The notes beneath the pieces were generated by a model. That model saw only the letters and a list, made by a program, of their open reading frames with translations, did no database searches and was not told the DNA's origin. A stretch of DNA of 64,000 nucleotides from Methylomarinovum tepidoasis (lineage in GTDB: Bacteria; Pseudomonadota; Gammaproteobacteria; Methylococcales; Methylothermaceae): positions 186,001 to 250,000 of the forward strand of contig NZ_AP024718.1 of the NCBI RefSeq assembly GCF_030294985.1, written 5' to 3'. The first letter of the stretch is position 1. Every line of letters begins with the position of its first letter. This document shows positions 1 to 64,000 of the stretch, one piece after another. The translations under genes were made by a program, and so were the position numbers.

Positions 1-1040
1 TAACCGGTGATCAGGGGGCAGGAGGCATACCCGTCGTAGGCGGCGATGCCCTGCCCGCCTTCGAGATCGGTGACCAGATTGCTGACCACCACGTAGGTCT
101 GGCTGCGGGCGGCGGCGGCGGTCTTGGAGTTGGGGGTGTTGGTGCAGTCGCCCAAGCCGTAGACGTTGGCGTATTTGACATGGCGCAAGGTGTGCTTGTC
201 CACGTCGACCCAGCCACCTTCGCCTGCCAGGGGCGAGTCCTTCAGGAAGGCCGGCGCCCGCATCGGCGGGGTGACGTGGAGAAAATCGAAAGCGTGGGTC
301 TGGCGGTCGCCGCTGGCCACGTGCTCGAAGGTCGCTTCCTTCTTCTCCGGATCGACGGCCACCAGATGGTGCTGGAAGTGGGTTTCGATCGCCTTGCGCT
401 TCAGCACCTCGTTCAAGGTCTTGGAATAACGCTTGACCGGGAAAATGCCGGGGGCGGCGGCGAAGAACATCAACTTGGTCTTGCCGCGCACGTTGCGTTT
501 GCGCCAGGCGTCGTCGGCCAGATAGGTGATCTTCTGCGCCGCACCGGGACATTTGAAGGGCGGCTTCGGCTGGGTGAAGATGGCCGTCCCGCCGCCAAAG
601 CCCTTGATCGCCTCCCACACCCGCGGCGCCAGGTCGAAGTCGTAGATGGACTGGGCGACGTTGGCATTGAGGGCCTCCTGCAGGCCGGGAACCGCATCCC
701 AGGCGATCTCGATGCCCGCGGCGATCACCAGGTATTCGTATCCGACCGTCTTGCCCGTGGCGGTGGTCAGACGGTTGTTGTCCGGATCGAAGCTCGACAC
801 CGCCTCCTGGATCCAGACCACCCCCTCGGGCACGACTTCCTTCATCGGCCGCCAAGTGGCCTTGGGTTTCATCTCCCCGGCACCGACCAAGGTCCAGCCG
901 GGCTGGTAGTAATGCACGTCCTTGGGCTCGAGGACGGCCACGTCCAGGGTTTCGTCGTATTTCTTCAGATGGGATGCGACCGCCAGCCCGGCGGTGCCGC
1001 CGCCGACGATGACGATCTGATGGGAAAGGGTATCCGCCAT
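1..1040 (-). CDS. sqr: Sulfide:quinone oxidoreductase, SQOR-like (3' end cut by window edge)
   Basis: This FAD-dependent, membrane-associated enzyme oxidises sulfide and passes electrons to the quinone pool. The visible 346 residues begin with an FAD dinucleotide fold (VGGGTAGLA near residue 12) and ATG at 1040, preceded by GGAGG. Two cysteines sit where the SQOR-type (mitochondrial-like) family has its catalytic pair: C164 in PPFKCPGAAQK and C341 in YASCPLITG. A second FAD-contact segment, VYGLGDCTN, lies near residue 293. The gene continues past the left edge, so the C-terminal membrane-binding helices are not visible. It is encoded alone, just downstream of regBA on the same strand with a 124-base gap, so sulfide oxidation may be under redox control. 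A flavocytochrome c sulfide dehydrogenase is the nearest alternative, but the cysteine contexts fit SQOR better. Confidence 0.9.
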   Translation of the reverse strand, partial: MADTLSHQIVIVGGGTAGLAVASHLKKYDETLDVAVLEPKDVHYYQPGWTLVGAGEMKPKATWRPMKEVVPEGVVWIQEAVSSFDPDNNRLTTATGKTVGYEYLVIAAGIEIAWDAVPGLQEALNANVAQSIYDFDLAPRVWEAIKGFGGGTAIFTQPKPPFKCPGAAQKITYLADDAWRKRNVRGKTKLMFFAAAPGIFPVKRYSKTLNEVLKRKAIETHFQHHLVAVDPEKKEATFEHVASGDRQTHAFDFLHVTPPMRAPAFLKDSPLAGEGGWVDVDKHTLRHVKYANVYGLGDCTNTPNSKTAAAARSQTYVVVSNLVTDLEGGQGIAAYDGYASCPLITG

Positions 1041-1164
1041 ATTTTCAAGCCTCCAGATTCTTGTTTTCGATACCGAAGCAATCGGCCGTATTATCTATGC
1101 TTTTACGCTATCTGCATAGAACGATAAGCGATCAAAAACGACGCCGCTTATTCCGCTCCCATGG

Positions 1165-1701
1165 TCATTCCCGCACCGGACGCTTGTCAAGCTTGCGTTG
1201 TAGGGTGCGGCGGTGCATCCCCAGAGCGCGGGCGGCGGCGGAAATGTTGCCGCCGTGTTCCATCAGCACCTTCTGCAGATATTCCCACTCCATGCGTTTG
1301 ACCGACAGCGGCTTTTCCTTGATCTCCACACTGGGATCGCCGGATTCCTTGTACAGCGCAGCGACGATCTCGTCGGCATCCGCCGGCTTGGTCAGGTAAT
1401 GGACGGCACCCAGCTTGATGGCCTCCACCGCAGTGGCGATGCTGGCGTAGCCGGTAAGCATGACGATCCGGGTGTTGATGTCCAGCGCCTTGAGCTTCTG
1501 CACCAGGACCAGGCCGGAATCGTGGCCGATACGCAGGTCGATGACGGCGTATTCCGGCGTCAGGCGGGTCGCCTGGGCCAGCCCCTCCTCCAGGGTGCGG
1601 GCAACGATCACCTGGAAGCCGCGCTTGCCCAGGGCCCGTTCCAGCACCTCGCAGAACACCTCGTCGTCATCCACGAGCAACAGTCGCGGCAGGTCAGTCA
1701 T
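1165..1701 (-). CDS. regA: RegA/PrrA/ActR-type redox response regulator
   Basis: This 178-residue cytoplasmic transcription factor has an N-terminal receiver domain (acidic DDD at 11-13, phospho-acceptor D55 in VIDLR, K near 105). The C-terminal Fis-type helix-turn-helix reads NISAAARALGMHRRTLQRKL. Length and layout match the RegA/PrrA family, whose phosphorylated form binds imperfect GCGNC...GNCGC palindromes and controls electron-transport genes in response to quinone redox state. Its start overlaps the end of regB by 8 bases, so the two are co-translated. Two palindromes of the expected type lie upstream of regB (3062-3076 and 3229-3243), suggesting that this regulator acts locally. Confidence 0.92.
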   Translation of the reverse strand: MTDLPRLLLVDDDEVFCEVLERALGKRGFQVIVARTLEEGLAQATRLTPEYAVIDLRIGHDSGLVLVQKLKALDINTRIVMLTGYASIATAVEAIKLGAVHYLTKPADADEIVAALYKESGDPSVEIKEKPLSVKRMEWEYLQKVLMEHGGNISAAARALGMHRRTLQRKLDKRPVRE

Positions 1702-3022
1702 GGGAATCCTCCTCGACCGGCGTCAACAAAGGCAGGCGGATCCGGGTGCAGGTGCCCTGATCCGGCATGGGTTCCATCAGGATCTCGCCACCGAGGCGCT
1801 CGACCGTGGCATAGGCCAAAAACAGCCCGACCCCCAGACCGCGTTTCTTCGAGGCCACCGGCCGCCGCCCCAGCACCTCCCGCAGATCGGGGGTGATACC
1901 GGGGCCGCGGTCGATGATCGCCAAATCGAGCCAGGCGTGGTTCCAACGGGCCTGCAGCAGCACCGGCTCGGTCGAAACCTCGGCGGCGTTGTTGAGGATG
2001 TTCAGCAATGCATGGGTCAGCGTCTGCTCGGCGAGCAGCGCCGCCTTTTCGGGACCGCCTTCGAGCTGGAGTTTCAACCGGGCGCCGGGACGCTGCTGAC
2101 GCCATTGTCCCACCAGGTATTCGAGATACCGGCGCACCTGCTCCCGGTGGCCTCCTTCGGCGCGGGCGTGGCCGGCCGAGGCGGACATGACCGCCAGGGC
2201 GTTCTTGCAGCGTTCGATCTGGTCCTTGAAGATCAGCAACCGCTGGCGCAGGGACCGGTCTTCCGGGCGATCGTAGTCCTCCAACAACTCCTGCAGCAGG
2301 ATCGCCATGGTCCCCAGCGGGGTGCCCATCTCGTGGGCGGCGCCGGCCGCCAGGGTCCCCAAAGCGATGACCTGTTCGTCCCGCAGCGCCTGCTCGCGGA
2401 TCTCCGCCAGGCGCCGTTCCCGTTCCCGCAGGGTATTGGCCATCTCCACCACGAAATAGGCCACCAGCCCGGCGCTGAAGACGAACCCCACCCAGGTGCC
2501 GAAGGCGTGCAGCTCGAAACGCCGGCCCTCGATCTCCTCCGGCGGCAGCAGCCGGGTGTCCCTGACCTCCATCACCGGCAGCGACGGCAGCGGGTGGAAA
2601 TGGAAGATCAGCAGGGTATAGCAGCCGCAGGTCAGCAGCATCATCAACCAGGTGAACTGCTGGGGCAGGACCGTGGCGGTGATGATCAGCGGCAGAAGCA
2701 GAAACCAGGCCATGGGATTGGTGGCTCCGCCGGCGAAGTACAACAGGCCGGTGATGCCCATGGCGTCGAGACACAGATGGCCGAAAAGCTCCCACTCGGT
2801 CACCGGCCTTTCGTGCTGGAGACGGAACCAGGTCAGGCAGTTGAGCGCCACGGTCATGGCGATGATGCCCATGAGCGAATCGGTTTCCAGGGGGACGCCG
2901 ACACCGAAGAGGGTCACCAGAATGATGAGAAGCTCGGCGACGATCAGCAGATTGCGCAGCAGAAACAGGGAATGCAGGTTGCGGCGTGCGGCGTCGGCCG
3001 AATCAAGCGGCAGCTGAAACAT
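1694..3022 (-). CDS. regB: RegB/PrrB-type redox sensor histidine kinase
   Basis: This inner-membrane kinase of 442 residues has about six membrane segments in the first 195 residues and then a kinase core. Three family hallmarks are visible: the quinone-binding motif GGATNP at 98-103, the phospho-acceptor H230 in AAGAAHEMGTPLGT, and a cysteine in IERCKN (C272) at the place of the redox-active cysteine of RegB. The ATP-binding part shows IDRGPGITP and GLGVGLFLA. RegB autophosphorylates under reducing conditions and phosphorylates RegA, which follows it with an 8-base overlap. The start is ATG at 3022 with no strong ribosome-binding site. A RegA-box-like palindrome lies 40 bases upstream, allowing autoregulation. 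Confidence 0.93.
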   Translation of the reverse strand: MFQLPLDSADAARRNLHSLFLLRNLLIVAELLIILVTLFGVGVPLETDSLMGIIAMTVALNCLTWFRLQHERPVTEWELFGHLCLDAMGITGLLYFAGGATNPMAWFLLLPLIITATVLPQQFTWLMMLLTCGCYTLLIFHFHPLPSLPVMEVRDTRLLPPEEIEGRRFELHAFGTWVGFVFSAGLVAYFVVEMANTLRERERRLAEIREQALRDEQVIALGTLAAGAAHEMGTPLGTMAILLQELLEDYDRPEDRSLRQRLLIFKDQIERCKNALAVMSASAGHARAEGGHREQVRRYLEYLVGQWRQQRPGARLKLQLEGGPEKAALLAEQTLTHALLNILNNAAEVSTEPVLLQARWNHAWLDLAIIDRGPGITPDLREVLGRRPVASKKRGLGVGLFLAYATVERLGGEILMEPMPDQGTCTRIRLPLLTPVEEDSHD

Positions 3023-3061
3023 GACAGCGCTTTTGGTTCATAAAGATGAGAGGGCGGGGGT

Positions 3062-3076
3062 GCGACAATTTGTCAC
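3062..3076. promoter_or_regulatory. RegA-box-like palindrome 1
   Basis: GCGACAATTTGTCAC has 7-base arms with one mismatch around a central T. It agrees with the family consensus GCGNC-N5-GNCGC for RegA/PrrA. It lies 40 bases upstream of the divergent regB start, and 24 bases ahead of a -10-like TATCCT on the plus strand. The same 23-base block (one difference) recurs exactly 167 bases further on. Binding by RegA is inferred. Confidence 0.65.
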
Positions 3077-3100
3077 ATTCCCAAACCCGGCCATAACCAC

Positions 3101-3106
3101 TATCCT
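3101..3106 (+). promoter_or_regulatory. -10 element of putative small RNA 1
   Basis: TATCCT lies 24 bases after palindrome 1, at the same distance as TATGAT after palindrome 2. There is no good -35, which fits an activator-dependent promoter with the box centred about 44 bases before the start. It is weak on its own; the support comes from the parallel with the second copy. Confidence 0.45.
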
Positions 3107-3112
3107 TTAACT

Positions 3113-3211
3113 CGACGGTAATGCTCATTACCTCCTGTCTCGCTTGTCTCGGCAGACAGTCTATTTCCTCCTCTTGATGCAGGGAGCCTGCTCCCTGCAG
3201 ATTTCTTTTTT
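3113..3211 (+). ncRNA. Putative small RNA 1 (RegA-linked, about 99 nt)
   Basis: No credible protein is encoded here. A transcript starting about 7 bases after TATCCT would run to the T-tract of an intrinsic terminator. It carries two anti-Shine-Dalgarno-like CU-rich stretches: CCTCCT within 3131-3137 and TCCTCCTCT at 3166-3174. The second sits just before the terminator stem. Small RNA 2 has the same TCCTCCTCT in the same relative place. CU-rich single-stranded segments of this kind are typical of trans-acting RNAs that mask ribosome-binding sites. Start and function are inferred. Confidence 0.55.
3178..3211 (+). terminator. Intrinsic terminator of small RNA 1
   Basis: A 9-base-pair stem (3178-3186 with 3191-3199) and loop CCTG are followed by ATTTCTTTTTT. 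The T-tract is on the plus strand only, and no plus-strand protein gene lies upstream. This is the main reason to suspect a small transcript. Confidence 0.8.
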
Positions 3212-3228
3212 CCGGATGTGGTCTTCCT

Positions 3229-3243
3229 GCGACAATTTGTCGC
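3229..3243. promoter_or_regulatory. RegA-box-like palindrome 2
   Basis: GCGACAATTTGTCGC has perfect 7-base arms around a central T. It is embedded in a 23-base block shared with palindrome 1. Its centre lies about 44 bases before the predicted start of small RNA 2. RegA/PrrA binding is inferred from the consensus and from the adjacent regBA pair. Confidence 0.7.
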
Positions 3244-3264
3244 ATTCCCAACGACTTCATGGAT

Positions 3265-3273
3265 TGCTATGAT
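3265..3273 (+). promoter_or_regulatory. Extended -10 element of putative small RNA 2
   Basis: TGCTATGAT is an extended -10 (TGn plus TATGAT, one mismatch to TATAAT). It starts 21 bases after palindrome 2 and lacks a matching -35 at 17 bases, consistent with activation from the upstream box. Confidence 0.6.
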
Positions 3274-3279
3274 GCAATC

Positions 3280-3369
3280 GTGTTCGGTTATGACCGGACT
3301 TGCATTGCATGACAGTAGTGCGATACTCCTCCTCTTTGACAGCAGGGCGTTTCACCCTGCTGTTTTTTT
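3280..3369 (+). ncRNA. Putative small RNA 2 (RegA-linked, about 90 nt)
   Basis: The interval from the extended -10 to the terminator T-tract is about 90 bases and has no credible reading frame. TCCTCCTCT at 3327-3335 precedes the terminator stem, matching the same motif in small RNA 1. The rest of the two RNAs differs, so they would be paralogues that share promoter and seed but have diverged bodies. Function is unknown. The 5' end is predicted only from the -10. Confidence 0.55.
3339..3369 (+). terminator. Intrinsic terminator of small RNA 2
   Basis: A perfect 9-base-pair stem (ACAGCAGGG 3339-3347 with CCCTGCTGT 3355-3363) has a 7-base loop and is followed by seven T. It is plus-strand oriented and ends 6 bases before the stop codon of the minus-strand gene at 3375. 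Confidence 0.85.
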
Positions 3370-3374
3370 ATGCC

Positions 3375-3860
3375 TCAGTCTCGGCCGCGCAGGGCCCGCA
3401 GCCCTACCCGGGCGCAGGCTACGTCCAGCATCGCCCCTGGCGCCCCGCCGACACCGATGGCACCGACCACTTCCTTGTCTTCCCTGATCGGCAGGCCGCC
3501 GCCGAGCAGCAGAATTTTCTCGTTCATGGCTCCAAGCGCCTGGATCTTGGGATTCTTGGCCACCCGCTCCACCAGCTCGTGGGTGGGATGGCGCAGGGTC
3601 AAGGCGGTATAGGCCTTGCGCCAGCTGCTGTCGATGGTATGGGGTCCGGCCTGCTCGTCCCGCAGCAGCGCCAGCAAGTTTCCGTGACGGTCCACCACCG
3701 CCACCGACACGGCATAGCCTTTGCCCCGGCAGGCGCGCTGCGCCGCCTGGGCGGCCTTCTGCGCGCCTTCCAGGGTGATGCTTTTCTGTTCGACGGTCTC
3801 AACTGCCTGAACGTTCACGAAAAACGCCACGCCCAACAGCCCCAGCAAACATTTCTTCAT
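3375..3860 (-). CDS. HbpS/GlcG-family heme-binding-like exported protein
   Basis: The 161 residues begin with a Sec signal peptide (KKCLLGLLGVAFFVNVQA, cleavage near 19), so the protein is probably periplasmic. The body is one HbpS/GlcG domain (formerly DUF336), with the family pattern AVVDRHGNLLALLRDE, GGGLPIREDKEVVGAIGVGGA and a conserved-looking C-terminal cysteine region. Members bind heme or small ligands, or appear next to glycolate and diol metabolism genes. The ligand here cannot be told from sequence. It overlaps the upstream class II aldolase gene by four bases (ATGA), so the two are translationally coupled. Confidence 0.8.
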   Translation of the reverse strand: MKKCLLGLLGVAFFVNVQAVETVEQKSITLEGAQKAAQAAQRACRGKGYAVSVAVVDRHGNLLALLRDEQAGPHTIDSSWRKAYTALTLRHPTHELVERVAKNPKIQALGAMNEKILLLGGGLPIREDKEVVGAIGVGGAPGAMLDVACARVGLRALRGRD

Positions 3861-4519
3861 CGCTCACCTCCTATTTCCAGTGTCAATGCCCGAGCCAGAA
3901 CCGTCGTCAGCAAGGTCCCAGCCCGGGACAACGAGATACCATAGGCCAGAATACCATCCTCGTGGCCGGCCATTACGATGACCCCGGCCTGGGGCCGGCA
4001 TCGCACCCGGGCCATGACCGCCCGGGCCAGCGCCGGGGTTCCGTAACCGGCCGTCGGCGGGGTAAGCCCCAACCCCAACGCCTCGCCGCAGTGCCAGATT
4101 TCCGGGCTGTGGCCATGGAAGACCGCCGTCACCTGCGGGGCGGCCCGATACACGGCCGCATGGGTCAGGGCCTCCGAGGAAGGCGGATGGACACCGCAGG
4201 CGACGATGCGGTTGGCCTCGATCTCCGCCGCCGTGACCAGGCAATAGTCCTCGACGCCGAGGCGGTCCCGGCCGCCGGTCTGGGTCGCGCTGATGACGAA
4301 GCCGCCGGGAACCCGCTGGCTGACGTTGCCGAACGCCAGGCCGCCATAGCGCGCCGGATCCTGACCGATCATGCCGAGACGGCGCAGGATCCGGCGCCAG
4401 GACTCCAGGCGGGGATAACCGGGCCACCGAGGCGCCCGGCCACGGCTGAAGTCCAGGCGGTAGCGGATGACGCCTTCGCCCAGAACCGCGTCCGCCGCCG
4501 GTAAGGACTTGACTGGCAT
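3857..4519 (-). CDS. Class II aldolase/adducin-family protein
   Basis: This 220-residue cytoplasmic protein has the fold markers of zinc-dependent class II aldolases: GNVSQR near residue 67, FHGHSPEIW with two candidate metal histidines, and a third histidine in MAGHEDGILAYG. Family members include fuculose-phosphate aldolase and methylthioribulose-phosphate dehydratase, but no specific substrate signature was recognised. It starts at ATG 4519 and is followed by the HbpS-like gene with a four-base overlap. Pairing an aldolase-like enzyme with an exported HbpS-like protein is odd. The substrate is left open. Confidence 0.75.
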   Translation of the reverse strand: MPVKSLPAADAVLGEGVIRYRLDFSRGRAPRWPGYPRLESWRRILRRLGMIGQDPARYGGLAFGNVSQRVPGGFVISATQTGGRDRLGVEDYCLVTAAEIEANRIVACGVHPPSSEALTHAAVYRAAPQVTAVFHGHSPEIWHCGEALGLGLTPPTAGYGTPALARAVMARVRCRPQAGVIVMAGHEDGILAYGISLSRAGTLLTTVLARALTLEIGGER

Positions 4520-4575
4520 GGGAAATCCGCTAAGCTAGCAGGCTGCCAGCCGGAAGCCGGACGGCACGTACCCTT

Positions 4576-4662
<87 letters not shown>

Positions 4663-4750
4663 ATCATCCAACAGCCTCTGACGCCCCGCAGCATTTCGAA
4701 TTTTCCACGCAATTTCCAACCAACCCGATCCATTCCGAGGTACATCCATT

Positions 4751-6058
4751 ATGCAGATTTCCGTCGAAAACACATCCGACATCGGCCGCAAACTGACCAT
4801 CGAGGTTCCCGAGGAAAAAGTGCAGGCCGAGGTCGACACCCGCCTGAAATCCCTGGCCCGGCGGGTGAAAGTGGACGGTTTTCGACCGGGCAAGGTTCCG
4901 CCCCGCATCGTCCGCCAGCGTTTCGGCAAACAGGTCCGCGAGGAAGTTGTCTACGATCTGATCGGCGCCAGCCTGCGTGAAGCCATCGAGGCCCAGGAAC
5001 TCAAGATCGCCGGCGAACCCAAGATCACCCCCACGGAACTGGCCGAAGGCAAGGGCCTCAAATTCGAGGCCGAGCTCGAGGTCTATCCGGAGATCGAACT
5101 GGCCGCCATCGAGGAACTGGAGATCGCCAAGCCGGTCTGCGAGATCACCGAAGCCGACGTGGAGGCGATGATCGAAAAGCTGCGGGAGCAGAAAAAGACC
5201 TGGGAGACCGTGGACCGGCCGGCCCAGGAAGGCGACAAGGTCACCCTCACCTTCGAGGCTCTGCGTGACGGTGAACCGGTCGGCGAGGGCAAGGTCGAGC
5301 ACTTCGAGGTCGAACTGGGCGCCGGCAAGATGATTCCCGGCTTCGAGGACAAGTTGATCGGCGCCAGGGCCGGCGACCACCTGGAATTCGAGCTGACCTT
5401 CCCGGAGGACTACCACGACGAGGATCTGGCCGGCAAGACCGTGCTGTTCAAAGTCGACGTGGAGAAGGTCGAGGAAGGGCGGCTGCCGGAAGTCGATGCC
5501 GAATTCGTCAAGGAATACGGCGTCGAAAGCGGCGATGTGGAGGAATTCCGCCGCGAGGTGCGCGCCAACCTGGAGCGGCAGCTGCACACCGCCCTGAAGG
5601 AAAGGATCAAGGAACGGGTGCTGGACGCCTTGTTCGAGAAGAATCCGATCCCGGTGCCGGAAGGGTTGGTCAAACAGGAAATGCAGCGCGCGCTGCAACC
5701 GCTGGCCGAAGCCCTGAAGCAGAATCCACAGCTGCTCGAGCAGCTGCCCCTGGACAATCTCAGGGAAAGCGCCAGGAAACGGGTCGCTCTGGGGCTGCTG
5801 CTGGCGGAGGTGATCCGCGCCAACGATTTGAAGGCCGACCCGGAAAAGGTTCGTGAGGCGGTCGAGGAACTGGCGCAAAGTTATGAGGATCCGCAAGCGG
5901 TGGTCGAATGGTTTTACGACAACTCGGAACAACTGGCCCAGATCGAAAGTCAGGTACTGGAAGAGCGTGCCATCGAATGGATTCTGGAACACGCCAAGGT
6001 CACCGAAGAACCGGTGAAGTTCCAGGATCTCATCAATCAGCAACAACAGGCAGCCTGA
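4751..6058 (+). CDS. tig: Trigger factor
   Basis: The 435-residue ribosome-associated chaperone and peptidyl-prolyl isomerase binds nascent chains at the exit tunnel. The ribosome-binding signature GFRPGK is at 43-48. The FKBP-type domain occupies roughly 155-245 ([10 protein letters not shown] through [15 protein letters not shown]), and the C-terminal helical chaperone arms follow. Length matches the family (E. coli 432). It opens the conserved order tig-clpP-clpX-lon-hupB, with clpP starting 5 bases after its stop, so transcription is surely shared. Confidence 0.98.
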
Positions 6059-6063
6059 TCTCC

Positions 6064-6690
6064 ATGCAACATCCATCCAATCCCATCCTCGACCAGCTCA
6101 TCCCCATGGTGATCGAACAGACGCCGCGGGGTGAGCGGGCCTTCGACATCTATTCACGTCTGCTCAAGGAACGGGTGATCTTCCTGGTCGGTCCGGTGGA
6201 GGACCACATGGCCAACCTGGTGGTCGCCCAGCTGCTGTTCCTGGAGTCGGAAAACCCCGACAAGGACATCCATCTCTACATCAACTCTCCGGGCGGGGTG
6301 GTCACCGCCGGGCTTGCCATCTACGACACCATGCAGTTCATCAAGCCCGACGTCAGTACCATGTGCATGGGCCAGGCCGCCAGCATGGGCGCCCTGCTGC
6401 TGGCGGGCGGCGCCGCAGGCAAGCGCTACGCCCTGCCCCATTCGCGGGTGATGATCCACCAACCGCTGGGCGGCTTCCAGGGTCAGGCCAGCGACATCGA
6501 CATCCACGCCCGCGAGATCCTGCAGACCCGCGACCGTCTCAACCGCATCCTGGCCAAACACACCGGCCAACCGCTGGAGAAGATCCAGCAGGACACCGAC
6601 CGCGATTACTTCATGAGCGGCCAGGAAGCCTTGGAATACGGCCTGATCGACAGAGTGCTGACCTCCCGGGCCAGGCTCCAGGAGGAATGA
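6064..6690 (+). CDS. clpP: ATP-dependent Clp protease proteolytic subunit
   Basis: This 208-residue serine peptidase forms the tetradecameric ClpP chamber. The catalytic triad is visible: S107 in GQAASMGA, H132 in SRVMIHQP and D181 in DTDRDYF. The ATG at 6064 is chosen because it follows the tig stop by 5 bases and gives the family N-terminus. A longer in-frame extension to 5908 would lie inside tig. It works with ClpX, encoded next after a 105-base gap. Confidence 0.98.
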
Positions 6691-6795
6691 CGGCGGGGGT
6701 TTGGAAATTTTCCGCATTCGGGTATATGCTGATACCATCCGACCCCAACGTGGCGTGCGGGATTTCCGGTTTTTCATTCTTTTTCGAGGTAACCC

Positions 6796-8070
6796 ATGAG
6801 CGACGCCAAGCGCGGTAAAGATCGAGAGGGCAAGTTGCTGTATTGCTCCTTCTGCGGCAAGAGCCAGCACGAGGTCCGCAAACTGATCGCCGGCCCGTCC
6901 GTGTTCATCTGCGATGAATGCGTGGACCTGTGCAACGACATCATCCGCGAAGAACTACAGGAGAATCCGGAGGACAGCGGCGACCGCCTACCCAAGCCGA
7001 AGGAAATCAAGGCGGTGCTGGACGAATACGTGATCGGCCAGGAGGAGGCCAAGAAAGTCCTGTCGGTGGCGGTCTACAACCACTACAAGCGGTTGCGCAC
7101 CCAGACCGGCCGCAAGGACGAGGTCGAGCTGTCCAAGAGCAACATCCTCCTCATCGGTCCCACCGGCTCCGGCAAGACCCTGCTGGCGGAAACCCTGGCG
7201 CGCCTGCTCGACGTCCCTTTCACCATCGCCGACGCCACCACCCTCACCGAGGCCGGCTACGTGGGCGAGGACGTGGAGAACATCATCCAGAAGCTGCTGC
7301 AGAAGTGCGACTACGACGTGGAACGGGCCGAGTCGGGCATCGTTTACATCGACGAGATCGACAAGATCTCCCGCAAGGCGGACAACCCCTCCATCACCCG
7401 GGACGTGTCCGGGGAAGGGGTGCAGCAGGCGCTGTTGAAACTGATCGAGGGCACCGTCGCTTCGGTGCCGCCCCAGGGCGGGCGCAAGCACCCGCAGCAG
7501 GAGTTCCTCCAGGTCGATACCTCCAACATCCTGTTCATTTGTGGCGGCGCCTTCGCCGGGCTGGAGCGGATCATCCGCCAGCGCTCGGAGAAAGGCGGCA
7601 TCGGCTTTTCCGCCGAAGTCAAGAGCAAGGAGGATTCCCGCAGCGTCGGTGAGATACTGTCCGAGGTCGAGGCCGAGGACCTGATCCGTTACGGCCTGAT
7701 CCCCGAGTTCGTCGGCCGCCTGCCGGTGGTCGCCACCCTGCGGGAACTGGACGAAGACGCCCTGGTGCGCATCCTCACCGAGCCCAAGAACGCCCTGGTC
7801 AAGCAGTACAAGAAGCTGTTCGAGATGGAGGGCTGCGAACTGGAGATCCGCGAGGACGCCCTGCACGCCATCGCCCGCAAGGCCATGGAGCGCAAGACCG
7901 GCGCCCGCGGCCTGCGCACCATTCTCGAAGCGGTGCTGCTCGACATCATGTACGAACTGCCCTCGAGCGACAACATCACCAAGGTGGTGATCGACGAGAG
8001 CGTCATCAACGGTGATTCCAAGCCCTACCTCATCTACGAAAACGACAAGCAGCGGGCCTCGGCCCAGTAA
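6796..8070 (+). CDS. clpX: ATP-dependent Clp protease ATPase subunit ClpX
   Basis: This 424-residue AAA+ unfoldase delivers substrates to ClpP. The N-terminal C4 zinc-binding domain has C17, C20, C39 and C42. Walker A GPTGSGKT is at 121-128 and Walker B VYIDEID at 183-189. The ClpP-docking IGF-type loop falls in GGIGFSAEV. Start ATG 6796 follows GAGGTAACC. Length equals the E. coli protein. Confidence 0.98.
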
Positions 8071-8084
8071 AACGGTCATCCTGC

Positions 8085-8136
8085 GCCGGACCCGCCCGGG
8101 TCCGGCCCCACCCGCCGGAACCCGGCGCCGCTTTTC
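8085..8136 (+). terminator. GC-rich hairpins after clpX, possible weak terminator
   Basis: Two GC-rich hairpins follow clpX: a stem at 8085-8094/8097-8106 and a 5-base-pair stem at 8114-8118/8122-8126 followed by GCCGCTTTT. The short T-run makes this at best a leaky terminator before the separate lon promoter. Confidence 0.35.
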
Positions 8137-8152
8137 CCGATCCAAGCGGAAA

Positions 8153-8181
8153 CTTGTATTTCTCCGGCCGATTGCCCATAT
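8153..8181 (+). promoter_or_regulatory. Candidate sigma-32 heat-shock promoter of lon
   Basis: CTTGTA (8153-8158), a 15-base spacer and GCCCATAT (8174-8181) resemble the sigma-32 consensus CTTGAA / CCCCATnT. The ATG of lon is 58 bases further on. The lon gene is a heat-shock gene in other gammaproteobacteria, which supports the reading. Confidence 0.6.
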
Positions 8182-8239
8182 TTAACGTAAACGGCCTGAT
8201 TTCCCCTCATCTTCCACTACCATTCGGAAACGTACCCGT

Positions 8240-10636
<2,397 letters not shown>

Positions 10637-10709
10637 AAGCGCCGCGACGGAAAACGTCCGCTGGTGGCCATGGACGGCCGCTGAGGCGTTAATCCATGCG
10701 GGTCCGCGC

Positions 10710-10738
10710 TTGACGGGCTATGGGCAGGCTGCTATAAA
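10710..10738 (+). promoter_or_regulatory. Sigma-70 promoter of hupB
   Basis: TTGACG (10710-10715), a 17-base spacer and TATAAA (10733-10738) lie 72 bases before the hupB start codon. This is one of the best vegetative promoter matches in the window, as expected for an abundant nucleoid protein. Confidence 0.7.
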
Positions 10739-10809
10739 TCCTCGGCAGCGCAAGCCCTATCGCTGATCGCACGCAATCGTTCGCTAAATTTTCATCTCAA
10801 GGGGGATCC

Positions 10810-11082
10810 ATGAACAAATCCGAATTGATCGACGCCGTTGCCGACAAGGCCAATCTGACCAAGGCCGACGCCGCCCGCGCCGTGGACGCTTTCATCGATA
10901 CCGTCACCGAAGCGCTGAAGAAAGGGGACAGCGTCACCCTGATCGGCTTTGGCACCTTCACCATCAAGGAACGGGCCGAGCGCCAGGGCCGCAATCCGCG
11001 CACCGGCGAACCGATGATCATCAAGGCGGCAAAAATTCCTGCATTTAAGCCTGGCAAAACGCTGAAAGATGCAGTACAATAA
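10810..11082 (+). CDS. hupB: DNA-binding protein HU-beta
   Basis: This 90-residue histone-like protein bends and compacts DNA. It starts [19 protein letters not shown] and contains the HU/IHF signature [22 protein letters not shown], with the DNA-clasping beta-ribbon arm. A strong ribosome-binding site AAGGGGGAT precedes ATG 10810. Position after lon matches other gammaproteobacteria. Two tRNA genes follow, the first beginning 14 bases after its stop. Confidence 0.97.
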
Positions 11083-11096
11083 TTAACTCGTTGAGG

Positions 11097-11172
11097 GGGT
11101 GCTTAGCTCAGCTGGGAGAGCATCGCCCTTACAAGGCGAGGGTCGCAGGTTCAATCCCTGCAGCACCCACCA
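11097..11172 (+). tRNA. tRNA-Val (anticodon UAC)
   Basis: This is a 76-base tRNA with acceptor GGGTGCT/AGCACCC, anticodon loop CTTACAA (TAC) within TCGCC/GGCGA, T-arm GTTCAATCC and encoded CCA. It is separated from the following tRNA-Asp by 6 bases and is probably processed from the hupB transcript. Confidence 0.97.
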
Positions 11173-11178
11173 GTTCCC

Positions 11179-11255
11179 GGAGCGGTAGTTCAGCTGGTTA
11201 GAATACCGGCCTGTCACGCCGGGGGTCGCGGGTTCGAGTCCCGTCCGCTCCGCCA
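11179..11255 (+). tRNA. tRNA-Asp (anticodon GUC)
   Basis: This is a 77-base tRNA with acceptor GGAGCGG/CCGCTCC, discriminator G, encoded CCA, anticodon GTC in the loop CTGTCAC, and T-arm GTTCGAGTC. It is followed by a clear intrinsic terminator. Confidence 0.97.
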
Positions 11256-11269
11256 TATTATTCTTCAAG

Positions 11270-11293
11270 CCCCGCTTAACCGCGGGGTTTTTT
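11270..11293 (+). terminator. Intrinsic terminator after tRNA-Asp
   Basis: The stem CCCCGC/GCGGGG (11270-11275 with 11282-11287) has a 6-base loop and is followed by six T. It ends the hupB-tRNA transcription unit. Confidence 0.88.
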
Positions 11294-11325
11294 GTATCCG
11301 TCGTTTGGACCCAAGGATTAAACCG

Positions 11326-13206
11326 ATGCTGCAAACGATCCGAGACCGCGCCCAAGGCATCTTTGCCTGGATCATCCTGATTCTCATCATCGTCCCCTTC
11401 GCTCTTTGGGGCATCCAGAACTACTTCGACACCGGCCGGGAGAAACCCATCGCCGTGGTCGGCGACCGGGAGTTCTTCGAACGCGACCTCCTGCGCCTGT
11501 ACGAGAACCAGTACGCCCGTTTTGCCGATCAGTATCCGGAGGAAGAACTGAAAAAACAGGCCCTCGAACGCCTCATCGATGACGAGGTGCTGTTCCAGGC
11601 CGCGGTGGAGAAAAAACTGGCGGTCAGCGACGCCCAGGTGGCCCGGTTCATCCGCGGCCTGCCCTTCTTCCAGACCGACGGCCGCTTCGACGAGGAAAAA
11701 TACCACCGCCTGCTGGCCGGCCAGGGCCTGACCACCACCGCCTTCGTCGCCCAGGTGCGCCGCACCCTGCTGATGGAACAGCTGCGCCGCAGCATCACCG
11801 ATTCCGCCTTCGCCACCGAAGCCGAGGCCAGACGCTTCTACCAGCTGCAGAATCAACAGCGCAAGATCGCCTATCTGATCCTGCCTTCGTCCGAGGAAGG
11901 GATCGAGGTCGGGGATGCCGAAATCCAGACCTATTACGACGCCCACCGCGACCAGTTCCGCACTCCCGAAAAGGTGGCGGTCGAATACGTCAAACTGTCC
12001 ATCGACGACATCGCCAAGACCATCCAGCCCACAGAGGATGAACTGCGCCAGTACTACGAGGAACAGCAACAGGCCTTCGCCACGCCGGAAGAGCGCCGCA
12101 TCCGCCACATCCTGATCACGGTCAAACCGGATGCCTCCCCGGAGGAGAAACAAAAGGCCCTGGAGAAGGCCAAGGCCGTACGCCAACGGCTGCTCCAGGG
12201 CGAGGATTTCGCGCAAGTGGCCAAGGAAGTTTCCGACGATCCCGGCTCCAAGGCCAAAGGCGGGGATCTGGGCTTCGCGCGCAAGGGGCTGATGGAGAAG
12301 AACTTCGAGGAAGCCGCTTTCTCCCTGCCCAAGGGGGAGATTTCCGAACCGGTGGAAACCCCCTTCGGTTATCACCTGATCCAGGTGACCGAAATCAAGC
12401 CGGCCAGGGTCAAGCCCTTCGAAGCGGTCAAAGACGAGATCGCCCAGGCGATCAAGCGCCAGCAGGCGGAAGCCAAGTTCTATGAACTGGGAGAACAATT
12501 GGCCCAGCTCGCCTACGAAAATCCCCAGAGCCTGGAACCGGCCGCAGAAGCCCTGGGGCTGAAGATCCAAACCACGCCCCCGTTCACCCGCGATCAAGGG
12601 GAAGGCATCGCCGCCAATCCCAAAGTGCGCGCCACCGCCTTCAGCGCGGAGGTGCTCGAAGGCAACAACAGCGAGCCTGTCGAACTGGACGACGGCACCG
12701 TCGTGGTCCTGCGGGTCAGGGAACACCAACCGGCCCAGCCGCTGCCTTTGGAAAAGGTGCGCGACCGGATCGTCACCGAACTGAAACGCCAAAAGGCCCG
12801 CCAACGGCTGGCGCAGCAGGCCGAAGCGTGGCTGGCGCGTCTGCAGCAGGGGGAAACCCTGGCGCAACTGGCCGCTCAGGCCAAGGCGGAGGTGAAGACC
12901 GCCACCGTCCGCCGCAACGCCCCGCCGCCTGAACTGGCGCCGGTGGTCACCGAGCTGTTCAAGGCGTCGAAACCCGGCACCGCCAAGCCCAGCTTCGTCC
13001 GTGCCGAGCTTCCCGACGGTCGCCAGACGCTGGTGCAGATCCTCGAAGTAAAGGCGGGCGACTACGCTGCCCTGTCTCCGCAGGAGCAGAAGGCGCTGCG
13101 GACCAATCTGGCCCGCCTGTTCGGTCTCATGACCTTCAAGGAATACCTGCAGCAGCTGCGCGACCAAGCCAAGATCCGCATCCACTGGCCGCAAGACCAG
13201 GAATGA
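11326..13206 (+). CDS. ppiD: Periplasmic folding chaperone PpiD (parvulin-type PPIase)
   Basis: The 626-residue protein is anchored by a single N-terminal transmembrane helix (IFAWIILILIIVPFALWGI, about 12-30), with the rest in the periplasm. A SurA_N-like chaperone domain is followed by a parvulin domain at about 260-365 (IRHILITV, FAQVAKEVSDDPGSKAKGGD, FGYHLIQV). It assists outer-membrane protein folding near the translocon. ATG 11326 after AAGGATTAAACCG is preferred to an in-frame TTG at 11305, because it gives the short basic N-terminus of PpiD. It converges with xerD, with only 8 bases between stops. Confidence 0.93.
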   Translation: MLQTIRDRAQGIFAWIILILIIVPFALWGIQNYFDTGREKPIAVVGDREFFERDLLRLYENQYARFADQYPEEELKKQALERLIDDEVLFQAAVEKKLAVSDAQVARFIRGLPFFQTDGRFDEEKYHRLLAGQGLTTTAFVAQVRRTLLMEQLRRSITDSAFATEAEARRFYQLQNQQRKIAYLILPSSEEGIEVGDAEIQTYYDAHRDQFRTPEKVAVEYVKLSIDDIAKTIQPTEDELRQYYEEQQQAFATPEERRIRHILITVKPDASPEEKQKALEKAKAVRQRLLQGEDFAQVAKEVSDDPGSKAKGGDLGFARKGLMEKNFEEAAFSLPKGEISEPVETPFGYHLIQVTEIKPARVKPFEAVKDEIAQAIKRQQAEAKFYELGEQLAQLAYENPQSLEPAAEALGLKIQTTPPFTRDQGEGIAANPKVRATAFSAEVLEGNNSEPVELDDGTVVVLRVREHQPAQPLPLEKVRDRIVTELKRQKARQRLAQQAEAWLARLQQGETLAQLAAQAKAEVKTATVRRNAPPPELAPVVTELFKASKPGTAKPSFVRAELPDGRQTLVQILEVKAGDYAALSPQEQKALRTNLARLFGLMTFKEYLQQLRDQAKIRIHWPQDQE

Positions 13207-13214
13207 CTCGCAGG

Positions 13215-14102
13215 CTAGCCCCGGGGATGGAAACGCTCGTGCAGCGCCTTCAGGCGCGCCTGGGCCACGTGGGTATAGATCTGAGTGGTGGACAGGCTGC
13301 TGTGACCCAACAGCAGCTGCACCACCCGCAGATCGGCCCCGTGGTCGAGTAGGTGGGTGGCAAAGGCATGGCGCAGGGTATGGGGTGACAAGGGTTTGTC
13401 GATGCCGGCCTTGCGGGCGTAGCGTTTGATCAGCTGCCAGAAGGCCTGACGGGTCATGGCCCCACCGCGGTGGGTGACGAACACCGCCTCCGCCGACCGC
13501 CCCTTGAGGATCAGCGGCCGCCCCTCCTGCAGGTACCGCACCAGCCAGGCCAGCGCCTCCTCCCCCAGCGGCACCAGCCGCTCCTTGTCGCCCTTGCCGA
13601 AAACGCGCACCAGCCCCTGCTGCAGATCCATCTGCTCGAAACGCAGCCCTGTCAGTTCCGACACCCGCAGCCCCGTGGCGTACAGGACTTCCAGCATACA
13701 GCGATCCCGGAGTCCCAGGGGATCGCTCACGTCCGGCGCCTCCAACAGCCGCTCCACCTCGGCCTCGCTCAGGGAAGCCGGCAGGCTGCGCCCCAGATAG
13801 GGAGATTCGATCCCGGCACAGGGATCGGCCTCCAGCAGACGTTCGCGCACCAGATAGCGGTAGAATTTGCGCAGGCTCGACAACAGGCGGGCGCTGGTCC
13901 GGCGGCTGGCACCGTCGTGGAGACGCTGGCTCAGATAGGCGGCGATGTCGCCCTGGCTCGCCTCAGGCAAGGGCTTGTCGAGCCAGGCGGCGAACCGTTT
14001 CAGATCGCTGCGGTAAGCCGCCAGGGTGTTGGCGCTCAGCCCCTCCTCCAGCCACAGGGCATCGACGAAACGCTGGATCAGTGCTACATTGTCTTCAGCC
14101 AT
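13215..14102 (-). CDS. xerD: Tyrosine recombinase XerD
   Basis: This 295-residue site-specific recombinase resolves chromosome dimers at dif together with XerC. The N-terminal SAM-like domain starts NVALIQRFVDALWLEEGLSA. Catalytic residues are visible: R in GLRVSELTGLR, H-x-x-R in SPHTLRHAFATH, H in LLGHSSL and the nucleophile in TTQIYTHVA. It resembles E. coli XerD, not XerC, along its whole length. ATG 14102 is chosen over an upstream in-frame start because it matches the family N-terminus. It overlaps ogt by 8 bases. Confidence 0.95.
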   Translation of the reverse strand: MAEDNVALIQRFVDALWLEEGLSANTLAAYRSDLKRFAAWLDKPLPEASQGDIAAYLSQRLHDGASRRTSARLLSSLRKFYRYLVRERLLEADPCAGIESPYLGRSLPASLSEAEVERLLEAPDVSDPLGLRDRCMLEVLYATGLRVSELTGLRFEQMDLQQGLVRVFGKGDKERLVPLGEEALAWLVRYLQEGRPLILKGRSAEAVFVTHRGGAMTRQAFWQLIKRYARKAGIDKPLSPHTLRHAFATHLLDHGADLRVVQLLLGHSSLSTTQIYTHVAQARLKALHERFHPRG

Positions 14103-14565
14103 GCCAACCCTCGTGCGCGAGCAGCCACTTTTTGATTTCAAGGCGCGGACCCCGCGTGGCGCCACAATAGCCCCCTAGCCCGGTGGCGGCGACCACCCGA
14201 TGACAGGGCACCGCCACCGGACAGGGGTTGGCCCGACAGGCGGCCGCCACCGCCCGGGGCGAAGTCTGCAGCTGTGCCGCCAACGTGCCGTAGGTGCGCA
14301 CCTGGCCGGCGGGAATTCCCAGCAGCGCGCCCCAGACCCGATGCTGAAAGGGGGTACCGGTCAACCGCAGGGGAAAGTCGAAACCACAGGTGGGATCGAT
14401 TTCGAAGTAATACCGCAGCGCCCGCAAGACACGATGGACCGAGGTGGCATCCACATTCCTTTCCCTGAAGTCCGCCTGCAACCGCCACGACAGGCCGGTC
14501 ACGGCACCGCCCTCCACCTGGACTTGCAGCAGACCGCAGGGGGTCTGGAGAAGGAAAGCCGTCAC
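14095..14565 (-). CDS. ogt: Methylated-DNA--[protein]-cysteine S-methyltransferase
   Basis: This 156-residue suicide enzyme removes O6-alkyl groups from guanine in DNA. The active-site PCHRV is present, preceded by the helix-turn-helix and arginine-finger region GTPFQHRVWGALLGIPAGQVRTYG. The predicted start is GTG 14565, only 5 bases after a terminator hairpin and without a clear ribosome-binding site, so the true start could be slightly internal. It is co-translated with xerD. Confidence 0.9.
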   Translation of the reverse strand: MTAFLLQTPCGLLQVQVEGGAVTGLSWRLQADFRERNVDATSVHRVLRALRYYFEIDPTCGFDFPLRLTGTPFQHRVWGALLGIPAGQVRTYGTLAAQLQTSPRAVAAACRANPCPVAVPCHRVVAATGLGGYCGATRGPRLEIKKWLLAHEGWHG

Positions 14566-14570
14566 CTACG

Positions 14571-14598
14571 AAAAACGGGCGCGTGAGGCGCCCGTTTT
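14571..14598 (-). terminator. Terminator of the rpsP-rimM-trmD-rplS operon
   Basis: The hairpin GGGCGC-loop-GCGCCC is flanked by AAAAAC and GTTTTC, so it works in both directions. On the minus strand it falls between rplS and ogt. Expression of ogt and xerD would need read-through or a promoter of their own. Confidence 0.75.
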
Positions 14599-14617
14599 CA
14601 CCTGATCGATCCGGCTT

Positions 14618-14974
14618 CTAGATCTTTTCCTTGATGCGGGCTGCCTTGCCACGCCGTTCCCGCAGGTAGTACAGCTTGGCGCGGCGCACCTTGCCGCGGC
14701 GCTTGACGCTGATTTCCTGCACCAGCGGGCTGTAGAGCGGGAAGACCCGCTCGACCCCTTCGCCGTGGGAGACCTTGCGCACCGTGAAGGCGGAATTGAG
14801 GCCGCGGTTGCGTTTGGCGATCACCACCCCTTCGAAGGCTTGCAGCCGTTCCCGGTTGCCTTCCTTCACCTTCACCTGCACCACCACGGTGTCACCGGGA
14901 CCGAATTCGGGAATCGGCTTGTTGCCCAGCTTCTCGCGCTGTTCCTGTTCCAGTTGTTCAATGATGTTGCTCAT
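14618..14974 (-). CDS. rplS: 50S ribosomal protein L19
   Basis: The 118 residues match L19 throughout ([52 protein letters not shown]). L19 sits at the 30S-50S interface. Its start overlaps the end of trmD by 17 bases, and it is the last gene before a terminator. Confidence 0.98.
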
Positions 14975-15725
14975 CGTCGTCCCCTTGGGTTGTCATCTCT
15001 GTCTTGAATTCTTCCAAAAGCTGCCGCCGGGTTTCGTCCAGTTCCAGGCGCGCCAGCAGATCGGGCCGCCGCAGCCAGGTCCGCCCCAGAGCCTGCTTGA
15101 GGCGCCAGCGGGCGATGGCCCGGTGGTCGCCGCTGAGCAATACCTGCGGCACCCGCCGGCCGTTGATCTCCTCCGGACGGGTGTAGTGGGGATGATCCAG
15201 CAACCCCGCCACGTGGGAATCCTGCCGCGCCGACTCCTCGTGGTGCAGCACCCCCGGCAGCAGGCGGGTCACCGCATCGATCACCACCAGCGCCGCCAGC
15301 TCACCGCCGGAGAGGACATAGTCGCCGATCGACCATTCCTCGTCGATCTCGCTCTCCACCAGGCGCTCGTCGATCCCCTCGTAACGCCCGGCCACCAGGA
15401 TCATCCGAGGCCGCCGGGAGAACGTCTCGACAGCGGCCTGATCCAGCTTCCGCCCCTGGGGCGAAAGGTAGATCACCCGGGCCGGCCGGGCGTCGGCCTC
15501 CCGCGCCGCGCGGATGGCCGCGCGCAGCGGCTCGACCTTCATCACCATCCCCGGCCCGCCCCCGTAGGGACGGTCGTCCACGGTGCGGTGGCGGTCGCGG
15601 GTGAAATCGCGCGGATTCCAGGTCACCAGCTCCGCCTGCCCCCGTTCCAGCGCCCGCCCGGTGACGCCGTAGCGGCTCGCCCCCGCGACCATCTCCGGAA
15701 ACAGGGTGACGACGTCGAAACGCAT
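14958..15725 (-). CDS. trmD: tRNA (guanine37-N1)-methyltransferase
   Basis: This 255-residue SPOUT-family enzyme methylates G37 of tRNAs reading CNN codons, preventing frameshifting. The trefoil-knot SAM site appears as [29 protein letters not shown] and HEESA. It is third in the conserved operon rpsP-rimM-trmD-rplS and ends inside the first codons of rplS. Confidence 0.97.
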
Positions 15726-15740
15726 CGGTCCGCTTCCGGG

Positions 15741-16292
15741 TCAGTAATCCGGATCCCAGTCCGCCTCGATCACGCCGGCTTCCAGGTCCACCCGGCGGAT
15801 GACCCGATCGCGAATCCAGGGAACCAGGATTTCCCGGCCTTCCGGCCCCTCCAGCACCAGAACGTCGTTGGCGCCGGTTTCCATCAGGCGGATTACCCGC
15901 CCGAGCACCCGGCCCTCCACATCCCGCACTTCCAGGCCGATGAGGTCGTGCCAGTAGTATTCACCTGCCGGCAACGGCGGCAACTGGCTACGGGCCACGA
16001 AAATCCCGGCCCCGCGCAGGGCTTCGGCCTGTTCTCGGCTCTCGACGCCCTCGAGGCGAGCCACCACCGTCTTTCCCTGACGCCGGCCTTCCAGCGGCCT
16101 GACCTGGCGGGTTTCACCGCGGTAGCGCAGGCGCCAGGGGGAATAGGACAAAATGTTTTCGCGCGGCTGGGTGTGGGAATAGACCTTCACCCAGCCGCGC
16201 ACACCGAACACACCGGAGATCTCTCCGAGGAGGATCTCCCGATCCGTCGCCGTCCTCAAACCTCCTGCTGGGCGCTTTGCATCTTGCGCCAT
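15741..16292 (-). CDS. rimM: Ribosome maturation factor RimM
   Basis: The protein assists 30S head assembly and binds S19. The 183-residue reading has the RimM N-terminal barrel ([19 protein letters not shown]) and the C-terminal PRC-like barrel ([29 protein letters not shown]). The ATG at 16292 places the first 12 codons inside rpsP (37-base overlap) with a poorly placed ribosome-binding site. A GGAGG lies at the end of rpsP but no start codon follows at good spacing, so the start is uncertain. Confidence 0.93.
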
Positions 16293-16522
16293 TCCTTGAG
16301 CAGGCTCTTGACCCGGTCGGTCAGCTGGGCACCCTGATTCTGCCAGTACGCCAGCCGTTCCATGTCCAACCGCAGGCGGTCGTCACCGCCCTCGGCCAAC
16401 GGGTTGAAATAGCCAAGCCGCTCGATGTGGCGGCCATCGCGCTTGGCCCGCTTGTCAGCCACCACCACGTGGTAGAAGGGCCGTTTCTTCGCGCCGCCGC
16501 GCGCCAGACGAATCGTCACCAT
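16256..16522 (-). CDS. rpsP: 30S ribosomal protein S16
   Basis: The 88 residues match S16 ([36 protein letters not shown]). S16 is an early 30S assembly protein. It is the first gene of the rpsP-rimM-trmD-rplS operon, with candidate promoter elements in the gap up to rubredoxin. Confidence 0.97.
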
Positions 16523-16588
16523 AAATCGCTGTCTCTCTCGTTAGTTCCGAAGGTTGAATCAAACTGTCAAGTCCCAGGTCAATCGGCA

Positions 16589-16616
16589 TATTTTACCGAT
16601 TTGGCCAAACAAGTTA
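16589..16616 (-). promoter_or_regulatory. Candidate promoter of the rpsP operon
   Basis: On the minus strand TTAACT, a 16-base spacer and TAAAAT lie about 67 bases before the rpsP start. The -10 is inside the palindrome ATCGG-N9-CCGAT (16581-16599). A second TTGACA (16569-16564) without a good -10 lies closer to the gene. The exact element is unproved. Confidence 0.4.
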
Positions 16617-16632
16617 AGCCTTTTCTGGAGAC

Positions 16633-16827
16633 TTACTCTTCCAGCGGTTCGAAATCGTCCTTGGTCACGCCGCATTCCGGGCAGACCCAATCGTCGGGAA
16701 TGTCCTCGAAACGGGTTCCCGGCGGCAGGCCGCTGTCGGGGTCGCCCTCGGCTTCGTCATAGATGTAGCCGCAGACCACACAGACGTATTTCTTGTATTC
16801 CACTTGCAGGGTCACTTCGCTCTTCAT
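16633..16827 (-). CDS. Rubredoxin
   Basis: This 64-residue one-iron electron carrier has two knuckles, [18 protein letters not shown] and [11 protein letters not shown], with the standard spacing and [11 protein letters not shown] 16827 is taken; a GTG two codons upstream is possible. It lies 42 bases downstream of the large iron-sulfur flavoprotein gene on the same strand. It may be a small electron donor or acceptor for that enzyme; the link rests on proximity alone. Confidence 0.95.
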
Positions 16828-16869
16828 CGCCACTTCACTCGGTCGTTGGGAACGAAGATTCGACCCGGA

Positions 16870-19800
16870 TCAATCGGCCGGGTTCTCCAGCACATAATCC
16901 AGCCACAGGTCGGTAAGCTTTTCCTGCACCGTGTTCTGGCGCAGGCGGGCGTGGAGGTGGTCGAAGTCCACCCGGTCCAGCGCCTGATCCTGGTTGTAGC
17001 AGGAATAGACGAAGTATTCCCTGCCGCTTTCCGGGTCCACGTGGCGGCACAGGCACTGGCCGCAGACACCCTTGAGCATGCACTGCATCGGCGAGTTGAT
17101 GGAACCGATGGCGGTGTGCTGCTTCTTCAGGTACGGAGCCAGCACGCCGTAACGGGCCTCCTTGACCGCCTTCATCATGCGGTCGGAACCGATGACGATC
17201 AGATGGTCCACGTCGTCGAAGTGGATCGGCGTCGCTCCCAGCTCACCCTTGGCGTAAGCCAGCATGGCTTCGACGATGTTGCCTTTGAAGGTCTTGTCCT
17301 GGGGCCGGGTGGGACGGATCGGCTCGTTACCGGGCAGGTCGTCCACCGCCCAGACGATGACGTCGGAGGCTTCCTCGATTTCCCGCACCTTGAACACATC
17401 CGAAGACCTGCGGTAACCGGCGAAGTACAGCACCTGGTTGCCCGCCGCCTTCAGGGCCTTGCCGATGGAGAACAGCACCGCGTTGCCCAGACCGCCGCCC
17501 ACCAGCAGCACCGTGCGCCCGGAGGGAATCTCGGTGGGGGCGCCGGTCACCCCCATCACCACCAGGGAATCGCCCGGCTGCCACAGGCCGCAGAGTTTGG
17601 AGGAGCTGCCCATCTCCAGCACGATCAGGGACACGATGCCCCGCTCCTTGTCCACCCAGGCGCCGGTCAGGGCCAGACCCTCGGACGCCAGACGGGTGCC
17701 ATGGCGCAGCGGCGCCTGGGACTCGAAGTTCTGGATGCGGTAGAACTGGCCCGGGGCGAAGTGCTTGGCCGCCATCGGCGCCTTGACCACGATCTCGACG
17801 ATGTTGGAGGTCAGGCGGATCACCTCGACGATGTGGGCCAACAACAGATCGTCCAGTTTGGCGCGGAACCCGGCCCAGAGCCGGTCGCGCTCGGGCTGGG
17901 CGGCCGGATCGAGCGTTTCCAGCTCCTTCTGAAACAGGCGCACGATGTGGGGATAGCTGTCCTTGGCCGAGGCCATCGCCCGCACCACGTTCCCGGCGTA
18001 GATCGGATTGTTGTCGCCGTAGAAGGTGATGAACTTGCCGTAACGCTGGTAGGAAGTGAAGGGCGCCGGCCGGCTGATCTTGGGCCAGAGGAAATCGTCT
18101 TCCACCGGCTCGAGGTCCGGGACGTGATCGACCCATTCCGGCACGAAGGGCTTGTAGAACTTGCCCTGCATCTCGAAGGTGCCGGGATGCTCCTCCTCGT
18201 ATAGAGTGTTGGGCGAGGTGCCGGCGGCGACCATCAGACTGCGCAGCGGCACTTCCACCACCTCGTCGGTGGCCTGCCAGCGGCCGTCGACCTCGGCCAT
18301 CTTCTGGAATCTGACCGCCTTGAGGTGGCCGTATTGGTCCTGCACCGCCTCCAGCGGGCTCATGCCCTCGGCCAGCAGGATGCCCTCCTCCAGGGCCTCG
18401 CGGATCTCCTCGTGGTTCTCGCGGTAGGCGGGCGAGTTACGCATGCCGCGGCGGTAGAACACCGTCACCCCGCCCCACCGGTTCAGCAGCGGCAGGAAAT
18501 CCGGTTTCTCGCCTTCGGCCTCGGCGCGCCGGCGCTCGGCGCGAACGGCGCGACCGTGCTCCAGAAACTCGTCGAGGATCTGCAATTCCTCCTCGTCGTA
18601 ACGGCTGCGCACGGCCTCCTCGCCCCGTGCCGCCACCAATTTTTCGTAGCGCTGCAGAATCTTCTCCACCTGCACCGGATAGTAGGCCATAAGCTCGGTG
18701 GCGGTATCGATGGCGGTCAGCCCCCCGCCGATGACCCCTGCCGGCAGACGCACCTGCAGGTTGGCCAGGGAGGAGAATTTGGCCGCCCCGGACAGCTGCA
18801 GCGCCATGAGGAAGTCGGAGGCCTTGCGGATGCCGCGGATCAGGTTGTTCTTGAGGGGAATGATGGTGGGCTTGCCGGCCCCGGCGGCGATGGCGATGTG
18901 GTCGAAACCCAGGTCCCAGGCCTCGTTGATGGTCAGGGTGCCGCCGAAGCGCACCCCGCCGTAGCAGCGGAAGGTGCGGCGCCGCGCCAGGCTCAGATAG
19001 ATCACCTTGAGGAAGTTCTTGTCCCAGCGCACGGTGATGCCGTACTCAGCCACCCCACCGAAGCCGAGCATCACCCGGTCGGCCAGGTCCTCGTAGAGCG
19101 TATCGAAATCCTCGATCGGCTGCGGCGGGGTTTCCAGATCCCCCACCAGTTCCCTGGGCAAGGGCTCGATCTTGAGGCCGTCGACGCCGACCACCCCGAA
19201 ACCCTCGTTGGCCAGATAGTGGGCCAGGGTATAACCGGCCGGCCCCATCCCCACCACCAGCACGTTCTTGCCGTTGTAGGGCAGCTGGTAGGGACGCCTG
19301 ACGTTGAGCGGGTTCCAGCGGGTCAACAGGTCGTAGATCTCGAAACCGTAGGGGAGGTGGAGAACGTCGGTGAGGACGTTGGTCTCGATCTCGGGAATGT
19401 TGACCGGCTCGGTCTTCTGATAGATGCAGCCCTTCATGCACTCGTTGCAGATGCGGTGGCCGGTGCCGGGGCACATGGGGTTGTCCACCATGATCAGGGC
19501 CAAAGCGCCGATGTCGTCCCCCTGGCGCTTGACCCAGTGCATCTCGGAAATCTTCTCCTCCAGCGGGCAGCCGGTGACCGGGTTGCCGAAGGGGCCGGTC
19601 TTGTAACCGCCCTTCTTCTTGTCGCGCATCCCCTTGGAGCAGGAGTCGGTGTCGCGTTCGTGGCAGTAGATGCAGTGGTCCACCTCGTAGAGCACCGGGC
19701 GCAGGTTGCGGTAACGGTTGTCGGTGAGGTGGAAACCGTCGCGGCGGCGATAATGGCCTTCCGGCGTGGCCCAGGCCCGATAGGCGCCCTTGTCCACGAG

Positions 19801-20571
19801 CGCGTGAGGGACCAGATGATTGACGTCGGTGCGGGCCGGAGTCCTGAAGCTGATCCAACCGGCCACTTCCCGTTGCAGCTCGGGATGACGGGCGGCGGCG
19901 AAAGTCCAGCGCAGCACCAGATCGTAGAGGGATGCGACCAAAGCCGCATCTTCCTGTCGCAACGCCTCGGCGAACAACCGTGCGGCCTCGGGATGGGATT
20001 GGATACGCCGGCGCAGGGCGGCGGCTCGATCTTCCAGCGGGCTGAGATCACCGCTTTCCGCCAACCGCGCGGCTTCCTCGCTCAGATCCTGAAGCTGGAG
20101 CGCCAGCCCGGCCACGGCCCGCTCACGGTCCTTCAGATCGTCGCTCAGGGCCTCCAGCAACGCCTGGAAACGGTCCCGGAGGGCGGCGACGTCCCAGTCC
20201 TCCGGCTTCTCGCGCTTGAAGCGCTTGGGTGCGGCTTTGGTGACGATGGCATCGCGGTAGCGCAGCACGGTGCGTACCTCTTCCACCACCTTTTCCATCT
20301 GCCGCCTGCGGGCGTCCTCGATGTGGAACAGGCGGGCGACAAAATCCCCCAGGTAAGGGGCCATGCGCACCAGCAGGTCGGAAACCTTCTCCGGCGCCAT
20401 GCCCTCCCCCCGACAAGCGCGGTATTCGTCGAACTCGCGCAGCAGCCCCGGATCGCGCGCCTCCACGTGACGGTCGAACGCGGCGACGAGATCCTCAAGA
20501 CGATGGGGGTCGTAGAGATCGGCGTAGGTGAAGCCTTCGATGCCCAGCTGCCAGCTTGCGTGCTCTGCCAT
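16870..20571 (-). CDS. Large iron-sulfur flavoprotein: unknown N-domain + GltD/NfnB-like + PyrK/NfnA-like
   Basis: This is a 1233-residue single chain. Residues 1 to about 290 are helical and unassigned. A cysteine-rich segment follows (C300, C303, C311, C335, C367, C375, C378, C382), placed like the Fe-S part of GltD/NfnB. Next come a GltD-like FAD fold (GMGPAGYTLAHYL, from 441) and a second nucleotide fold (GVIGGGLTAIDTATE, near 612). The last third resembles ferredoxin-reductase/PyrK proteins: a flavin barrel, the NAD-binding LLVGGGLGNAV, and a 2Fe-2S cluster (C1164, C1170, C1173, C1191). This order equals NfnB fused to NfnA, the electron-bifurcating NADH/NADPH:ferredoxin transhydrogenase, but the substrate is unproved. 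Start ATG 20571 follows AAGGAG; rubredoxin is next. No separate glutamate synthase large subunit is nearby. Confidence 0.75.
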   Translation of the reverse strand: MAEHASWQLGIEGFTYADLYDPHRLEDLVAAFDRHVEARDPGLLREFDEYRACRGEGMAPEKVSDLLVRMAPYLGDFVARLFHIEDARRRQMEKVVEEVRTVLRYRDAIVTKAAPKRFKREKPEDWDVAALRDRFQALLEALSDDLKDRERAVAGLALQLQDLSEEAARLAESGDLSPLEDRAAALRRRIQSHPEAARLFAEALRQEDAALVASLYDLVLRWTFAAARHPELQREVAGWISFRTPARTDVNHLVPHALVDKGAYRAWATPEGHYRRRDGFHLTDNRYRNLRPVLYEVDHCIYCHERDTDSCSKGMRDKKKGGYKTGPFGNPVTGCPLEEKISEMHWVKRQGDDIGALALIMVDNPMCPGTGHRICNECMKGCIYQKTEPVNIPEIETNVLTDVLHLPYGFEIYDLLTRWNPLNVRRPYQLPYNGKNVLVVGMGPAGYTLAHYLANEGFGVVGVDGLKIEPLPRELVGDLETPPQPIEDFDTLYEDLADRVMLGFGGVAEYGITVRWDKNFLKVIYLSLARRRTFRCYGGVRFGGTLTINEAWDLGFDHIAIAAGAGKPTIIPLKNNLIRGIRKASDFLMALQLSGAAKFSSLANLQVRLPAGVIGGGLTAIDTATELMAYYPVQVEKILQRYEKLVAARGEEAVRSRYDEEELQILDEFLEHGRAVRAERRRAEAEGEKPDFLPLLNRWGGVTVFYRRGMRNSPAYRENHEEIREALEEGILLAEGMSPLEAVQDQYGHLKAVRFQKMAEVDGRWQATDEVVEVPLRSLMVAAGTSPNTLYEEEHPGTFEMQGKFYKPFVPEWVDHVPDLEPVEDDFLWPKISRPAPFTSYQRYGKFITFYGDNNPIYAGNVVRAMASAKDSYPHIVRLFQKELETLDPAAQPERDRLWAGFRAKLDDLLLAHIVEVIRLTSNIVEIVVKAPMAAKHFAPGQFYRIQNFESQAPLRHGTRLASEGLALTGAWVDKERGIVSLIVLEMGSSSKLCGLWQPGDSLVVMGVTGAPTEIPSGRTVLLVGGGLGNAVLFSIGKALKAAGNQVLYFAGYRRSSDVFKVREIEEASDVIVWAVDDLPGNEPIRPTRPQDKTFKGNIVEAMLAYAKGELGATPIHFDDVDHLIVIGSDRMMKAVKEARYGVLAPYLKKQHTAIGSINSPMQCMLKGVCGQCLCRHVDPESGREYFVYSCYNQDQALDRVDFDHLHARLRQNTVQEKLTDLWLDYVLENPAD

Positions 20572-20635
20572 GTCACTCCTTCAAGTCGGTTATAGAACCG
20601 CCCCACAGAAATGGAGGGCGCTAATCAAACGATCA

Positions 20636-20641
20636 ATTATA
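20636..20641 (-). promoter_or_regulatory. -10 element before the large flavoprotein gene
   Basis: A perfect TATAAT on the minus strand lies 64 bases before the start codon. The expected -35 position shows no good match (AAGCCG), so the promoter may need an activator. Confidence 0.5.
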
Positions 20642-20679
20642 ACGCGTAGGGCGGCCAACGGCTTCGACGACACGGAAAT

Positions 20680-21057
20680 TCAACGTTCATCCCCGTTGCC
20701 CAGGCGCTCGGCCAGCGCCTGCAGATAGCGCTCCTGCAATAGCAGATCGTCTCCGCGCAGCTCCCCGAGCCGTTGCAGGAGCAGCTTCAGGCGGCGGCGG
20801 GCGTCGGCGGCGAGGGATTCACTGGCCAGCCCCTCGGCCAGAAGGCGGTGGACATCGGCGATCTCACGGCGCAGCTGCACTTCCTCCGGGACGTAACCGG
20901 CGTTCTTGAGGATCCGGTAGGCCATACGCAATTCCGGCGGCACCCCGGGCAGATCCTCCGCCGGCAGCGGCCTGCCGGCGCCGGGAAGATCGTCGAACGC
21001 ACCCTGGGCCATGGCCTCCTGAATGCGCTCCTCGGCAAGCCGGTCCCAGAACCGCAT
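20680..21057 (-). CDS. DUF1992 (DnaJ-C28-like) family protein
   Basis: The 125 residues hold one DUF1992 domain: FWDRLAEERIQEAMAQGAFDDLPGAGRPLP and LRMAYRILKNAGYVPEEVQLRREI. The domain is also found in the eukaryotic DNAJC28 protein, without a J-domain here. Function is unknown; it is probably cytoplasmic. ATG 21057 is preferred because it begins the conserved domain and lies 7 bases after the trpS stop. Co-transcribed with trpS. Confidence 0.8.
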   Translation of the reverse strand: MRFWDRLAEERIQEAMAQGAFDDLPGAGRPLPAEDLPGVPPELRMAYRILKNAGYVPEEVQLRREIADVHRLLAEGLASESLAADARRRLKLLLQRLGELRGDDLLLQERYLQALAERLGNGDER

Positions 21058-21064
21058 GATCGCC

Positions 21065-22087
21065 TCAGGCCAGCGGCGCGATGCCCACCGCCTCACGGAT
21101 CTCGCGCATGAAGGGACGGGCCACCTCCCGCGCCCGCTCGCCGCCCTGGCGCAGCACCTGTTCGATCCGCTCCGGATGCTGGATCAGCTCTTCGTAGCGG
21201 GTCCGGGCCTCCTTGATGTGCGCGTTGATGTATTCGAACAGCAGCTGTTTCATCTCGCCCCAGGCGATGCCTTCTTGATAGCGTTTGCGCAGCGCCTCGA
21301 CCTCCTCCTTGGTGGCAAAGGCCTGGTAGATGCTGAACAGGGTGCAGGTGTCCGGATCCTTGGGCGCCTCCGGCGGCAGGGAGTTGGTCTTGATCTTCAT
21401 GATCAGCTTGCGCAGGCGCTTTTCCGGAGCGAAGATGGGAATGGTGTTGTCGTAGCTCTTGCTCATCTTGCGCCCGTCCAGCCCCAGCAGCACCGCGGTT
21501 TCCTCCTGGATCACCGCCTCGGGCAGCACGAAATGGCGGCCGTAGATGTGATTGAAACGGGCGGCGATGTCCCGGGCCATCTCGATATGCTGGATCTGGT
21601 CCCTGCCCACCGGCACCTTCCTGGCCTTGAACAACAGGATGTCGGCGGCCATGAGGATCGGATAGCAGTACAATCCCATGGTGATGCCCTTGTCCGGGTC
21701 TTTCTCCCCCCTGTCGAGGTTCTCCTGCACCGCCGCCTTGTAGGCGTGGGCCCGGTTCATCAGCCCTTTGGCGGTGACACAGCTGAGAATCCAGGCCAGC
21801 TCGGTGATCTCCGGCACGTCCGACTGGCGGTAGAACACGGCGTTGTCGGTGTCGAGCCCCAATGCCAGCCAGGTGGCGGCGATCTCCAGGGTGGACTGGC
21901 GGATCCGCGCCGGTTCCTGGCATTTGATCAGGGCGTGGTAGTCGGCGAGGAAATAGAACGGCTTGACGTTGGGATCACGGCTGGCCTCGATGGCCGGCCG
22001 GATGGCGCCCACGTAGTTGCCCAGGTGGGGGGTGCCGGTGGTGGTGATGCCGGTGAGGACGATTTCCTTTTCGCGTGTGTCGGTCAT
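21065..22087 (-). CDS. trpS: Tryptophanyl-tRNA synthetase
   Basis: This 340-residue class I aminoacyl-tRNA synthetase charges tRNA-Trp. The HIGH-like motif is TPHLGNYVGA near residue 19 and the KMSKS loop is GRKMSKSYDN near 203. The tryptophan-pocket region PVGRDQIQHIEMARDIA is present. The start is ATG 22087, with a TATAAT 30 bases upstream on the same strand. Confidence 0.97.
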   Translation of the reverse strand: MTDTREKEIVLTGITTTGTPHLGNYVGAIRPAIEASRDPNVKPFYFLADYHALIKCQEPARIRQSTLEIAATWLALGLDTDNAVFYRQSDVPEITELAWILSCVTAKGLMNRAHAYKAAVQENLDRGEKDPDKGITMGLYCYPILMAADILLFKARKVPVGRDQIQHIEMARDIAARFNHIYGRHFVLPEAVIQEETAVLLGLDGRKMSKSYDNTIPIFAPEKRLRKLIMKIKTNSLPPEAPKDPDTCTLFSIYQAFATKEEVEALRKRYQEGIAWGEMKQLLFEYINAHIKEARTRYEELIQHPERIEQVLRQGGERAREVARPFMREIREAVGIAPLA

Positions 22088-22116
22088 GATGGCCTCGGTT
22101 GCAAACGATCCGGCCT

Positions 22117-22122
22117 ATTATA
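22117..22122 (-). promoter_or_regulatory. -10 element of trpS
   Basis: TATAAT on the minus strand places the transcript start about 23 bases before the trpS ATG. It is back-to-back with a plus-strand TATAAT at 22165-22170 for the next gene. Confidence 0.5.
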
Positions 22123-22164
22123 ACCGCCGCCCGCAGTGCACGAATCCCCTATCCGGCGGTCTGA

Positions 22165-22170
22165 TATAAT
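22165..22170 (+). promoter_or_regulatory. -10 element of the coiled-coil gene and speA
   Basis: A perfect TATAAT lies 29 bases before the ATG at 22199. It has no strong -35. It would drive the coiled-coil gene together with speA and the dehydrogenase, which follow at 6- and 2-base gaps. Confidence 0.5.
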
Positions 22171-22198
22171 CGTTCAGACGCTCAACACTTTCACCGCC

Positions 22199-22684
22199 AT
22201 GGCGCTCGCTCACGAAGACCTCGAACAGATCCGCAAGCTGATCCGCGAGGAAGTCGATGCCCGGATTTCCCCGGTCCAGGCCACCGTCAGGTACGACTTG
22301 GAACTGCGCGAACGGCTGGTGCGGCTGGAAGAGGAGCTCAAACATCAGCGGGAACTGATGGAGCAGGGCTTCCGGCTGATGGAACAGCGTTTCGCCCAGA
22401 TCGACAAGCGCTTCGAACAGATCGAGAGGCGTCTCGACCAAGTCGACAAGCGTTTTGAACAGGTCGAGAAGCGCTTCGAGCAAATCGAGAAGCGGATGGA
22501 GCTCATGGAAAACCGCATGGAGCTCATGGAGAAGCGTATGGAACTCATGGAAAACCGCATGGATTCGCTGGAACGGCGTATGGAAAGCTGGGAAGCCCGC
22601 TTCGAACGCTTCATGCGCTGGTCCTTCGCCACTACCCTCACCGTCGGCGGCCTGGTGGTCGCGGCGATCAAATACCTTCCCTGA
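22199..22684 (+). CDS. Heptad-repeat coiled-coil protein with C-terminal membrane anchor
   Basis: The 161 residues start MALAHEDLEQIRKLIREEV. After residue 62 come eleven uninterrupted 7-residue units of the pattern R-F/M-x-x-I/M-E/D-K/N (RFEQIEK, RMELMEN and so on), then one hydrophobic helix (TTLTVGGLVVAAI) and a short tail. It should form a long parallel coiled coil anchored in the membrane by its end, like DUF1640-type proteins. The repeats are also visible as 21-base units in the DNA (22390-22610). ATG 22199 is chosen because it follows the TATAAT by a normal distance. Function is unknown. It precedes speA by 6 bases. Confidence 0.8.
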   Translation: MALAHEDLEQIRKLIREEVDARISPVQATVRYDLELRERLVRLEEELKHQRELMEQGFRLMEQRFAQIDKRFEQIERRLDQVDKRFEQVEKRFEQIEKRMELMENRMELMEKRMELMENRMDSLERRMESWEARFERFMRWSFATTLTVGGLVVAAIKYLP

Positions 22685-22690
22685 GCCTCC

Positions 22691-24568
22691 ATGGACTGGA
22701 GCCTGCGGGACACCCGCGAGACCTACGCCCTCCCTCACTGGAGTGACGGCTATTTCGACATCGACGACAAGGGACGCCTGACCGCCCGGCCCTGGCGCGA
22801 CCCGGCCCGCGGCGAGATTCCCCTGGCGGAGGTGGCCGCCGCCGCCGAGCGCGAGGGGCTGGCCCTGCCGGTGCTGGTGCGCTTCACCGACATCCTTCGC
22901 GACCGGGTGCTCCGGCTGTCGCAGGCCTTTGCCACCGCCTGCAGCGAGTACGGCTTTCAGGGAACCTACACCCCCGTCTATCCCATCAAGGTCAACCAGC
23001 AGCGAAGCGTGGTGGAGGCGATCCTCCACGCCCCGGTCCCCCGCATCGGCCTCGAGGCCGGCAGCAAACCGGAACTGCTGGCCCTGCTGGCGCTGGCCCC
23101 CCGGGGCACGCAGGTCATCTGCAACGGCTACAAGGACCGCGCCTACGTCCGTCTGGCCCTCATCGGCCGCCGGCTGGGACTGGACGTGCACATCGTGGTG
23201 GAAAAGTCTTCCGAGCTGGACCTGATCCTGGCCGAAAGCGAAGCCTTGGGCATCGAACCGCGCCTGGGGGTGCGGCTGCGGCTGGCCTCGGTCACCTCCG
23301 GCAAATGGCAGAACAGCGGCGGCGAGAAGGCCAAGTTCGGACTCCCCCCCGCCGGCGTGCTGGCCCTGGTGGAAACGTTGCAGGGCCACGGCCGGCTGGA
23401 CTGGCTCACCCTGATGCATTTCCACGTCGGCTCCCAGGTCACCGACATCCACGAGCTCAAGAAGGCCCTGCGCGAGGCCGGGCGTTATTACGCCGAGCTG
23501 CGCCGTCTCGGCGTTCCCGTCACCTGCGTCGATGGCGGCGGCGGTCTGGGCGTCGACTACGAAGGCACGCGCTCCAACGACTTCTGCTCGGTCAATTACA
23601 CCCTGGAGGAATACGCCCACACTCTGGTACGGGCTTTCACCGAGATCTGCGCCGAGGCGCATCTGCCCCACCCCGATCTCGTCACCGAATCGGGCCGGGC
23701 GCTGACCGCCCATCACGCGGTGCTGATCACCGACGTCACCGAGGTGGAGACGGTTCCCGCCACGCCGCCGCCGGCCACCGGCGACACCCCGGCGGTGCTG
23801 GCGGACCTGCGCCGCGCCCTCGACCGCCTCGACCACGGCGGCCCGGTGGCCACCTTCCACGACGCCTGGTTCGACCTCCAGGAGGCCCGCACCCTCTATA
23901 CCCAGGGCAAGCTCACCCTGGCCCAGCTGGCCGAGGCCGAACAGCTCAGCCAGATCGTCGCCCGGCGGGTGCGCGAGCGCCTCGACATCCGCCTGCGCGC
24001 CCACCGCGACCTCCTCGACCACCTCAACGACCGCCTCGCCGACAAGGTCTTCTGCAACTTCTCGGTGTTCCAGTCCCTGCCCGACGCCTGGGCCATCGGC
24101 CAGATCTTCCCGGTGGTGCCCCTGCAGCGCCTGGACGAGCCGCCGACGCGCCGCGGCCGCATCATGGACCTGACCTGCGATTCCGACGGCACCCTGAACG
24201 GCTACGTGGACCGCCAGAGCGTCGAGACCACCCTGGCCCTGCACGCCATCGCCCCTGGCGAACGCTACCTGCTCGGCTTCTTCCTGGTGGGCGCCTACCA
24301 GGAAATCCTCGGCGACATGCACAACCTGTTCGGGGACACCCACTCGGTCAACGTGGAACTGGACGACGACGGCCGCTGGCACCTGAAGGAACCGCTGCGC
24401 GGCGATCTGGCCTGCGACCTGCTCCGCTACGTCCACATCCAGCCCGAAGCCCTGCAACGGGCCTTCCGCAAGAAGCTGGCCGAGGCCGAACTGCCCCCAG
24501 CCCAACGCCGCGCCTTCGAAAACGAACTGGTTTCCGGTCTCAACGGCTACACCTACCTGGAGGATTGA
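22691..24568 (+). CDS. speA: Biosynthetic arginine decarboxylase
   Basis: This 625-residue PLP enzyme makes agmatine from arginine, the first step of one putrescine route. The PLP lysine is K100 in VYPIKVNQQ. Glycine-rich phosphate contacts appear as CVDGGGGLGVDYEG, and the C-terminal barrel carries CDSDG, the usual acidic catalytic motif. Length agrees with the SpeA family (E. coli 658). It is followed after 2 bases by a beta-hydroxyacid dehydrogenase. Confidence 0.96.
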   Translation: MDWSLRDTRETYALPHWSDGYFDIDDKGRLTARPWRDPARGEIPLAEVAAAAEREGLALPVLVRFTDILRDRVLRLSQAFATACSEYGFQGTYTPVYPIKVNQQRSVVEAILHAPVPRIGLEAGSKPELLALLALAPRGTQVICNGYKDRAYVRLALIGRRLGLDVHIVVEKSSELDLILAESEALGIEPRLGVRLRLASVTSGKWQNSGGEKAKFGLPPAGVLALVETLQGHGRLDWLTLMHFHVGSQVTDIHELKKALREAGRYYAELRRLGVPVTCVDGGGGLGVDYEGTRSNDFCSVNYTLEEYAHTLVRAFTEICAEAHLPHPDLVTESGRALTAHHAVLITDVTEVETVPATPPPATGDTPAVLADLRRALDRLDHGGPVATFHDAWFDLQEARTLYTQGKLTLAQLAEAEQLSQIVARRVRERLDIRLRAHRDLLDHLNDRLADKVFCNFSVFQSLPDAWAIGQIFPVVPLQRLDEPPTRRGRIMDLTCDSDGTLNGYVDRQSVETTLALHAIAPGERYLLGFFLVGAYQEILGDMHNLFGDTHSVNVELDDDGRWHLKEPLRGDLACDLLRYVHIQPEALQRAFRKKLAEAELPPAQRRAFENELVSGLNGYTYLED

Positions 24569-24570
24569 GG

Positions 24571-25455
24571 ATGACGCTGCGAACCGGTTTCATCGGCCTC
24601 GGCGCCATGGGCGCCCCCATGGCCCGCAATCTGGCCCGGGCCGGGCTGCTGACCGCGGTGTGGAACCGCACCCCGGCCAAGGCGGCCGAACTGGCGAAGG
24701 AACTGGACGTGACCGTGGCCGCCGATCCGGCTGATCTGGCCCACCGCTGCGACGCGGTCTGCCTGTGCGTCTCCGCCGACGCCGACGTGCTCGAAACCAT
24801 CGACGCCCTGCTGCCGGGGCTGCGACCGGGCACGGTGGTGATCGACCACTCCACCGTCAGCAGCGAAACCGCTCGTCTGGCGGCGGCGAAGATCCGCGCC
24901 GTCGGCGGCGATTTTCTCGACGCCCCGGTTTCCGGCGGCGTCGAGGGGGCCCGGGCCGGCACCCTGGCGGTCATGGTGGGCGGCGAGGCGAACACCCTGG
25001 AAAAAGCCCGCCCGGTGCTGGAGGCGGTCGGCGGCCGCATCGCCCACATGGGCGACGTGGGCGCGGGACAGGCCACCAAGGCGGTCAACCAGGTGCTGTG
25101 CGCCGGCATCAACCAGGCCGTGTGCGAGGCCCTGGCCTTCGGGCGCGCCCTGGGCCTGAACCTGGACAAGGTCATCGACGTGATCTCCAAGGGCGCGGCG
25201 GGTAACTGGTTCCTGGAAAAACGCGGCCCGACCATGATCCAAGGCAGCTTCGAGCCCGGCTTCAAGCTGTCCCTGCACCACAAGGACCTCCAGATCTGCC
25301 GGGAGATGGCCCGGCACCGAGGTGCGGAGGTGCCTTTGGTGGAAAAAACCCTGGCGGACTATCGCCGCCTGATGGCCGAGGGTCACGGCGAGGAAGATAT
25401 TTCCGCCCTGCTACGATTGTGGTATCAGCCTGACGGAAATTGTCAGAAAAATTGA
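24571..25455 (+). CDS. NAD(P)-dependent beta-hydroxyacid dehydrogenase family protein
   Basis: The 294 residues have the Rossmann start GFIGLGAMGAPMARNLARAG, the substrate-binding DAPVSGGVEGARAGTLAVMVGG and the catalytic-lysine segment GQATKAVNQ. These match the 3-hydroxyisobutyrate / tartronate semialdehyde / succinic semialdehyde reductase family. The exact substrate is not fixed by sequence; linkage to speA could suggest an aldehyde reduction. ATG 24571 lies 2 bases after speA. The stop codon falls inside a regulatory palindrome array for the next gene. Confidence 0.88.
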   Translation: MTLRTGFIGLGAMGAPMARNLARAGLLTAVWNRTPAKAAELAKELDVTVAADPADLAHRCDAVCLCVSADADVLETIDALLPGLRPGTVVIDHSTVSSETARLAAAKIRAVGGDFLDAPVSGGVEGARAGTLAVMVGGEANTLEKARPVLEAVGGRIAHMGDVGAGQATKAVNQVLCAGINQAVCEALAFGRALGLNLDKVIDVISKGAAGNWFLEKRGPTMIQGSFEPGFKLSLHHKDLQICREMARHRGAEVPLVEKTLADYRRLMAEGHGEEDISALLRLWYQPDGNCQKN

Positions 25456-25456
25456 C
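25431..25456. promoter_or_regulatory. Triple half-site, probable PrsR binding region
   Basis: TGAC, GTCA and TGAC begin at 25431, 25442 and 25453, each 11 bases apart, giving two overlapping palindromes one helical turn apart. The array lies about 80-105 bases before the start predicted from the sigma-54 element, the usual place for an enhancer-binding protein. PrsR is the obvious candidate in this window. Confidence 0.5.
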
Positions 25457-25510
25457 AACCCGCCGGCCTCAAAGCACCTGATATAAAATAAATCAATATG
25501 CTACTAAAAT

Positions 25511-25526
25511 TGGCGCAATTTATGCT
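25511..25526 (+). promoter_or_regulatory. Sigma-54 (-24/-12) promoter of the PEP-CTERM gene
   Basis: TGGCGCAATTTATGCT fits TGGCAC-N5-TTGCT, with the GG and GC doublets exactly 12 bases apart. It differs from consensus at two minor positions. The ATG is 62 bases downstream. PEP-CTERM genes are known to be controlled by PrsK/PrsR with sigma-54, and both regulators are encoded at 54.8-58.2 kb. Confidence 0.65.
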
Positions 25527-25587
25527 TTAACATAGCTGTAGGGATAGAGGGCACTCAGAAACTCAGGATGAAGTTCTAGGAGTGCCA

Positions 25588-26412
25588 ATGAAACATTACT
25601 ACCTGATCCCCGGACTGACCGCGTTGCTTTTGTTGACGCAAACGCCGGTACAGGCCATCACAATCGATGGCGATCTGAACGACTGGATCGCCACCCCCCA
25701 GGGCGAAGCCAGCGACTGGCAGCCGCTACGCAATACGACCTCCTACACGATCGAGGATCAAAACACCTCTTACCTGAATCCAGGCTACGGCGGCCAAAAT
25801 TACGATGCCGAAGCCATCTATGTGGAAATCGACGGCGGCACGCTGTACATCGCCATCGTGACCGGGTTGAGCCCGAATTCCAGCGCATGGCCCGCCGGCG
25901 ACATCGCCATCGATTTCGGTGACGACGACAGCTTCGAATACGGCATCGTGGTCCTGGGAGATACGAGCAATCCTCGCGGCGGGCTGGGCTCAGCCGGCGA
26001 GATATATCAGGTCACCGAATGGAACTACGGACTCTGGACCGCCCCTGCCAACTACGATCCATCCGGCAGCTCATTGTACAAATCCGCACATCCGACGACT
26101 GTCAAATCGGGGGAACACGAAGGGACTGCCAGAATGGTTTATCAGAAGGCCCTTTATAATGACAACGAGATCACCCAGTTAGGCAAATTCGCTGGCGATC
26201 ATTATGTGATCGAAACCGCTATCGACGTTTCGGTCTTCGACCCCTCGCTGTGGGGACAGAAGTTCAACGTTCATTGGACGATGGCCTGCGCCAACGACTG
26301 GATCGAAGTCGATCCGGTTCCAGAACCACCGGTAGCCCTCTTGTTTGGCGCCGGCCTCGGCTTGCTGGGATGGTCCCGCTATCAAAGCAAAAGACGCGCC
26401 CACCGATCGTAA
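25588..26412 (+). CDS. PEP-CTERM sorting-domain protein with CBM9-like N-terminal domain
   Basis: This 274-residue exported protein has a signal peptide (HYYLIPGLTALLLLTQTPVQA) and a mature N-terminus ITIDGDLNDW, a start typical of CBM9-like carbohydrate-binding domains. It ends in a PEP-CTERM signal: VPEPPVALLFGAGLGLLGW followed by a basic tail. Exosortase (not in the window) would cleave it on the way to the cell surface or the exopolysaccharide matrix. ATG 25588 is preceded by AGGAG; an upstream in-frame GTG is less likely. A sigma-54 promoter and a palindrome array lie upstream. Confidence 0.85.
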   Translation: MKHYYLIPGLTALLLLTQTPVQAITIDGDLNDWIATPQGEASDWQPLRNTTSYTIEDQNTSYLNPGYGGQNYDAEAIYVEIDGGTLYIAIVTGLSPNSSAWPAGDIAIDFGDDDSFEYGIVVLGDTSNPRGGLGSAGEIYQVTEWNYGLWTAPANYDPSGSSLYKSAHPTTVKSGEHEGTARMVYQKALYNDNEITQLGKFAGDHYVIETAIDVSVFDPSLWGQKFNVHWTMACANDWIEVDPVPEPPVALLFGAGLGLLGWSRYQSKRRAHRS

Positions 26413-26429
26413 TCGCCGGAAGCGGTGAT
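26412..26429. terminator. Hairpin between convergent genes
   Basis: A 7-base-pair stem (with one G-U) around a GAAG loop lies at the stop of the PEP-CTERM gene, facing the end of nirK. It has no T-tract, so a termination role is only suggested by position. Confidence 0.3.
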
Positions 26430-26451
26430 CTCCACCGACATCCAGGTAGAA

Positions 26452-27597
26452 CTAGTGCATCCGCTTCAACCGCACCGGTCCCACGTCCAGGATTTCGGAA
26501 TCCGCCTCGGGGGTTGCCAACAGCGGCAGCGGCGCGTAAACGGCCGGGTCCTCCGGCCCCTCTACTTTCAGGATGCCCCAAGCGCCGCGGTCGATACGGC
26601 TGAGGGCGTGGTCCACCAACACGTAGTCGCCCGGTACGTCCAGGTGCAGTTCCACCATCGAAGCCCCGCCAGCGGGAATCAACGTGGTCTGGACGTTGCG
26701 CAGGACCGGTTCGGTGGCGGCCTCGGGCCACACCTTGCTGAAAATCTCGCCGATGATGTGGAACGAGGAAATCTTCGCCACCCCGCCGTTGCCCAGGAAG
26801 ATGCGGATCCTCTCTCCCACTTTGGCTTTGAGCGGATGCGCCACCAGGGCCCCGACCCGGCCATTGAAGATGATGTACTCGGGCCGTTCCTCGAACATCT
26901 TGCGGCCGTCGAAGGGCTGGAACCCCTTCGCCCCGATGACCCCCTTGGTGTACAGCTCGCCCTGCATCACGTAGAACTCATGGTCCACCGGCGGCAGCCC
27001 CCCTTCCGGTTCCACCAGGATCAGGCCGTACATGCCGTTTGCGATATGGGTGGGCGGATTGCCGGCGGCGCAGTGATAGACGTACAACCCGGGATTGAGG
27101 GCCTTGAAACGAAAGCCTTTGGTTTCCCCCGGCTTCACCTTGGTCAGCACCGCACCACCCCCCGGGCCCGTGACGGCATGGAGGTCGATGTTATGCGCGT
27201 GGCTGCTGCTTTTGTCGTTGCGCAGGGTCAGTTCGACGGTATCTCCCACCCGCACACGGATGAAGGGACCGGGAACAGTGTCGTTGAAGGTCCAGTAGTG
27301 GAAGCGGATGCCAGGAGCGATTTCCGAAACGACCTCCCGCGCCACCAGATCGACCCTGACGGTCTTGGGTGGACGATCACCCACCGGAGGCGGCAGGTCG
27401 TCCGGGCGCCTGGCGACGTCGGCGACGGTTTCGTAATCCTCGGGGTGGATGGCCTTGTGGAGATGGAAACTGTCGCCGGGGCCGAAAGTGACCAGTTCCT
27501 CCCCGCCATGCGGCGCCCCCATGTCCCCGTGACCAGTGCCGGCCCACGCGCTTCCCGCCAACAGCCACCCCAAAAGCAAACCGATCGTCTTTGTCAT
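26452..27597 (-). CDS. nirK: Copper-containing nitrite reductase, class II type
   Basis: This periplasmic trimeric enzyme reduces nitrite to nitric oxide. The 381 residues start with a signal peptide (GLLLGWLLAGSAWA). Type 1 copper ligands are H135, C176, H184 and M189, with the C-to-H spacing of class II enzymes (HCAAGNPPTHIANGMYG). Type 2 ligands are H140, H175 and H330. Catalytic D138 and H280 (SFHIIGEIF) are present, so it should be active. Ribosome-binding site AGGAGG precedes ATG 27597. A small palindrome AACCT-AAG-AGGTT lies 18-30 bases upstream of the ATG. No norB or other denitrification gene is in the window. Confidence 0.95.
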   Translation of the reverse strand: MTKTIGLLLGWLLAGSAWAGTGHGDMGAPHGGEELVTFGPGDSFHLHKAIHPEDYETVADVARRPDDLPPPVGDRPPKTVRVDLVAREVVSEIAPGIRFHYWTFNDTVPGPFIRVRVGDTVELTLRNDKSSSHAHNIDLHAVTGPGGGAVLTKVKPGETKGFRFKALNPGLYVYHCAAGNPPTHIANGMYGLILVEPEGGLPPVDHEFYVMQGELYTKGVIGAKGFQPFDGRKMFEERPEYIIFNGRVGALVAHPLKAKVGERIRIFLGNGGVAKISSFHIIGEIFSKVWPEAATEPVLRNVQTTLIPAGGASMVELHLDVPGDYVLVDHALSRIDRGAWGILKVEGPEDPAVYAPLPLLATPEADSEILDVGPVRLKRMH

Positions 27598-27683
27598 GTT
27601 CTTTTCCTCCTCTGCAACCTAAGAGGTTTCAATTTAGCACCGCCGCAAAGGAAACGGCATGACCTCGATCAAACGAACCACCA

Positions 27684-29729
27684 TCAATCACAAGTTCTGA
27701 AGGGCTCCCGACACAACAGCCTCTCGAATTCGGCGGCCGGCTGGGGACGGCTGAAACGGAATCCCTGGACGCTGTCACACCCCAGACGGCAGAGAAACTG
27801 CAGCTGGGCCTCGGTTTCCACCCCCTCGGCCACCACCTGCAGGCCGAACACCTGTCCCAGCTCGATCACCGCCTTGACGATGGCCTCGTCGTTGGGATCG
27901 CCGGGCACGTCGCGCACGAAACTGCGGTCCACCTTGAGCATGGAAACCGGCAGCTGCTTGAGATAGGCCAGGCTGGAGTAGCCGGTCCCGAAATCGTCGA
28001 TGGCGAAGTTCACCCCCAGACTCCGGAGCCATTGCAGGGTCGCCATGATTTCGTCGGTGTGCTGCAGCAGGACCGATTCGGTCAACTCCAGCTCCAGCCA
28101 GCGGGGATCGATCCCGGTGTCGGCCAGCACGCGGACGATACGGTCGCGGAAATCCGGGCGGCGGAAATCCATCGCCGACAGGTTGACCGCCACCGGAATC
28201 TCCCCCAACCCCCGGCGCTGCCATTCAAGGTTTTGGCGACAGACCTCCTCCAGTACCCACTGGTCGATGGGGACGATCAGACCGATCTCCTCCGCCAGCG
28301 GGATGAAATCCCCTGGAGAAATCCAGCCGTCCTCGGGATGGCGCCAGCGCAGCAGCGCCTCGGCGCCGCAGATGCGGCCGTCGGCAAGACGGACCCGGGG
28401 TTGATACCAGAGCTCGAACTCCCCCTGTTCCAGCGCCTGCCGCAGACGGTTTTCCAGCCGCAGGCGGGCCCGCACCCGGGCGTTCATCGCCGGGGTGAAG
28501 AAGCGATAGGTGTCACGCCCGGCTTCCTTGGCATGGTACATGGCGACGTCGGCGTGCTTGACCAGGGTGTCGATGTCCCCGCCGTCATCCGGATACAGCG
28601 CCACACCGATGCTGAAAGAAGCCCGCACCTGCTGGCCCTGTAGCGCGATGGGCTCGGCCAGGGCGGTCTGGATCTTTTCGATGACCGAAACGATATGATC
28701 CAATCGGCGAACATGAGGCAGGACGATGGCGAACTCGTCGCCCCCCTGGCGGCTGACCGTGTCGTCTTCCCGCAAACAGTTCCGCAGGCGGCGGGCGATC
28801 TCCTGCAGAAAGCGGTCGCCGACCCCGTGGCCGAGAGAATCGTTGACGTGTTTGAAATTGTCCAGGTCCAGATAGAGCAGCGCCACCTGCCGGCCTTCCC
28901 GGTGGGCCTCGCCGATCGCCTGCTGCAGCCGGTCGCGGAGCAGCACCCGGTTGGGGAGCAGGGTCAGAGGGTCGTGATAGGCGAGGAATTCGACCTGGGC
29001 GTAGGCGTCCTTCAGGGAGCTGATGTCGGTGAAGATGGCGACGAAGTTCTGAACCTGACCCTGTTCGTCGTGGATCACGCTGATCGACAGCCATTCGTGG
29101 TATTCCCGCCCATCCTTGCGACGGTTGATGATCTCTCCTTCCCAGTGGCCGGTGGTCTTGAGCGCCCGCCACATCTGCTGGTAGAAGGCACGATCGTGGC
29201 GGCCCGAGGACAGGAAACGGGGATTGCGCCCCAGCACCTCTTTGGCGCCGTAGCCGGTGATGCGGGTGAAGGCCGGGTTGACGGCGACGATGCGGTTGTC
29301 GCGGTCGGTGATCAGGATCGCCTCGTTGCTGTGTTCGAACAGTTCGCCGTAAAGCCGTAGCTTGTTTTCCCGCTCCCGGGCCGTGGACAGGTCCACCACC
29401 TGAACCACGAAATGCGAAACGCTGCCGTCGGGGTGACGCACCGCCGCCACCGCCACCCGAACCTCGATCAAATGCCCCTGCTTGTGGCGGTAACGCTTTT
29501 CGTAGATCGCCGTGTCCATTTCCCCCCTGTGGACAGCATCCAGAAACCGGCGCGTGATGGCCTGGTCTTCCTCGGGGGTGACGTCGTAGACGTCCATCTG
29601 CAGCAACTCGCGCTCCTCGTAGCCCAGCATCCGGCAATAGGCAGGATTGGCCGCCAGCCAGCGCCCCTCGGGCGACCCCAAAGCCAGACCGTGCGGGGCG
29701 TGTTCGAAAATCCAGTCCACCTCTTTCAT
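27684..29729 (-). CDS. PAS-PAS-GGDEF-EAL cyclic-di-GMP protein
   Basis: The 681-residue cytoplasmic protein has two PAS domains (about 1-115 and 125-240), a diguanylate cyclase domain with an intact [10 protein letters not shown] site, and a phosphodiesterase domain with intact [16 protein letters not shown] and [10 protein letters not shown] motifs. Both active sites look competent, so net activity on c-di-GMP is unknown. No membrane segment is seen. ATG 29729 begins the first PAS domain; an in-frame start 16 codons upstream exists and neither has a strong ribosome-binding site. It lies upstream of nirK on the same strand with an 86-base gap. Confidence 0.9.
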
Positions 29730-29834
29730 CGGAACTTGCGTCTCGCCATGTACACCCCCAAAAACAAAACAGACCACAATGTGTCAGCAGTTATGATTTT
29801 AGCCGGATAGACAAGTTCATCAGGATAGTGCTCT

Positions 29835-30581
29835 ATGCCGAAACGATCCGACAGACGCAGCCTGAGCGATTTCCTTTTCGAAACCCGCGCCGAGGAATGG
29901 CAGGCGCTGGGTTTCTATGCCCGTTTCGAGCAGGTGGTGGCGGTCACCGTCACCGTCATCATCTCGGTGGTGATCGTCTTCGCCCTGCTGGCGCTGGTTC
30001 GCGAAGTGGTCGCCGGCCTCGTCTTCGGAGGGCTGGAGCCGCTGAATCAGGAGGCGCTCAAACGCCTGTTCGGTATGATCATGACGGTGCTGATCGCGAT
30101 GGAGTTCAAGCATTCCATCATCAAGGTCGCCGGGCGCCGGGAGAGCATCATCCGGGTACGGACGGTGGTGCTCATCGCCCTGATGGCCCTGGCGCGGAAG
30201 TTCATCATTCTGGATGCGGAAAAGATGTCCGCCGCCACCCTGGCGGCCCTGTCGCTCGCCCTGCTGGCCTTAAGCGTCGCCTACTGGCTGATCCGGGAAC
30301 AAGACCTGCGCCTGGCTCAAAGGTCCTCGGGCAAGTCCCGGGGCCGGACCCGCTCCAGGAACCGCCCCTTCCCGGGTCCAAGATCCGCCCACCCCCCGGA
30401 AACCGCCAGCCGCAGCAAAGCGGCGGTGGGAAGCAGCTTCTTCCCCGGCAACGCCAGCGGCCCGCACAAGGCAAGCGCCAGTTCCTCCAGACCGGGATTG
30501 TGGCCCACCACCAACACCCTGCGGGCGGTTTCCAGGCAGGACCGCAGCACCGCCAGCAAATCCGACACCGAAGCCTCGTAG
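29835..30581 (+). CDS. psiE: PsiE-family membrane protein with an antisense-overlapping tail
   Basis: The first 160 residues are a PsiE (phosphate-starvation-inducible E) domain with four membrane helices (VVAVTVTVIISVVIVFALLA, ALKRLFGMIMTVLIAMEFKHS, VRTVVLIALMALARKFII, ATLAALSLALLALSVAYWLI). Function of the family is unknown. From about residue 162 to 248 the frame runs across the 3' half of sixA on the other strand. It becomes serine- and arginine-rich, and this tail may be no more than read-out of antisense sequence. No earlier stop exists in this frame. Confidence 0.75.
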   Translation: MPKRSDRRSLSDFLFETRAEEWQALGFYARFEQVVAVTVTVIISVVIVFALLALVREVVAGLVFGGLEPLNQEALKRLFGMIMTVLIAMEFKHSIIKVAGRRESIIRVRTVVLIALMALARKFIILDAEKMSAATLAALSLALLALSVAYWLIREQDLRLAQRSSGKSRGRTRSRNRPFPGPRSAHPPETASRSKAAVGSSFFPGNASGPHKASASSSRPGLWPTTNTLRAVSRQDRSTASKSDTEAS

Positions 30582-30835
30582 AGGCGGGGCTCCCAGCGAA
30601 TCACGCCGGGATCAATCCCCAGCTCCCAGCAGACCGCCTCGGCGGTCTGGCGCGCGCGGCGGGCCGGGGAGGCGAGAATCCGGTCCGGGATCCATCCCTG
30701 GCGCCGCATCCACCGCCCCATGCGCGGCGCATCCCGCTCGCCGCGGCGGTTCAGGGGGCGCTCGAAATCACCGGGCGCGTCCGTATCCCAGGCGGACTTG
30801 GCATGGCGCAGCAGCCAAAGCTCACGTATCGGCAT
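30317..30835 (-). CDS. sixA: SixA-type phosphohistidine phosphatase
   Basis: The 172-residue histidine-phosphatase-superfamily enzyme has RHAKSAWD (catalytic RH at 10-11) and the second catalytic histidine in VVGHNPGLEEL. SixA removes phosphate from histidine of phosphotransfer proteins. It follows atpG with a 14-base overlap and shares its last 265 bases antisense with psiE. Both domains are convincing, so the overlap is real at the DNA level. Confidence 0.9.
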   Translation of the reverse strand: MPIRELWLLRHAKSAWDTDAPGDFERPLNRRGERDAPRMGRWMRRQGWIPDRILASPARRARQTAEAVCWELGIDPGVIRWEPRLYEASVSDLLAVLRSCLETARRVLVVGHNPGLEELALALCGPLALPGKKLLPTAALLRLAVSGGWADLGPGKGRFLERVRPRDLPEDL

Positions 30836-31700
30836 CGCGCTTCTCCGTTTGCAACAGGGCTTCGAAGCCGGCTACCACTTCCAGCAACTCGGCGGTGATC
30901 TGTTCCTGGCGCTGTTGCTGATAGGCGCTTTGCAGCCGTTCCAAATGCCGGCGGATGTTCCTTTCCGCCTGCTGCATGGCCAGCAGCCGCAGCCCGTGCT
31001 CACCGGCTAGCGATTCGGCGCAGGCGCGGTACAGGGATACGAACAAATACTGGCGCACCAGGCCGCCCAGCAGAACCGATACCGGCGCCGAGAAGGCCGG
31101 CAGGGACCGCCCCGGCCAGGGATGGCGGCCCAGATGGCGGAAAAAACTTTCCTCCAAAGGCAAAAGGCGCAGCTGCACCGGTACTGGACGCCCCCGACCA
31201 CGGGGGCGCTGGTGAAACAGGTCCACCGTCGTCACCCCCTCCCGGTGCCAGGACTCGATCTTCTCCAGGATCTGGCGCACCGTGGCGGTGATAGCCGCGA
31301 CCGAGCCCGGCACGAAAAAACACTCTTCCACGGCGATCCCCCGCGCCTCCAGGGCGCTCTCCGCCCGGGCGCCCACCACCAGGATACGGGCCTCCCCCGC
31401 CAGGGCCGCCTCGGCGAACGCCACCAGGTTTTCATTGAAGCGGCCACACAGCCCCTGGTCCGAGCCGAAGACCAGCGCCGCCCGTCTGCCCTCCCGGTAG
31501 CGCCAGCGCGGCAGCCCACCGCGGCGGATGAGGCCACTCAATCCCAGCTCCACAGTATGGGCATAGTGCGACAGGGCTGCCGCCGCCTGCTCGTACTGGT
31601 GAATGCTCACCGCCGCCAGCACCTTCATGGTACGAACGATGTCCGCCAGACGGCTGCCGACCTCGATGGCCCGCTGCAAAGTTTCCAAAGTCTGCGTCAC
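30822..31700 (-). CDS. atpG: N-ATPase gamma subunit
   Basis: The 292-residue rotor-shaft subunit links the c-ring to the alpha3-beta3 head. The N-terminal coiled-coil helix (TLQRAIEVGSRLADIVRTMKVLAAVSIHQYEQA) and the segment LVFGSDQGLCGRFNENL are typical. GTG 31700 is chosen, because the family starts a few residues before this helix; an ATG 26 codons upstream gives an unrelated extension. It is separated from atpA by an oppositely oriented chemoreceptor gene, and has its own candidate promoter. Confidence 0.88.
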   Translation of the reverse strand: MTQTLETLQRAIEVGSRLADIVRTMKVLAAVSIHQYEQAAAALSHYAHTVELGLSGLIRRGGLPRWRYREGRRAALVFGSDQGLCGRFNENLVAFAEAALAGEARILVVGARAESALEARGIAVEECFFVPGSVAAITATVRQILEKIESWHREGVTTVDLFHQRPRGRGRPVPVQLRLLPLEESFFRHLGRHPWPGRSLPAFSAPVSVLLGGLVRQYLFVSLYRACAESLAGEHGLRLLAMQQAERNIRRHLERLQSAYQQQRQEQITAELLEVVAGFEALLQTEKRDADT

Positions 31701-31746
31701 TTTTTCGTCCGGCCGGAGGCAAAAATTCCAGAATGGGCTAAGGTTA

Positions 31747-31775
31747 ATTTGAGAGCCATCACAAAAACCTGTCAA
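31747..31775 (-). promoter_or_regulatory. Candidate promoter of atpG
   Basis: On the minus strand TTGACA (perfect -35), a 17-base spacer and TCAAAT (4 of 6) lie 46 bases before the GTG start. A private promoter is what the split operon would require. Confidence 0.5.
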
Positions 31776-31801
31776 CAAAAATCGATAGTCCGGAGAGTCT
31801 C

Positions 31802-33541
31802 ATGTTTCTCAAGCAGTCCATCGGCATACGCCTGTTTAAGATCGTGTTTGCCGCCTTCGTGCTCGTCGCCTGCCTGCTGCTGGTCCTGTACTGGCAGCAG
31901 CAGCGCCGGGCCGCGATCGCCCAACAGGTGGACGCGGCCCGCAAGGTGGTGACGATGGCCGAATCGGTGCGCCACCGGGTCAGCCGCCTGTGGGACCTGG
32001 AAGTCATCACCCCGGAGAAATTGCGCGAATTCGACGCCATCGCCAACCCCCAGGAACGCCGCCGGAAAATCCTGGCCACGGTGCCGGTGGTGGTGGCCTG
32101 GAAGGTGATCCAGGACAAGGTCGCCAGGGAAGGATTCGAACTGCGCACCCCCCGGCCCAACGCCCGCAACCCGAAAAACGAACCTACCCCGCTGGAACGC
32201 CAGGCGTTGGAATACTTCGCCAGCCATCCCAATGCCGACGAATATGTGGTGTTCGACGACGAAGCCAACGCCGTACGCTATTTCCGACCGGTCCGGCTGG
32301 AACAGCAGTGCATGATCTGCCACGGCGACCCGGCCACCTCCCAAGCGTTGTGGGGCCGCAGCGACGGTCGTGACATTCTCGGCTATCCCATGGACGGCAA
32401 GCGCCCCGGCGATCTACACGGCAGCTTCGAAATCGTCGCCTCCCTGGACGAGGCGATGGCCGCGGTGCGCAACAACATGCTCAAGGCGGGTCTAGGCATG
32501 ACGCTGGCCATCGGCCTGTTCGGCTGGGTTTTCTACCGCCTCACCCAGCACATGATCAGCCGTCCCCTGCAGGCCATGGGCGATCAGCTCCAGGCCATCG
32601 GCGACGGCGATCTGACGGTGCAGCTGGACGTCAACAGCGAAGACGAAGTCGGCGCCATGGCCCGCCACATCAACGCCTTCTCCAGCCGCATCCGCCAGCT
32701 GGTCAACGATCTTCAGGCCACCATCTCCCACCTGAACCGGGCCGCCGGCGAAATGGCGGGGATCGCCCAGGAAACCGAGGCCAAGGCGGAGAAACAGCAC
32801 CGAAACACCGAGCACACCACCGCCTCCATCCAGGAGCTGAGCGCTTCGATCCAGGAGGTGGCCCAGACCACCTCGGAGGCGGAAGCCCGCGCCCGGGAAA
32901 CCGATGCCGAAGCCAAGCAGGGCCACGAGGTGGTCACCGCCGCCACCGGGCAGATCCGGGCGTTGGCCGGGGAGATCGACCAAGTCACCGAGGAGCTCCA
33001 CAAGCTGGAGGCGGACAGCAAGAACATCGGCGAGGTGCTGGAAATCATCCGCGGCATCGCCGACCAGACCAACCTGCTGGCCCTCAACGCCGCCATCGAG
33101 GCCGCCCGCGCCGGCGAGCAAGGCCGCGGTTTCGCGGTGGTGGCCGAGGAGGTCCGCACCCTGGCCAGCCGCACCCAGGAGTCCACCGCCCAGATCCAGG
33201 AAACCATCGACGAGCTGCGCAACCGGGCCCGCTCGGCGGTGGAGATGATCGAGCACAGCCGCGAAAGCGCCCACCAGGGCGCCGAGCGTACCGAAGCGGT
33301 GGACGAGGCCCTGAGCAACATCATCGCCATGGTGGAAGCCACCGGGGCGCTCAACACCCAGATCGCCACCACCATCGAACAGCAGAGCGCGGTGAGCGAG
33401 ACCATCAACCGGAGCGTGGACGAAATCAACCAAGGCAGCCTCGAGGTCTGTCAGAAAATGGAGGAAACCCTGCAGGCCACCGAGCAACTGCGGCAGACCG
33501 CCGCCCGTCTGGAGGAGGCCGTCAACCGCTTCCGGACCTGA
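31802..33541 (+). CDS. Methyl-accepting chemotaxis protein with periplasmic c-type heme domain
   Basis: The 579-residue chemoreceptor has TM1 at about 11-30 and a periplasmic Tll0287-like (DUF3365) sensor domain to about 227. The sensor contains one CMICH heme-attachment motif (170-174). TM2 is at about 228-247, followed by a HAMP domain and a signalling domain with the hairpin tip [37 protein letters not shown]. Heme sensors of this type respond to redox potential or gas ligands. The gene lies between atpA and atpG of the N-ATPase on the opposite strand, and its 3' end overlaps the 3' end of atpA by 20 bases. The ribosome-binding site is CGGAGAG. Confidence 0.9.
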
Positions 33542-35036
33542 GCGGTGCGATCGCCTGCTGCGCCAGCTGCAACAGATGCTGGCGCAGCCCTTCCGTCAGC
33601 GGCTCGCCGGCCTCGATGCGGCGGGCCGTTTCCTTCTGCGCCTGGACGGCGGCGCGAATGCGACGCTCGGCCGGCCGCGCCGCCTCCAGGGGCAAATCGT
33701 CGAACAACCCGGCATTGAGCGCCAGCAGCACCGTCAGCTGTTCCAGCGGCGTCAGCAGGTCGCCCTCCTCCTGTTTGAGAATCTCCCGCACCCGCCGCCC
33801 CCGCTCGATGGCCAGGCGGGTGCGTTCGTCCAGCCGGGTGCCGAAGCGGGCGAAGGTTTCCAGTTCCTCGTACTGGGCGTAGGCCAGCTTCAGCTCGCCC
33901 ACCACGGCCCGGTAGGCCGGCAGCTGGGCCTTGCCCCCCACCCGCGACACCGAGCGGCCCACGTCCACCGCCGGCAGTTCGCCGCGCTGGAACTTCTGCG
34001 GTGACAGGTAAAGCTGGCCGTCGGTGATGGAGATCAGGTTGGTGGGAATGTAGGCGGAAAGGTTCTGGGCCTGGGTTTCGGCGATGGGCAGGGCGGTGAG
34101 GCTGCCGCCGTCCTTGAGATGGGTGGCCCGTTCCAGCAGGCGGGCGTGGAGGTAGAACACGTCGCCGGGATAGGCCTCCCGCCCCGGCGGCCGCCGCAGC
34201 AGCAGCGACAGCGCCCGGTAGGCGTCGGCGTGGCGGCTGAGGTCGTCGTAGATCACCAGCACGTCGCGGCCCTGGGCCATGAACCACTCGCCGATGGCGG
34301 TGGCGGCGTAGGGAGCCAGGTATTGCAGCCCGGAGGGGGTCTCACCGCCGGCGTTGACCACCACGCAGTATTTCATCGCGTCCCGCTCCCGCAGCCGGGC
34401 GATGGCGCGGGCCACCGTCTGGGCCCGCTGGCCGATGGCGCAGTAGATGCAGATGACGTCCTGGTCGTGCTGATTGAGCAGGGTATCCAGGGCGAGGGTG
34501 GTCTTGCCGGTCTGGCGATCGCCGAGGATCAGCTCGCGCTGGCCGCGGCCGATGGGAACGAGGGCGTCGATCACCTTGATGCCGGTCAGCAGCGGCGCCG
34601 TCACCGGCGCCCGGGCCAGGATCGGCGGCGCCTCGCGCTCCACCGGCCAGCGTTCGCCGGCCTCGAGGGGGCGGCCGTCGTCCAGGGGCCTTCCCAGGGG
34701 ATCGAGTACTCGTCCCAGCACCCGGGGCCCGACCGGCACATCCAGCACCCGGCCGCTGCGGCGCACCGGCATCCCGGCCTGAACCGCGGTTTCCGGATCC
34801 AGCAGCACCACCCCGACCGCGGCGGGATCGAGGTCGAAGGCTACCCCGGCGGCGCTGCGGCCGCAATGCACCACCTCCATCGCCTTGACGCCGGGCAGCC
34901 CCTGGACCTGGGCCACGCCGAGCTCGATGTGCCGCAGCCAGCCGATCTCCTCAGGCTCAAGCCGGAACCGGAAGGCCTCGATCTGCGCCCGCAGCCGGTC
35001 ACCGTGCTGGCGCAGCAGCTCCCGCAGTTCGCTCAT
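33522..35036 (-). CDS. atpA: N-ATPase alpha subunit
   Basis: This 504-residue non-catalytic nucleotide-binding subunit of the F1 head has P-loop [16 protein letters not shown] and the segment [17 protein letters not shown] 35036 overlaps the end of atpF by four bases; an upstream in-frame ATG would lie within atpF. Its 3' end overlaps that of the convergent chemoreceptor gene by 20 bases, so the operon is broken before atpG. Confidence 0.95.
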
Positions 35037-35788
35037 GACGGCAACGTTTGCAAAAAGCGCTGCAGTTCGGCCTCCAGCTGCTCCAGCCAGGCCGCGAGAT
35101 TCCAGGACCACACGCGTTCCCCGGCTTCCAGGGCGATGCCCAGGATCAGCGCCTCACGCTCGACGAACCGCACCTGGACATCGGGGTTGAAACGCCGCAA
35201 CGCGGTTTCGATGCGGCGGCGCAGGTCCGCATCCAGGGGCTGGGCCGTGGCGACGGTCCACTGGCGGGAGCCGGACTCGGTCAGCAGGCGTTGCAGCTCC
35301 GGCGAGGTTTCCAGCCGTTCCAGGAACGTCTCCACCAGGCAGGCTTCCAGACGACGGCCGGCCAGCTCCGCAAAGGCCTTGCGTCCCAGGGCGATGAGCT
35401 GCTCCCCCAGCAACCGCTCGAGATCGCGGGCCAGCTGCTGCTGCTCCCGCGCCAGCGCCTCGAGCCACTGGCGCCGCTTTGCCTCCACTTCCAGGCGGGC
35501 CTGATCGAGCAGTGCCTGGCGCTCGCGTTCGGCTTCCTGCCTGGCCTGCTCCAGCAGCTGCCGGCTCTGCTGCTCCACTTCCTCGAGACGGTGGCGGTAG
35601 GTGGCGATGAGGCGCTCGGCCTGGGCCTTGAGGTGACGGGCCTCCTGCAACTGGCGTTCGATGTGGGCCTGACGCGCGGCCATGGCGGTGACGATGGGGC
35701 GATAGAGGAAACGCTTGAGCAGCGCGGCGAGGACGAGAAAGTTGACGATCTGAGCGACGACCGTCAGCCAGTCCACCTGCATCCTCAA
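35033..35788 (-). CDS. atpF: N-ATPase subunit b (extended)
   Basis: The 251 residues begin with one membrane helix ([23 protein letters not shown]), then a long charged coiled coil forming the peripheral stalk. The C-terminal part (about 165-250) is longer than in classic b subunits. It may take over the role of delta, which is absent, as is usual in N-ATPases. It overlaps atpE and atpA by four bases each. Confidence 0.9.
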
Positions 35789-36060
35789 GGCCCGGTGGAC
35801 AGGAAGTGATCCCAGTAGGGATTGGCGAACAGCAGGATCATGCTGATGACGAAGCAGTAGATGGCGGTGGACTCCACCATCGCCAGACCCACGAACAGGG
35901 TCCGGGTGATGGTGTTGGCCTCGTCCGGCTGCTGGGCGATGGCGAGCAGGGCCTGGGCCACCGCCCGCCCCTCCCCCAGTGCCGGCCCGATGGCCCCCAG
36001 GCCCATGGTGAGCCCGGCGGTGAAGATGGAAACCATGGCGATCAGCGTTTCGGCGTTCAA
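35785..36060 (-). CDS. atpE: N-ATPase c-ring subunit with Na+-type ligands
   Basis: This 91-residue, two-helix proteolipid forms the rotor ring. The start is TTG 36060, preceded by GGAGG at 7 bases; an ATG start is only found well inside helix 1. The ion site has two carboxylates: E30 in PALGEGRA of helix 1 and E63 in MVESTAIY of helix 2, followed by S64-T65. The P-x3-E plus E-S/T pattern is the one reported for Na+-binding N-ATPases, so sodium coupling is likely although untested. Confidence 0.9.
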   Translation of the reverse strand: MNAETLIAMVSIFTAGLTMGLGAIGPALGEGRAVAQALLAIAQQPDEANTITRTLFVGLAMVESTAIYCFVISMILLFANPYWDHFLSTGP

Positions 36061-36767
36061 GGCGATTCCTCCCGTGTTCGCAGCCGGGCCAGGCGTTCCT
36101 GCTGCACCCGGCAGCCCGAAGCGATATAGACCAGGGCCAGAATAGCGAAAATGTAGGCCTGAATGAAGCCGGTCAGCAGCCCCAGAAGCTGCATCACCAC
36201 CGGAAAGAAGAACGGCACCAGGGTGATCAGCACCGCCCCGATCACCGCCCCGCTCATGAGGTTGCCGTACAGGCGCACCGCCAGGGCCAGGGTGCGGGAG
36301 AACTCGCCGATGACGTTGAAGGGCAGCATCAGCGGATGAGGTTCCAGGTACTGGCGCAGATAGGCCTTCAGCCCCACCTCGCGAATCCCGAACCAGGGCA
36401 CGGCGACGAACACGCACAGGGCCAGGGCGGTGGTGGTGGACAGGGAGGCGGTGGGCGGCAGGTAACCGGGCACCGGCGCCAGCAGATTCGACAGGGCGAT
36501 GAACAGAAACAGGGTGCCGACGAACCACAGATACCGGTCCGGGTCCTGATGGGTCACCTCCCGGATCTGGTTGCGGATCACCTCCACCAGCGCCTCCAGG
36601 AAATTCTGCCAGCGCCCGGGCCGGAGCGTCGGACGGATGCGGCGGGTCGCCAGCCACGATCCTGTCACCAACAGCACCATCACCCCCCAGGTGTAGAGGA
36701 GGGTGGCGCTCAATTTGAAAGGGCCGTACTGCCAGAAGACGATTTGATCAGGATTGAATGGCATCAT
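36057..36767 (-). CDS. atpB: N-ATPase subunit a
   Basis: The 236-residue stator channel subunit has five or six membrane helices. The essential arginine of the a subunit is R165 in LAVRLYGNLMSG. ATG 36767 is chosen, because the upstream residues of the open frame lie inside atpR. It overlaps atpR by 20 bases and atpE by four. Confidence 0.92.
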   Translation of the reverse strand: MMPFNPDQIVFWQYGPFKLSATLLYTWGVMVLLVTGSWLATRRIRPTLRPGRWQNFLEALVEVIRNQIREVTHQDPDRYLWFVGTLFLFIALSNLLAPVPGYLPPTASLSTTTALALCVFVAVPWFGIREVGLKAYLRQYLEPHPLMLPFNVIGEFSRTLALAVRLYGNLMSGAVIGAVLITLVPFFFPVVMQLLGLLTGFIQAYIFAILALVYIASGCRVQQERLARLRTREESP

Positions 36768-37032
36768 GTCTCCGCTGCCGCCACACCAGAAAAAACCGCA
36801 TCGCCACAAAACCCGCCAGGACGGCCGCCAGCCGCCGCCAGTCCCCGGCCATGAGGCCGGCCATCACGCCAATGGTGACGGCCGTGCGCACCGCAAAGCT
36901 GACCAGCATAGTCAGCACCGGATGGTGGGCCGCCGGCAGGCGTTTCACCGTCCACCACAGACCGCCGTAGAAGAACGCGCCCAACCCCAGCCCGGCGGCG
37001 AACAGCGCCGGCCACAGCCAAGATTCAGTCAT
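36748..37032 (-). CDS. atpR: N-ATPase accessory membrane protein AtpR
   Basis: The 94-residue protein has three membrane helices (LWPALFAAGLGLGAFFYGGLWW, VLTMLVSFAVRTAVTIGVMAGLM, LAAVLAGFVAMRFFLV). AtpR is specific to N-type ATPase operons and lies between atpQ and atpB. It is proposed to support ring assembly or ion binding. ATG 37032 overlaps the atpQ stop by 8 bases. Confidence 0.85.
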   Translation of the reverse strand: MTESWLWPALFAAGLGLGAFFYGGLWWTVKRLPAAHHPVLTMLVSFAVRTAVTIGVMAGLMAGDWRRLAAVLAGFVAMRFFLVWRQRRHDAIQS

Positions 37033-37335
37033 CGCGGCGGCTCTCCCGCCTAATCCACTGCCAGGCGTTGTAACAGCCCAAAGCGACGCCAAGGAACAAA
37101 AACGTCAGGGTCCAGGAGGGGGGGCCGGGAAACCTGCGGTCGAGCCACCAGCCCAGGGCGATCCCCAGCAGGGTCGGAATCGCCACCGACCAGCCCACCA
37201 GCCCGAACATCCCCAGGCCGAACCACAAACCGCGGCGACCTTCACGCTCGGCCTTGAGGCGGCGCCGGACCTTCTTGTCCACCTCGCGCAGCAGGCGCGC
37301 TTCGTCTTCCGGGGGATCGGGTCTGGAAGCGTCGC

Positions 37336-37339
<4 letters not shown>
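37025..37339 (-). CDS. atpQ: N-ATPase accessory protein AtpQ (AtpI-like)
   Basis: The 104-residue protein has a charged N-terminal half (DEARLLREVDKKVRRRLKAE) and two membrane helices (LWFGLGMFGLVGWSVAIPTLLGIALGWW and WTLTFLFLGVALGCYNAW), like AtpI-type assembly factors. AtpQ is diagnostic for N-ATPases. The ATG overlaps the atpC stop by four bases. Confidence 0.87.
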
Positions 37340-39151
<1,812 letters not shown>

Positions 39152-39174
39152 TTAGGTGGTGGTGAAGCGGCGCT

Positions 39175-39192
39175 ATCGCCCGTCAGGGCGAT
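39175..39192 (+). repeat. Left-end hairpin of the IS element
   Basis: A perfect 7-base-pair stem with loop GTCA lies 19 bases before tnpB. Confidence 0.6.
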
Positions 39193-39210
39193 CAGTATAC
39201 AATTCAAGCC

Positions 39211-40458
39211 ATGGCCCATCGTAAAGTCACCTATCGGTTGTATCCCACCCCGCGCCAGATCGAGGCGCTGGAGCGGCAGCGCTGGGTCCATTGCCTGCTG
39301 TGGAACACGGCGCTGGACGAACGCCGCAGGGCCTGGCAGGAAGATCGGGTTTCCCTCTCCTTTTCGGACCAGTGCAAGGCATTGACCGGATGGCGGGCGC
39401 AATCGTCCTTGCTGCGGTCGGTCAACGCCCAGTCCGAACAGGTGACGTTAAAGCGTTTAGGTTTGGCCTTCCAACACTTCTTCCGCCGGGTGAAGCGCGG
39501 TGAGACGCCGGGGTTTCCCCGCTTCAAGCCGCTGCATCGTTTCAAAGGATGGGGTTACAAGACCCACGGAGATGGCTGGCGGCTGCTTTCCGGTCCTGGG
39601 ATGAAGCACGGCAAGTTGCGCCTGTCGGGGGTGGGCGAGATGCGCATCCGGGGCAAGGCCCGGACGGTCGGTGAACCCAAAACCTGCGAGATTATGCACC
39701 GCCGCGGCAAATGGTACGCCTCGGTCACGGTCGAATGCGAGCCTGAACGGCAGGGCGGGAAGCGGATTGGCGGTCTGGACTGGGGTTTGGAGACGTTCGC
39801 CACCATCGCCTCATCGGAAGGGGTGGAACGGATCGAAAATCCCCGGCATTTGCAGAGCTCCCTGGAGCAAATCCGCACCGTGCAAAAACGCATCTCCCGC
39901 AAGGAGGAAGCGGCGAAACAGGCCAGCGGCAAATTGAAAGGCTTTCCCATCTCCAAGCGTTTGAGGAAGGAATACGCCCTTTTGGGCAGGTTGCATGAAA
40001 AGGTGGCCAACCAGCGCCGGGATTTTCTCCACCAGACCAGCGCCCGGCTGATCGCCACCTTTGCGGTTTTGGGGCTGGAGGCATTGAACATCCGGCGCAT
40101 GACGGCAAAGGGAGGGTCGTACAAACGCGGTTTGAACCGCAGCATTCTCGATGCCGCAGGCGGCATGCTCCATCAGATGCTCGGGTACAAAGCGGAAGAG
40201 GCTGGTGCCTTAGCGATGGAAGCAGACCCCCGGCGGCTCAAACCCAGCCAGCGTTGTCACCGCTGCGGCAGGCTGGAGAAAAAGCCCCTGTCGCAGCGCT
40301 GGCATGATTGTCCTTGTGGGGCGTCTTGTTCACGCGATGAGAACGCCGCCAGGGTGCTTATGGCCTGGGTCATGGAACAGATTGGCGGCCGGGAACCGGC
40401 CGAGGCGTGGAGGGAGGTAAGACCGGCAAGCCCTTTGGGCGAACCGGCGCTCCCGTAG
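39211..40458 (+). CDS. tnpB: RNA-guided endonuclease-type transposon protein TnpB
   Basis: This 415-residue OrfB/TnpB protein starts with the family N-terminus (KVTYRLYPTPRQIEALERQ). It has a RuvC-like nuclease split as D190 (GGLDWGLETFATI), E290 (VLGLEALNI) and D376 (CSRDENAARVL). A zinc finger precedes the last aspartate: C349, C352, C367 and C369, the second pair being C-x-C instead of the usual C-x2-C. The reading frame is intact, so the nuclease may be active with an RNA made from the right end. It contributes to element retention and not to transposition itself. Confidence 0.92.
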   Translation: MAHRKVTYRLYPTPRQIEALERQRWVHCLLWNTALDERRRAWQEDRVSLSFSDQCKALTGWRAQSSLLRSVNAQSEQVTLKRLGLAFQHFFRRVKRGETPGFPRFKPLHRFKGWGYKTHGDGWRLLSGPGMKHGKLRLSGVGEMRIRGKARTVGEPKTCEIMHRRGKWYASVTVECEPERQGGKRIGGLDWGLETFATIASSEGVERIENPRHLQSSLEQIRTVQKRISRKEEAAKQASGKLKGFPISKRLRKEYALLGRLHEKVANQRRDFLHQTSARLIATFAVLGLEALNIRRMTAKGGSYKRGLNRSILDAAGGMLHQMLGYKAEEAGALAMEADPRRLKPSQRCHRCGRLEKKPLSQRWHDCPCGASCSRDENAARVLMAWVMEQIGGREPAEAWREVRPASPLGEPALP

Positions 40459-40467
40459 AAGCGCGAA

Positions 40468-40498
40468 ACTCCCGCCATACCGTTAAGCTGGCGGGAGT
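40468..40498 (+). repeat. Right-end hairpin of the IS element
   Basis: A perfect 9-base-pair stem with a 13-base loop lies just after tnpB. In active relatives the guide-bearing omega RNA covers the end of tnpB and this right-end structure, taking its guide from the flanking DNA after about 40500. Confidence 0.6.
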
Positions 40499-40547
40499 AG
40501 TTCATCATGCCCTTTCGAATCATAACAACAAGATCCGGAGGTTGCCC

Positions 40548-41111
40548 ATGGAAAACGACCGTCTCACCCTGGCCGCGATCCTGGCTTTGGTGCGCGCCAC
40601 CCTCACCCTCCTGCTGGCTTCGCTGGTGTCGCGCCTGGCGCCCCAGGCCGGTTTCGGCCCCAAGCTGATCACCGCGATGCTGACGCTCATCAGCTTTCTG
40701 CTGTTCGCCTACATTTTCACCACCTTCCGGCGTCTGCTCGCCGAGCGCTGCCGCTTCCACGGCGGCGACCTGTTCATCGCCGGCCTCATCGGCCTCAACG
40801 GCCTCGCCGCCGCGTTGACCGTGGGCGGCCTGTTCGTCCCCGGCCTGGCCGACACCTTCGCGCTCAAACTGGTGTCGGTGGCCTTCGGGCTGCTGCTGAG
40901 CGGCTTCGCCCTGCAGCTGCTGCTGCGCCTCGACGATCCGCTGTTCGGCCTGCGCAAGCTCTACGCGGGCCTGCTGACCGTGGCCGGCCTGGGGATCGCC
41001 TCCCTGAAGCTGGCCGGCGTCGGGGTCATTTTCGGCGCCGTGGCCGACATCCTGCTGGCGGTGATCTTCGTCCGCGCCGGCAGCCGGGCCACCGATCCGT
41101 CCGAAACCTGA
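40548..41111 (+). CDS. Unknown membrane protein, tandem copy 1
   Basis: The 187 residues hold about five hydrophobic helices and start MENDRLTLAAILALVRA. It is a clear paralogue of the next gene: same length, same opening (DRLxLAAILA), same FxxTTFxRLLxER after helix 2, and the same close (VADILLxVIF). I do not recognise the family. ATG 40548 has GGAGG at 6 bases. The charged interhelical segments and lack of a signal peptide suggest an inner-membrane protein. Confidence 0.75.
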   Translation: MENDRLTLAAILALVRATLTLLLASLVSRLAPQAGFGPKLITAMLTLISFLLFAYIFTTFRRLLAERCRFHGGDLFIAGLIGLNGLAAALTVGGLFVPGLADTFALKLVSVAFGLLLSGFALQLLLRLDDPLFGLRKLYAGLLTVAGLGIASLKLAGVGVIFGAVADILLAVIFVRAGSRATDPSET

Positions 41112-41124
41112 GAGGAGGAATCCC

Positions 41125-41688
41125 ATGAAACACGACCGTCTCATGCTCGCCGCCATTCTCGCCTTCATCCATGCCGTGACCAGCCGCTTCTTCGTGGCCT
41201 TCACCCGGGAGATCACCCGGGCTGACGCCGGCCCACTGCTGACCGCGGCGCTCCTGGCCCTGGTCAACTTCGTGCTGTTCGTTTTCCTGATGACCACCTT
41301 CAAGCGCCTGCTCAACGAGCGCTACCAGTTCACCGACGCGGATCTGCCCATCCTGGCGCTCATCGGCCTGCAACTGGTCGGCATCGTCCTGGTGCTGTTG
41401 CCCCTGGCCGGCATCGGTTACGGTTCATTCCTCTGGATCATGCGGCTGATGGGGATCGTTTCCGGCCTGGCCTGGCTGGGGCTGGCCTGGCGGCTGTGGA
41501 ACCTGCCGCCCGAAACCATCAAGATGCTGCGGCCCTATACGGTGGCGATCGCCGCCATGGGGATCAGCTACGCCTCGGTGGTCCTGGTGGGGCTGGGCTC
41601 GCTGCTGGGCATCGTGGCCGACATCCTCCTGGGGGTGATCTTCATCCAGGAAACCGGCAAACCGGAACCGGGTCAGATCGAGGCCTGA
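41125..41688 (+). CDS. Unknown membrane protein, tandem copy 2
   Basis: The 187 residues are paralogous to the preceding gene, with starts 577 bases apart and a 13-base gap between them. ATG 41125 has AGGAGG upstream. About five membrane helices are seen. The last 16 bases overlap the 3' end of the convergent GDT1-like gene. Function is unknown. Confidence 0.75.
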   Translation: MKHDRLMLAAILAFIHAVTSRFFVAFTREITRADAGPLLTAALLALVNFVLFVFLMTTFKRLLNERYQFTDADLPILALIGLQLVGIVLVLLPLAGIGYGSFLWIMRLMGIVSGLAWLGLAWRLWNLPPETIKMLRPYTVAIAAMGISYASVVLVGLGSLLGIVADILLGVIFIQETGKPEPGQIEA

Positions 41689-42335
41689 AACGCCTCCCAG
41701 CATTGCCGCAACCAGGCGCCGATCCGCGCCCAGGGCTGGGTGTGCAGCAGGACCAGCGTCGCCAGGATCAGAAAGACGATCCCGCCGAGGCGGTGGATCC
41801 AGGTGAGCGACAGATAACGCAGCAGGGTGCGGCCAGCCGCCACTCCCAGGGCCGAAGTCGCCGCCAGGGCGGCGGTGGCGCCGGCCCACACCGCCTGGGG
41901 CGGCGAGGCGAGGCTGAGACCGGCGACGGCGAGCTGGGTCTTGTCGCCGAATTCGGCCATGAAGATGAGGGCGAAGGTAGTGAAGAAGATGCCGTGGCCG
42001 CTGCGTGCGGCCACCACCTCGTCCCCGTCCGCTTCCTCGCCGGCCGTCAGGGCGTGAATCCCGAAACCGGCAAACAGCAGCCCCACGGCCAGCCCCACCA
42101 GCCACCGCGGCAGCCAACCCGCCACGGTAGCGCCGAAGACAACCGCCAGAGCGTCGAGCAGGGCGAAGGCCACCACCGCCCCCAGCAGCACCGGCCAGGG
42201 CCGGTGGCGGGCGGCCAGGGTCATGCACACCAGCTGGCTCTTGTCGCCGAATTCGGCCAGGAACACCAGCGCGAACGCGGCCGCTGCCGCCAGCGTCTCC
42301 GACCGCCCCCAGGTCAGCCAGTCCGCTTCCACCAA
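41673..42335 (-). CDS. GDT1/TMEM165-family (UPF0016) metal ion transporter
   Basis: The 220-residue membrane protein has the two signature motifs of the family, AEFGDKSQL near residue 27 and AEFGDKTQL near 124, in two three-helix repeats. Bacterial relatives (MneA) export Mn2+, and eukaryotic ones move Ca2+/Mn2+. It starts 3 bases after the stop of the ZIP-like gene and is surely co-transcribed with it, which points to divalent metal balance. Confidence 0.9.
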   Translation of the reverse strand: MVEADWLTWGRSETLAAAAAFALVFLAEFGDKSQLVCMTLAARHRPWPVLLGAVVAFALLDALAVVFGATVAGWLPRWLVGLAVGLLFAGFGIHALTAGEEADGDEVVAARSGHGIFFTTFALIFMAEFGDKTQLAVAGLSLASPPQAVWAGATAALAATSALGVAAGRTLLRYLSLTWIHRLGGIVFLILATLVLLHTQPWARIGAWLRQCWEAFQASI

Positions 42336-42338
42336 GCC

Positions 42339-43283
42339 TCAGCCCAGGGTGCTTTCCAGCACCGTCATGACCGCGAAACCGATCAGAACGCCGAAGGTGG
42401 CGATGGAGGAACGTTCCTTAGCGTGCATTTCGGGAATGATTTCGTAGGCGATGACGTAGAGCATGGCCCCGGCGGCGAATCCCATCGCCAGGGGCAGCAG
42501 GGTGTGGAACACCGTCACCAGGGTCACCCCCAGAAAGCCGCCGACCGGCTCCACCAGGCCGGAGATCAGGGCGATCGCCACCGCCTTCCAGGGCTTGTAA
42601 CCGATGGTGAGCAGCGGCAGGGCCACCGCCAGCCCCTCGGGAATGTTCTGGGCGCCGATGGCGATGGCCAGCAAGGTGCCGTTGTTCCAATCGCCACTGC
42701 CGAAGCTGACCCCCACCGACAGGCCCTCGGGGAAATTGTGCAGGGTGATGGCGGCGACGAACAGCCATACCCGCCGCAGGGTCGCGCCGGTTTCCTGGTC
42801 CGCGGCGAACAGCTCGTGGGGAATGGTGCGGTCGGCCCAGTCCAGAAACCAGGCCCCCAGCAGCATGCCGGCGATGACGAGGTAAACCCCCTTGCCGGGC
42901 CACAGTTCATTGCCGAATTCCACTCCCGGCTCCACCAGGGAATAGGCGGTCGCCGACAGCATGATGCCCGCCGCCATGCCCATCATAAAGTTGACGGTGC
43001 GAAAGGAGATTTCCCGGAACAGCACCGCCGGCAACGCCCCGAGCACCGTGGCCAGCCCGGCGAGGAAACTGGCGAAGAAGCCCACCACCACGGTGATCCC
43101 GAAGACGAGGTAGAGCAACCCGAAGACCACGATCTGGCTGAGCGCGAACACGCCGGCGGCAGCGGCGATCTGCCCGGCCAGGGGCCAGGATCGGACCCGG
43201 CGGTACCACGGCTGGGCTTCCAACCCGTACCGCCAGGTTTCCAAGTGATGTTCCCACCGCTGCTGCAGGGCTGTCCAGTTCAT
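42339..43283 (-). CDS. ZIP-family divalent metal transporter (GufA-like)
   Basis: The 314-residue protein has about eight membrane helices and the two ZIP metal-site motifs HNFPEG and QNIPEG, plus EPVGG. ZIP proteins carry Zn2+, Fe2+ or Mn2+ inward. A soluble N-terminal segment (NWTALQQRWEHHLETWRYGLEAQ) of about 40 residues precedes the first helix. ATG 43283 is chosen for its GAGGAGG site. Pairing with a GDT1 exporter is notable: uptake and efflux in one unit. Confidence 0.9.
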   Translation of the reverse strand: MNWTALQQRWEHHLETWRYGLEAQPWYRRVRSWPLAGQIAAAAGVFALSQIVVFGLLYLVFGITVVVGFFASFLAGLATVLGALPAVLFREISFRTVNFMMGMAAGIMLSATAYSLVEPGVEFGNELWPGKGVYLVIAGMLLGAWFLDWADRTIPHELFAADQETGATLRRVWLFVAAITLHNFPEGLSVGVSFGSGDWNNGTLLAIAIGAQNIPEGLAVALPLLTIGYKPWKAVAIALISGLVEPVGGFLGVTLVTVFHTLLPLAMGFAAGAMLYVIAYEIIPEMHAKERSSIATFGVLIGFAVMTVLESTLG

Positions 43284-43543
43284 CGACGCCTCCTCGCTGA
43301 TTCGGGTTTGGATTTCGCTAAAAGCATACCCGATGTGGGATTTGGGATCGAATCCTAGGAAACGACGGACGCAAATTCCCATACTGTCCAGCGCCGTTGT
43401 CAGAATTTTTTACCATACCGCCCGCACGCCCGCTCCACGACGCCGGGCCGAGGCGGCAAAATTTTGATCCTATTGACAAATTCGCGCATCGGCACGAAAG
43501 TCGCTTCCACCGCTTGCAGGAAGACCACGACTGGAAGGGAAAC

Positions 43544-43872
43544 ATGCGACCGCGACCCCAGGATCAGGATTTCGACTTCGAGGCTTGGATGCGACTGGCC
43601 CGGAGCGATCCGGAGGGTTTCGAAGCCCGCCGCCGCCAGCTGATCGAGGCCCACATCGCCGCCCGCCCCCCAGAGGACCGGGAACGCCTGCGCCGCCTAC
43701 AGTGGCGCATCGACCGGGAGATTCAGCGTCACGGGAATCCGCTGGGAGCCTGCGTTCATCTGCATCGGTGGATGTTCGACAGCCTCGCCCGTCAGCAGCA
43801 GGCCCTTGAAACCCTGCTGAACGGCGCCTCCGCCACACCCCGGCAAACCGCCCGGGTGGTTCCCCTGCGACC

Positions 43873-43882
<10 letters not shown>
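43544..43882 (+). CDS. DUF3135-family small protein
   Basis: The 112-residue cytoplasmic protein opens DFDFEAWMRLARSDPEGFEARR and has a helical centre (LRRLQWRIDREIQRH...ACVHLHRWMFDSL), as in DUF3135. Function is unknown; relatives occur in gammaproteobacteria. ATG 43544 is preferred over 43397 because the conserved domain starts here, after GAAGGGAAAC. It converges with dnaE, overlapping by 10 bases. Confidence 0.75.
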
Positions 43883-47347
<3,465 letters not shown>

Positions 47348-47355
<8 letters not shown>

Positions 47356-47914
47356 GCAGCGTTTCCTTGACGGGACGGAACGAACGCCGGTGCCAGGGGG
47401 ACGGCCCGAGGTTCCGCAGCGCCTGGCGATGGGCCGCGGTGGGATAGCCCTTGTGGACGGCGATACCGTAACCGGGCACCAGACGGTCGAGCAACTGCAT
47501 CTCGCGGTCGCGGGCTACCTTGGCCAGAATGGAGGCGGCGGCGATTTCCGGGACGCTGGCGTCCCCGCCGATCACGGTTTCCACCGGCATGGGCAAATCG
47601 GGGGCGTGGCGGCCGTCCACCTGGACCGCGGCCGGTCGCAGCGCCAGTCCGGCCACCGCCCGCCGCATCGCCAGCAGGCTGGCCTGGAGGATGTTGAGGC
47701 GGTCGATCTCCGAAGGCTCGGCCCGGGCCACGCACCAGGCCAGCGCCCGGGTTTCGATATCGCCCGCCAGGGCCTCGCGCCTTTTGGCCGTCAGCTTCTT
47801 GGAATCGGTCAACCCTGCGACGGGCCGGGCCGGATCGAGAATCACGGCAGCGGCGAACACCGCCCCTGCCAGACAGCCGCGCCCGACTTCGTCCACTCCG
47901 GCCCGATGGTCCAT
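47348..47914 (-). CDS. rnhB: Ribonuclease HII
   Basis: The 188-residue enzyme removes ribonucleotides from DNA. The active-site motif [13 protein letters not shown] gives the first acidic residues; DSKKL and [12 protein letters not shown] supply others. ATG 47914 is chosen because the protein then starts [13 protein letters not shown]. It lies 5 bases after the fabZ stop. Confidence 0.95.
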
Positions 47915-47919
47915 CGGCG

Positions 47920-48363
47920 TCAGTGTTCGGCTTCGGCCGCCGCGCACATGATCTCGGCGCTGGCGACGAATTCACCGTCCACTTCGGCGCGGCAGGCGAA
48001 AGCCCAGATGTTGCGCTTGTGGCGCAGATACTCCACCTGCAGCTGCAGCTGGTCCCCGGGCACCACCGGCCGTTTGAAGCGAGCCTTGTCCAAACCGACC
48101 AGGTAATAGATGAAATTCTTGCCGGCCAGGATGTCCGGCGCGCTTTCCGAGGCCAGAAGCCCTGTAGCCTGCGCCAGCGCCTCCATGATCAGCACCCCCG
48201 GCATGATCGGCTCGCCCGGGAAATGGCCCTGGAAGAAAGGCTCGTTGTAGGAAACGTTCTTGATCGCCACCAGGCGTTTGCCCGGTTCGCATTCGATGAC
48301 CCGGTCCACCAGCAGGAAAGGATAGCGGTGGGGCAGGTAGCTCATGATCTTGTGGATGTCCAA
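47920..48363 (-). CDS. fabZ: 3-hydroxyacyl-[acyl-carrier-protein] dehydratase
   Basis: The 147-residue hot-dog-fold enzyme of fatty acid synthesis has active-site histidine and glutamate in [13 protein letters not shown] and [13 protein letters not shown]. It lies directly after skp; the lpxD gene usually in front and lpxA/lpxB usually behind are missing here. Confidence 0.97.
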
Positions 48364-48386
48364 AGGCCCGGTCTCCCTCGATTGGA

Positions 48387-48893
48387 TTATTTCATCTTCG
48401 CCAGGCGTCGCTGCACCTTGTCGGTCACGTCCACGCGGTCGCTGGCGTAGACAACCCCGTCGGTCAGCAGGAGATCGTAGCCCTCCTCCTTGGCCAGGGA
48501 TTTGATGGCCTCGAACACCTGCCGTTGCAGCTTGCCCAGCTCCTCGTTGCGGCGCAGATTGAAGTCCTCGCGGAATTCCTCCTGGGCGCGCTTGAGCTCC
48601 CGCTGTTTGGAGAGGATCTCCCGCTCCAGCTTGCGGCGCTCGGCATCGCTCATCACCGCCGCGTCGCGGGACATCTTTTCCTCCAATTTCTTCAGCTCCT
48701 TCTGCATCGCCACCAAGCGCTTATCGCGCGGGGCGAATTCCTTCTCCAGACGTTTTTTGGCCGCCTCCGCCTGGGGCGCCTGCTGCAGCACCCGGGCAAC
48801 GTTGACGAAGCCGATCTTGATTTCCGCCGCCTGCGCCAACGAACTGACACTGAGCAACAGGGCGGTCAGGCCGCCGATCCAGATACGTCGCAT
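48387..48893 (-). CDS. skp: Periplasmic chaperone Skp/OmpH
   Basis: The 168-residue protein has a signal peptide ([21 protein letters not shown]), then a beta-strand start EIKIGFVN and long charged helices that form the jellyfish tentacles. It carries unfolded outer-membrane proteins to the Bam complex and is encoded right after bamA. ATG 48893 begins the signal peptide; the longer frame upstream is less likely. Confidence 0.93.
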
Positions 48894-48930
48894 CGTTTTA
48901 CTCCTCAAAGATTGAAACATTCACACATCG

Positions 48931-51210
48931 TCAGAATCCGGCTCCGAAAGAGAACTGGAACACCTGCTCGTCATCCTGGCTTTTGGCGTTCAAAGGCTGG
49001 GCCAGGCTCACCTCCAGAGGGCCGAAGGGTGACAGCCACTGGGCCGAAATGCCCGCGGAATAACGCAGGTCCCCCGGCTTCAGACTGTCTTTGAACACGT
49101 TACCGGCATCGAAAAACACGCCCATGCGAAACGCGGAACTGAACTCCTCGCTCAGGAACGGCACCGGAAAGAACAGCTCCGCCCCACCGACGAGCTTGAC
49201 GTTGCCGCCGAAGGGATTGTTGTTGGAATCCCGCGGACCCAAGGTGTTCTGGCGGAAGCCGCGCACCGATTTTACCCCACCGGCGAAGAAGTGTTCGAAG
49301 AAAGGCAGTTCGTCGGTGCCGCCGTAACCGTCGCCGTAGGCGAAATCCCCGTGCAGGGAGAAGATCAGATCCCGGGTCCAGGGGAAGAAATACCGCCCCC
49401 GGGCACGGATTTTATAGTATTCCAGATCGACGAAGGGCAGCGAGCCCAGCAGAGACAAGGAGTGACGACCGCCACGGGTAGGAAAAACCGCTTTGTCACG
49501 GGTATCGTGCACCCAGGTCATCCCCAGCGTCATGACGCCATAGGTCTCACCATGCTGTTCTATGAAATCGAGGATCTCGTCCGAAGTGTCGCCGCTGGTC
49601 TTGAGTTCCGTACGGCTGAAATCCATGTTGGCGTTCAGCCGGTCCCATTCCGACATCGGAATGCCGCCGCTCAAACCCGCCGCCAAGGTGTTGGTGGTGT
49701 AATTGGCGATGTTGGCATTGTCGGCGTCGATACTGCGGTAACTGACGTGGAAGCCTGCACCGATGCCATCCAGGGTGAAATAGGGGTCGTAAAGATTGAC
49801 CCGATAGATGGTCGACACCTGACTGTTGTTGAATTCGAAGCTGACCTGCTTGCCGGTGCCGAGGAAATTGGTCTGGGACACGCTGGCGTTGAAGATCAGC
49901 CCCTGCACCTGGGAGAAGCCGATGCCGGCGCTGAGGTTGCCGGAAGGCTGTTCGGTCACTGAGAAATTGAGGTCGATCAGATCCTCCGCCCCCGGCACCT
50001 GCGGAGTTTCGACGTTGACCTCCTTGAAGTAGCCCAGGCGCTGGATACGCTGCTTGGACTGTTCGATCTTGGTGGACTGGGCCAGGGCCGCTTCCATCTG
50101 GCGCATCTCCCGCCGCACCACCTCGTCCTGGGTGCGGGAATTGCCCTTGATGTGGATCCTGCGTACGTAGACCCGACGACCGGGGTCGACGAAGAAGGTC
50201 AGCTTGACGGTCTTTTTGGCCTCGTCGATTTCCGGCACCATGTTGACGTTGGCGAACAGGTAGCCCTCGTCCCCGAGGCGTTTGGTGATGGCGTCGATGG
50301 ATTCAGTCGCCGCCTTGCGGGAAAACACCTCCCCCGGCCCCAGCTTGAGCAGTGCGGTCAGTTCGTGGGGCGGGACGATCAACTTGCCGGTCAGACGCAC
50401 CGATTCGAGGCGGTAGACATCGCCTTCCCTGACGTTGATGGTGATATAGATGTCGCGCTTGTCCGGAGTGATGGCCACCTGGGTGGATTCGATCTCGAAC
50501 TTGAGATAGCCACGGTCCATGTAGAAGGAGCGCAGGCGTTCCAGGTCGGCGGCCAGCTTCTGTTTGGAATACTGGTCGTTCTTGGTGTAGAAGGACAGCC
50601 AGCCGGTGGTGCCGAGCTCGAATTGGTCGAGCAAGGTGTCGTCGTCAAAGGCACGGTTGCCGACGATGTTGATGCGCTTGATCTTGGCGACCTTGCCCTC
50701 GGCGATCTTGATCAGGATCGCCACCCGGTTGTGGGTGATCGGAGTCACCTCGGTCTTGATCTTGACGCCGTACTTGCCGTGGCTGAAATACTGACGCCGG
50801 AGCTCGCTTTCGATCTTTTCCAGCAGGCGGCGGTTGAAGATCCGCCCCTCGGCCAGGCCGACGCTTTCCAGCGCCTTGGTCAAATCCTCGGTCTTGATGT
50901 CCTGGTTGCCGACGATCTTGATCGCGGCGATGGAAGGCCGCTCCACCACCTCGATCACCAGCACGTTGCCCTCGCGCGCCAGACGCACGTCCTTGAAGAA
51001 ACCGGTCTTGAACAAGGCCCGGATCGCGGCGGCGGCCTTCTTCTCGTCGAGGGTCTCGCCCGGCTTGACCGGCAGGTAGTTGAAGACGGTGCCGGCCGCG
51101 ACCCGCTGCAGGCCCCGGATACGGACGTCCTCCACCACGAAAGGCTCCCACGCCAGCAGGCTGCCGGCCCAAAACCAGACCAGCCAGCCGAATGTGCGCA
51201 GGCGCTTCAT
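48931..51210 (-). CDS. bamA: Outer membrane protein assembly factor BamA
   Basis: The 759-residue outer-membrane insertase has a signal peptide (KRLRTFGWLVWFWAGSLLA), five POTRA domains (about 24-420) and a C-terminal barrel with the L6 motif VRGFRQNTLGPRD and a final aromatic FSFGAGF. ATG 51210 is chosen because a longer frame runs back into phoU. It is followed by skp after 37 bases. Confidence 0.97.
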   Translation of the reverse strand: MKRLRTFGWLVWFWAGSLLAWEPFVVEDVRIRGLQRVAAGTVFNYLPVKPGETLDEKKAAAAIRALFKTGFFKDVRLAREGNVLVIEVVERPSIAAIKIVGNQDIKTEDLTKALESVGLAEGRIFNRRLLEKIESELRRQYFSHGKYGVKIKTEVTPITHNRVAILIKIAEGKVAKIKRINIVGNRAFDDDTLLDQFELGTTGWLSFYTKNDQYSKQKLAADLERLRSFYMDRGYLKFEIESTQVAITPDKRDIYITINVREGDVYRLESVRLTGKLIVPPHELTALLKLGPGEVFSRKAATESIDAITKRLGDEGYLFANVNMVPEIDEAKKTVKLTFFVDPGRRVYVRRIHIKGNSRTQDEVVRREMRQMEAALAQSTKIEQSKQRIQRLGYFKEVNVETPQVPGAEDLIDLNFSVTEQPSGNLSAGIGFSQVQGLIFNASVSQTNFLGTGKQVSFEFNNSQVSTIYRVNLYDPYFTLDGIGAGFHVSYRSIDADNANIANYTTNTLAAGLSGGIPMSEWDRLNANMDFSRTELKTSGDTSDEILDFIEQHGETYGVMTLGMTWVHDTRDKAVFPTRGGRHSLSLLGSLPFVDLEYYKIRARGRYFFPWTRDLIFSLHGDFAYGDGYGGTDELPFFEHFFAGGVKSVRGFRQNTLGPRDSNNNPFGGNVKLVGGAELFFPVPFLSEEFSSAFRMGVFFDAGNVFKDSLKPGDLRYSAGISAQWLSPFGPLEVSLAQPLNAKSQDDEQVFQFSFGAGF

Positions 51211-51235
51211 ACCGGAAACGCGACAGGATGAGAGG

Positions 51236-51949
51236 TTATCGCTGGACTTCCTGTTCCAGCTGCTCGAGGCTGATGTGGCGGACATCCTTGCCCTTGACGT
51301 AGTAGATGAGGTATTCGCAGATGTTGCAACTGCGATCGCCGATGCGCTCCAGGGAGCGCGCCGACCACATGATGTCGAGGGCGATGGGGATGTTGCGGGC
51401 GTCCTCCATCATGTAGGTGATCTGTTGGCGGACGATGGTTTCGTATTCTTGGTCGACGACCTTGTCTTCCTCCACCACCTTCAGCGCCAGATCCACGTCC
51501 ATGCGGGCGAAAGCGTCGAGGGCGTCGTGCAGCATGGAACGGACCTGCCGGGCCAGCTGCTCCAATTCGCCGAGCTGGTTCTTGCGCGGCTGGCGGGTAC
51601 CGAGATCGAGCGCCTGCCGGGCAATGCCGCGAGCCTCGTCACCGATGCGTTCAAGATCGGCGATCATCTTGATGACCGCCAGCACGAGGCGCAGATCGCG
51701 GGCGGCAGGCTGGCGCCGCGCCAGGATCTCGGTGCATTTTTCGTCGATCTCCACCTCCATGGCGTTGACCTTGTAATCGTTGGCGATCACCTCCTCGGCC
51801 AGGGCCACGTCGTTCTCCAACAGAGACCTGACCGCGTCGGCCACCTGGGATTCCACCATACCCCCCATGACCAGAACCCGGTGGCGCAGACTTTCCAATT
51901 CCTGCTCGAACTGCTTGGAGATATGCTGGTGCACCTGTTCCCCTGCCAT
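51236..51949 (-). CDS. phoU: Phosphate signalling protein PhoU
   Basis: The 237-residue helical protein is a two-repeat PhoU (VANDYKVNAMEVEIDEKCTEILARRQPAARDLR and DIMWSARSLERIGDRSCNICEYLIYYVKG). It links the Pst transporter to PhoR and adjusts phosphate uptake. No pst or phoBR genes are in the window. It lies 58 bases after prsT and 25 before bamA, where rseP would stand in many gammaproteobacteria. Confidence 0.96.
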   Translation of the reverse strand: MAGEQVHQHISKQFEQELESLRHRVLVMGGMVESQVADAVRSLLENDVALAEEVIANDYKVNAMEVEIDEKCTEILARRQPAARDLRLVLAVIKMIADLERIGDEARGIARQALDLGTRQPRKNQLGELEQLARQVRSMLHDALDAFARMDVDLALKVVEEDKVVDQEYETIVRQQITYMMEDARNIPIALDIMWSARSLERIGDRSCNICEYLIYYVKGKDVRHISLEQLEQEVQR

Positions 51950-52007
51950 ATGTTTTCCCTGCCCGCGGACAAATAGGCGCCCATTGTATGCTGTTCGAAG
52001 GGGATTC

Positions 52008-54761
52008 TCAATCGACGTTCAGGCGCCTGAGCAGCGCTTCCGCCTGCTTCCGCTCGGGGAAAGCGGGATGGCGCTCGAGCAGACGTTTCAGTTCCAGCTT
52101 CGCCTCGTGCGTGCGGCCGGCCGCGGCCAGGGCCTCGGCCCAATGCAGCCGGATGGTCGGAAGGTGTGGCGCCTTCACCGCCGCCTCTTGCAGGATCGGC
52201 AGCGCTTCGTCGACGCGCCCCTGGCGTAGATAGACCCAGCCCACCGTGTCCAGGATCTCCGGCCGATCCTGAGCGATCGTCTGCAGGCGGCGGGCGCTTT
52301 CCAGCGCTTTGGGATCTCCGCTCTGTTGATACAGCCAGGTCAGATTGTTGCGCGCCACCACGTTCTTCGGGCTGGCGGCCAGCACTTTCTCATAGGCTGC
52401 GATCGCCGCCTGCAGCCGGCCGTCGGCCTGCTCCGCCAGTGCCAAGCGCAGCCAGGCACCGGTATCGTCCGGATGTTTGGCGAGCCAGTCCTGCAGGAAG
52501 CGGCGCGCCTCATCGGCCTTACCCAGCTGGCGTTTCAGGAAGAAAAGTTGCTGCGCCGTCAGCGGCCCGGGCTGACGCTGGTGGGCTGCTTCCAGAGCTT
52601 TCAGAGCTGTTCCGTAGTCCTTTTGCGCCAAGGCCACCTGCCCGGCCCAGAAATGGCCTTCGGCCCGCTCTGGGAAGCGGGATTGCAATTCCTTGGCTGC
52701 AGCCAGCGCCTCATCGTAACGTTTCTGTTCGAGCAGCAACCGCAACCGGGCCACTACCGCCGGGATGAAATCCGGCTTGGCTTGCAGGGCCCGTTCCCAG
52801 GCGGCCAGGGCCGCCTCGGGCGCATCGTTCCTTTGTTCGGCGACCCCAAGCCAGTACAGGGCCATCGCATTGTCGGAGCGCTTCGCCACCAACCGGCGCA
52901 GGGTTGCGGCGGCGCTGGCGGGCTGCCCCGCCGCCAGCTGCCCCTGAGCGGTCAGCAACAGCGCCAGCGGATGATCGGGGTGTTTCTCCAGCACCGGCCG
53001 CAACACGCCGACCGCCTCGAGCCCCTGGTTACGAGACAGGTGATAACGGGCCAGCATCACCGCCGGCTCCGGCCGCTGCGGGGCGCTATCGTGGGCCTTC
53101 TCCAGATAATCCCGCATCGCTTCGAGATCCTTGCGGGCCTCGGCGACCTGAGCCAGCCCGATCAGAGCCGTGACGTGCTTTGGATGACGCTGGAGGATCG
53201 CCCGGTAAAAGGATTCGGCTTCGTCGAGCTCGCCCTGGGAAAGCTTCAGCCGAGCCAGATTCAACCGCGCGGTGACATAATCTGGGAAACGCGCGAGCGC
53301 CTCGCGCCACTGGCGCTCGGCCCCGGCCTTGTCCCCCTTGGCCATCAGCACCCCGGCGATCAGATTGACCGGCATCGGATTGTCGGGCATCGCCGCCGCC
53401 ATCCTTTTGGCCACCGCCAGCGCCTCGTCGTAACGCTTCTGGTGCAGGCGGGTCAGAACCAACATGACGTCGGCCTGGACCAGCTCCGGCTCCAGAGAGA
53501 CGGCCTGTTCCAGCTCACCCGCCGCCGCTTCCAGATCGCCGCCGCCAATCTGCCCCAGCGCCAGCTGGGTGCGGATGACAGCGATATCCGGCGCCAGTTC
53601 CGCGGCCCGCCCCAGCAGCTCGGTGGCGCGATCGAACTTGCGCTGCTGCAGGTAGGCGCTGCCCAGCAACGCCAAAAGCTGGGGATCGTCCGGATGGCGA
53701 TCGAGGTAGGGTTCCAGCAGGGCGACCGCATCCTCGGGCCGGCCACGTTTCAGCTTCACCGCCCCCAGCACTTTGGCCACCGCCACCTGGTCCGGCTGCC
53801 TGGCCCGTACCGCTTCCAGGTATTCCTCCGCCGCCGCCAGTTCGTTCTGGCGGTAGGCGATCAGACCCAGCAACAGCTTACTGGGCAGGTGGGAAGATGC
53901 CTGGCTGATCACCCGGGTCAAAGCCTCCTTGGCCTGGTCCAGCCGTCCCTCCCGGAACGCCAGCAATCCCTGGAGATAATGCAGCAGGGGGGCGTTCGCG
54001 GCGATCCCGGCGGCCTTTTCCAGATCGGCGGCCGCCTCCCGGGTGCGCCCCAGGGCGATCGCCACCGCAGCCCGTCCCAGCAACGCCTGCACGTTTCCGG
54101 GCTGAGCCTCCAGTGCCTGGGTCGCGGCGGCGTGGGCGCCTTCCAGATCGCCCAGCTGACGCTTGGCTTCCATCGCGATCAGGTAGGCGGCAGACGGCGT
54201 TTTTTCACCCTGCAGCAACGGCTCGACTTCCTTCAGGGCCCGTTCCGGCTGGCCCTGCGCCAGGGCCAGCCGGGCCAGCCCCAGACGTCCTTCCGGCAAC
54301 TGCGGCGCCAGCTTGAGGGCGGCGGCGAACTCCCGGCCGGCCGCCTCCAGCTCCCGGCGCTGCAAATGGGCCTCACCCCGCAGGGCGTGGAGTTTGGCCT
54401 TGAGCGCCGGCTCTCGGGCCTGGTCCGGCTGGATCCCGTCCAGCACCTTACGGGGCCGGTTCTGCAACAGATAGGCCCTGCCGAGCGGCACCAGCCAGCG
54501 TTCCGGCGCCAGACCGCCGTCACGGGCCTTCTCCAGCTCCTTCACCGCCCCGGCGGCGTCTCCCTGGCGCAGGTAGGTCTGCCCCAGCAGCAGCCGGGCC
54601 TCGGCGTCCAGGGGATTTTCCCGCAGGTGATTCTTGAGCTGAATCACCGCCGCCCGCAGTTTGCCCTGTTCCAGATAGGCTTGGGCTTCCCGCAGGTAGT
54701 TTTCCTCAGCCCAGGCGATCGCAGTGAAAAGACCGGCGGCGACAAGTAAACGGCGCATCAC
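52008..54761 (-). CDS. prsT: PEP-CTERM system TPR-repeat protein PrsT
   Basis: The 917-residue protein is built of about 23 tetratricopeptide repeats after a signal peptide (RRLLVAAGLFTAIAWA). The opening NYLREAQAYLEQGKLRAAVIQLKN and the place after prsR are typical of PrsT of PEP-CTERM/exosortase systems. It is thought to help secretion or assembly of exopolysaccharide and PEP-CTERM proteins. PrsT is usually a lipoprotein, but no lipobox cysteine is present here. It overlaps prsR by four bases. Confidence 0.92.
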   Translation of the reverse strand: MMRRLLVAAGLFTAIAWAEENYLREAQAYLEQGKLRAAVIQLKNHLRENPLDAEARLLLGQTYLRQGDAAGAVKELEKARDGGLAPERWLVPLGRAYLLQNRPRKVLDGIQPDQAREPALKAKLHALRGEAHLQRRELEAAGREFAAALKLAPQLPEGRLGLARLALAQGQPERALKEVEPLLQGEKTPSAAYLIAMEAKRQLGDLEGAHAAATQALEAQPGNVQALLGRAAVAIALGRTREAAADLEKAAGIAANAPLLHYLQGLLAFREGRLDQAKEALTRVISQASSHLPSKLLLGLIAYRQNELAAAEEYLEAVRARQPDQVAVAKVLGAVKLKRGRPEDAVALLEPYLDRHPDDPQLLALLGSAYLQQRKFDRATELLGRAAELAPDIAVIRTQLALGQIGGGDLEAAAGELEQAVSLEPELVQADVMLVLTRLHQKRYDEALAVAKRMAAAMPDNPMPVNLIAGVLMAKGDKAGAERQWREALARFPDYVTARLNLARLKLSQGELDEAESFYRAILQRHPKHVTALIGLAQVAEARKDLEAMRDYLEKAHDSAPQRPEPAVMLARYHLSRNQGLEAVGVLRPVLEKHPDHPLALLLTAQGQLAAGQPASAAATLRRLVAKRSDNAMALYWLGVAEQRNDAPEAALAAWERALQAKPDFIPAVVARLRLLLEQKRYDEALAAAKELQSRFPERAEGHFWAGQVALAQKDYGTALKALEAAHQRQPGPLTAQQLFFLKRQLGKADEARRFLQDWLAKHPDDTGAWLRLALAEQADGRLQAAIAAYEKVLAASPKNVVARNNLTWLYQQSGDPKALESARRLQTIAQDRPEILDTVGWVYLRQGRVDEALPILQEAAVKAPHLPTIRLHWAEALAAAGRTHEAKLELKRLLERHPAFPERKQAEALLRRLNVD

Positions 54762-56113
54762 GAAACCTTCAAGTTGTGTCTGTCCAGCAAAGCATACAGG
54801 GTCGGGCGAGTCACATCGAGAATCTCCGCCGCTTTGGCGACCTTGCCGTCGGCGGCGCTCAGGGCCGCCGCCAGAGCCTGGCGCTCGGCTTCTTCGCGCG
54901 CCTCTTTCAGAGTCAGCAGCCGGCGGGTCGTTTCCGGCGGGCTCAGCTTGAGGTCCTCCGCCCGGATCTTCGGCCCCTGCGCCAGAGCCACGGCGGTCTT
55001 GACCCGCCCCTGGAGCTCACGCACGTTGCCGGGCCAATCGTAGGCTTCGAGGGCGGCCAGGGCGGATTCGTCGAAGTCGAGCAGATCGCGTTTCATCTCA
55101 TGATTGTAACGATGAAGGAAGGCGCGGGCGAGCACGGCGATGTCCTCCCGCCGCTCCCGCAGCGGTGGGAGCTCGATGACGGATTCGTTGATGCGGAAAT
55201 AGAGATCCTGGCGAAACTTTCCCTGGGCGATCAGCGCCTCCAGATCCTGGTTGGTGGCGCAGACGATGCGCACGTCCACCGGGATCGGCTTGCGCCCGCC
55301 GATGCGCTCGATGGTGCGCTCCTGCAGGAAACGCAGCAGCTTGGGCTGGAGGCTGGGGGGCATGTCGCCGATCTCGTCCAGGAACAGGGTACCACCGCCG
55401 GCCATCTCGATCTTGCCGATGGTCTGCTTGGCGGCATCGGTGAACGCGCCCTTTTCGTAGCCGAACAGCTCGGCCTCGAGCAGGGTCTCCGGAATCGCAG
55501 CGGTGTTGATGGCGATGAACGGCCCTTCCCGACGCCTGCTGAGATTGTGCAACGCCCGCGCCATAACCTCCTTGCCGGTGCCGCTCTCACCCAGCAGTAA
55601 CACGCTCAGATCGGTGGCCGCCAGCCGCTCCAGCAGCCGGCAGATCTCCACCATCCTGGGACTGGCGGCGATCACGCCGTCCAGCGGGTGATTCACCTGG
55701 GACCGGGCAAGCTTGCGGTTCTCCTCCTCCAGCTCGTAGAGGCGCATCGCCCGTTCGACCACGAAGGCCAGCATGTCCGGTTCCACCGGCTTCTGGTAGA
55801 AGTCGTAGGCCCCCATGCCGATGGCGCGAACGGCGTTGTCCACCTGATCGTTGCCGGTGATGACGATGACCTTGGTGTTGGGGCTGTGGCGGAGAATGGC
55901 CTCCAGGGTGGCGAACCCCTCGCTGACGCCCCCGGGATCGGGCGGCAGACCGAGATCCAGCGTCACCACCGCCGGCGGACGCTTCTTCACCACCGCCAGG
56001 GCGGATTCCCGGTCACTGGCGGTGACCACCTTGTAGCGGTCGGCGAAATTCCATTTGAGCTGGCTCTGCAGGCCGGGATCGTCCTCGACGATCAACAAAG
56101 TGAAATCGCTCAC
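54758..56113 (-). CDS. prsR: PEP-CTERM response regulator, sigma-54 activator PrsR
   Basis: The 451 residues form an NtrC-type activator: receiver domain with D53 (VTLDLGLPP), AAA+ domain with Walker A GESGTGKE (176-182) and Walker B GGTLFLDEIGDM, and C-terminal Fis-type helix-turn-helix (KVAKAAEILDVTRPTLYALLDRH). The sigma-54 contact loop reads GAFTDA, not the usual GAFTGA. With PrsK it is expected to switch on PEP-CTERM genes such as the one at 25588. It overlaps both neighbours by four bases. Confidence 0.93.
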   Translation of the reverse strand: MSDFTLLIVEDDPGLQSQLKWNFADRYKVVTASDRESALAVVKKRPPAVVTLDLGLPPDPGGVSEGFATLEAILRHSPNTKVIVITGNDQVDNAVRAIGMGAYDFYQKPVEPDMLAFVVERAMRLYELEEENRKLARSQVNHPLDGVIAASPRMVEICRLLERLAATDLSVLLLGESGTGKEVMARALHNLSRRREGPFIAINTAAIPETLLEAELFGYEKGAFTDAAKQTIGKIEMAGGGTLFLDEIGDMPPSLQPKLLRFLQERTIERIGGRKPIPVDVRIVCATNQDLEALIAQGKFRQDLYFRINESVIELPPLRERREDIAVLARAFLHRYNHEMKRDLLDFDESALAALEAYDWPGNVRELQGRVKTAVALAQGPKIRAEDLKLSPPETTRRLLTLKEAREEAERQALAAALSAADGKVAKAAEILDVTRPTLYALLDRHNLKVS

Positions 56114-58191
56114 GTAGGCACCTTCTTGTCGGAATCGATCCTGTTCGCTGACACGGCCAGGGGCAGAACGAAACGGAAACAGGTTCCCTCCCCGGGCGTG
56201 CTGCGGACCACCAGGTCCCCTCCCAGCTGGCGGGTGTACTCCCGGCTTTCGTAGGCGCCGATACCCATTCCCGTCAGCCCTTTGGTGGTTTCGAAAGGTT
56301 TGAACAGGCGCTGGCGGATGAAGGCCGCGTCCATACCCGGACCGTTGTCTTCCACTTCAATGATAGCCTGCCGTTCCTGCCTTGCCAGTCGCACTCGCAC
56401 CCAACCGTGCTTTCCGGCCGCCTCCTGGGCGTTCTGGATCACGTGTTCGAACGCCGACGCCAGGCGGTCCGCATCGCCCTCGACCCACAGATCTCCACGG
56501 GCTTCGCAGACGAACCGAGGCCGGGGCAACTGCCCGGCCCGGGCCGAAACCACCTCCTCGAGCAGAGGGCGCAGGGCGATCCGTTTGGCCCGCTCGGCCT
56601 TCCCCATGCTCTTGAGCTGCTCCAGCAGTCGGCTCATCTTGCCGACGGCGTGTTCGACCGTCGTCATCGCATCGCGAACGAATTCCGGATTGCCGGCATG
56701 GCGCTCGGCATTGCGCACCACCAGGGACAGCTGGGCGATCAAATTCTTCAGATCGTGCACCACGAACGCCGACAGGCGGTTGAAACCCTCGAACTGGCGC
56801 GCCTCCAGCAACCGGGCGGCGGTTTCCTCCAGGGCCAGGAAGCCGGCGGCCTGGCGGCCGGCGGTCTTGAGCACGTCGATCACTTCCCAGTTGCAGTCCA
56901 GGGGGATCAGCGGACGCAGCAACAGCACCACCCCCCACAGTTCGTGGCCATGGAACAGCGGCACCAGTAGCCAGGCGTCGCGACAGTCCGCCAGCCACGG
57001 CGGCCGGGACAGTCCTTCATAGAGTTCGGGAAACCGCTGCAGCTCGTCCAGATCGACGACCCATTCCCGCCGTTTCATGAAGGCGATGACAGGATCATCC
57101 GCCTCGATCCACGGGATCTCCACCCCGGAACCGCCCCGGTCGGCCCGTTGCAGGTAATGCCCGCTGTCGCTGCGGACCCACAGCGTTCCTCCCGGGCTTT
57201 CCACCAATTCCGCCAGCGCCCGAATGACTCGCTCTCCCAGCGGCATGCCGTCGTCGCCCTGGGATAGGGCGGCGGTGATCCGTAGCCATTCCTTGCGATA
57301 ATCGTAACGGTAATTGAAGAAATGCTTGTTTAGGAAGATCCGCAGCCGTGCCCGCAGCTGGCCGGAGAACAGCAGCACCGCCAGCAGCACCAGGGCCGCG
57401 ACCAGGAACACCGCCTGCAGCACCCGCCCCCATTCCCCGCCGTAGAGGCGCACGTAGTAGCCGGCGGCCGCCATCGTCAGTAGATACAGGCCGGCCCCGA
57501 ACAGGGCGGTGGAATGAAAGACCACGTCGCGAGAAACGAAGGCGTCGATCGACCAGTCCGGATTGCGCACCGCCGACACCGCCAGCAGCGGCACCAGTAG
57601 GGCACTAATCAATCCGCGCGCCTGCCACAGTTCGGCATTGATGCGCTTGAACAGGAGGGCATCGGCATACAGATAGAATTCGTAGGCGAACAGGGTCCCC
57701 AGCGCCAAGCACAGGAACTTGACCGCCCAGCGCCGCTCCGGATGGAGGTTGCGGTACAACTGTTCCAGCAGCACCAGCCCGGTCAACGCCAGCAGCAGCT
57801 GGCCCATCAACGGCCATTCCGTCACCTGCCAGGCCCCCAGGAAACCGTCGACCCAGGGGGCGCTCCAGTGATAGGCCAGCAGCGCCCCCCCCAGGGCGTA
57901 ACTGGCGAAACGCCAGCGGCGCAGCCGGCCGCCGTCGGGGAGAATCTGCCACAGAAACGCCAGCCACAGCAGCAGGTGTGCGGTTTCCAGCGACCATAGC
58001 CAGACAAGGGGTACGCTGTGATAGGCCAGCTGCCAGGCGTTCACCGCCGCCCACAGGGCCGTGCCGGCGATGGCCAGCAGCAACAGACCGCCGCGCCGCC
58101 GGCCGCGCCACCCGGCCGCCAGCGTCAACCCCAACACCAGATAGGCGGCGGCCCCGATGCCATAGCTGATCGCACCGACCCAGCCGTTCAC
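56110..58191 (-). CDS. prsK: PEP-CTERM system sensor histidine kinase PrsK
   Basis: The 693-residue membrane kinase has about eight N-terminal helices (to 290), a GAF-like region, a histidine box SAFVVHDLKNLIAQL and an ATPase domain with EVEDNGPGMD and GLTGMGIGAYE. This layout is specific to PrsK. GTG 58191 is the start, one base after the stop of the sugar-transferase gene. Its partner PrsR follows with a four-base overlap. Confidence 0.93.
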   Translation of the reverse strand: MNGWVGAISYGIGAAAYLVLGLTLAAGWRGRRRGGLLLLAIAGTALWAAVNAWQLAYHSVPLVWLWSLETAHLLLWLAFLWQILPDGGRLRRWRFASYALGGALLAYHWSAPWVDGFLGAWQVTEWPLMGQLLLALTGLVLLEQLYRNLHPERRWAVKFLCLALGTLFAYEFYLYADALLFKRINAELWQARGLISALLVPLLAVSAVRNPDWSIDAFVSRDVVFHSTALFGAGLYLLTMAAAGYYVRLYGGEWGRVLQAVFLVAALVLLAVLLFSGQLRARLRIFLNKHFFNYRYDYRKEWLRITAALSQGDDGMPLGERVIRALAELVESPGGTLWVRSDSGHYLQRADRGGSGVEIPWIEADDPVIAFMKRREWVVDLDELQRFPELYEGLSRPPWLADCRDAWLLVPLFHGHELWGVVLLLRPLIPLDCNWEVIDVLKTAGRQAAGFLALEETAARLLEARQFEGFNRLSAFVVHDLKNLIAQLSLVVRNAERHAGNPEFVRDAMTTVEHAVGKMSRLLEQLKSMGKAERAKRIALRPLLEEVVSARAGQLPRPRFVCEARGDLWVEGDADRLASAFEHVIQNAQEAAGKHGWVRVRLARQERQAIIEVEDNGPGMDAAFIRQRLFKPFETTKGLTGMGIGAYESREYTRQLGGDLVVRSTPGEGTCFRFVLPLAVSANRIDSDKKVPT

Positions 58192-58192
58192 C

Positions 58193-59584
58193 TCAGCGCG
58201 CCCCCTTGCCCCACAGCACCACCTCCACGGTTCGCAGCAGGATCAGAAAATCGAGGAACAGACTGTAGTTCTTGACGTAATACAGATCGTACTGGAGCTT
58301 TTCCAGGGTGTCCGCCTCGTTCTCCGCGTAAGGGTAGCAGACCTGGGCCCAGCCGGTGATGCCGGGCCTGACCCGGTGGCGTTCGGAGTAATAGGGGATG
58401 GTCTCGGCGAAGCGCTCGACGAACTCGGGCCGTTCCGGGCGTGGCCCCACGAAGCTCATGTCGCCCCGGAAGACGTTCCACAGCTGTGGCAACTCGTCGA
58501 TCCGGGTCTTGCGGATGAAGCGCCCCACCCGGGTCACCCGGTCGTCGTTGGCCTTGGCCATTCTGACACCGTCCTTCTCCGCATCCGGGCGCATGCTGCG
58601 GAACTTGAGCACCTGGAACAGGCGCCAGTCCTCGCCCACGCGGGTCTGACGATAGAAGACCGGATGCCTGCCGCGGCTCTCGATCTTGATCGCCGCCGCG
58701 GTCGCCAGCATCACCGGCCAGGCGACCGCCAGCAACGCCAGGCTGGCGCCGATGTCGAACAGGCGCTTGACGAGCATGCCGCTTTTCATCCGGAAACCGT
58801 CGGAGAACACCAACCAGCTGGGATGCAGGCAGTCGATCTTGACGATGCCGGCCTCGCGCTCGAAGAAGGTCAGCAGATCGACGACGTCGAAGCCGCTCAT
58901 CTTGCAGTCGAGGATCTCGTCCACGGGAAAGCCCCGGCGGCGGTCGTCCGGCGCTACGACGATCTCGTCGATGTCCTCCCGGGCGGCAAATTCCCGCAGC
59001 GGCACGTCTAGGCTCACCAGACATTCCGCAGGCACCCGGCAATCCTCCTGCCCCATGCGCACGAAGCCGGCGAAGGTCAGATTGCCGTATGGCAGGCGGC
59101 GCCGGAAGTCCAGAATCTTCCTAGCTTTGTCCCCGGCACCCAGGACCAGGATGCGGCGGCGCAGGCGCCGGTTGTCGACCAGACGGTAAAACAAATAGCG
59201 CAGCAGCAACGTGGTGGTGAAGGAAACCAGCAAGGCGAAACCGAACACGCCACGGCCGACGAACAACTCGGGGAAAGCGTAAAACACCAGGCTCATCGCC
59301 ACCGCCGCCAGGAAGATACTGACCCCCAGCCGTAGCACCAGATTGGCGGCGTTCCACTGGGCGGCGCGCTGGTACAACCCGGCCCCCACGTTGCAGACCA
59401 ACATCGTGGCGGCGAAGAGGAAGGCCACCAGCAGCCAGTCGTCCTCCGGGCGCCAATCGCTGCTACGGAGGAAACGCAGGCTGCCTCCGATGTAGATGGC
59501 CCCCAGGTACAACAGGAATTCCACCACCATCAGGCCGAGATAGGCGGTGGAAACGTAATGACGAAAGATGCGTATGGTCGGCAT
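58193..59584 (-). CDS. PEP-CTERM/exosortase-associated undecaprenyl-phosphate sugar transferase (EpsB type)
   Basis: The 463-residue polyprenyl glycosyl-1-phosphate transferase starts exopolysaccharide units by loading a sugar phosphate on undecaprenyl phosphate. It has four or five N-terminal helices, a CoA-binding-like Rossmann part (RRILVLGAGDKARKI), another helix (KRLFDIGASLALLAVAWPVML) and the catalytic domain (FQVLKFRSM, RKTRIDELPQLWNVFRGDMS, VGPRPERPEF, RPGITGWAQV). It leads the transferase-prsK-prsR-prsT operon. Confidence 0.92.
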   Translation of the reverse strand: MPTIRIFRHYVSTAYLGLMVVEFLLYLGAIYIGGSLRFLRSSDWRPEDDWLLVAFLFAATMLVCNVGAGLYQRAAQWNAANLVLRLGVSIFLAAVAMSLVFYAFPELFVGRGVFGFALLVSFTTTLLLRYLFYRLVDNRRLRRRILVLGAGDKARKILDFRRRLPYGNLTFAGFVRMGQEDCRVPAECLVSLDVPLREFAAREDIDEIVVAPDDRRRGFPVDEILDCKMSGFDVVDLLTFFEREAGIVKIDCLHPSWLVFSDGFRMKSGMLVKRLFDIGASLALLAVAWPVMLATAAAIKIESRGRHPVFYRQTRVGEDWRLFQVLKFRSMRPDAEKDGVRMAKANDDRVTRVGRFIRKTRIDELPQLWNVFRGDMSFVGPRPERPEFVERFAETIPYYSERHRVRPGITGWAQVCYPYAENEADTLEKLQYDLYYVKNYSLFLDFLILLRTVEVVLWGKGAR

Positions 59585-59678
59585 GATGATTGGTTCTTGT
59601 CCAGAAAGGTCGCGTGGTGCAGCGGCAGGTAAAGGACTTTTATGCTAACAAAAAACTTAAGCGTAACGGCGAAGAGGC

Positions 59679-60143
59679 TCAGACCTCATCGTAACCTCGG
59701 GACCGCAGCCCCCAGCTGAACAATGACAGCATCTTACTGTCGGTGCGCCGCAGGCGGGCAGCCAGCACCTCGGCCAGATGGCGATAAAAGCGCGCACCTG
59801 CTTCCGGGTGGCTTTCCAGATAGGTCAGCAGCACCGCCGCATCGATTTCCGCCACCTCACCGTCGCTCAAGGCGACGACGTCGGCTCCATGGGCCTGACC
59901 GTCGATCAAGGCCAGCTCCCCCACCACGTCCCCCACATTCAGAACCTGAAAACCGATGCGCACGACCCGGTCTCCCAGGCTCAGGGAGCCGGTCACCTGC
60001 AGCTGTCCCGCCACCACCACGAAGACTTTCCCGCAACGCTCCCCTTCCCTTACAATGACGTCATTGATTCGGAAGACGCGCCGGCGCCAGTGGCGTCCCT
60101 CCTGCAGCTCCCCCTGGCGGATCAAGCTTTCCAGCATGGCCAT
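59679..60143 (-). CDS. Cyclic-nucleotide-binding-domain protein
   Basis: The 154-residue protein has one cNMP-binding beta-barrel ([48 protein letters not shown]) and a C-terminal helix, without a DNA-binding domain. The phosphate-binding cassette ([17 protein letters not shown]) lacks the arginine usual for high-affinity cAMP binding, so the ligand is uncertain. ATG 60143 is taken; longer frames upstream look unrelated. It stands between the prs operon and divergent polysaccharide genes. Confidence 0.78.
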
Positions 60144-60220
60144 GTCCCGATACAACGAATTTCCGACTACCCTTAAATCATAGCCGCAAACCACCCAGCT
60201 CACACGATAGAGGAGGAAAC

Positions 60221-61498
60221 ATGCTTTCACTGGACAGGGTCCACATCGGCGTCGTCGGCCTGGGATACGTCGGCCTGCCGTTGGCGGTGGAGTTCGGCCG
60301 CCGTTATCCGACCACCGGCTTCGACATCAACCGTGATCGCATCGAGGAACTGCGCCGGGGCATCGACCGCTCCCTGGAAGTGGAGTCGGAAGAACTGCAG
60401 CGCGCCGAGCGGCTGCGCTACACCTCCGACCCGGACGACCTGGCCTCCTGCAACGTCTACGTGGTCACCGTCCCCACCCCCATCGACCGCCACAAGCGCC
60501 CCGACCTGACCCCGCTGGTCTCGGCCAGCGAAACCGTCGGCCGGGTCCTGGCGCCGGGGGACGTGGTCATCTACGAATCCACCGTCTATCCCGGCGCCAC
60601 CGAGGAGGTCTGCGTCCCGGTGCTGGAACGGGAATCCGGACTCAGATTCAACCAGGACTTCTTCGCCGGCTACAGCCCCGAGCGCATCAATCCCGGCGAC
60701 AAGGAACACCGGGTCACCAACATCGTCAAGGTGACCGCTGGCTCGACCCCGGAAGCGGCGGAATTCATCGACCGGCTCTACCGCAGCGTGATCACCGCCG
60801 GCACCCACAAGGCCAGCAGCATCAAGGTGGCGGAAGCGGCCAAGGTGATCGAGAACACCCAGCGCGACGTCAACATCGCCCTCATCAACGAGCTGGCGGT
60901 GCTGTTCAACAAACTGGGACTGGACACCCTGGAAGTGCTGGAGGCCGCCGGCAGCAAGTGGAATTTTCTGCCTTTCCGGCCGGGACTGGTGGGCGGCCAC
61001 TGCATCGGCGTCGACCCCTACTACCTGACCCACAAGGCTCAGGAGATCGGCCACCACCCGGAAATCATCCTCGCCGGCCGCCGCATCAACGACTCGATGG
61101 GCGAATACGTGGTCGCGCGGGTGGTCAAGCTCATGAACCAGCGCCGCATCCACGTCTGCCAGGCGGACGTGCTGATCCTCGGGGTCACCTTCAAGGAGAA
61201 CTGCCCCGACATCCGCAACACCCGGGTCATCGACATGGTGCGGGAGCTGGAAACCTACAACGCACGGGTGGCGGTCCACGATCCCTGGGCCCACGCCGAC
61301 GAGGCCCGGGCGGAACTGGGTATCGAGCTGATCGAACGCCCCGAACCCGGCCGTTACGACGCCATCATCCTCGCCACCGGCCACGACCAGTTCCGGGAAA
61401 TGGGCGCCGCGGCCATCCGCGCCTTCGGCAAGCCGAACGCGGTGCTGTTCGACGTCAAGGGCATCCTTCCCAAGGATCAGGTGGACGGGCGGCTATGA
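60221..61498 (+). CDS. UDP-sugar 6-dehydrogenase (TviB/WbpO-like, nucleotide sugar dehydrogenase)
   Basis: The 425-residue NAD-dependent enzyme oxidises a UDP-hexose or UDP-N-acetylhexosamine to the uronate. It has an N-terminal Rossmann motif [17 protein letters not shown], catalytic cysteine in [15 protein letters not shown] (near residue 265) and a C-terminal UDP-binding domain ([16 protein letters not shown]). It is closest to UDP-N-acetylgalactosamine/UDP-glucose dehydrogenases of surface polysaccharide clusters; the exact sugar is not fixed. Site GAGGAGG precedes ATG. It overlaps the epimerase by four bases. Confidence 0.9.
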
Positions 61499-62505
61499 AG
61501 ATACTGGTCACCGGCACCGCCGGCTTCATCGGCTCCTTCGTTGCCCACCGCCTGCTCGACCGCGGCGACGAAGTGGTCGGCTTCGACAACGTCAACGACT
61601 ATTACGACGTCCGCCTCAAGGAGGACCGCCTCGCCCGCCTCAAGGCCCGGGCGGGCTTTACCGAGGTCCGCGCCGATCTGGAGGACCGCCAGGCCGTCGC
61701 GGCCGCCTTCCGGAAACACCGGCCACAGCGGGTGGTGCATCTGGCGGCCCAGGCGGGTGTGCGCTATTCCCTGGAGAATCCCCACGCCTACATCGACGCC
61801 AATCTGGTGGGATTCTGCAACATCCTCGAGTCCTGCCGCCACGGCGAGGTCGAACACCTGGTCTACGCCTCGTCCAGCTCGGTCTACGGCGCCAACACCG
61901 AAATGCCGTTCTCGGTCCACCACAACGTGGACCATCCGGTGAGCCTCTACGCCGCCACCAAGAAGGCCAACGAGCTGATGGCCCACACCTACAGCCATCT
62001 GTACGGCCTGCCGACCACCGGCCTGCGATTCTTCACCGTCTACGGCCCCTGGGGGCGGCCGGACATGGCCCTGTTCAAGTTCACCCGCAACATCCTCGAA
62101 GGCCGCCCCATCGACGTCTACAACCACGGCCACCACCGGCGGGATTTCACCTACATCGACGACATCGTCGAGGGCGTGGTCCGCACCCTCGATCATGTGG
62201 CCGAACCCGATCCGGACTGGTCCGGCGACCGCCCCGATCCGGGCACCAGCCGCGCCCCTTACCGGATCTACAACATCGGCTGCCACAATCCGGTGGAACT
62301 GATGCGCTTCATCGAGGTCCTCGAAGACGCCTTGGGCAAAAAGGCGCAGAAGAACTTCCTGCCGATACAGAAGGGTGACGTACCCGCTACCTACGCCGAC
62401 GTCAGCGATCTGATGCGGGACGTGGGCTACGCCCCTTCGGTGACCATCGAGGAAGGCATTCCCCGGTTCGTGGCCTGGTATCTGGAGTACTACGGCAACC
62501 GATGA
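61495..62505 (+). CDS. UDP-glucuronate 4-epimerase-like NAD-dependent epimerase
   Basis: The 336-residue short-chain dehydrogenase-type epimerase has [38 protein letters not shown], the catalytic YAATKKANE and [17 protein letters not shown]. These segments match UDP-glucuronate 4-epimerases (CapI/LspL group). It would make UDP-galacturonate from the product of the preceding dehydrogenase for exopolysaccharide synthesis. It overlaps both neighbours by four bases. Confidence 0.9.
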
Positions 62506-63014
62506 GTGAGGTTCCCCTGCTGGGACTGGCCGCCTTCAGCGGCACCGGCAAGACCACCCTGCTGACCCGCCTGATCCCCTTGCTGAAGGCCGAGGGACTT
62601 AAGGTCGGGCTGATCAAGCACGCCCACCACGCCTTCGACATCGACCACCCCGGCAAGGACAGCTACGAGCTGCGCCGGGCCGGGGCCACGCCGGTGATGG
62701 TGGTCTCCCGGCGGCGGCGGGCGATCGTGTACGACTATCCCGACGAGGGCGAGGTGGATCTGTTCTCCCAGCTGGCCTATCTGGATGCCGCCGGCCTCGA
62801 CCTGATCCTGGTGGAAGGCTTCAAGCGCGCCCCCATCCCCAAGATCGAGCTGCACCGCCCGATCTTAGGAAAACCGCTGCTGTTTCCCGAAGATCCCCAT
62901 GTCATCGCGGTCGCCAGCGATGCACCCCTGCCCTGTCCCTGTCCGCTGCCGCAACTCGATCTCAACCGGCCACCGCAGATCGCCGCCTTCATCCGCCATG
63001 ACTTCCTCCGCTGA
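62502..63014 (+). CDS. mobB: Molybdopterin-guanine dinucleotide biosynthesis adapter protein MobB
   Basis: The 170-residue P-loop GTPase assists molybdenum cofactor synthesis. P-loop [14 protein letters not shown] and [23 protein letters not shown] are typical. It overlaps the epimerase by four bases and moeA by 17, so cofactor genes sit in one operon with polysaccharide genes. Confidence 0.93.
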
Positions 63015-64000
63015 TCCCTGCCGCTCCCCCGGGCTGGTGCCTCTGGCGCAGGCTTTGGAGCAGATATTGAGCGGCATCGCGCCCTTGCCGGGCGACGAAT
63101 GGGTCCCCGTGCACGATGCCGGCGGCCGCATCCTGGCCTGTGACCTGCAGGCCCCGATGCCGCTGCCCGCCTTCACCAATGCGGCGATGGACGGTTACGC
63201 CGTCAGGGCACAGGACCGCGGCCGGCTGAAGGTCATCGGCACCGCCTGGGCGGGCAAAGCGTTTCCGGGCCGGGTCGAGGCGGGCACCTGCGTGCGCATC
63301 TTCACCGGCGCCCCCCTGCCGGAAGGGGCCGACGCCGTGGTCATGCAGGAGCAGGTCGCGCGGGAAGGGGATACCGTCATCCTCAGCGCCCCGGTGCGCC
63401 CGGGGGAGAACGTACGCCACGCCGGCGAGGACCTCGAACGCGGCGCGGTGCTGCTCTCCAAAGGCAAGCGGCTGCAGGCCGCCGACCTGGGGCTGCTGGC
63501 CGCCGCCGGGGTGAGCCAGGTACCGGTGTGCCTGCGGCCCCGGGTCGGCTTCTTTTCCAGCGGCGACGAACTGCGCCCGCTGACCGAAACCCTGCAGCCG
63601 GGGCAGATCTACGACAGCAACCGTTACACCCTCGAGGGACTGCTGCGGGAACTGCCCGTCGTCGCCTGCGATCTCGGCGCCCAGCCGGACGATCTCGAAC
63701 GCCTGGGCGCCTGCCTGCGCCTGGCCGCAGAACACACCGACGTCCTCATCAGCACGGGCGGTGCTTCCGTAGGCGAGGCGGACCTGCTACGGCAGGCCCT
63801 GATCCAGGCCGGGGGGGAAATCCACCTCTGGCGCCTGGCCCTCAAACCCGGCAAGCCTTTGATCTTCGGACGAGTGGGCAGGACCTGGTATTTCGGCCTG
63901 CCGGGCAATCCGGTGTCGGTACACGTGACCTTCCGCCAGCTCGTCCGCCCGGCCCTGTGGCGCCTGGCCGGCGGCCGGCCGTACCGTACCCTGCGCCTGC
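62998..64000 (+). CDS. moeA: Molybdopterin molybdenumtransferase MoeA (3' end cut by window edge)
   Basis: About 334 residues are visible. MoeA inserts molybdate into adenylated molybdopterin. Motifs are LPAFTNAAMDGYAVR, FTGAPLPEGADAVVMQE, VGFFSSGDEL, GQIYDSNRYTLEGLL, the MogA-like STGGASVGEADLL and GLPGNPVSVHVTF. The ATG at 62998 lies within the end of mobB. The C-terminal domain IV continues beyond the right edge. Confidence 0.93.
   Translation, partial: MTSSADPCRSPGLVPLAQALEQILSGIAPLPGDEWVPVHDAGGRILACDLQAPMPLPAFTNAAMDGYAVRAQDRGRLKVIGTAWAGKAFPGRVEAGTCVRIFTGAPLPEGADAVVMQEQVAREGDTVILSAPVRPGENVRHAGEDLERGAVLLSKGKRLQAADLGLLAAAGVSQVPVCLRPRVGFFSSGDELRPLTETLQPGQIYDSNRYTLEGLLRELPVVACDLGAQPDDLERLGACLRLAAEHTDVLISTGGASVGEADLLRQALIQAGGEIHLWRLALKPGKPLIFGRVGRTWYFGLPGNPVSVHVTFRQLVRPALWRLAGGRPYRTLRL

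Follow-up and report, generated by a model that had tools for sequence, protein, structure and literature searches.

Two putative small RNA genes beside a regBA-type locus

The window, by which we mean the whole 64 kb stretch of DNA analysed here, comes from a methane-oxidising bacterium of the family Methylothermaceae (order Methylococcales). It contains a gap (positions 3023-3374) between a divergent regB-type sensor kinase gene and a convergent HbpS-like gene (Table 1). The best NCBIfam families of the regB-type and regA-type products are ActS/PrrB/RegB and ActR/PrrA/RegA (NF033792, NF033791), with 212 bits against a cut-off of 350 and 190 bits against a cut-off of 250, respectively; since both scores are below the curated equivalog cut-offs, we refer to the proteins as RegB/RegA-type. 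The RegB-type protein has a GGATNP stretch and a cysteine (C272) that is invariant in the alignment, and the C-terminal helix-turn-helix of the RegA-type protein matches the PrrA effector domain 1umq.

The plus strand of the gap carries two units in a row, each consisting of a palindrome, a -10 element, two hairpins, an unpaired TCCTCCTCT element and an intrinsic terminator. Directly after the two units we found no plus-strand protein gene, as an earlier note on this DNA had stated; further along, the plus strand carries first a tRNA (4576) and then a gene (4751) that by eye we take for trigger factor.

Table 1 Features of the regBA-type locus and of the two putative small RNA units (positions within the window).
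Feature	Position	Strand	Remarks
regA-type response regulator gene	1165..1701	-	best NCBIfam family ActR/PrrA/RegA
regB-type sensor kinase gene	1694..3022	-	divergent to the sRNAs; best NCBIfam family ActS/PrrB/RegB
RegA-type box 1	3061..3077	+	TGCGACAATTTGTCACA; upstream of sRNA1; about 40 nt from the regB start (other strand)
-10 of sRNA1	3101..3106	+	TATCCT; exactly +40 from box 1 start
sRNA1	3113..3210	+	start inferred from -10; folds used 3108-3210; conserved in 7 genomes
Putative anti-Shine-Dalgarno element of sRNA1	3166..3174	+	TCCTCCTCT; unpaired in fold
Intrinsic terminator of sRNA1	3178..3211	+	stem 3178-3199, T-rich tail
RegA-type box 2	3228..3244	+	perfect palindrome TGCGACAATTTGTCGCA; upstream of sRNA2
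-10 of sRNA2	3268..3273	+	TATGAT, extended by TGC just before; exactly +40 from box 2 start
sRNA2	3280..3369	+	start inferred from -10; hairpin 2 through terminator nearly unchanged in 7 genomes
Putative anti-Shine-Dalgarno element of sRNA2	3327..3335	+	TCCTCCTCT; inside CTCCTCCTCTTTG 3326-3338; unpaired in fold
Intrinsic terminator of sRNA2	3338..3369	+	stem 3338-3364, T-rich tail
HbpS-like gene	3375-3860	-	convergent to the sRNA units

The palindromes are part of a repeat that occurs twice, 167 nt apart, as the earlier note had described; its length is 24 nt rather than the 23 given there (3061-3084 and 3228-3251, 96% identical). The pattern TGCGACAATTTGTC(A/G)CA with up to three mismatches is confined to these two places in the window, where it gives four matches over both strands, compared to a mean of 0.17 and a maximum of 2 in shuffled sequences. 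Across the whole genome, TGCGACANNNTGTCRCA has two forward matches and one reverse match, all due to the two boxes, the reverse one because box 2 is a perfect palindrome; a reversed control pattern has one match in each direction. Both -10 elements are located exactly 40 nt from the first base of the palindrome, so that the claimed identity of this distance holds, as does the common order of palindrome, -10, CU motif and terminator.

Both RNAs fold into two 5' hairpins, the unpaired CU element and the terminator, with z-scores of -3.9 (sRNA1) and -5.0 (sRNA2), and none of 200 shuffled sequences folds as well. Terminator-like sites amount to three in 1.7 kb, with a mean of 1.2 in shuffles; on the plus strand one follows each -10 element, and the CU sequence lies just ahead of each stem, both as previously noted. 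The statement that the remainder of the two intervals differs was too strong, since 63 of 104 aligned columns are identical between the transcripts, a score above that of all 300 shuffles. The locus thus holds adjacent, similar putative RNAs with an unpaired anti-Shine-Dalgarno sequence, as known for the sibling sRNAs of the NmsR type.

Conservation within the genus

RegB was found in seven of the ten genomes of the genus, and all seven have both sRNA units, with TANNNT at exactly +40 for all of the 14 boxes; the box/-10 spacing, whose conservation in relatives the earlier note had made a point to check, is therefore retained. The part of sRNA2 that runs from hairpin 2 through the terminator hardly varies across the seven genomes, which explains why no covariation is visible (0 pairs changed on both sides among 7 copies). 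For sRNA1, only the terminator was recovered in the consensus fold within the genus.

An RNA model of the seven sRNA2 copies (R1), which finds these seven by construction, had matches in 14 of the 201 genomes of the order, i.e. the training copies and seven weak matches elsewhere (E 4e-4 to 0.009). The weak matches adjoin regB in five genomes (L046, L049-L052), and two of the genomes with a weak match, belonging to family f3, hold box-driven tandem RNAs. R1 gave no match in the three genus genomes without RegB (G004, G008, G009). We considered this apparent co-loss of sRNAs and RegB as evidence and dropped it, since the gene neighbourhood is possibly unsequenced: the neighbouring gene is at a contig edge in G004 and absent too in G008 and G009, so the absence of the units may reflect missing sequence.

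Two more RNA-like loci with CTCCTCCTCTTTG occur in the genus, represented in the genome of the window (G000) by G000:C1:1994253 (minus strand; L105) and G000:C1:1469291 (plus strand; L097), with further copies in L081-L084, L086, L088-L094, L096 and L099. One type ends in a GGCGACC..GGTCGC terminator; the other has the element between CAGGG and CCCTG, and its copy in G000 closely follows a 5S rRNA gene. In several genomes the two stand in tandem. No exact RegA box was present in the stretches examined at these two loci.

Box-driven relatives at regB across the Methylococcales

For the order-wide comparison the best 80 named regB loci were kept, of which the 76 with at least 300 nt of upstream sequence were examined. 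Allowing up to 2 substitutions, we found a box divergent to regB and no more than 600 nt from it at 51 of these 76 loci and none over that distance at the other 25, whereas 200 scrambled boxes occurred at a mean of 0.2 and a maximum of 8 of the same loci. TANNNT was located at exactly +40 for 50 of 60 boxes (some of which overlap), compared to 0-3 of 60 at the other offsets between 30 and 45; the values at offsets 46 and 51 (25 and 26 of 60) are due to the conserved start TAACCTAACTT of the Methylomonadaceae RNA. By a simple rule, a terminator-like hairpin follows 47 of the 60 boxes. The regB loci are related, many being from Methylobacter, and the counts therefore do not represent independent events. 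In family f3 and in the second Methylocaldum unit the -10 element is one base closer to the box.

Family f4 is taken here as Methylococcaceae, f8 as Methylomonadaceae, and genus g12 is presumed to be Methylomonas. The Methylococcaceae layout is hairpin, hairpin, CCTCCT element, terminator, and the Methylomonadaceae element reads CTTCCTAA, ACTCCTAA or CCTCCCTAA; an unpaired CU element preceding the terminator thus recurs across families. Since RNAalifold yielded little on alignments A2 and A4 (A4 and A6 are poorly aligned in loops), a structure was drawn by hand for 15 of the 31 extracted Methylomonadaceae RNAs, picked for alignability. In these 15 RNAs nine cells are changed on both sides, and the covariation score was reached by none of 500 shuffles; four pairs show a change on both sides, a number reached by 45 of the 500.

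Tandem units are also present in Methylocaldum (L110), in G010 (same sequence as L156), in G011 and G018, and further in G013 (same sequence as L120), G093 and G139. The tandem arrangement, which beside regBA was new to the author of the earlier note, is not peculiar to this genome; at least four other lineages have it as well. With both units in every RegB-bearing genome of the genus and box-driven relatives across the Methylococcales, the comparison proposed in that note favours its central claim, two putative sRNA genes with RegA-type promoters beside regBA. The pair in the window is most likely the Methylothermaceae version of an RNA group tied to RegBA throughout the order.

In family f6 (L009, L016), a box is followed by an RNA-like stretch with CCTCC; in L016 there is a terminator-like hairpin as well, and another box, oriented divergently, stands ahead of an open frame.

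The box and the RNA form a unit that persists away from regB

A second model (R2) was built from the 15 Methylomonadaceae RNAs; its alignment starts after the -10 element, so that the box is not built in. R2 has 90 matches in 87 of the 201 genomes of the order, all in family f8, which comprises 127 of the 201. We examined 28 loci holding 30 of the 90 matches, mainly chosen away from regB and none of them a training locus. All 30 matches have a box (up to 2 substitutions) upstream of the RNA, starting at 47 nt (29 matches) or 48 nt (one match), and in at least 21 of the 28 loci regB is not a neighbour, being on another contig or at a distance of 5 kb or more. From this we conclude that box and RNA are a unit that outlives separation from regB. 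Together with the genus and the named regB loci, these matches place a RegA-type site at a fixed position of the promoter.

Exact boxes were found in 138 of the 191 genomes of the order with a RegB match, compared to 2 of the 10 without (Fisher p 0.001), a co-occurrence that partly reflects linkage, as box and regB are neighbours in some genomes; the two box-bearing genomes without RegB are 70 and 73% complete. Class-wide, the extended box pattern occurs in 38 of 369 genomes, with 48 sites compared to 2 for the reversed control. At 6 of 29 loci outside the order, in other gammaproteobacteria, the box is divergent to regB, with TANNNT at +40 in all six. By eye, at least five of these six continue into the start of an open frame, and none has the sRNA layout. 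The slot opposite regB thus appears to be a RegA-box promoter more widely, which the Methylococcales often fill with sRNAs. Outside the sRNA-bearing families, a box precedes a gene encoding ...YVGLCC(G/A)KCGGNMPMN... in L143, L246 and L259, at regB in L143 and L259.

Proposed mechanism and predicted targets

We read the two units as tandem sibling genes for RegA-activated, trans-acting sRNAs of about 90-100 nt that would block translation initiation, a reading to which we assign, from sequence comparison, a probability of about 0.7. Its gene anatomy, conservation, box/-10 geometry and association with regB are supported by comparison. Weighing on the other side are the 25 boxless loci among the 76 at regB, the nil covariation within the genus, the other boxes of the presumed Methylomonas and the outcome of the target searches described below. 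We infer that the genes are transcribed, that RegA binds the boxes and activates rather than represses, and that the RNAs reach their targets by anti-Shine-Dalgarno action. RegB would sense a reduced state of the cell, i.e. excess reductant, leading to phosphorylated RegA. RegA~P would then bind the palindrome, centred near -44 in place of a -35 box, and activate each sRNA promoter. Each sRNA, ended by its intrinsic terminator, would expose an unpaired CUCCUCCU just before the terminator, which would probably pair with purine-rich Shine-Dalgarno sequences and so block the translation of a group of mRNAs.

Complementary ribosome-binding sites are present: AGAGGAGG-N2-9-ATG has 26 sites in the genome of the window, compared to 6 for the reversed-pattern control. 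They include a multicopper-oxidase gene, a hemerythrin and, by eye, three copies of a transposase-like gene. The multicopper-oxidase gene lies in the window itself at about 27.6 kb (G000:C1:213595, L188), and the CU element is complementary to its ribosome site AGAGGAGG; from its Pfam Cu-oxidase domains we take it, by eye, for nirK. Across the genus, AGAGGAGGAG-N2-9-ATG has 21 sites in 9 of 10 genomes (control 9), recurring in four genomes at an hrcA-like gene, in three at that of a small periplasmic protein, and in two each at those of a membrane protein and a cupredoxin-like protein, all named by eye; the match at the hrcA-like gene overlaps what we presume to be its heat-shock operator. Strong complementary sites are also found in G004 and G008, which have no RegB match, and we therefore claim no target. 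The CU element, which had been put forward as a seed for target prediction, thus did not single out a distinguishable target set. A feedback on regA was considered and dropped, since its ribosome site GAGGAGGA is not conserved (present in G000, G001 and G002, not in G003, G006 and G007; the pattern missed G005).

That the target searches singled out no mRNA would also be compatible with sRNAs that act otherwise than by Shine-Dalgarno pairing, e.g. by protein binding, or that encode a short peptide, and a conserved ATG opening MTVV is present in sRNA2 of the seven genus genomes. We regard this as unlikely, since an unpaired CU element before the terminator is precisely the feature that recurs across families. 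As to the peptide, the MTVV frame is interrupted by a shift within the element in L007, and beyond the element it varies from genome to genome; sRNA1 has no conserved ATG; a peptide encoded in sRNA2 was accordingly dropped.

Probable assignment of the box to RegA

The RegA/PrrA consensus is quoted in PMC5435760 as (C/T)(G/C)CGG(C/G)-N0-10-G(T/A)C(G/A)(C/A), and the box of the window fits it except for one letter in the first half-site. According to the portion of PMC4263372 drawn on here, the published consensus is degenerate and PrrA ChIP-seq gave no strong motif. The palindrome could on these grounds belong to another regulator, the regB neighbourhood being a coincidence of descent. Boxes in the presumed Methylomonas, where 24 loci from 12 genomes were examined for other boxes, might be taken to point the same way: they precede a TonB-dependent receptor gene or stand at a different promoter type, and the feo operon, whose promoter is the only one known to us with published RegA ChIP in a methanotroph (PMC13274454), was not recognised among the 24 loci (more sites exist than were examined). 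We nevertheless consider another regulator quite improbable, since the half-sites fit the RegA/PrrA consensus, the box is divergent to regB outside the order too, and exact boxes are rarer in genomes without RegB, though partly by linkage.

Among the presumed Methylomonas loci, L344, L351 and L356 have a TonB-dependent receptor gene (one checked with Pfam) that is preceded by a box at 84-87 nt, which recalls the RegA-iron link of strain DH-1. In L335, L337, L340, L343, L349, L358 and L025, box-like palindromes are followed by the CTTTTT(C/T)TGGACA-type -35 and TAGAAT-type -10 of a putative transcript, with no Rfam match at threshold. An Rfam and plasmid search with the Methylomonas box regions found nothing.

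It is very unlikely that the boxes are operators for regBA autoregulation and the plus-strand RNAs incidental. Box 1 does lie close to the regB start, and boxes are divergent to regB in other orders too. But the first box of a locus is found at anything from 25 to 299 nt from regB, with the plus-strand -10 constantly at 40; box and RNA stay together at loci away from regB, and an RNA with a terminator of its own follows box 2 as well as the other second boxes.

Relation to known small RNAs

No Rfam family reached its gathering threshold in the gap of the window. sRNA2 aligns to the whole RF02869 (ncS025) model with 27.1 bits against a gathering threshold of 46, and other weak matches (ylbH, rli48, asX2, Trp_leader and others), all below thresholds, were not used. 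The CcsR RNAs of Rhodobacter are presumably related to the alpha-r14/NfeR1 family. For PcrZ, we know of no link to an order-wide regB neighbourhood.

The Burkholderia CU-rich sRNAs ncS25/RF02869 share two hairpins, an unpaired CU stretch and a terminator with the RNAs of the window, from which they differ in that the part of PMC5688073 consulted mentions no RegA box. NmsRA/NmsRB of Neisseria are likewise tandem siblings with anti-Shine-Dalgarno sequences, likened here by description and not by sequence; as far as the excerpted text of PMC5362039 goes, they switch central metabolism, and their levels depend on RelA, not on RegBA. NfeR1/alpha-r14 is an anti-Shine-Dalgarno sRNA tied to a two-component system, NtrBC, as the present RNAs are to RegBA; it is described in the sections of PMC10746234 used here as having three hairpins, each with CCUCCUCCC, and as repressed by NtrC. 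The RNAs of the window have instead a RegA box and one unpaired UCCUCCUCU each, before the terminator, and hence lack the three hairpins with unpaired CCUCCUCCC by which alpha-r14/CcsR RNAs are recognised in that source. PcrZ of Rhodobacter sphaeroides, mentioned in PMC4263372 and named in the earlier note as PrrA-controlled, is an sRNA in the PrrA/RegA network, as we propose for the present RNAs; it concerns photosynthesis genes, and the likeness involves no comparison of sequence or layout.

Our literature search, with most subscription journals outside its reach, found no sRNAs at regBA in methanotrophs. We thus class the RNAs as a new family within a known kind; its distinguishing marks are the RegA-box unit, the order-wide RegBA link and the repeated tandem duplication, the nearest systems having been compared partly by description.

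Implications for redox control in methanotrophs

Changes in oxygen and reductant oblige methanotrophs to readjust the balance of methane oxidation and respiration, and our literature search found no regulatory RNA for such an adjustment in these bacteria. In Methylomonas sp. DH-1, a 2026 study reports in the portion available that RegA is needed on methanol, that ChIP shows its enrichment at the feo promoter, and that it affects the iron uptake genes tbdr and tonB, which fall in the regA deletion, without appreciable binding, the intermediates being left open (PMC13274454). The words sRNA, small RNA and motif are absent from the text of that paper. The box-driven sRNAs are candidates for these intermediates, which makes the question testable; given the decrease of tbdr and tonB in the deletion, an effect of the sRNAs would have to be activating or pass via a repressor. 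In addition, the fixed box/-10 geometry defines a RegA site for testing more sharply than does the degenerate consensus now employed.

At somewhat less than even odds, we tentatively propose that the Methylococcales possess an old mixed protein-RNA redox switch, in which the most conserved output of RegA would be an anti-Shine-Dalgarno sRNA that repeatedly underwent tandem duplication. The two exact boxes, the only ones in the genome studied here, would both drive such RNAs, and these RNAs may be the missing intermediates to those methanotroph genes that RegA does not bind.
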